From a virus: 23,594 bases of DNA. A program made the translations under genes and the position numbers. The notes under the pieces were generated by a model. That model was not told the origin of the DNA, did not search any database, and saw only the letters and a program-made list of their open reading frames with translations. Shown in pieces: positions 1 through 23,594 of this stretch; position 1 is the first letter of the stretch; every line of letters starts with the position of its first letter. The DNA is taken from positions 1 through 23,594 of the IMG/VR virus record IMGVR_UViG_3300044733_000677; one strand, given 5' to 3'.

Positions 1-28
1 GATTTTCTATTGTGTATAAGTTAGCCAT
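1..28 (-). CDS. Partial minus-strand gene, N-terminus only
   Basis: Reading leftward from base 28, an ATG opens a frame (MANLYTIEN) that runs off the window edge. A Shine-Dalgarno-like AAAGGAAG (complement of about 38-45) lies nine bases before it. A promoter with TTGATT (94-89) and TAGACT (71-66) at 17-bp spacing lies further upstream on the same strand. Only nine codons are visible, so no function can be assigned. The signals support a real start rather than a chance ATG. Confidence 0.55.
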
Positions 29-65
29 TGTTAGCCACTTCCTTTCGTTATTTTCTTACTCCGTA

Positions 66-94
66 AGTCTATCAGAATTAGCAGACAAAATCAA
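66..94 (-). promoter_or_regulatory. Sigma70-type promoter for the left-edge minus gene
   Basis: On the minus strand, TTGATT (94-89) and TAGACT (71-66) are separated by 17 bases and point at the partial gene starting at 28. It matches the consensus at four of six positions in each box. Confidence 0.4.
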
Positions 95-178
95 ATCGCC
101 ACGCCGTAAATCTCAGAATATGGACAGGTTTTTCTGTGATCTTAAACACATCGTACTTAAAGCGACACGCCGTCTGCG

Positions 179-199
179 CCGAGTCAACTCGGGTTTTTT
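179..199 (+). terminator. Rho-independent terminator, plus orientation
   Basis: CCGAG (179-183) pairs with CTCGG (188-192) across a TCAA loop and is followed directly by GTTTTTT. The T-tract is only on the plus-strand side, so it stops rightward transcription. It sits against the 3' end of the leftward mini-gene at 198-323, which gets no T-tract from it. No convincing plus-strand gene precedes it. Confidence 0.6.
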
Positions 200-323
200 A
201 TTGCAATTTATTTTTATGTTTTATTTTTCTTGAATAATTTTTCTTTGATGGAATTGCAGTCGCAGCATTACTACGACGCAACTCTTGAATGCGAATTATT
301 TTATTTTTTATTTCTTTTATCAT
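198..323 (-). CDS. Basic 41-residue mini-protein
   Basis: This is the last gene of a leftward mini-gene operon. ATG (323-321) overlaps the stop of the gene before it as ATGA, which suggests translational coupling. The product begins MIKEIKNKIIRIQELRR and ends in a Lys/Arg-rich tail (SRKIKHKNKLQ). It has no membrane segment, cysteines or recognisable domain. The strong positive charge would suit nucleic-acid binding or targeting of a host protein, but that is a guess from composition. It is probably real because of the coupled start and the packed operon. Confidence 0.5.
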   Translation of the reverse strand: MIKEIKNKIIRIQELRRSNAATAIPSKKNYSRKIKHKNKLQ

Positions 324-466
324 TTATTTTCCATAACTGATTTGATAATTTCTAATTGTTCAATTGTGAGAAGTGCAGAAGCACTACCCCACATTTTAGG
401 ATAATTATTTTCTGTTAATTCTTTAATTTCTTTTAACAGATTATTTTTAATTTCAAAGTCATTCAT
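320..466 (-). CDS. 48-residue mini-protein of the leftward operon
   Basis: The ATG (466-464) shares bases with the TAA of the upstream gene, and the TGA (322-320) overlaps the next ATG. A Shine-Dalgarno-like GGGGAA lies about nine bases upstream. The product begins MNDFEIKNNLLKEIKEL, a predicted helix, then has a short hydrophobic stretch around SASALLTIEQLEII. It is soluble-looking and mildly charged, with no recognised family. Chained overlaps with both neighbours are the main evidence that it is translated. Confidence 0.55.
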   Translation of the reverse strand: MNDFEIKNNLLKEIKELTENNYPKMWGSASALLTIEQLEIIKSVMENK

Positions 467-576
467 TATTTATATTCCCCTTTCAGGATAAGTTCATCTA
501 ACCTTTTGGCTAGAGGGTCTATTTCTTCATCTGAGAGATAGTTTTCTAATTCTAATTGTTTAACAAAGTCTATCAT
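466..576 (-). CDS. Acidic 36-residue mini-protein
   Basis: This tiny gene starts at ATG 576-574, which overlaps the TGA of the zinc-ribbon-like gene upstream (ATGA). It ends at TAA 468-466, whose last base starts the next gene. The product begins MIDFVKQLELENYLSDEEID and is acidic and mostly helical by composition. No domain is recognisable. It is the second of four tightly coupled leftward genes, the kind of arrangement often seen for early phage genes that modify the host. Confidence 0.5.
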   Translation of the reverse strand: MIDFVKQLELENYLSDEEIDPLAKRLDELILKGEYK

Positions 577-755
577 TTAGACACCTGCCAAGATGTCCAC
601 ATTGGTAGACGTTCAGGGTCAGTATCGTTATACCAACGCTCAATATTATTTTCGCAAACTTCACAAAAAGTGAATTGCTCATCATTAACGTCTGAGATAG
701 CAGACTTATTTGGAACGTGTGTTTTACACACTTGGATTATTACATTTGAGTTCAT
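573..755 (-). CDS. Zinc-ribbon-like small protein
   Basis: This 60-residue protein is the first gene of the leftward mini-gene operon. ATG 755-753 is preceded by a strong AAAGGAG ribosome site (complement of about 762-768). The sequence has Cys10-x2-His13 and, 17 residues later, Cys31-x2-Cys34 (FCEVCENN), a spacing that could bind one zinc ion. Such small phage zinc ribbons often bind nucleic acid or protein, but the partner here is unknown. A plus-strand frame covers the same bases but lacks a ribosome site, so the minus reading is preferred. The TGA overlaps the next ATG. Confidence 0.65.
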   Translation of the reverse strand: MNSNVIIQVCKTHVPNKSAISDVNDEQFTFCEVCENNIERWYNDTDPERLPMWTSWQVSK

Positions 756-796
756 TAGAACTCCTTTCTAGTTTGAGAACCTTTCTCAACTTTCTT

Positions 797-811
797 TATA
801 CTAGAAGTATA
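797..811. promoter_or_regulatory. Palindromic promoter/operator, TATACT on both strands
   Basis: TATACT-AGA-AGTATA is a 6+6 inverted repeat with a 3-base centre. Each arm is a good -10 hexamer, one per strand. The minus-strand copy (811-806) is well placed to drive the leftward operon beginning at 755. A protein binding the palindrome would block it. Confidence 0.45.
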
Positions 812-828
812 ACAGCGACCACTGACAT

Positions 829-842
829 TTACTGACCAGTAA
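829..842. promoter_or_regulatory. Operator-like palindrome TTACTG-AC-CAGTAA
   Basis: This is a perfect 6-bp inverted repeat with a 2-base centre, lying about where the -35 of the leftward promoter would fall. It fits a repressor or activator site. No regulator gene can be assigned to it in this window. Confidence 0.4.
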
Positions 843-867
843 CCAGGACAAAACGGACATATGGGAT

Positions 868-930
868 TGTGATGTATATCATGTGGATAACTCACGCTCA
901 ATTCTTAGTGTGATGTGCGTCATGTGGATA
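868..930 (+). repeat. 22-bp direct repeat pair carrying DnaA-box-like sequence
   Basis: Two 22-base copies (868-889 and 909-930) agree at 19 positions, with all three differences together at the centre. Each ends in ATGTGGATA. In the first copy this continues as TGTGGATAA (882-890), the exact complement of the classical DnaA box TTATCCACA. The second copy matches 8 of 9. The copies are 41 bases apart, in DNA with no confident gene. Confidence 0.6.
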
Positions 931-946
931 GTCTACAACGAGGTCT

Positions 947-1018
947 GGCGTGTCGTGCCCCGAGCCAATGTCCGATTTGTCTTGATTGTCTTGTGGTGTA
1001 ACTCACATGCGACACGCC
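947..1018. repeat. Long-range inverted repeat GGCGTGTCG / CGACACGCC
   Basis: Perfect 9-bp arms at 947-955 and 1010-1018 are separated by 54 bases. A third copy of the right arm, within GCGACACGCCGT, lies at 162-173. This GC-rich word stands out in AT-rich DNA. It could be a protein-binding or recombination site. Confidence 0.5.
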
Positions 1019-1028
1019 GTGTTAGGAC

Positions 1029-1057
1029 TTGACTTTTAGGATTATCTATGATAGGAT
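1029..1057 (+). promoter_or_regulatory. Sigma70-type promoter of the rightward mini-gene operon
   Basis: TTGACT (1029-1034) and TAGGAT (1052-1057) are spaced by 17 bases. The first gene with a clear ribosome site starts at 1259, so the transcript would have a leader of about 195 bases. Confidence 0.55.
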
Positions 1058-1090
1058 ACTCCTATAAATAAATAAAGAAAGATAGTCTCA

Positions 1091-1138
1091 ATGAGCCTAC
1101 CAAATAAACCTCAACAAGAGGGTGAGCGTAGCGAATAA
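1091..1138 (+). CDS. Possible 15-residue leader peptide
   Basis: A short frame (MSLPNKPQQEGERSE) starts about 27 bases after the expected transcription start, with an AAAGAAAG purine run before it. It lies at the head of the structured leader of the mini-gene operon. It could be a leader peptide whose translation affects downstream folding, or a chance frame. Its only support is position and the weak ribosome site. Confidence 0.25.
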   Translation: MSLPNKPQQEGERSE

Positions 1139-1140
1139 GT

Positions 1141-1236
1141 GGGGTATATCACACCACGACACTAGGGAAATACCCCCAAAATGTCAGTAGTATCTGATAG
1201 GATACTAGTATCAAGGTTAATCAAGGTGATTAACTT
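1141..1236 (+). promoter_or_regulatory. Structured 5' leader with competing stems
   Basis: Three structures lie between the promoter and the gene at 1259. GGGGTAT (1141-1147) can pair with ATACCCC (1170-1176). TAGTATC (1188-1194) can pair with GATACTA (1201-1207), but GATACT is also half of the perfect palindrome GATACT-AGTATC (1201-1212), so those two pairings exclude each other. GTTAATCA (1216-1223) and TGATTAAC (1227-1234) form a perfect hairpin just before the AAAGAAAGG ribosome site. This resembles an attenuator or other RNA switch, or a set of operator sites. Confidence 0.45.
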
Positions 1237-1258
1237 AGTAAAAAGAAAGGTAGTTAAA

Positions 1259-1474
1259 ATGACTACACTAAATACAATAACATTAGAGCCTAACCATGTT
1301 ATGGCTTCATCTAATACAGGAAGCCCTATGGTCTTTCGCAATACAGTAGGCAACTACATTAGCCGCAAGGCATACTTAGAAATGCTTGCTACTAAGCAAG
1401 GTGTGGTATCACACCGCTATCTATCACCTAACGAAAGCCGTTGGGTTATGAATAACATGAAGGAGTCTAACTAA
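1259..1474 (+). CDS. 71-residue mini-protein, first gene of the rightward operon
   Basis: ATG 1259 is chosen because AAAGAAAGG lies eight bases before it. The in-frame ATG at 1181 has no ribosome site and would run through the leader hairpins. The protein (MTTLNTITLEPNHVMASS...) has a basic middle (FRNTVGNYISRKAYLEML) and a C-terminal part with HRYLSPNESRWVMNN. It has no cysteines or membrane segment, and I do not recognise a family. Its stop overlaps the next ATG (TAATG), so the two are probably coupled. Confidence 0.6.
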   Translation: MTTLNTITLEPNHVMASSNTGSPMVFRNTVGNYISRKAYLEMLATKQGVVSHRYLSPNESRWVMNNMKESN

Positions 1475-1626
1475 TGACTATCACTTACTCACTATGGCAG
1501 GGTGGCAATTTGCTATCCGTAGGCAATAAGGCTAGCAAGCCTGAAGAAATCTTAGCGGTTATCGCTGAATTAAATAAACTAGGTAAGGGTTTCACTTACA
1601 ACATTAGAGAAGTAGAGGTTAAATAG
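1474..1626 (+). CDS. 50-residue mini-protein
   Basis: ATG 1474 shares its A with the TAA of the gene before it and is served by AAGGAG at about 1460-1465, inside that gene. The product starts MTITYSLWQGGNLLSVGNK. It continues with a helix (PEEILAVIAELNKLGKG) and a short beta-like end (FTYNIREVEVK), a compact alpha/beta pattern. The family is not recognised. A strong ribosome site and coupled start make it a likely real gene. Confidence 0.6.
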   Translation: MTITYSLWQGGNLLSVGNKASKPEEILAVIAELNKLGKGFTYNIREVEVK

Positions 1627-1628
1627 TT

Positions 1629-1766
1629 ATGGAGTTTTATATTAACTTAGACTTTATTAGTATCTATGCTGATAGCATAGGACTACAAGTAGAGTTACCT
1701 ACATGGTTACTCGTTGGCTCTATCGCATTAGTTTATTCTATTAGACTAATTAGAAACGATAAGTAG
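1629..1766 (+). CDS. 45-residue single-pass membrane protein
   Basis: The frame starts two bases after the previous stop, with AGAGG about 11 bases upstream. The N-terminal half (MEFYINLDFISIYADSIG) is polar to mildly hydrophobic. Residues about 26-41 (WLLVGSIALVYSIRLI) form one membrane helix followed by basic residues (RNDK), which predicts a cytoplasmic C-terminus. Small early phage membrane proteins of this type can affect host membranes or superinfection, but nothing in the sequence specifies this. Confidence 0.5.
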   Translation: MEFYINLDFISIYADSIGLQVELPTWLLVGSIALVYSIRLIRNDK

Positions 1767-1867
1767 TGGCTGAGTATTCTGCTGAGCAACTGAGAAGGCA
1801 AGCCCACCTAGAAAATGGTGGGACACTTGCTAACTATGATAGGGCACACTATACAGAGTCAGAGTAG
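1766..1867 (+). CDS. 33-residue mini-protein with GTG start
   Basis: GTG 1766 overlaps the TAG of the membrane protein (TAGTG). The product begins AEYSAEQLRRQAHLENGG after the start and is polar and helical. It is the last gene of the operon, and its stop codon forms the first bases of the terminator stem. No separate ribosome site is clear, so translation would depend on coupling. The family is unknown. Confidence 0.4.
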   Translation: MAEYSAEQLRRQAHLENGGTLANYDRAHYTESE

Positions 1868-1887
1868 TGTGCTCACTATTTTTTTTT
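1865..1887 (+). terminator. Rho-independent terminator of the rightward mini-gene operon
   Basis: TAGTG (1865-1869) pairs with CACTA (1874-1878) across a TGCT loop and is followed by an unbroken T run of about nine bases. It starts at the stop codon of the last mini-gene. Confidence 0.6.
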
Positions 1888-1959
1888 ATTTTTTATTTTT
1901 AAAATCACATATCATACATCTAAGAAAAATATTCAGATTTTTGTAAAATGAAAATTTTT

Positions 1960-2367
1960 TCAGATTTTATAGTCAGAAGATGCTTCTGGATAGGAGCCAC
2001 TATCTTCCAGAACGAATCCGTTTTCTCTATCAAATAAGTTATAATCCATAGAGATAATCTTAAACTGTTCACCAATTGCCAGCAGCACTGAAGGTAGATT
2101 TAATTCTCCGCAGGTATACAAATCAAACTGCATTAACCCTGGATCCGCTTCATCCCATATATGAAACGCTATATGGCTAGTCTCAATCATTACAATAGCC
2201 GTTAGGCCCCGATTGCCTGGTTTGTCAACATAAGAAGCAAAAGGTCCTTTAATAATTTTCATATCTATGCGATCAACTAATTTCTCTAAGAAGGCCATTG
2301 CCTGACCCTCAGTCTTCATAGGCTTCTCAACTCTGGCATTAATCAATAAGTGTTTGTGAAATAACAT
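1960..2367 (-). CDS. speD: S-adenosylmethionine decarboxylase-like protein (SpeD family)
   Basis: This 135-residue protein has the size and pattern of the bacterial pyruvoyl enzyme that decarboxylates S-adenosylmethionine for polyamine synthesis. The core reads IETSHIAFHIWDE...FDLYTCGE. Ser64 fits the self-processing residue that becomes the pyruvoyl group, His69 the processing histidine and Cys86 (in YTCG) the catalytic cysteine. In typical members the residue before the serine is glutamate (ESH), but here it is threonine (TSH), with glutamate one position earlier. The start has GGGGGA just upstream and a minus-strand TATACT (2396-2391). No spermidine synthase gene is present, so the enzyme would feed host polyamine metabolism. 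A changed substrate is possible, since SpeD homologues acting on ornithine or arginine are known. Confidence 0.8.
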   Translation of the reverse strand: MLFHKHLLINARVEKPMKTEGQAMAFLEKLVDRIDMKIIKGPFASYVDKPGNRGLTAIVMIETSHIAFHIWDEADPGLMQFDLYTCGELNLPSVLLAIGEQFKIISMDYNLFDRENGFVLEDSGSYPEASSDYKI

Positions 2368-2390
2368 ACTTCCCCCATCTTTGTCTATTA

Positions 2391-2413
2391 AGTATACAGC
2401 ATTAGGGTATAAT
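2391..2413. promoter_or_regulatory. Divergent promoter pair between speD-like gene and acidic mini-gene
   Basis: The 52-base gap has a minus-strand TATACT (2396-2391), 23 bases before the decarboxylase ATG. It also has a plus-strand TATAAT (2408-2413) only six bases before ATG 2420. Neither has a clear -35 box. Confidence 0.5.
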
Positions 2414-2419
2414 TTATCT

Positions 2420-2584
2420 ATGTCATTCTTAGATAACCTTGAGGCAACTTTGTTCCCAGAAGAAGCGGGTAACGGAGAAATTATTCAAGACGAAATACCA
2501 TTTGAAATAGAAGAACGTTTAAATAAAGAAGCAATAGAAAAATATAACGAACGTTTAAAGTACATGGAGGAACATGGAATCTAA
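2420..2584 (+). CDS. Acidic 54-residue protein, probably leaderless
   Basis: The start is set at ATG 2420. TATAAT ends six bases before it, so transcription would begin at or next to the A of the ATG, and no ribosome site is present. The product begins MSFLDNLEATLFPEEAG, followed by a strongly charged helix (EIEERLNKEAIEKYNERLKY). It is acidic overall and soluble, with no recognised family. It overlaps the next gene by 11 bases and contains that gene's GGAGG site. Confidence 0.6.
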   Translation: MSFLDNLEATLFPEEAGNGEIIQDEIPFEIEERLNKEAIEKYNERLKYMEEHGI

Positions 2585-2741
2585 ATATCCTGACTCATGG
2601 AATAGACATACTCCAAAAGGGATGAACATCCTAAGCGAAACAACTAAGTCAGCAAAATGTTGTGATACCTGTGAGTGTGGTCAGACTGAAGAAGAAAAGT
2701 TTAATAAATTAATGGAAACTCAAACTTCGTTTGAAGAATAG
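2574..2741 (+). CDS. Cysteine-cluster 55-residue protein
   Basis: ATG 2574 lies inside the end of the previous gene, preceded by GGAGG (2566-2570). The protein begins MESKYPDSWNRHTPKGM. It carries a tight cluster, KCCDTCECGQ, with four cysteines that could bind metal or be redox-active, then an acidic tail. No family is recognised. Its stop at 2741 directly abuts the stop of the convergent gene at 2742, leaving no room for a terminator. This supports both ends. Confidence 0.55.
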   Translation: MESKYPDSWNRHTPKGMNILSETTKSAKCCDTCECGQTEEEKFNKLMETQTSFEE

Positions 2742-3506
2742 TTAAAACTTGTAAGGTTCTTCATCAACCAAGTTTTTCTTTATTTCAGTTAAAATTTTTT
2801 CTCTATATCCAACATTTTTGAATCTTTCATATCTTTTAGATAGGCTGTCTCCAAGTCCAAAAATAGAAGAAGACCATGTACTTGCATTTGAATAACGGAA
2901 TAGTGTTTCAGTAACGTTAAATCTTTTTAATATAACAGGTCTGTCTGTTTGAAACTCAACATAAAAAAGTGGCTCATTTTCTTCAAGATGTATTTCTCCT
3001 TTATTTTTCCAAAGTTGAACTTCAAAGTTAAAAGGGCGAAACCATTCTCCAATATTAAATTGGCCAGGGATTGCTGATGCATATTTTGTATACCTAGGTT
3101 CATGAAACATTGGTGGTGTAAAGTAAGCCTCAACTGACTCTTCAGCAAAAAACATATAATTTAAACTGTAAGAAACTGTTGATCCAAAAGTTACGCTTGA
3201 CTGTCTTATTTTTTGTAATTCAATGCAAAGATCTGTAATTGGATTTAGATATTGTTTATTATCTGTAAAATCATATTCATGAGATGAGTTTGTTGCACTT
3301 CTTATAACTAAGGTTTTTTTAAGTTTATCTGCAAATGCTGGACATGTAAAAAAAGAACGACCTACGTTTTCTTTATCTTTATTTTTATATAATTCTGAAA
3401 ACAAGGTTTTAGGTTTAGGATATAAAAACGACCAATCACTCATCATCTGTGTTATTGGATAGTATGGAGACCAATAAATGGTTATTGGATTATTATTTTT
3501 TTTCAT
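2742..3506 (-). CDS. Uncharacterised 254-residue phage protein
   Basis: The protein opens MKKNNNPITIYWSPYYPI, then has WSFLYPKPKTLFSEL, a FFTCPAF segment and many aromatic residues throughout. Later comes GQFNIGEWFRPFNFEVQLW. I recall similar 'WSP...LYPKP...CPA' proteins from marine phages without an assigned function, but I cannot verify this. The sequence looks like a globular alpha/beta protein without signal peptide or membrane segment. On its strand, TATACT ends seven bases before the ATG with TTGTCA 17 bases further up, so the mRNA is probably leaderless. Confidence 0.7.
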   Translation of the reverse strand: MKKNNNPITIYWSPYYPITQMMSDWSFLYPKPKTLFSELYKNKDKENVGRSFFTCPAFADKLKKTLVIRSATNSSHEYDFTDNKQYLNPITDLCIELQKIRQSSVTFGSTVSYSLNYMFFAEESVEAYFTPPMFHEPRYTKYASAIPGQFNIGEWFRPFNFEVQLWKNKGEIHLEENEPLFYVEFQTDRPVILKRFNVTETLFRYSNASTWSSSIFGLGDSLSKRYERFKNVGYREKILTEIKKNLVDEEPYKF

Positions 3507-3513
3507 ATACTTT

Positions 3514-3542
3514 AGTATACCCTACTAACTACTATTTGACAA
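3514..3542 (-). promoter_or_regulatory. Promoter at the start codon of the 254-residue gene
   Basis: On the minus strand, TTGTCA (3542-3537), a 17-base spacer and TATACT (3519-3514) are followed by only seven bases before ATG 3506. Confidence 0.6.
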
Positions 3543-3570
3543 ATACGACATTTCTCTGTAGCCATAAACC

Positions 3571-4167
3571 TCACAAGATCTCCAATTTTGTCGGGGAACC
3601 AATAAGCGACTCATTAACACTGGTCCATAATTGTGACGACATACTAGTATTAATTCTAGCAGATAAACCAATAGACTCCATAACGTAGTTATATCCCCCA
3701 GACTTGGTTTGAACTTTGTTCCAAGCCCCATTATTATATATCAAGGTTTGAGAATCAAATATAAACAAATAATAAGTTTTAACCTCATTTTCGGCGGGGA
3801 CAGAAGACCAATCCTGGTCGGCTTTAGCAAGACACACATAATACTTAGCACTATTATCCACTACGCTAGATATCATGGCATCTAAGGTTTGATATTTTCC
3901 TAGCCTGGATCCAGAGAAGGTTAGTGTGTTATTTGCGTATACTCCAGACTTGATAGAGAAACTCTCGCCTGACTCTAAAGACATGTCTACGCTGATGCTA
4001 TGGCTTCTATTAGGCTGCCAGTCGTTTATCAAACCATTCTCTGTGAAAGTGTTGGCGATAAGTTCTTCTAGAAATTCGCTGGTACAAGGAAGTCTATAAA
4101 CACTGTGATGTATTTTTAATTTACTTGTCAAACCTTCAATTAGGATTTGCTTAATGTTATCTAGCAC
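3571..4167 (-). CDS. Possible PD-(D/E)XK-type nuclease, 198 residues
   Basis: The protein is soluble. Its centre reads HSISVDMSLESGESFSIKSG, followed by LTFSGSRLGKYQTLDAM. An Asp, then 12 residues later a strand ending in SIK, resembles the D...(D/E/S)xK metal-binding core of restriction-type nucleases. The SGSRLGKY segment could continue the fold, and the rest has conserved-looking aromatics (KYYVCLAKADQDW, KTYYLFIF). The function is inference from this motif only. Start: GTG 4167, five bases after a minus-strand TATAAT, so probably leaderless. The gene ends 64 bases before the next leftward gene, which has its own promoter. Confidence 0.55.
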   Translation of the reverse strand: MLDNIKQILIEGLTSKLKIHHSVYRLPCTSEFLEELIANTFTENGLINDWQPNRSHSISVDMSLESGESFSIKSGVYANNTLTFSGSRLGKYQTLDAMISSVVDNSAKYYVCLAKADQDWSSVPAENEVKTYYLFIFDSQTLIYNNGAWNKVQTKSGGYNYVMESIGLSARINTSMSSQLWTSVNESLIGSPTKLEIL

Positions 4168-4172
4168 AATCC

Positions 4173-4178
4173 ATTATA
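4173..4178 (-). promoter_or_regulatory. Minus-strand -10 box (TATAAT) before GTG 4167
   Basis: TATAAT on the minus strand (4178-4173) lies five bases before GTG 4167. An ATATC-GG-GATAT inverted repeat (4183-4194) sits just upstream, between the expected -10 and -35 positions, and could be an operator. Confidence 0.45.
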
Positions 4179-4278
4179 TCCTATATCGGGATATTAAGCA
4201 AACATAGATATTACATCCAGTTAGACATTAGTGTGTGTGTCACACATGTTATGTCTTATAGTGGTTTGGTATTTCTAT

Positions 4279-4305
4279 TTTCGGCTTTGTTAATTCCCGC
4301 CGAAA
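4279..4305. repeat. Inverted repeat TTTCGGC / GCCGAAA
   Basis: Arms at 4279-4285 and 4299-4305 are separated by 13 bases, just upstream of the -10 at 4321. A partial T run precedes it rather than follows it. Its role is unclear: an operator or a weak bidirectional terminator. Confidence 0.35.
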
Positions 4306-4320
4306 TTTAATCTCATATGA

Positions 4321-4329
4321 TGATATAAT
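4321..4329 (+). promoter_or_regulatory. Extended -10 promoter TGATATAAT
   Basis: This is an extended -10 nine bases before ATG 4339. No ribosome site lies between. Confidence 0.5.
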
Positions 4330-4338
4330 TTGTTTACA

Positions 4339-4557
4339 ATGATGACAGTAGAAGACTGGGCGCGATTAATACTTACAATTCTTTCAATACTTGGTATTGT
4401 CGGTGGAGGAATTCGTTGGCTCGTAAAGCATTATTTAAACGAACTTAAGCCGAATTCAGGATCCAGTTTAAAAGACTCCGTTAATCGCTTAGAGGAAAAG
4501 ACTGACAAATTATTTGACCTTTTGCTTGAACATCTTAAAGATCATTCTAAAAAATAA
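4339..4557 (+). CDS. Small membrane protein, candidate holin
   Basis: The protein has 72 residues from ATG 4339. ATG 4342 is an equally possible start, and both are next to the extended -10. One hydrophobic segment (residues about 8-29, ARLILTILSILGIVGGGIRWLV) is followed by a charged, coiled-coil-like C-terminus (SSLKDSVNRLEEKTDKLFDLLLEHLKDHSKK). One membrane helix plus a charged helical tail fits small holins and other phage membrane proteins. The lysozyme gene lies 5 kb away on the opposite strand, so linkage gives no support. The holin role is inference. Confidence 0.55.
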   Translation: MMTVEDWARLILTILSILGIVGGGIRWLVKHYLNELKPNSGSSLKDSVNRLEEKTDKLFDLLLEHLKDHSKK

Positions 4558-4713
4558 TTTACTATATATTATATATAAAAGATATTTTAAAAACTTTACT
4601 TGCTAGTTATTCTTTTTCTTTATATTTTTAAGTATACACTATCAATACCCTGGATTTTACAGTTTATACAGCAGCCAACATAACTATTTGATAACAATTA
4701 TTTTTATTGCCTG

Positions 4714-4764
4714 GTTTATAACGTTTTGTTACAATTTATACTGTTTATAACGTTTTGTTATAAT
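4714..4764 (+). repeat. 22-bp direct repeat with internal palindrome
   Basis: The 22-base copies at 4714-4735 and 4743-4764 differ at one base. In the second copy TTATAAC (4745-4751) and GTTATAA (4757-4763) form a perfect inverted repeat with a 5-base centre, and this overlaps an extended -10 box. Repeated operator half-sites over a promoter are a plausible reading. Confidence 0.55.
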
Positions 4765-4803
4765 ATGTCCTATTTGTCCTAATACAATGTTATAATTTTT
4801 ACG

Positions 4804-4854
4804 CTGGCACCTAGATTCTAACCCCCACCCCACTGCGTCTAGGTGTCCAGTTTT
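4804..4854 (+). terminator. Long-stem terminator with C-rich loop
   Basis: CTGG-CACCTAGA (4804-4815) pairs with TCTAGGTG-T-CCAG (4838-4850), giving 12 pairs with one bulged T. The loop is 22 bases and rich in C, and TTTTATTT follows. It would stop transcripts from the two -10 boxes just upstream. The unusually large C-rich loop could also be functional RNA. Confidence 0.6.
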
Positions 4855-4860
4855 ATTTAA

Positions 4861-4869
4861 TGGTATAAT
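4861..4869 (+). promoter_or_regulatory. Extended -10 promoter TGGTATAAT
   Basis: This lies eight bases before ATG 4878 with no ribosome site between. The upstream -35 position falls in the terminator stem and does not match consensus. Confidence 0.55.
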
Positions 4870-4877
4870 CAATTATC

Positions 4878-5276
4878 ATGTGTGCTCCTACAATAGAAAA
4901 ATATGGCGCCTCGCCAGCAAATATCCAATGGACAGTAGTCCGTGGAGACACAGCAACCCTGCTTGTAGAGTTTTTAGAGGACGATGAAATAACTGCCTTT
5001 GATTGCTCCGACTGGACCTTTAGAGCAACTGCCTACGATCCAATGGGAAATGTATTAGATAACTTAACTGTAACTGTTGATGATAATGAGGCAACAATTA
5101 CTGCTCCCGCATCAGTCACAGAGGACTGGGGGACAGGATATAATCAGGTAGCAGCAGAGTTAAGATTTGACCTTGAGGTAATTATAGAAGGTGGTAGCGG
5201 ACCAAATGCAGACACAGTTTGGACTCCAGTTATAGGAACCATATGTGTTTTAAGTGATATGACGCCAGGTTTATAA
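4878..5276 (+). CDS. Baseplate/fibre-type beta protein (first paralogue)
   Basis: This 132-residue protein has the pattern WTVVRGDTATLLVEFLEDD near the N-terminus, then alternating beta strands and a C-terminal Trp-containing strand (DTVWTPVIGTICVLSD). This resembles the immunoglobulin-like N-terminal domain of phage upper-baseplate or tail-fibre proteins (BppU type). Two similar proteins begin at 6119 and 10090 (NWTVVVGDSASFRIYV in the latter). The likely role is to connect fibres or adhesins to the virion. The start sits eight bases after an extended -10 and has no ribosome site. The assignment rests on motif similarity only. Confidence 0.55.
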   Translation: MCAPTIEKYGASPANIQWTVVRGDTATLLVEFLEDDEITAFDCSDWTFRATAYDPMGNVLDNLTVTVDDNEATITAPASVTEDWGTGYNQVAAELRFDLEVIIEGGSGPNADTVWTPVIGTICVLSDMTPGL

Positions 5277-5365
5277 TGCCAATAGTAAAAGTTTCAAACC
5301 CTACACCACTTCTCCCGCCAGTAATAAAAATTGGCAAAAAAATATTTAAAACTAAAATAAAGTAG
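5276..5365 (+). CDS. 29-residue proline-rich basic peptide
   Basis: ATG 5276 overlaps the preceding TAA (TAATG), which suggests coupling. The product begins MPIVKVSNPTPLLPPVIKIG and ends in a Lys-rich tail. It has no recognised family. The gene at 10543 also follows a BppU-like gene and starts with repeated short Ser/Asn-Pro-Ile segments, so the two may fill the same place in duplicated cassettes. It is too short to be sure it is made. Confidence 0.4.
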   Translation: MPIVKVSNPTPLLPPVIKIGKKIFKTKIK

Positions 5366-5377
5366 TTAGGATAAGTC

Positions 5378-6094
5378 ATGGCTAAAAGCATGGACTTTCC
5401 TCAAAAGAAAAAATATTTAGAAACAATCCAAGAAGTTAGAACGACTGAGTATATTGCCGTTCCTGGAATTACTGGAGAAAAAGGTGATGTAGGGCCAGCA
5501 GGTCCACAAGGAGAACGCGGACCAAAGGGCGACAAAGGTGACAAAGGTGATATTGGTAGGACTGGGCCACAAGGAGAGCGTGGAGAGCCAGGAAGGGCAG
5601 GGGATGGATACGATAGCCCATCTGGTCAGTATCCTGGTTGGGCCTATTATGCAAATAAAAGTACGCAAGAATATAGGTTAGGTCCAGAAAGAGGAGAAGA
5701 TGGTTGGGTAAGTTTTTTCTTAGATATAGACGAATCAAAAACCATTCAAACTTATTTACCAAATAATTCTGTTTCTTTACTAAATACAACAGCAAATAAT
5801 ATAAATTTAAAAACCTTAAAAGTTGGGGCTAAGGTAGAAATTAGATATGATTTTTCTTTAGAAACCTACACTCCAAATACAGAGGTTTGGATTAGAACTC
5901 TTTTACGAGACGAGGATCTTTCTCCAACTGGATACGTTGGTTTGGTTAAGTATCAGTACTCATATGATATCTCATATTGTCAAACCATCTTTATCAATAG
6001 CGACAAAATTAAAAACTATGGAGGACAACCTCAAATCAGAACTGACAATGAAAGTTCTTTTATTCTAAAAGGCATCTATGTATCAGTGTCTTAG
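5378..6094 (+). CDS. Collagen-like fibre protein
   Basis: This 238-residue protein has three parts. An N-terminal segment of about 28 residues includes YLETIQEVRTTEYIAVPG. A Gly-X-Y collagen-like region follows at about residues 30-75 (GEKGDVGPAGPQGERGPKGD and onward). A C-terminal domain of about 160 residues is rich in beta strands and Tyr. Phage proteins with Gly-X-Y stalks form triple-helical rods that carry a trimeric head, so this is probably a fibre or adhesin. Only one cysteine (near the C-terminus) is present. TTAGGATAAG gives the ribosome site before ATG 5378. No interruption is seen in the Gly-X-Y register within the core. Confidence 0.75.
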   Translation: MAKSMDFPQKKKYLETIQEVRTTEYIAVPGITGEKGDVGPAGPQGERGPKGDKGDKGDIGRTGPQGERGEPGRAGDGYDSPSGQYPGWAYYANKSTQEYRLGPERGEDGWVSFFLDIDESKTIQTYLPNNSVSLLNTTANNINLKTLKVGAKVEIRYDFSLETYTPNTEVWIRTLLRDEDLSPTGYVGLVKYQYSYDISYCQTIFINSDKIKNYGGQPQIRTDNESSFILKGIYVSVS

Positions 6095-6113
6095 TGGTAT
6101 AATTAAGCAGGAG
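6095..6113 (+). promoter_or_regulatory. Extended -10 promoter overlapping a strong ribosome site
   Basis: TGGTATAAT (6095-6103) begins just after the stop of the collagen-like gene. AGGAGG (6108-6113) precedes ATG 6119. A transcript starting about seven bases after the -10 would begin inside or just before the AGGAGG. Confidence 0.55.
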
Positions 6114-6118
6114 GACTA

Positions 6119-6469
6119 ATGGCATTTCCAGGCACATATAATTTTAATTACTACCGTGGTGATAGGTATGAATTTGTAATCCGTCCAAAAACTGCAAACG
6201 GTGGGGCTTTTGATTTAACAGGCTACAGCGCAAACTTTTTTGTTGCTAATGCAAGAGGAGAAGGTAAAACTCAGTATGAAATGCAGGCTATTGTTGATGG
6301 ATCTGCAGATACTGTAACTTGTACAATTTTGCCAGGCGCAGGAGAAGAACTAACTGCTGGAAACTATGTCTATGATGTTCAAATAGACTCTGGTGCGACA
6401 TTAGTCTATACACTTTTAACGGGTACTGTAACAGTAACAGATGATATTTCTGGAGCAGATGATTCATAA
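6119..6469 (+). CDS. Baseplate/fibre-type beta protein (second paralogue)
   Basis: This 116-residue protein begins MAFPGTYNFNYYRGDRYEFV and continues FDLTGYSANFFVANARGEG, then GNYVYDVQIDSGATLVYTLL and a last strand (TGTVTVTDDIS). 'RGD... DLTGY ... YVYDVQ ... GTVTV' is the usual order in BppU-like phage beta-sandwich domains that head baseplate or fibre proteins. It is a stand-alone domain here and would act as an adaptor for the following protein. Its stop overlaps the next ATG (TAATG). A strong AGGAGG site is present. RGD here is probably structural and not an integrin signal. Confidence 0.65.
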   Translation: MAFPGTYNFNYYRGDRYEFVIRPKTANGGAFDLTGYSANFFVANARGEGKTQYEMQAIVDGSADTVTCTILPGAGEELTAGNYVYDVQIDSGATLVYTLLTGTVTVTDDISGADDS

Positions 6470-7044
6470 TGGTTGACGTATTACTTAATACCGATGATGT
6501 TGTTGTTATAGGACCACCAGAGTCAATTGATCTATTAGTTGATATTGGACCACAAGGAGTTCGTGGTAGCAAATTTATTGTTGGTTCTGGAGAACCCAAT
6601 GCACTAACAGCAAGTGGTATTTTATTTGGAAATACTTTAATTTTAAATGATATGTATATTAATACCGCCCCAGGAGAAAATTATGGATATATGTATCAAT
6701 ATATTTCTCAGGCTGGTGCAAATACTTGGGTTCAGGTTTTAAAAGTAAGTCCAGCAATCTATTCGGCTGTAGAAACAATTTCTTTTACATCTGGTGCAGC
6801 ATCAATTACGATCCCAATATCAAATATAGTAACAGTTAGTGGCTCACCACTTACCGCTTCAAATTTCAATATTCAATTCAGAATTGAAGGAGCAAATCCA
6901 ATTGCATCAGCAATGGAGATTCCTGCTTTAGCGGGGGCTGGAACAAACTTAGTAATAAATTTTGACGCAGTTCAATATAGCGGTGGTACTTGGTCAGCAC
7001 TTACTGGAAGTAAGATTGTACATCTATTCATATCTATAGTTTGA
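6469..7044 (+). CDS. Tail-fibre-type protein with GPQGVRG linker
   Basis: This 191-residue protein is coupled to the BppU-like gene. It starts MVDVLLNTDDVVVIGPPESI and contains a remnant collagen-like motif (IGPQGVRGSKFIVGSGEPN). A strand-rich segment follows with NYGYMYQYISQAGANTWVQVLK, then a C-terminal domain of alternating hydrophobic residues ending IVHLFISIV. The GPQG...GSGEP...W pattern is common in phage short fibres, where the peptide links to a receptor-binding head. The C-terminal domain is the likely receptor-contact part, but no specific ligand can be inferred. Confidence 0.6.
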   Translation: MVDVLLNTDDVVVIGPPESIDLLVDIGPQGVRGSKFIVGSGEPNALTASGILFGNTLILNDMYINTAPGENYGYMYQYISQAGANTWVQVLKVSPAIYSAVETISFTSGAASITIPISNIVTVSGSPLTASNFNIQFRIEGANPIASAMEIPALAGAGTNLVINFDAVQYSGGTWSALTGSKIVHLFISIV

Positions 7045-7052
7045 TATAAAAA

Positions 7053-7061
7053 TGGTATAAT
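7053..7061 (+). promoter_or_regulatory. Extended -10 promoter TGGTATAAT
   Basis: This lies 18 bases before ATG 7080, with AGAGGTGA between, so a short leader with its own ribosome site is expected. Confidence 0.55.
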
Positions 7062-7079
7062 CTTTATAGAGGTGACCAC

Positions 7080-7559
7080 ATGGCTGTAGAAAATATAGGA
7101 AACTTAGTACCAACTAAAATTCCAGCATTAAGTGATGATGCTAACATTCAAGATGCTTTAAAGGCATATCATTATGGGTCGTATGATTTTGACACGGCAG
7201 AAACTAATACAGCAAATCTTTTAAATCCATCTATTGCTTATAGCATTACTAATTTACAAACTCAAATTACCACAAAGGCTGCCCTAGAAGTTTCAGCAAG
7301 GGATATTTCAAGAGCAAGTACGACTGCACCAACTGCAGCAGCATTTACAGCATTTTCTAATACCATACCAAATGGATATGTTTGGTTAGACACGGATTCA
7401 TCAGCAGGTGTTGGATACTACTCGGCAACTTCTGCATATACAACAACTGCTCCATCAACAAATTTAGCAAATGGTCTTATTTGGATTAAAAAAGGTTCAA
7501 GCCCACTTGAAATGTATGTTTATAATGGCGACACTAGCACATTTGATCAGGTGGTCTAA
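7080..7559 (+). CDS. Virion/fibre-associated protein, 159 residues
   Basis: The N-terminus (MAVENIGNLVPTKIPALSDD) leads to a helical segment (NIQDALKAYHYGSYDF, TANLLNPSIAYSITNLQTQI). An Ala/Thr-rich part follows, then beta-rich repeats with GYVWLDTDSSAGVGYYS and LIWIKKGSSPLEMYVYNG. 'W(L/I)xxDxS...xYVYNGD' is typical of phage tail fibre proteins in this kind of cluster. Its TAA overlaps the next ATG, so it and the 143-residue protein are probably made together and may form one structure. The exact role is unknown. Confidence 0.5.
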   Translation: MAVENIGNLVPTKIPALSDDANIQDALKAYHYGSYDFDTAETNTANLLNPSIAYSITNLQTQITTKAALEVSARDISRASTTAPTAAAFTAFSNTIPNGYVWLDTDSSAGVGYYSATSAYTTTAPSTNLANGLIWIKKGSSPLEMYVYNGDTSTFDQVV

Positions 7560-7990
7560 TGCCTACGGTATTTGATTCAGACGGTAAAGCAGCCTACGTA
7601 TACAATGTAGCAGATGATACCTGGTATCAAGTTTCTGGTAAAACGGATATCTCTGGAACATTTGAATGGACTGGACTTCATACTCACTTATCTAATTTAA
7701 CTGCTACAGAAAATTTTACAGCAAAAAAAGGAACAAATAATTTTCTTAATCCATCAGCGAGGGATGCAGCAATCACATCTCCAGTGGCGGGAACAGTATG
7801 CTTAATAAGGCAAAATTCTGGTGGTACAACAATTAATGAAATTCAATACTACGATGGCAGCAGTTGGCGTACTCTAATTCCTAGTCAAACAGGAAACGCA
7901 GGGAAAGTTTTACAAACAGATGGTATAATAACATCATGGCAAAGTGCACCAGACTCAACGGTAACAAGCCTGTTATTTATGGGAGGATAA
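7559..7990 (+). CDS. Fibre protein with fibre-type C-terminus, 143 residues
   Basis: It begins MPTVFDSDGKAAYVYNVADD and has WYQVSGKTD, then a segment of the type common in fibre shafts (NFLNPSARDAAITSPVAGTV). It continues IQYYDGSSWRTL and ends with KVLQTDGIITSWQSA...LLFMGG. The end resembles the C-terminus of the 501-residue fibre (ALSTDGSGNLSWVSA...FMLIGA), so the two share a terminal module. It is coupled to the gene before it (TAATG), with AGGTGG as ribosome site. It probably forms part of a trimeric fibre. GGAGG inside its last codons serves the next gene. Confidence 0.55.
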   Translation: MPTVFDSDGKAAYVYNVADDTWYQVSGKTDISGTFEWTGLHTHLSNLTATENFTAKKGTNNFLNPSARDAAITSPVAGTVCLIRQNSGGTTINEIQYYDGSSWRTLIPSQTGNAGKVLQTDGIITSWQSAPDSTVTSLLFMGG

Positions 7991-7993
7991 TAA

Positions 7994-8323
7994 ATGCCAA
8001 CAACTTATAAAGTACTTGGTCAACTAGCACCTGCTGCAGTAACATTATCAACAGCATACACGGTTCCATCATCTACTTCAGCAGTGGTTTCAACAATAAC
8101 CGCTGCTAACAGATCAAGTGCTGTAGACACTATTAGAATTGCAGTTCGGCCAACAGGAGAAAGTATTGCTAACAAACACTACATTACATATGATGAACAA
8201 TTAGGTGGAAATGTTACTGCTGGATACACAATCGGTATTTCTTTAGCAACAACAGACGTCATTTCTGTTTATTCAACAAATGGCACAACATCTTTTAATA
8301 TTTTTGGATCGGAGATTGCATAA
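7994..8323 (+). CDS. Small beta-sandwich virion protein, 109 residues
   Basis: The sequence runs MPTTYKVLGQLAPAAVTLST, then AYTVPSSTSAVVSTITAANR, a run of strands (DTIRIAVRPTG, ANKHYITYDEQ) and a last part TDVISVYSTNGTTSFNIFGS. This matches the general form of small phage proteins (about 110 residues, 'YTVPSxTxAVxSTIxxxNR') found next to tail fibre genes, whose job is not settled. It is preceded by GGAGG (7982-7986). Its TAA overlaps the next ATG. Confidence 0.55.
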   Translation: MPTTYKVLGQLAPAAVTLSTAYTVPSSTSAVVSTITAANRSSAVDTIRIAVRPTGESIANKHYITYDEQLGGNVTAGYTIGISLATTDVISVYSTNGTTSFNIFGSEIA

Positions 8324-9027
8324 TGGCTATTAACAAATTTTCAGTTGCACCTGGAGCATTGCCTACATTAAGATATAATTTCACATCATCAGGAACATTA
8401 ACTGTTCCCGCTGGCGTTAACTATATGTATATTCTGGCTGCTGGTGGCGGTGGCAACGCATCCACTGGTGGATTTGGTTTTTATGGAAATTTCGCAGCAG
8501 GTTCTGCTGGTGGCGGTTCTGGTGGAGTAGCACAGGGTTGGGTTCGTGTTGTACCAGGCGAGACTTTAACATACACAATTGCAGCATCACAAGGAGTAAC
8601 AACCATCTCATCTGCTGGAGATTTTCCATTTAGATTTCAAGGCAATGCTGGAGGTAATGGATCTACTAGTGGTGAAGGTGGCCAAACAGTAGGAACAGCA
8701 GGAACTGCATCAATCTCTGCACAAGCATTACAGTTTGTAAATGCTGGACTAGGAACACTTCCAACAACAACAATAGGACTTGGAACTGCACCACACTACT
8801 CTGGCGCAGGTAACGGTACCGCTGGGCTTGCTGGAGGCGGAATTGCTACTGGTACTGGAGGAACAGGTCTTGCTGGAGTCCCAACTGCTCAAGGAGGTGC
8901 TGGAATTTCAGAAATTGCAACTACTATAAATGGTGGAGTAGGTGGCGGTGGCGGTGGCGGTACATGCCCTACTAATGGTGCGACAGTTGGCGTTGGTGGC
9001 GCTGGTGCCGTCAGAATTTACTATTAG
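8323..9027 (+). CDS. Glycine-rich tail adhesin
   Basis: This 234-residue protein has an N-terminal strand pair (FTSSGTLTVPAGVNYMYILA). Dense glycine-rich stretches follow, such as AAGGGGNASTGGFG, GSAGGGSGGVAQGW and, near the end, GGVGGGGGGG. This is the usual form of phage glycine-rich tail-tip proteins, in which the glycine runs build a tightly packed sandwich and the loops between them contact the receptor. The single cysteine lies right after the last glycine run. The start overlaps the previous stop and has GGAG upstream. Receptor binding is family-based inference. Confidence 0.7.
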   Translation: MAINKFSVAPGALPTLRYNFTSSGTLTVPAGVNYMYILAAGGGGNASTGGFGFYGNFAAGSAGGGSGGVAQGWVRVVPGETLTYTIAASQGVTTISSAGDFPFRFQGNAGGNGSTSGEGGQTVGTAGTASISAQALQFVNAGLGTLPTTTIGLGTAPHYSGAGNGTAGLAGGGIATGTGGTGLAGVPTAQGGAGISEIATTINGGVGGGGGGGTCPTNGATVGVGGAGAVRIYY

Positions 9028-9038
9028 GAGAATAAAAA

Positions 9039-9332
9039 ATGAAAATATTTGCAATAATAAAAGATACCGTGGTTGTTAATAAAATCATTGCTGATTCAAA
9101 AGAATTAGCAGAAACTCTTACTGGACTGTTGGGTGTAGAAATAGAAGATCCACGAGTTTGTGAAATAGGCTCATCATATGTAAATAATGAGTTTAGAGAT
9201 CCAGCCCCGTATGCTTCTTGGACATATAGCGAAGAATTAAATGAATGGGTTGCTCCAGTAGCAAAACCAGAAGATGAAAACTTCTATGTTTGGTCAGAAG
9301 CAGATTTAAACTGGACAAGGGTAACAGAGTAA
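9039..9332 (+). CDS. Small tail protein, possible fibre chaperone or cap
   Basis: The 97-residue product starts MKIFAIIKDTVVVNKIIADS and has a helix (KELAETLTGLLG). It ends with a repeated acidic/Trp pattern: YASWTYSEELNEWVAPVAKP, then FYVWSEADLNWTRV. The 'SW...N.E...W.AP...P.D....W.E....W' order is familiar from small virion-linked proteins in marine phages. Its place after an adhesin gene would also suit a fibre assembly protein. It has a clear AGGAG site and is the last gene before the bidirectional terminator. Confidence 0.55.
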   Translation: MKIFAIIKDTVVVNKIIADSKELAETLTGLLGVEIEDPRVCEIGSSYVNNEFRDPAPYASWTYSEELNEWVAPVAKPEDENFYVWSEADLNWTRVTE

Positions 9333-9349
9333 TATATCTTTATAAATAA

Positions 9350-9392
9350 AAAATACCCCCAAGGCATTTAGCCAAGGGGGTTATTTTTTTTA
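9350..9392. terminator. Bidirectional terminator
   Basis: CCCCC-AA-GGC (9356-9365) faces GCC-AA-GGGGG (9371-9380) around an ATTTA loop, with A's on the left and a T run on the right. It can stop rightward transcription from the fibre genes and leftward transcription from the lysozyme gene. The two AA stretches do not pair and form an internal loop. Confidence 0.7.
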
Positions 9393-9397
9393 TTAAA

Positions 9398-9943
9398 TTA
9401 TTGTTTACATGGATACTTGTTGTACCATTCTTGATACCTTTTTCCATTGATGGAACTCCATGCAGACCAGTCTTTTCCACCCTTGGTCATGTGAAGAGCA
9501 ATTTGTGCGTTGACTACTGGGTTTAATAACTCAGCATTTGAGTCTAACTCAAACTTTTCTCTACGATCTGACCCTAATTCTCCAAGCATATTTATTTGAA
9601 ATACACCATAAGAACTATCTCCAGTTTTTACATTACCGTTGAAAGCAAGAGGACGACCATTAGACTCTGCCTTTGCAATAGCACAAGCAGACCTTAAAGT
9701 CTTTCCCTCAAACCCTACATGACGTAACATATCCACCAGTTGCTCATCAGTTAAATTATGAGCATTTTCATACTTTTCTAATTTTTTCTCTTTAGAAACC
9801 AAAAAGGCCACCTTTTGGGTGGCAGACTTAACGGACTCTTTAATTAGTAAGTTGTTTTCGTTCGTTGCATTTGCAGCCCCTGAAAAAACAGTACCACAAA
9901 TAACCAACGACAATACCCCTAGCCAAACATTTGCTTCTCTCAT
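9398..9943 (-). CDS. Secreted lysozyme-like muralytic enzyme
   Basis: ATG 9943 is chosen because AGGAGGT lies eight bases before it. An upstream in-frame start at 9967 is less likely. The 181-residue protein has an N-terminal signal-like segment (VWLGVLSLVICGTVFSGAANA, cleavage likely after ANA at about residue 26) and a charged helical linker. The lysozyme-like domain runs from about residue 64 to the end. Glu93 in AIAKAESNGRP is the probable catalytic acid, and SYGVFQINM is the typical following motif of transglycosylase/lysozyme folds. It may be an exported endolysin or a cell-wall-opening virion enzyme. It lies opposite to the fibre genes. Confidence 0.75.
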   Translation of the reverse strand: MREANVWLGVLSLVICGTVFSGAANATNENNLLIKESVKSATQKVAFLVSKEKKLEKYENAHNLTDEQLVDMLRHVGFEGKTLRSACAIAKAESNGRPLAFNGNVKTGDSSYGVFQINMLGELGSDRREKFELDSNAELLNPVVNAQIALHMTKGGKDWSAWSSINGKRYQEWYNKYPCKQ

Positions 9944-9967
9944 TGTAAAATACCTCCTAGAGAACAA

Positions 9968-9988
9968 ATGCTACCAAGTAGGTAGCAT
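9968..9988 (-). promoter_or_regulatory. Hairpin in the 5' leader of the lysozyme gene
   Basis: ATGCTACC (9968-9975) and GGTAGCAT (9981-9988) form a perfect 8-bp inverted repeat with a 5-base loop. It lies between the -10 box and the AGGAGG of the lysozyme mRNA. It could be an operator or an RNA hairpin that delays translation or protects the mRNA. Confidence 0.6.
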
Positions 9989-9994
9989 GTATTA

Positions 9995-10024
9995 ATTATA
10001 ACACGAATTTGGCAATAGAGTCAA
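9995..10024 (-). promoter_or_regulatory. Sigma70-type promoter of the lysozyme gene
   Basis: On the minus strand, TTGACT (10024-10019), an 18-base spacer and TATAAT (10000-9995), with TG one base before it (TGTTATAAT). This is one of the strongest promoters in the window. Confidence 0.65.
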
Positions 10025-10071
10025 GTTTGAGTAATAAAATATAAAAATATTTTAAATATCATATTAGTTGA

Positions 10072-10080
10072 TGGTATAAT
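10072..10080 (+). promoter_or_regulatory. Extended -10 promoter TGGTATAAT
   Basis: This lies nine bases before ATG 10090, with no ribosome site between and no -35 match upstream. Confidence 0.55.
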
Positions 10081-10089
10081 GATATAACT

Positions 10090-10539
10090 ATGGCCGCCTT
10101 ATATAGAAATACCGATGAATCTGCAATGTCGCCTCAGCCAACGGCTCCTGCAACATATAATCTTGGCAATATACCACCACTTGTAAATTGGACGGTAGTC
10201 GTAGGAGATAGTGCTTCTTTTAGAATTTATGTAGAAGATGATCTTGGAAATGAATTAGATTATACAAATGATGAAAGCGGAGATATTACTGGCTGGGATA
10301 TAAAAGCAGATTTTAGAAGGTATTCAGACAATGTCGGAACCGACTTAGTATTTAGTATAACTCCATATGCAACAGTCTTTGATGATCCAGGAGAATTCAC
10401 AGTAACCATATCACCAGAACAATCTAAACAACTAAAAACTGGCGACGTATTTGATGTTCAACTATCTGACGCTACTCGTGTTTGGACGGTATGTCAAGGT
10501 GAAATGATCATGATAGGCGAAGTTACAGATCAGAGTTAA
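10090..10539 (+). CDS. Baseplate/fibre-type beta protein (third paralogue)
   Basis: This 149-residue protein has a variable N-terminal extension (MAALYRNTDESAMSPQPTAP). Then comes NWTVVVGDSASFRIYVEDDL, a pattern shared with the protein at 4878 (WTVVRGDTATLLVEF), followed by GWDIKADFRRY and a strand-rich end (TGDVFDVQLSDATRVWTVCQ). It fits the same BppU-like fold as the other two copies and probably attaches a further fibre set to the virion. It starts a new cassette, nine bases after an extended -10 and without a ribosome site. Confidence 0.55.
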   Translation: MAALYRNTDESAMSPQPTAPATYNLGNIPPLVNWTVVVGDSASFRIYVEDDLGNELDYTNDESGDITGWDIKADFRRYSDNVGTDLVFSITPYATVFDDPGEFTVTISPEQSKQLKTGDVFDVQLSDATRVWTVCQGEMIMIGEVTDQS

Positions 10540-10542
10540 TAA

Positions 10543-10884
10543 ATGGCTACCACAAGAATTAGCAATATATCAAACCCCATTTCTATCCAAGACATAAAAC
10601 CAACAAAAACCCTCTCTAATATAAAACCCTTTAACTCAACAGCATCTAATGTTGCTTTAGGTACAGTTCTTGCTATTGCTACATTAACCAATACCGTCGC
10701 AGTTTCTGATTTAAAACCAATACCGTCAAATTTTCAAAAAGTAGACTATGCAAAAGTTATTACGCCATCATCGGTTTTACCTTTTAGACTTACAATTACA
10801 AACATTGGTATTGAAGGATACGATCCAGCAAATCCTCCTGGAATTGGTATTCAGATAATTGGTTTTTCTAACTATATACTTTAA
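10543..10884 (+). CDS. Unrecognised 113-residue virion-cluster protein
   Basis: The N-terminal third has short alternating segments (ISNISNPISIQDIKPTKTLS, then NIKPFNSTASNVALGTVLAI). A more ordered second half follows (VDYAKVITPSSVLPFRLTIT, NIGIEGYDPANPPGIGIQII). I do not recognise the family. It has the same position after a BppU-like gene as the 29-residue peptide at 5276. It could be a linker or clamp between fibre parts. No strong ribosome site is seen: the start lies three bases after the previous stop, so reinitiation is likely. Confidence 0.45.
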   Translation: MATTRISNISNPISIQDIKPTKTLSNIKPFNSTASNVALGTVLAIATLTNTVAVSDLKPIPSNFQKVDYAKVITPSSVLPFRLTITNIGIEGYDPANPPGIGIQIIGFSNYIL

Positions 10885-10889
10885 CATAA

Positions 10890-10898
10890 TGATATAAT
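10890..10898 (+). promoter_or_regulatory. Extended -10 promoter TGATATAAT
   Basis: Only six bases separate it from ATG 10905. There is no ribosome site, so transcription should start at about the A of the ATG. Confidence 0.6.
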
Positions 10899-10904
10899 GG
10901 CCCT

Positions 10905-11351
10905 ATGGCAAAGATATCAACCACCAACGTAAAGGCTCTGTTTCAAACAGGCGATAGACCAACACAAGAAAACTATATAGATTTAATTGATAGTACTTCT
11001 GCTAGGTCTACCGATCTTGGATCAGATGGCAATAACGAGTTAACAATTAATGGAATTGAGAACTCAACAGTGTTTGATAACTTTACCGCAAGCGAGTGGA
11101 GATCAATGAAATATATGATCTCACTAAAATATGTAGCAGGCGGAGCAAACAAATACGCTGTTACAGAATTAACAGTATTGAATGATGGATCAGATGTATC
11201 TGTTAGTCAATATGGCACTATTGAAAATGATGGGAATATTGGCACCATCTCTGTTTCAAAGGCTGGAGACACAGTTTCATTAACTGTGGTTCCTGTGGGG
11301 GGAAGTACACCTATAACTCTACGCTATTTGCGTATGGGATTAAAGGCCTAA
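10905..11351 (+). CDS. Short tail-fibre protein, probably leaderless
   Basis: The 148-residue product begins MAKISTTNVKALFQTGDRPT followed by QENYIDLIDS, an N-terminal form common in phage tail and neck fibres. The second half (SMKYMISLKYVAGGANKYAV, ELTVLNDGSDVSVSQYGTIE) is similar to the last 95 residues of the 709-residue fibre (SAKYIVQMKKGTDIEVIELL). Both therefore end in the same beta-rich module, which may be a receptor-binding or trimer-forming head. The start lies six bases after TATAAT and has no ribosome site. Confidence 0.6.
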   Translation: MAKISTTNVKALFQTGDRPTQENYIDLIDSTSARSTDLGSDGNNELTINGIENSTVFDNFTASEWRSMKYMISLKYVAGGANKYAVTELTVLNDGSDVSVSQYGTIENDGNIGTISVSKAGDTVSLTVVPVGGSTPITLRYLRMGLKA

Positions 11352-11366
11352 CCAAGGAGATAAAAG

Positions 11367-13496
11367 ATGGCAACCGTAACAAAAGATTTTAGAGTAAAAT
11401 CGGGACTGATAGTTGAGGGATCAACTGCGACCGTTAATGGAAAAAACGTAATCACAGCAGGCATTGTAGATGCTAAAGGTGATTTATTAGTAGGTAGTGC
11501 AGATGATACAGTTATTAGATTACCCGTTGGTGCAACTAATGGACACGTTTTAACAGTAGACTCAAACGAAGCATCAGGATTAAAGTATGCAGCACCAGCA
11601 GCAGTTGGTGTATTTGATACAAGCATTAGTTTTGAAGGTGCAACAGCAGACTCTTTTGAAACAACTGTTCAAGTAGTAGATCCAACAGCAGATCGTACAA
11701 TTACAATTCCTGACATAACTGGAACATTAATTACATCTGGTGATACTGGCACAGTTACAGCAACAATGCTTGCTGCAGATTCAGTAACCACCGCAAAGAT
11801 TTTAAACGCTAACGTAACAGCAGCAAAACTTGCTTCAGACTCTGTAGAGACAGCAAAAATTGTTGATGCTAACGTAACAGCAGCAAAACTTGCTGCAGAC
11901 TCAGTTACAACTGCAAAGATTGTTGACTCAAATGTAACAGCAGCAAAATTGGCTGCAGACTCAGTTACAACAGCAAAGATTCTTGATGCTAACGTAACAG
12001 ATGCAAAACTTGCTTCAAACTCAGTTACAAATGCTAAGATTGCAGATTCAGCAGTTGATACAGCAGAGATTGCAAATAATGCAGTAACCACAGCAAAGAT
12101 TACAGACTTAAACGTAACCACTGGTAAACTTGCAGATGGCGCAGTAACCACAGCAAAAATTACAGATGCTAACGTAACTGCTGGTAAACTTGCTGCAGAC
12201 TCTGTAGAAACAGCAAAAATTGTAGATCAAGCAGTAACTTCTGCAAAGATTGCTAACGATACAATCGTAGATGCTGACATTAACTCAGCAGCAGCAATTG
12301 CACAGTCAAAGATTTCAGGACTTACAACAGACCTTGCAGCCAAACTAGCACTTGCTGGTGGCACAATGTCTGGTGCAATTGCAATGGGTACAAACAAGAT
12401 CACAGGTCTTGGTACACCAACTGATGGAACAGATGCAGCAACAAAGAATTATGTAGACTCAGCAGCACAAGGTATTGATTGGAAAGCATCAGTACGTGCA
12501 GCAACAACTACAGCAGTAACTCTTGCATCCGATCTAGAAAACGGAGACACTCTTGACGGAGTAACTCTTGCTACTGGTGATCGTGTTCTTGTTAAGAATC
12601 AGTCAACTGGTTCAGAAAACGGTATCTACGTAGTTAAGGCATCTGGTGCTCCAGATCGTTCAACTGATGCAGATACAGGTGCAGAACTTACTTCAAACTT
12701 TGCGGTATTTGTAGAACAAGGAACCACAAATGCTGATCAAGGTTATGTATTAACTAACGATGGTGCAATCACAGTTGGCACTACAGCGCTTACATTTACT
12801 CAGTTTACTGGTTTGGGACAAATTGTTGCTGGTACAGGATTAGACAAGACTGGAAACACTCTTGATATTGATTCAACTGTAGTAACATTAACAGGTACAC
12901 AAACCCTTACAAATAAGACACTAACGTCACCAACATTAACAACTCCTGATATTGGAACTCCATCAGCAGGAACTTTAACAAATGCAACTGGTCTTCCAGT
13001 AGCAACTGGTATCTCAGGTCTTGGAACTGGCGTAGCAACATTCCTTGCAACTCCATCTTCTGCAAACCTTGCATCAGCATTAACTGATGAATCAGGATCT
13101 TCAACAGTAGCATTTACTAACAGTCCAACTTTTGTTACACCAACTCTTGGTGCAGCAGCAGCGACAAGTATTGCTCTTCCAGATGCTCTTGTTGGTTCTG
13201 CTCTTGCTACCGCTTCAACTTCAGCAACAACAATTGATACATGGTCAGCAACAACATACTCAAGTGCTAAATATATCGTACAAATGAAAAAAGGTACTGA
13301 TATTGAAGTAATTGAATTACTTGTTACAGTTGATGGATCAAACAACGTTTACTTAACAGAGTATGCAGATGTAATAAGCAACGCTGAACTAGGAACAACT
13401 AACGCTGTTTACAGTGGTGGAAACGTTCTTCTTCAGGTAACTGGTGCAGCAGTAGATACTGATGTTAAAGTACACAAGATTTATATTGAGGCATAA
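11367..13496 (+). CDS. Long modular tail fibre with 20-residue repeats
   Basis: The 709-residue protein has five visible parts. (1) Residues 1-30, MATVTKDFRVKSGLIVEGST, an N-terminal piece shared with the next gene and probably the attachment point. (2) A FEGATADSFETT...DPTADRTITIPD module (88-125) also found in the 501-residue fibre. (3) Eight 20-residue repeats (140-299) of the form VTTAKIxDANVTAAKLAADS, a shaft. (4) A middle part with MGTNKITGLGTPTDGTDAAT and QGIDWKASVRA, common in phage tail fibres. (5) A TQTLTNKTLTSP region and a C-terminal module shared with the protein at 10905. AGGAGA precedes the ATG. No enzyme motif is seen. Confidence 0.8.
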   Translation: MATVTKDFRVKSGLIVEGSTATVNGKNVITAGIVDAKGDLLVGSADDTVIRLPVGATNGHVLTVDSNEASGLKYAAPAAVGVFDTSISFEGATADSFETTVQVVDPTADRTITIPDITGTLITSGDTGTVTATMLAADSVTTAKILNANVTAAKLASDSVETAKIVDANVTAAKLAADSVTTAKIVDSNVTAAKLAADSVTTAKILDANVTDAKLASNSVTNAKIADSAVDTAEIANNAVTTAKITDLNVTTGKLADGAVTTAKITDANVTAGKLAADSVETAKIVDQAVTSAKIANDTIVDADINSAAAIAQSKISGLTTDLAAKLALAGGTMSGAIAMGTNKITGLGTPTDGTDAATKNYVDSAAQGIDWKASVRAATTTAVTLASDLENGDTLDGVTLATGDRVLVKNQSTGSENGIYVVKASGAPDRSTDADTGAELTSNFAVFVEQGTTNADQGYVLTNDGAITVGTTALTFTQFTGLGQIVAGTGLDKTGNTLDIDSTVVTLTGTQTLTNKTLTSPTLTTPDIGTPSAGTLTNATGLPVATGISGLGTGVATFLATPSSANLASALTDESGSSTVAFTNSPTFVTPTLGAAAATSIALPDALVGSALATASTSATTIDTWSATTYSSAKYIVQMKKGTDIEVIELLVTVDGSNNVYLTEYADVISNAELGTTNAVYSGGNVLLQVTGAAVDTDVKVHKIYIEA
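11784..12263 (+). repeat. Eight tandem 60-bp units inside the fibre gene
   Basis: The units encode VTTAKI..NVTAAKLA.DS-type 20-residue repeats in perfect register, with no indels. Neighbouring units share long identical DNA (for example AACGTAACAGCAGCAAAACT), and later units diverge more. This suggests growth by duplication and a chance of copy-number change. Confidence 0.75.
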
Positions 13497-13514
13497 CTAG
13501 AATAGAGGTCGGAA

Positions 13515-13967
13515 GTGGTAACAGTAAATAAAGACTTCAAAGTAAAGCACGGCATTATTGTAGCCGATGGCGGAACTTTTGGATCAACAGTCACAGTTGC
13601 CACTCCTACTCAAAATGCTCATGCAGCAACAAAACTTTATGTAGATACTGCAGTTGGTTCTCCAACTATTGGAACAACACAGCCAGAAACTCCAGCAAAT
13701 GGAAATTTATGGTTTGATACAGTAACAGAGCGTATTCACGTATACTACAATGGTCAATGGATTGCAATTGCTACCCTTGAAGATTCTGAAACACTGCCTG
13801 ATCATATTCATGACACAGCAATTGATGGAACTGGATTAGTTGTAAGTAGATTTATTGATGCTGGGTTTTATTATGAACCTGGAGTTCTTGTAAGTGCTGG
13901 ACTTTACAACACTACAGAATTTGAAGCAACGTACGACGGCGGAATAGCAACAGATAACTTTAACTAA
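13515..13967 (+). CDS. Short fibre protein sharing the N-terminus of the long fibre
   Basis: This 150-residue protein starts at GTG 13515 with AGAGG about eight bases before it. Its opening (VTVNKDFKVKHGIIVADGGT) matches that of the 709-residue fibre (ATVTKDFRVKSGLIVEGS). It then has HAATKLYVDTAVG and a compact domain with NGNLWFDTVTERIHVYYNGQ and WIAIATLE, usual in fibre proteins. The C-terminal part (DAGFYYEPGVLVSAGLYNTT) is unlike the others. Sharing an attachment end while differing at the tip suggests an alternative or additional fibre. No promoter is seen in the 18-base gap, so it is read with the gene before it. Confidence 0.65.
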   Translation: MVTVNKDFKVKHGIIVADGGTFGSTVTVATPTQNAHAATKLYVDTAVGSPTIGTTQPETPANGNLWFDTVTERIHVYYNGQWIAIATLEDSETLPDHIHDTAIDGTGLVVSRFIDAGFYYEPGVLVSAGLYNTTEFEATYDGGIATDNFN

Positions 13968-13972
13968 TTATC

Positions 13973-14000
13973 TGTTATAATATAACTAAGTATAGGGAGT
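13973..14000 (+). promoter_or_regulatory. Extended -10 promoter and ribosome site for the Mtd-like fibre
   Basis: TGTTATAAT (13973-13981) is followed by GGGAGT (13995-14000) and ATG 14006. Confidence 0.5.
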
Positions 14001-14005
14001 AATAA

Positions 14006-15511
14006 ATGGCAACCAGAATGCAACAGCGTAGAGGAACTGCAGCGCAGTGGATCTCTACAAACGGTGGAGCAGGACCAGTATTAAATGCTGGCGAAATGGG
14101 TTGGGAATCAGATACAAATAAATTTAAAATTGGCGATGGTGTCAATAACTGGACAAGCCTAGACTACTTCTCTGACATTAACTCTACTGTTAATCCCGCT
14201 TTTGGTTCAAGCATTACTTTTGAAGGCGCTACCGCAAATGATTTTGAAACAACTCTTGCAATAACAGATCCAACTGCTGACAGAACAATTACTATTCCAG
14301 ATGTTACTGGTACAGTTATTACAACTGGTAACCTTTCAGACATTACTAATATTGGAGTATTTACTTCAACAATTACAATGGAAGGTTCTACAGCAAATGA
14401 CTTTGAACTTACAATTTCTGCAGGTGACCCTACCGCAGATCGTACAGCAACTTTTCCAGACGCTACAGGAACAATTGTTCTTGATAGTACAACTCAAACA
14501 TTAACTAATAAAACTATTGCATTTGGTTCAAACACAGTTACTTCAACTCTTGCTCAACTAAATACCGCAATTAGCGATGCAGATGTAGCCTCACTTGCTG
14601 GTTCAGAAACACTTACAAACAAAACCTTAACAACTCCAGTAATATCAAGTATTACAAATGGTGCTGCAACATTAACACTTCCAACATCAACTGGAACTAT
14701 TGCACTTACCACAGACATTCCATCAGGAGTTGTGACTGAAACTGGAACACAAACCCTTACAAACAAAACTTTAACTAGTCCAGTAATTACTGGAGCAGTA
14801 TTTAATGATGGCTCAATCGTTCTTGAAGGTGCTACAGCAAACGATCATGAAACAACTATTACAGTAACTGATCCTACAGCAGACCGCACTATTACTTTGC
14901 CAGATGCTACAGGTACTGTTGCTCTTACAAATAATAAGTTGGATGCTTTTGCTGCAACTACTTCAGCAGAACTTCGTTCAGTAATCTCTGATGAGACTGG
15001 CACTGGCGGACTTGTTTTTGCTGATACTCCAACACTTATAACACCAAACATTGGTGCTGCAACTGGTACATCTTTGGTTCTTTCAGGGGACCTAACAGTT
15101 AATGGTACAACAACTACAATTAACTCAACTACTCTTGCAGTAGATGATAAGAATATTACTCTTGGAGATGTTGAAACACCTACAGATACAACTGCAGATG
15201 GTGGCGGTATAACATTAAAGGGCGCAACAGATAAAACCTTTAACTGGGTAGACGCTACAGACTCATGGACATCTTCAGAACACCTATTCCTTTCTGCTAC
15301 TAAAGAACTTAGATTAGCAGATACAGATTCAAGCCACTATGTTGGTTTTAAGTCACCAGGAACTGTTACAACAAATAAAATTTGGGTACTTCCTGCAGCA
15401 GACGGAACAGCAGGACAAGCATTGTCAACTGATGGTTCTGGAAACTTATCTTGGGTATCTGCAGGTGGTGGCGGAGCAGCGTTTAGCGAATTTATGCTAA
15501 TTGGTGCATAG
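14006..15511 (+). CDS. Fibre with Mtd-like N-terminal domain
   Basis: The 501-residue protein begins MATRMQQRRGTAAQWISTNG, then GEMGWESDTNKFKIGDGVNN and WTSLDYF, the classic small N-terminal domain of Mtd-type and related phage adhesins. Three copies of a FEGATANDFETT...DPTADRTIT(I/L)PD(V/A)TGT module follow (about 69-108, 121-159 and 269-308). Between them are TQTLTNKTL segments. Near the C-terminus come GDLTVNGTTTTINSTTLAVD and a final ALSTDGSGNLSWVSAGGGG with FMLIGA. It is probably a trimeric fibre. No C-type lectin fold, reverse transcriptase or template repeat is seen, so the diversity-generating system linked to Mtd is absent here. Confidence 0.75.
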   Translation: MATRMQQRRGTAAQWISTNGGAGPVLNAGEMGWESDTNKFKIGDGVNNWTSLDYFSDINSTVNPAFGSSITFEGATANDFETTLAITDPTADRTITIPDVTGTVITTGNLSDITNIGVFTSTITMEGSTANDFELTISAGDPTADRTATFPDATGTIVLDSTTQTLTNKTIAFGSNTVTSTLAQLNTAISDADVASLAGSETLTNKTLTTPVISSITNGAATLTLPTSTGTIALTTDIPSGVVTETGTQTLTNKTLTSPVITGAVFNDGSIVLEGATANDHETTITVTDPTADRTITLPDATGTVALTNNKLDAFAATTSAELRSVISDETGTGGLVFADTPTLITPNIGAATGTSLVLSGDLTVNGTTTTINSTTLAVDDKNITLGDVETPTDTTADGGGITLKGATDKTFNWVDATDSWTSSEHLFLSATKELRLADTDSSHYVGFKSPGTVTTNKIWVLPAADGTAGQALSTDGSGNLSWVSAGGGGAAFSEFMLIGA

Positions 15512-15553
15512 CACTTAACAAAAAACAAAGCACTAACTCTAAAGTAAAGATTT

Positions 15554-15582
15554 ACACGCCTTAACCAGGCGTGTTTTTCTTT
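15554..15582 (+). terminator. Terminator closing the fibre cluster
   Basis: ACACGCCT (15554-15561) pairs with AGGCGTGT (15567-15574) across TAACC and is followed by TTTTCTTTTT. It separates the fibre genes from the ribonucleotide reductase module. Confidence 0.8.
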
Positions 15583-15591
15583 TTAAACTTA

Positions 15592-15617
15592 TGATATACT
15601 TAACACTACTTTATAAT
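15592..15617 (+). promoter_or_regulatory. Promoters of the cobalamin module
   Basis: TGATATACT (15592-15600) is an extended -10 immediately after the terminator, and TATAAT (15612-15617) is a second -10. Neither has a clear -35. ATG 15662 lies 45-60 bases downstream. Confidence 0.45.
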
Positions 15618-15661
15618 TCTTAAAGTACTTATCAAATCTTTATTAGAAAGTTGGAAATTTT

Positions 15662-17692
15662 ATGTCAGATACCTTTTCTTTTCGTTTACTAGAAGACTTC
15701 GTAGCAAAATACAAAGACACACCAGCACCATTTGGATTCTCAGATGCTGGATCAAACTCTCTTGGCGAAGTAACTTTTATACGCACCTATTCACGTATGA
15801 AAGAAGATGGTACAAAAGAAAGATGGTATGAAGTCTGCAAACGTGTAATTGAAGGTATGTACTCAGTTCAAAAAAACCATGCTAAAGAAAATCGTCTACC
15901 TTGGAATGACAACAAGGCTCAAAAGTCTGCTCAAGAAGCCTTCCAAAGAATGTTTGAATTAAAGTGGACACCACCAGGACGTGGACTATGGGCATTCGGA
16001 ACTCCCATGACTATGGATAAGCGTAATTCTGCTTCTTTACAAAACTGTGCAATGGTCTCTACTCGTGATCTTGATCGTAATGACCCAGGAGCCTTATTTT
16101 GTTGGGTAATGGACGCATTAATGTTAGGTATAGGAGTAGGGTTTGACACTCTTGGACAAGAAAAAGAGATGGTAATCTACGCACCAACTGAGCCACCAGC
16201 AGTATATGAAATTCCTGATACTAGAGAAGGATGGGTTGAATCTGTAAGATTATTAATAAATTCATACCTCCGCCCAAATCAACCTATACAACAGTTCACC
16301 TATGACCTTATTAGACCGTTGGGGGCACCTATCAAGGGTTTTGGCGGGGTAGCCAGTGGACCAGCACCATTAATAGATTTACATAACCGTATTACAAAGG
16401 TTGTAGGATCTAGAACAGGAGACAAGTTTGATTCTCGTGCAATTGTAGATATTATTAATCTTATTGGTACTTGCGTTGTTTCTGGTAATGTTCGTCGTTC
16501 CGCTACCCTCGCTTTAGGAAATGCAGAAGACAAAGACTTTAGTAATTTAAAAAATGCAGAAGTTTTTCCAGAGCGTAATTCTTATAATCCAAAAAATCCA
16601 GGGTGGGCTTGGATGTCTAACAACTCTATTGCTGCAGAGGTTGGAACAAACTATGAAGACTATGTTGATTTAATTGCAGACAATGGAGAGCCAGGATTTA
16701 TTTGGCTTGACGTTGCTCGTAACTATGGAAGACTTGCAGATGCACCAGATGGAAAAGATTATCGTGTAATGGGTTTTAATCCATGTGCAGAACAACCATT
16801 AGAATCATACGAACTATGTACATTAGTAGAAGTTCACTTAAACCGTCACGAAGATAAAGAAGATTTTCTTCGTACACTAAAGTTTGCGTATCTATATGGA
16901 AAGACTGTAACCCTGATGCCAACACATTGGCAAACCACAAATGGCATTATGCAACGTAATCGTCGTATTGGGACATCTTTAACTGGTATTGCATCTTTTG
17001 CAGATACAAAGGGTATGCCAGCAGTTCGTGAATGGATGAACGAAGGGTATAAAAAAATTAAAGCATACGATCATTCATATTCAGAATGGTTGTGTGTCCG
17101 TGAATCAATTCGTGTAACTACCGTAAAACCTTCAGGCTCTGTATCACTATTATCTGGCGCTACCCCTGGAGTTCATTGGGGTCCAGGAGGAGCATTTTAT
17201 TTACGTGCTATAAGGTTTGGAAATACAGATCCAATGCTTCATTTATTTAAAGCAGCAGGGTATAAAGTTGAAGCAGACTTAGTTTCTGCTAATACTTCAG
17301 TAGTATATTTCCCAGTAGCATCTGGACATCCCCGCTCTGAAAAGGATGTAAGTCTTTTTGAAAAAATTGGTTTGGCAGCAACTGCTCAAAAATATTGGTC
17401 TGATAATGGGGTTTCTGTAACTCTGTCTTTTGATAAAGAAACAGAAAAGAAGCATGTGGCTCCAGCCCTTCATCTTTATGAAGGTGAGTTAAAGGCTGTT
17501 TCGTTTTTACCTATGGGTAATGAAACATTTCCGCAACAACCATACAATAATATTACAAGAGAAGAATATAATTCTTACGTAGGCAAAATTGCAAAAATTG
17601 ATTGGTCTGCAATTTATGATGGCGTAGAAAATCTGGAAGCACAGGGTGAGGCTTATTGCAGCACAGACGCTTGTGAAATCAAACTATACTAG
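15662..17692 (+). CDS. nrdJ: Adenosylcobalamin-dependent (class II) ribonucleotide reductase, monomeric type
   Basis: The 676-residue enzyme reduces ribonucleotides, in this subclass usually triphosphates, to deoxynucleotides using a radical made from adenosylcobalamin. Key residues known from the Lactobacillus leichmannii enzyme are present. Cys129 (SLQNCAMV) and Cys386 (SYELC) form the active-site pair. Cys375 in FNPCAEQPLE is the thiyl-radical cysteine with Glu377, and the Cys375-to-Cys386 spacing of 11 is as in that enzyme. Cys666 and Cys671 (YCSTDACEI) form the C-terminal relay pair. TTVKPSGSVSLLSGATPGVH is the phosphate-binding loop. All catalytic cysteines are kept, so it should be active. 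It leads the B12 module, and the next gene follows after nine bases. Confidence 0.92.
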   Translation: MSDTFSFRLLEDFVAKYKDTPAPFGFSDAGSNSLGEVTFIRTYSRMKEDGTKERWYEVCKRVIEGMYSVQKNHAKENRLPWNDNKAQKSAQEAFQRMFELKWTPPGRGLWAFGTPMTMDKRNSASLQNCAMVSTRDLDRNDPGALFCWVMDALMLGIGVGFDTLGQEKEMVIYAPTEPPAVYEIPDTREGWVESVRLLINSYLRPNQPIQQFTYDLIRPLGAPIKGFGGVASGPAPLIDLHNRITKVVGSRTGDKFDSRAIVDIINLIGTCVVSGNVRRSATLALGNAEDKDFSNLKNAEVFPERNSYNPKNPGWAWMSNNSIAAEVGTNYEDYVDLIADNGEPGFIWLDVARNYGRLADAPDGKDYRVMGFNPCAEQPLESYELCTLVEVHLNRHEDKEDFLRTLKFAYLYGKTVTLMPTHWQTTNGIMQRNRRIGTSLTGIASFADTKGMPAVREWMNEGYKKIKAYDHSYSEWLCVRESIRVTTVKPSGSVSLLSGATPGVHWGPGGAFYLRAIRFGNTDPMLHLFKAAGYKVEADLVSANTSVVYFPVASGHPRSEKDVSLFEKIGLAATAQKYWSDNGVSVTLSFDKETEKKHVAPALHLYEGELKAVSFLPMGNETFPQQPYNNITREEYNSYVGKIAKIDWSAIYDGVENLEAQGEAYCSTDACEIKLY

Positions 17693-17701
17693 GGGGTATA
17701 A

Positions 17702-18157
17702 ATGAAAAAAATATTAGCATCATTAGCAATTTTTATAGCAGTTGCAGCAGTGCTGTTTTCTATAGATAAACCAAAAGATAACTGCATAAACCTTTATGTT
17801 GATTATGGAGTTTTAGATAATCAAACAAAGTTAGAAAAATGTGTAGAATCATCTAGCAGCATTCTTGCTTTAGATGTTTTAAAACAAGCCAATCTTAAAA
17901 TAGAAGGTACCAAGAAATATGGACTAGGAGTAGTTTGTAGAGTTAATGGGTTGCCAGATGAAAAGGTAGAGTCTTGTGAAGTTATGCCACCCGCAGAAGC
18001 ATATTGGGCAATCATAATAAAAGAAAAACAAGTTATTCCGTTTCCTAGAAAAGAGTGGGGATGGGGACAACTTGCAGTAGATCAACAATATTTAAATTCA
18101 GGAGACTCAGTTGGATTGGTTTGGACTGGTCCTAAAGGAGAGTTAAAGTTTCCATGA
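17702..18157 (+). CDS. Membrane-anchored transcobalamin-like (DUF4430-type) protein
   Basis: The 151-residue protein has an N-terminal signal or membrane anchor (residues about 4-21, ILASLAIFIAVAAVLFS). The outside domain has the DUF4430 pattern: a strand (CINLYVDYGV), ILALDVLKQANL, GLGVVCRVNGLPDE, AYWAIIIKEK and a last QYLNSGDSVGLVW. That fold is related to the C-terminal domain of transcobalamin and is found in corrinoid-linked surface proteins. Cys28, Cys47, Cys79 and Cys92 may form disulfides. AGGGGG lies before the ATG. Its place between two B12 enzymes supports a role in binding or capturing corrinoid at the cell surface. The B12-binding claim is inferred from fold pattern and context. 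Confidence 0.65.
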   Translation: MKKILASLAIFIAVAAVLFSIDKPKDNCINLYVDYGVLDNQTKLEKCVESSSSILALDVLKQANLKIEGTKKYGLGVVCRVNGLPDEKVESCEVMPPAEAYWAIIIKEKQVIPFPRKEWGWGQLAVDQQYLNSGDSVGLVWTGPKGELKFP

Positions 18158-18318
18158 AAGTTGCATATAAAAAATTCAATAACGTAGTGCAGTTTCCTAT
18201 ACAAAAAAGAAAATCTAGAACTGCTGATTATATAGTTCAACTAACTATAAATCTTGTAGCACTGTACATGGCAAACAGTATTACTATTGATATTTGGCGT
18301 TCTTTGACGGGACACTAA
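18154..18318 (+). CDS. 54-residue membrane protein of the B12 module
   Basis: ATG 18154 overlaps the TGA of the transcobalamin-like gene (ATGA), and its TAA overlaps the next ATG (TAATG), so it is locked between two B12 genes. The N-terminal half is basic (KVAYKKFNNVV, PIQKRKSRTADY). Residues about 27-47 (IVQLTINLVALYMANSITIDI) make one membrane helix, and a short tail (WRSLTGH) follows. The charge bias predicts a cytoplasmic N-terminus. It is too short to be a transporter alone, but it could partner the surface protein or a host energy-coupling-factor transporter. The family is unknown. Confidence 0.6.
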   Translation: MKVAYKKFNNVVQFPIQKRKSRTADYIVQLTINLVALYMANSITIDIWRSLTGH

Positions 18319-18812
18319 TGGTTCACCTAACTCGTATTTATACAAAGACTGGCGATGATGGAAAAACTTCTACTGCCACGAATGAGCGAATAGACAAAAG
18401 CAGTGATTTAATTGAGGCAATTGGAGCGGTAGATGAAGCAAACTCTGCTATAGGAATGGCAACTGAGTTTCATAATGACATTATAGATAGAATACAAAAC
18501 GATCTATTTGATTTAGGGGCAGAACTTTCTGGCGCTCCAACAATCGTAATATCAGAAGCAAGAATTACTCATTTAGAAAATATTATTGATGACTATAACG
18601 AACATTTAGAGCCACTTCATTCTTTTGTCCTACCTACTGGGGCTATTCATAATGCAAGAACTGTTGTTAGAAGAGCAGAGCGTCAGGTTTGGAAAGTAGA
18701 GGGTATAAATCCAAACATTGCAAAGTATTTAAACAGGCTTTCAGACTTACTGTTCGTAATGGCAAGATACCACAATAAGGGTAATGAAAAGTTATGGGTT
18801 CCTAAAAATTAG
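18318..18812 (+). CDS. pduO: Cob(I)alamin adenosyltransferase, PduO type
   Basis: The 164-residue enzyme transfers adenosine from ATP to cob(I)alamin to make adenosylcobalamin, the cofactor of the reductase encoded upstream. ATG 18318 is chosen because MVHLTRIYTKTGDDGKTS is the canonical start of the family. An earlier in-frame start at 18294 lies inside the previous gene. Seen motifs are TGDDGKTS (ATP binding), EAIGAVDEANSAIG, RIQNDLFDLGAELSG, HNARTVVRRAER and YLNRLSDLLFVMARYHN. The loop between FVLPTG and HNART looks a few residues shorter than usual. The start overlaps the stop of the membrane-protein gene. Confidence 0.9.
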   Translation: MVHLTRIYTKTGDDGKTSTATNERIDKSSDLIEAIGAVDEANSAIGMATEFHNDIIDRIQNDLFDLGAELSGAPTIVISEARITHLENIIDDYNEHLEPLHSFVLPTGAIHNARTVVRRAERQVWKVEGINPNIAKYLNRLSDLLFVMARYHNKGNEKLWVPKN

Positions 18813-18820
18813 TTTCATCC

Positions 18821-18843
18821 TGCTATAATAAGGTTATAGGAGA
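18821..18843 (+). promoter_or_regulatory. Extended -10 promoter and ribosome site for the LamG-like gene
   Basis: TGCTATAAT (18821-18829) is followed by AGGAGA (18838-18843) and ATG 18847. Confidence 0.5.
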
Positions 18844-18846
18844 AAA

Positions 18847-21800
18847 ATGTCTAATCCATCAAACTTGTATGCAGAAAAGGTATATTCAGAGCATCCGCTT
18901 GTTTTGTGGGCATTAGACGATAAACTTGACTATAAAGGTTTAATCTCTGAAGGACAGCGCAACCTTACAAGTTTGTGGACACCAACAAATGCTGTACTTG
19001 CAGCGTCTTCAGAAAATTTGAATGAACCATTTATAGATAGTTCTTTAACTAGAATTAGGGTAAATGTTCCCGTATCAGAAACGCTTGAAGCATCAGTTAT
19101 TAGCCCTAACATCCTTAACTTTAACACTCTCGCAGACCTTGGAACATTCACTGTTGGATCATATTTTTATTCAAACAGTTTATTTTTACAAACTGTCTCA
19201 ATAGGATATGAATACACAGATCCATCCACATCAACGATAGTTCAAAATTTAAAAACCTTTACTAGCACACTTTATCAAAAGTGGGGATTTATTTCTGAAA
19301 CTTTTGAAATTCCAAATGTATCTGCACAACTGAGACTTGTGATTAAAATTAAAGTTTTTGAGGGATCAACAACATCAACAGATAACGAATTTTATATAAA
19401 TGGTATTACCTTGGGGCAGTGGAATGAAGAATTTAATACATATTCTTTAAACGGAATAACAGAAACTACAGTGCCAACAAGTATAAGCATTTACGGTGGC
19501 TATGATGCAGTAGAAGCACAGGCATACGGAGTTGCAGAAGATTCTGGGTACTATATTACTGAAGGTGGTTTGAAATGTAAAAATGCAGGCATTCCTTTAG
19601 TTTATGGTGCAAGCGGAGTAACACGATTAGAACCAAACACTGACGCATCTTTGATACTTCCAGGCAAAGGATTTTTAAATAAAAAAGGACAATATAACGA
19701 TTATACAATTGAGTTCTGGGCAAGAATAGCCGTAAATACATCCACACCATTTAAAATATTTGGACCAATAGCATCAGAAGATGGATTGTATGTTGAAGAT
19801 GGATTTTTAACATTAGTTATTAGTGATCAGTTTGCTTCACACTTCGTTGGTGAATGGTTTAGGCCAATGCTTATTCACATTCGTTTAATTAAAAATTCTG
19901 CATCTTTATTGGTTAATGGTGAAGAAGTTCTATCTCTATCTTTAGATACCGCAACTTTAACTCTTCCCGAAGAACTTGATAACAGTGGAGATAGCCAAGA
20001 CTGGGTAGGGTTTTATGCAAGCAATAACGTCTATCCTTTTGAAATTGATTGTGTTGCCATATACTCTTATCAAGTTCCAGTTACAGTTGCAAAGCGTAGG
20101 TGGGTCTACGGACAAGGAGTTGTTTCTGCAGAAGGAATAAACTCATCATATGGAGGAACAACTGCTTTTATAGATTATCCATTTGCAGATTATACTGCTA
20201 ACTATAATTACCCAGATTTTGCTAGATGGGATCAAGGAAGTTTTGATAACCTATCAACTAATCAAACAAGTTTAAGAACACCAGAGTATGCCTTACCAGA
20301 AATATTTTTAGGAACAAAAACATTGCAAAACCTATACGATGATAACAAAGATGTACAAGATAACGAATCTGGTCCTGTTATTACCGATAAGTTTTTGTCT
20401 TTTAGGCCCAACAACACCTGGAACTCTATTGAATCATACATTAATTTTCCAAGATTTAACTTGTTGTCAAGCGAAGTTGAGAGTTGTTACGGCGTCTTCA
20501 GTTCTCATAACTTAGCATCAGATGAAATATTATTTAAAATATACAATCCATTAAACAATAACTATTTTACAATTCTTAAAGACGGAAATTTAATCAAATA
20601 TTCTTTAACCTATAACGGAACTACTCAACTATTATTTACTTCTAGCGCAATAACCGCTAATAGCCTTTTTGCAGTTGGATTTAATATAAAAACATTATCA
20701 GAAAAATTTGGCAGTAACGTAAGTTCATTTTTTGGAAATCAAAGTTCATTAAAAATGTATGTGTGCGGAGATGACTCTGGAGACTACACCTTTACGGGAA
20801 GACTTTATTCTATTGGGCTAGGAACAACATTAAATTCTACAAAAATAACAACCTATATTGATACAAATGGATTTATTGAATTAGACAAGGGTCAACAATT
20901 AGTTGATCACACAGCCAGTTATACAATTCTTCCATCAGAGGCATATGAAAAGTATTTCTTGGATATAGGCGTTGCGGGGTACTGGCAAGACTATCTGCCA
21001 CTTTCTTACTTTGCTCAATTTGTAAAAAATAATAATGGTGAAGAATTTTATGAGATAGACTTTTTACAATTTAATATAGGATATCCAACAACAACAACTT
21101 TACAGCAAGAGTCTGGAACAACATCTTCTTATTACAATACAGATGGCGCACAAATAAAAAGTTATGTAACATTTCAGTATGTTGCAGATGGTGCAAACGT
21201 TCCTACCTCTTTTGCTAATGAAGAGCAGCCAGATGAGTATAAAGTCCTTGACTTAAATAATTACGAAGACTGGGAAACAACAAGATTTGAGATTTTAAAT
21301 AATACATTGATTTATCCAATTAAGACGGTAGACTTTAATAGACTTGCAATTGTCTATAGTCTTGAATTTAACAGTCGTGGAATTTTAACTAAGCCAATTT
21401 TATTAAATAAATTACAGTTGGCCTCTCAAGCATTTAACGACAATTCTTTTAATCCAGTAGGAACAAGGTTTGGAGTAGATCTATTTCCATATAAAAAGAA
21501 TGGCATTTATTTTGACTACAAGTCTAAAAATCCATTTAGCATATATAAAGAAAGCACTCCATACCTATACCTGACAAAGACATCTGGAATTGAAGTACGT
21601 GGTGAAATAAATATTTTAGAAAATCGTGGACTAAATCTTCCGATTAACAAAGAGTTGGCAACAGACTATAAGGTCAGCGCTATGCAATTGTGGTTAAGAT
21701 ATGACCAAGATGCGTTTCCAGTAACTGCAACAGAGATTTTTGAAATTAACCATAAGAGTGGAACTCTAAAGTTTTACCTACAGGCAAACAGCGCTGACTT

Positions 21801-22311
21801 AGATAGAGGTAGAATATTTGTTTTAAATCAAAATGGTGTTCCCTACAATGGTGTTGGATTTTATTTAAATGGTAGCCTAGTAAGAGAGCCAGTACTATCT
21901 CTTAAAGAATGGTCATCTATAGGTATAGCATTTTTAACCTCTCTTGTCTATAACTCATATCTTGGAAGCATAAATTTGACAGGGCCAATACTATTTAATA
22001 ACATTGCATATTATCAGGCAAACAGCCTACAAGAGGTTGAAAGCAGAACATTTAGACCTTGGTTTCAGGTACTAACAGACGGTATCACAACAAATGATTG
22101 GCAGTTCTGGTTTAATAACTTTACTTGGGACGGAATGTTAGTAATAGGATCATCAGAGTTCTATGGTATTAATCCCTCAGATATTTATAAAACATATATA
22201 GGTACAAATAAGATAATCGTTGATGATGGAGAAGGCCTAGTTTATCAACCTGAAAAATTAAATGTATATGCAGATACTGAATGGTCAACAAACGTCTCTA
22301 CACCTGTATAG
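18847..22311 (+). CDS. Large LamG-like virion protein
   Basis: The 1154-residue protein begins MSNPSNLYAEKVYSEHPLVL followed by WALDD. At least three concanavalin/LamG-like beta-sandwich regions can be seen. One is at about 275-420 (YNDYTIEFWARIAV, HIRLIKNSASLLVNGEEVLS, FEIDCVAIYSYQV). A second is at about 545-660 (CYGVFSSHNLASDEILFKIY, GRLYSIGLG). A third is at about 940-1060 (AMQLWLRYD, LKFYLQANSADLDRGRIFVL, ILFNNIAYYQ). Such sugar-binding folds in large tail proteins suit host-surface recognition or a baseplate role. No signal peptide or catalytic motif is seen. It lies between the B12 module and the portal region with its own promoter. Virion location is inference. Confidence 0.7.
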   Translation: MSNPSNLYAEKVYSEHPLVLWALDDKLDYKGLISEGQRNLTSLWTPTNAVLAASSENLNEPFIDSSLTRIRVNVPVSETLEASVISPNILNFNTLADLGTFTVGSYFYSNSLFLQTVSIGYEYTDPSTSTIVQNLKTFTSTLYQKWGFISETFEIPNVSAQLRLVIKIKVFEGSTTSTDNEFYINGITLGQWNEEFNTYSLNGITETTVPTSISIYGGYDAVEAQAYGVAEDSGYYITEGGLKCKNAGIPLVYGASGVTRLEPNTDASLILPGKGFLNKKGQYNDYTIEFWARIAVNTSTPFKIFGPIASEDGLYVEDGFLTLVISDQFASHFVGEWFRPMLIHIRLIKNSASLLVNGEEVLSLSLDTATLTLPEELDNSGDSQDWVGFYASNNVYPFEIDCVAIYSYQVPVTVAKRRWVYGQGVVSAEGINSSYGGTTAFIDYPFADYTANYNYPDFARWDQGSFDNLSTNQTSLRTPEYALPEIFLGTKTLQNLYDDNKDVQDNESGPVITDKFLSFRPNNTWNSIESYINFPRFNLLSSEVESCYGVFSSHNLASDEILFKIYNPLNNNYFTILKDGNLIKYSLTYNGTTQLLFTSSAITANSLFAVGFNIKTLSEKFGSNVSSFFGNQSSLKMYVCGDDSGDYTFTGRLYSIGLGTTLNSTKITTYIDTNGFIELDKGQQLVDHTASYTILPSEAYEKYFLDIGVAGYWQDYLPLSYFAQFVKNNNGEEFYEIDFLQFNIGYPTTTTLQQESGTTSSYYNTDGAQIKSYVTFQYVADGANVPTSFANEEQPDEYKVLDLNNYEDWETTRFEILNNTLIYPIKTVDFNRLAIVYSLEFNSRGILTKPILLNKLQLASQAFNDNSFNPVGTRFGVDLFPYKKNGIYFDYKSKNPFSIYKESTPYLYLTKTSGIEVRGEINILENRGLNLPINKELATDYKVSAMQLWLRYDQDAFPVTATEIFEINHKSGTLKFYLQANSADLDRGRIFVLNQNGVPYNGVGFYLNGSLVREPVLSLKEWSSIGIAFLTSLVYNSYLGSINLTGPILFNNIAYYQANSLQEVESRTFRPWFQVLTDGITTNDWQFWFNNFTWDGMLVIGSSEFYGINPSDIYKTYIGTNKIIVDDGEGLVYQPEKLNVYADTEWSTNVSTPV

Positions 22312-22313
22312 TC

Positions 22314-22322
22314 TGATATACT
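22314..22322 (+). promoter_or_regulatory. Extended -10 promoter TGATATACT
   Basis: It begins just after the stop of the LamG-like gene. ATG 22330 is seven bases downstream, and ATG 22324 is only one base away, which is too close to be transcribed from it. Confidence 0.5.
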
Positions 22323-22329
22323 TATGGTT

Positions 22330-22725
22330 ATGGAATCTTTAATTAACCCAAAAACTGGTAAACCTTATGTTAAAAATGTACGTCGTCAGGTAATAGATAA
22401 GCATTATGACTGGGGTCTTTACGTATATAAGACATCTACTGGTAAATGGTTTACAGACGAAGAAGGCTCAGTTTTAAATATACCGTCCGACCGTGGAGAT
22501 CTTTCAAAAATTGCAGAATTAAAAAAAGTTGCAATGCATCACGGAGATGATGGACTTGGTAAGGCTGTATTTGTTCCAGGGCTAACTCAGGTTAGTGAAG
22601 AAGAATATTCCGAGCAAAAGGCAAGATTAAAAGAAGGATTAATTCCTTCAATGAATGACTTAGGTGCTTGGCATGCAGCACAACAAACATTAGAAAAGCA
22701 TGGAAGAGGGGCAATGGATGAGTGA
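22330..22725 (+). CDS. Unrecognised 131-residue protein upstream of the portal
   Basis: The start is set at ATG 22330 (MESLINPKTGKPYVKNVRRQ). The in-frame ATG at 22324 lies one base from a -10 box and would not be in the mRNA made from it. The product continues with YDWGLYVYKTSTGKWFTDEE and a helix (AELKKVAMHHGDDGLGK), then an acidic, helical C-terminal half with SMNDLGAWHAAQQTLEKHGR. It is soluble, with no known motif. It overlaps the portal gene by eight bases, so it probably belongs to the head-packaging group. Leaderless translation is likely because no ribosome site is present. Confidence 0.6.
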   Translation: MESLINPKTGKPYVKNVRRQVIDKHYDWGLYVYKTSTGKWFTDEEGSVLNIPSDRGDLSKIAELKKVAMHHGDDGLGKAVFVPGLTQVSEEEYSEQKARLKEGLIPSMNDLGAWHAAQQTLEKHGRGAMDE

Positions 22726-23594
22726 AGAACAGTATATCCGTGCAAGTCTTAATACAGAAGAAAAAGAAGACAATATTTTTAAATCACATGATCCTTTTAA
22801 TAAAAGTTGGGATGTTTTAAAAGATTACGTTGGACTTGATCAAAACTTTCGTCGTAGAACAACACGCAATTTAACAAAGTATGCTGCTCCAGAATTTAAC
22901 GCTGCTTACTTAGATGCAGCAAACGCAACACCATCTGGAGTGAATGCTGGATCAAAACAAATAAATCCTGGCACGGTATATAGAAATGGCTACGGACTAT
23001 TTGATGTAATAACTCCTCCATATAACATGTATGAGTTAGCCAACTTCTATGACACATCATTTGCTAATCATGCTGCTATTGATGCTAAGGTAGAAAACGT
23101 TGTAGGTTTGGGATATCGTTTTGATATTTCAGATAGAACGTTGTTAAGGTTTGAAATGAATGAAGATTCAAGTGCGGTAGACCGTGCTCGTAATCGTATT
23201 GAAAGAGCCAAGATTCAACTACGTGATTGGCTAGAAAATTTAAATGATGATGATAGTTTTACAAAAACAATGGAAAAGGTTTACACAGATCTTCAGGCAA
23301 CAGGTAATGGATTTATTGAAGTAGGTAGAACAACTGCTGGAGAGATTGGTTATGTTGGACATATTCCAGCAACTACCGTTCGTATACGACGCTTGCGTGA
23401 TGGCTTTGTGCAGATTATTGGTCAAAAGGTGGTTTACTTCAGAAACTTTGGGGCAAAGAATGCAAACCCTATGGGAACAGATCCACGTCCCAATGAGATT
23501 ATTCATTTAAAAGAATACTCACCTTTAAACACATTCTATGGTATTCCAGATATTATTGCAGCAATGCCATCCCTTATCGGAGATCAACTTGCAT
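22718..23594 (+). CDS. Phage portal protein, 3' end cut by the window
   Basis: ATG 22718 follows AGAGGGG and overlaps the previous gene by eight bases. The 292 visible residues begin MSEEQYIRASLNTEEKEDNI. They include FANHAAIDAKVENVVGLGYR, a helical part with RIERAKIQLRDWLENLNDDD, QATGNGFIEVGRTTAGEIGY, IPATTVRIRRLRDGFVQII and EIIHLKEYSPLNTFYGIPDI. This order (stem helix, GNGFIE strand, then IIHLKEYSP..T.YGIP) is typical of HK97/PBSX-type portal proteins, the dodecameric ring at the capsid vertex through which DNA is packaged. The frame stays open to the last base. Confidence 0.88.
   Translation, partial: MSEEQYIRASLNTEEKEDNIFKSHDPFNKSWDVLKDYVGLDQNFRRRTTRNLTKYAAPEFNAAYLDAANATPSGVNAGSKQINPGTVYRNGYGLFDVITPPYNMYELANFYDTSFANHAAIDAKVENVVGLGYRFDISDRTLLRFEMNEDSSAVDRARNRIERAKIQLRDWLENLNDDDSFTKTMEKVYTDLQATGNGFIEVGRTTAGEIGYVGHIPATTVRIRRLRDGFVQIIGQKVVYFRNFGAKNANPMGTDPRPNEIIHLKEYSPLNTFYGIPDIIAAMPSLIGDQLA

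Follow-up and report, generated by a model that had tools for sequence, protein, structure and literature searches.

A putative cis-acting leader RNA of new architecture in the presumed early control region of freshwater actinophages

The put RNA of phage HK022 is a structured RNA of two-stem-loop form that lies directly after the early promoters, sometimes one per direction. The MS2 replicase operator is a translational operator at a start codon, a hairpin that holds the AUG, and the UAA/GAN internal-loop module is a known RNA loop module. In the Cluster K mycobacteriophages, repeated sequences named ESAS and SAS occur upstream of small genes, and the ESAS are 17-bp imperfect inverted repeats placed beside the start-associated sequence GGGATAGGAGCCC, with many per genome (PMC3203893, PMC12699233). 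The element described here lies in a window of 23,594 nucleotides, which is the whole stretch of viral DNA that was analysed, and it is best described as a phage leader RNA, putatively cis-acting, whose architecture is new.

The original prediction dealt with positions 1141-1258 of the window, where it saw mutually exclusive hairpins in the form of an attenuator, an RNA switch or a cluster of DNA operators ahead of an operon of mini-genes. We compared the sequences upstream of the 71-aa mini-gene in its 24 IMG/VR relatives, and the informative structure lay outside the flagged span, in a covarying element upstream of it and in a hairpin over the start codon downstream (Table 1). The element reads in order outer helix, UGAGC, CUAC, CAAAUAA, hairpin, UGAGC, GUAG, CGAAUAA, outer helix, which amounts to a rod-like arrangement of two UGAGC/CRAAUAA internal loops set in opposite orientation about a 4-5 bp helix. 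In the DNA the two copies of TGAGC-N4/5-CRAATAA occupy 1092-1107 and 1123-1138, and in relatives whose sequence reaches far enough the motif is found downstream of P1 once, twice or more. The middle 4-5 bases pair between copies, as CTAC/GTAG, CTAG/CTAG, CTTAG/CTAAG, CTAAG/CTTAG, CTAAT/ATTAG or CTAGG/CCTAG.

Table 1. Predicted features of the control region and the adjoining operons, in window coordinates.
Feature	Position	Strand	Support or remark
First gene of leftward operon	573-755	-	
Start-codon hairpin of leftward first gene, GAGTTC-TAAT-GAACTC	748-763	-	
Inverted repeat of leftward promoter, TATACT-TCT-AGTATA	797-811	-	
Putative leftward promoter, TGTCAG-N10-TATACT	806-827	-	pattern match; same class as P2
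Putative promoter P1, TTGACT-N17-TAGGAT	1029-1057	+	identical or similar in relatives
Inverted repeat of P1, ATAGGA-TAC-TCCTAT	1051-1065	+	
Structured RNA element, 65 nt, just after P1	1083-1147	+	covariance model and covariation; core 1092-1138
Crp-family-like site, AGTGGGGTATATCACA	1138-1153	+	GTGACCTAAATCAC or a like sequence here in relatives
Putative promoter P2, TGTCAG-N10-TAGGAT	1182-1203	+	predicted start ~1210
Arms of the mutually exclusive pairings: TAGTATC (spacer of P2) and GATACTAGTATC (1201-1212, inverted repeat over its -10/+1)	1188-1212	+	
Pre-SD hairpin, GTTAATCA-AGG-TGATTAAC	1216-1234	+	differing self-complementary counterparts in relatives
Ribosome site, AAGAAAGG	1243-1250	+	conserved in relatives
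Start-codon hairpin, GTAGTT-AAAAT-GACTAC	1250-1266	+	covariation, 11 sequences; G of ATG in stem
Early mini-gene, 71 aa, family without assigned function	1259-1474	+	24 relatives in IMG/VR
Probable intrinsic terminator at the end of the mini-gene operon	1862-1888	+	like sequence 0.46-1.2 kb past the element in relatives

An alignment was built of 57 distinct copies from a pattern scan of IMG/VR, among the matches listed, and RNAalifold recovered the same helices from it unaided. In these copies 91.6% of the element's cells were paired, against 64.7% after shuffling; double-change cells numbered 142 against 41.5 ± 4.8, although the copies are related and such cell counts overstate independent events; and the covariation score was 0.624, compared with 0.06-0.16 for slid structures. 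Since a match to the scan pattern had to contain TGAGC, CRAATAA and part of the middle helix, selection accounts in part for how little these positions vary; no such requirement applied to the outer helix or the hairpin. A test free of that selection came from a second early family collected by protein homology alone, where 55 of 61 distinct upstream sequences held the exact double element and 3 more held it with a one-base change, CGAGC in one copy. With the covariance model the window copy scored 72.2 bits and no other site in the window rose above noise. The structure of the element is almost certainly real. A K-turn reading was dropped on inspection by eye, the loop being without the GA/GA layout. 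The constant orientation of the element to promoter and gene argues for a role as RNA over one as DNA, for example as an origin.

The pattern scan placed the element in at least 119 IMG/VR stretches, in one-, two- and three-unit forms at the early control regions of probable actinophages; among the matches listed there were 12 one-unit forms and 17 with three nested units, and the helices were complementary throughout. Among 24 large contigs, two lack the element and the other 22 carry one or two copies, arranged in tandem or divergently. A generic leader repeated genome-wide was ruled out, since there are only one or two copies per contig. Genes that come first past the element fall into about 31 families, with products of 28-98 aa, and mostly begin 25-75 nt away, again among the matches listed. 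Rfam 15 gave no match in the window above the curated threshold, and a search of four relatives at E ≤ 5 returned nothing beyond tRNAs and chance hits. Neither the window nor an element had a useful Blast match among named phages, and the element was not found in the related named phage DSL-LC01. The 23 pattern matches in cellular genomes were on inspection all simple tandem arrays without the element's architecture, and those searched with the covariance model scored below 30 bits against 56-73 for nearly all phage copies. Such arrays in bacterial genomes (L145-L167), with words like TGAGCGAAGCGAATAA, are unrelated to the element and can fool a pattern search.

Concerning the host, WhiB is considered an actinophage marker (PMC6802176). 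A profile search over whole contigs detected WhiB in 15 of the 24 large contigs, a regular expression run on the short loci only did not find it, and the closest relatives of the window's ribonucleotide reductase are those of an Actinomycetia phage and a mycobacteriophage. From the WhiB genes and the reductase, the host is most likely a freshwater actinobacterium. The reductase is of the B12 type (15662-17692), and an S-adenosylmethionine decarboxylase-like gene lies at 1960-2364 on the minus strand. In the large contigs the control region has operons of small genes on both sides, running leftward and rightward, and the operons are called early from this gene layout, as the promoters are called from consensus. 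The two downstream mini-gene families matched no Pfam family above cut-off, both mini-gene families were absent from the named phages searched, the mini-genes of the window had no PHROG match, and the predicted folds of the two mini-gene proteins were poor (pLDDT 57 and 61). Words of the form GACACGCCGT recur about the control region, at 93-107, 159-173 and 1010-1019, and in many relatives they appear upstream of promoters as CGGCGTGTC.

Between the element and the SD, all 58 distinct leaders examined from the second early family (gathered by protein homology) have TGTCRG, exactly 10 nt and TANNNT, where 0.08 would be expected in shuffled sequence. Because this layout is fixed in all of them and is present in the window both there and leftward at 827-806, we read 1182-1203 as a promoter, P2, with transcription starts placed from consensus. 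Compared with a sigma-70-type promoter, in which -35 and -10 stand 16-18 nt apart, P2 has a -10, TAGGAT, preceded by TG, and a TGTCAG box conserved at fixed spacing; the -35, CCCAAA, is poor, so that use of P2 in the window would rest on the TGTCAG box, and promoters of this class may need a phage or host activator. A TTGACT-class promoter precedes 105 of 183 distinct elements, and a promoter of either the TTGACT or the TGTCRG kind precedes 162 of them; the TGTCRG-N10-TANNNT class stands directly upstream of the element in 57 cases. At each of the three putative promoters in the control region an inverted repeat spans -10/+1, and its arms differ from one promoter to the next. Across 23 non-redundant promoters the mean arm was 3.65, against 2.66 ± 0.22 with right halves swapped (0/2000), and a larger, redundant promoter set agrees. 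Such repeats may serve as operators, or may reflect melting or hairpin formation. Crp-family-like sites of the form TGTGRNNTANNTCACA lie near promoters at 868-883, 992-1007 and 1138-1153, and in many leftward elements the hairpin has the sequence TGTGA-N6-TCACA as well.

The inverted repeats that had drawn attention to 1141-1258 are where they were reported: GGGGTAT (1141-1147) with ATACCCC (1170-1176), TAGTATC (1188-1194) with GATACTA (1201-1207), GATACT (1201-1206) with AGTATC (1207-1212), and the perfect hairpin of GTTAATCA (1216-1223), AGG and TGATTAAC (1227-1234). The pairings of GATACTA do exclude each other, as their arms overlap. In 2000 dinucleotide-preserving shuffles of the span, three or more perfect inverted repeats (arm ≥6, loop ≤8) arose in 1.6% and an arm of at least 8 in 1.7%; the span folds at -29.0 kcal/mol, 3.0 sd below the shuffles. 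TAGTATC is the P2 spacer and reads CCCCCCGTGA or similar in other leaders. GGGGTAT falls inside both the Crp-family-like site and the element's outer helix, and its pairing is broken in the one informative relative, L005 (GAGACAA/ATACCCC), where the outer helix of the element is instead made perfect by GTCTCA/TGAGAC; the matching place in the window is CUCA/UGGG of that helix. The pre-SD hairpin is supported, since unrelated sequences at that place in relatives also pair (GTTAGC-AAATC-GCTAAC, GGTTAAA-AGG-TTTAACC). It had been said to touch the ribosome site, a contact that is loose, its stem ending 8 nt before AAGAAAGG.

At the start codon of the mini-gene, the hairpin was 100% paired in 11 sequences, with 16 double-change cells against 3.9. 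Five of its six pairs covary, and codons 2 and 3 change in step with the untranslated side. In phage slices it occurs at 22 of 133 SD-bearing starts, compared with 7.9 ± 2.5 when upstream parts were swapped, and all 22 belong to small genes, mostly near the starts of early operons in both directions; the leftward gene at 755 of the window is one of them. In both directions these hairpins accompany the SD AGAAAGG, and their stem sequence is free to vary.

Comparison among relatives shows, with high confidence, the predicted structure of the element, the fixed layout of the putative P2 and the start-codon hairpin, all placed at the first genes of presumed early operons. In the explanation that we favour, the 5' leader of the P1 transcript would fold into the element, and P2, downstream of it, would yield a transcript without the element, beginning near 1210 and directly ahead of the pre-SD hairpin; the SD and start-codon hairpin would be common to both. 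From the near-invariant loops we infer reading by a conserved partner. The element would then be a cis-acting docking site in which each internal loop makes one binding unit, and the candidate partners are a host RNA-binding protein, an RNase, the ribosome, RNA polymerase or a phage protein. Most likely, the bound element would act on the stability or translation of the P1 mRNA, and P2 would supply mRNA free of its control. Taken as a whole, with P1 and P2 as tandem rightward promoters in the early control region of a phage of freshwater actinobacteria and the element as a docking site on the P1 mRNA, this explanation is in our view somewhat more probable than not. A wider proposal, in which stackable UGAGC/CRAAUAA loops define a modular class of phage leader RNA not described before, which would bring a machine of the actinobacterial host to the early transcripts and work alongside the standard SD and the start-codon hairpin at the first gene of every early operon, is tentative and falls short of even chances.

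A nascent element could instead bind host RNA polymerase so that terminators are ignored, as with the put RNA of HK022. The element does stand about 20-30 nt past the predicted start, a contig has one or two, sometimes one for each direction of the control region, there is no obvious protein partner, and the hosts apparently belong to one phylum. However, a conserved terminator closes several rightward operons, among them that of the window, 0.46-1.2 kb further on, and beyond it genes lie on the opposite strand, so read-through would be of little use; because of the window's operon terminator and its counterparts we regard such antitermination as unlikely. A partner may also be dispensable if the element is a physical 5' barrier to exonuclease, as its generic use before some 31 gene families, near the 5' end and often followed by further hairpins, would suit, but a barrier has no need for near-invariant UGAGC and CRAAUAA bases, which are kept even in leaders found by protein alone, and we give it slightly less credit than antitermination.

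The readings first offered for the flagged span are partly supported. A cluster of DNA operators came closest: the inverted repeats at 1051-1065, 1201-1212 and 1216-1234 would be repressor sites, 1182-1212 is indeed a putative promoter with an inverted repeat and 1138-1153 is Crp-like, P1, P2 and the leftward promoter each have a -10/+1 repeat, and non-redundant promoters exceed their swapped controls. Nevertheless, within one phage the arms vary from promoter to promoter, as the operators of one repressor do not, and the covarying element and start-codon hairpin are left unexplained, so operators as the whole account seem about as improbable as the barrier. A switch or attenuator in which the arms at 1188-1212 choose between two states is the least probable reading and a very improbable one, with the exclusive arms and the stable fold of the span in its favour. 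No terminator-like site was found between 1064 and 1258, no T-run terminator separates leader and gene, and the predicted folds leave the SD free, so neither state is tied to a terminator or a masked SD, which disfavours both a classical attenuator and a riboswitch. Leaders with the same layout do not preserve the left arm, and both arms coincide with P2; the alternative pairings are probably mostly a by-product of its -10/+1 inverted repeat. The 15-residue frame once noted upstream is the RNA element and not a gene: in relatives it runs to 5-80 codons, 22 of 57 are without ATG, and no conserved short reading frame, as in a leader-peptide attenuator, was found in the 57.

Freshwater actinobacteria are among the most abundant bacteria of lakes, and to our knowledge gene control in their phages has been little studied. 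The element is short and sharply defined, its loops are near-invariant, and many unrelated phage genes share it, so it could readily be used as bait for the factor it would recruit. The start-codon hairpin provides a second testable rule for the setting of early translation in these phages.

Among known systems, the MS2 replicase operator resembles the start-codon hairpin in holding the AUG, but the stem here is free to vary, so sequence-specific binding is unlikely. The strands of the element's internal loops hold UAA and GAG, reminiscent of the UAA/GAN module, in a longer and asymmetric loop (5 and 7 nt). With put the element shares its position just after early promoters, these being called by consensus and 'early' by gene layout; operons here, in contrast, often end at early terminators, and the likeness is one of position. 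Two defining features separate the element from ESAS/SAS: in place of GGGATAGGAGCCC at the start codon there is the ribosome site AAGAAAGG and then a hairpin, and in place of 17-bp inverted repeats the element has direct repeats, 16-17 nt long, whose middle 4-5 nt pair with each other. Moreover, the direct repeats (TGAGC-N4/5-CRAATAA) are promoter-proximal and number one or two per contig, whereas ESAS are many per genome. ESAS/SAS is still the nearest described system in setting, as both occur in actinophages, upstream of small genes, as paired repeats with a variable spacer.
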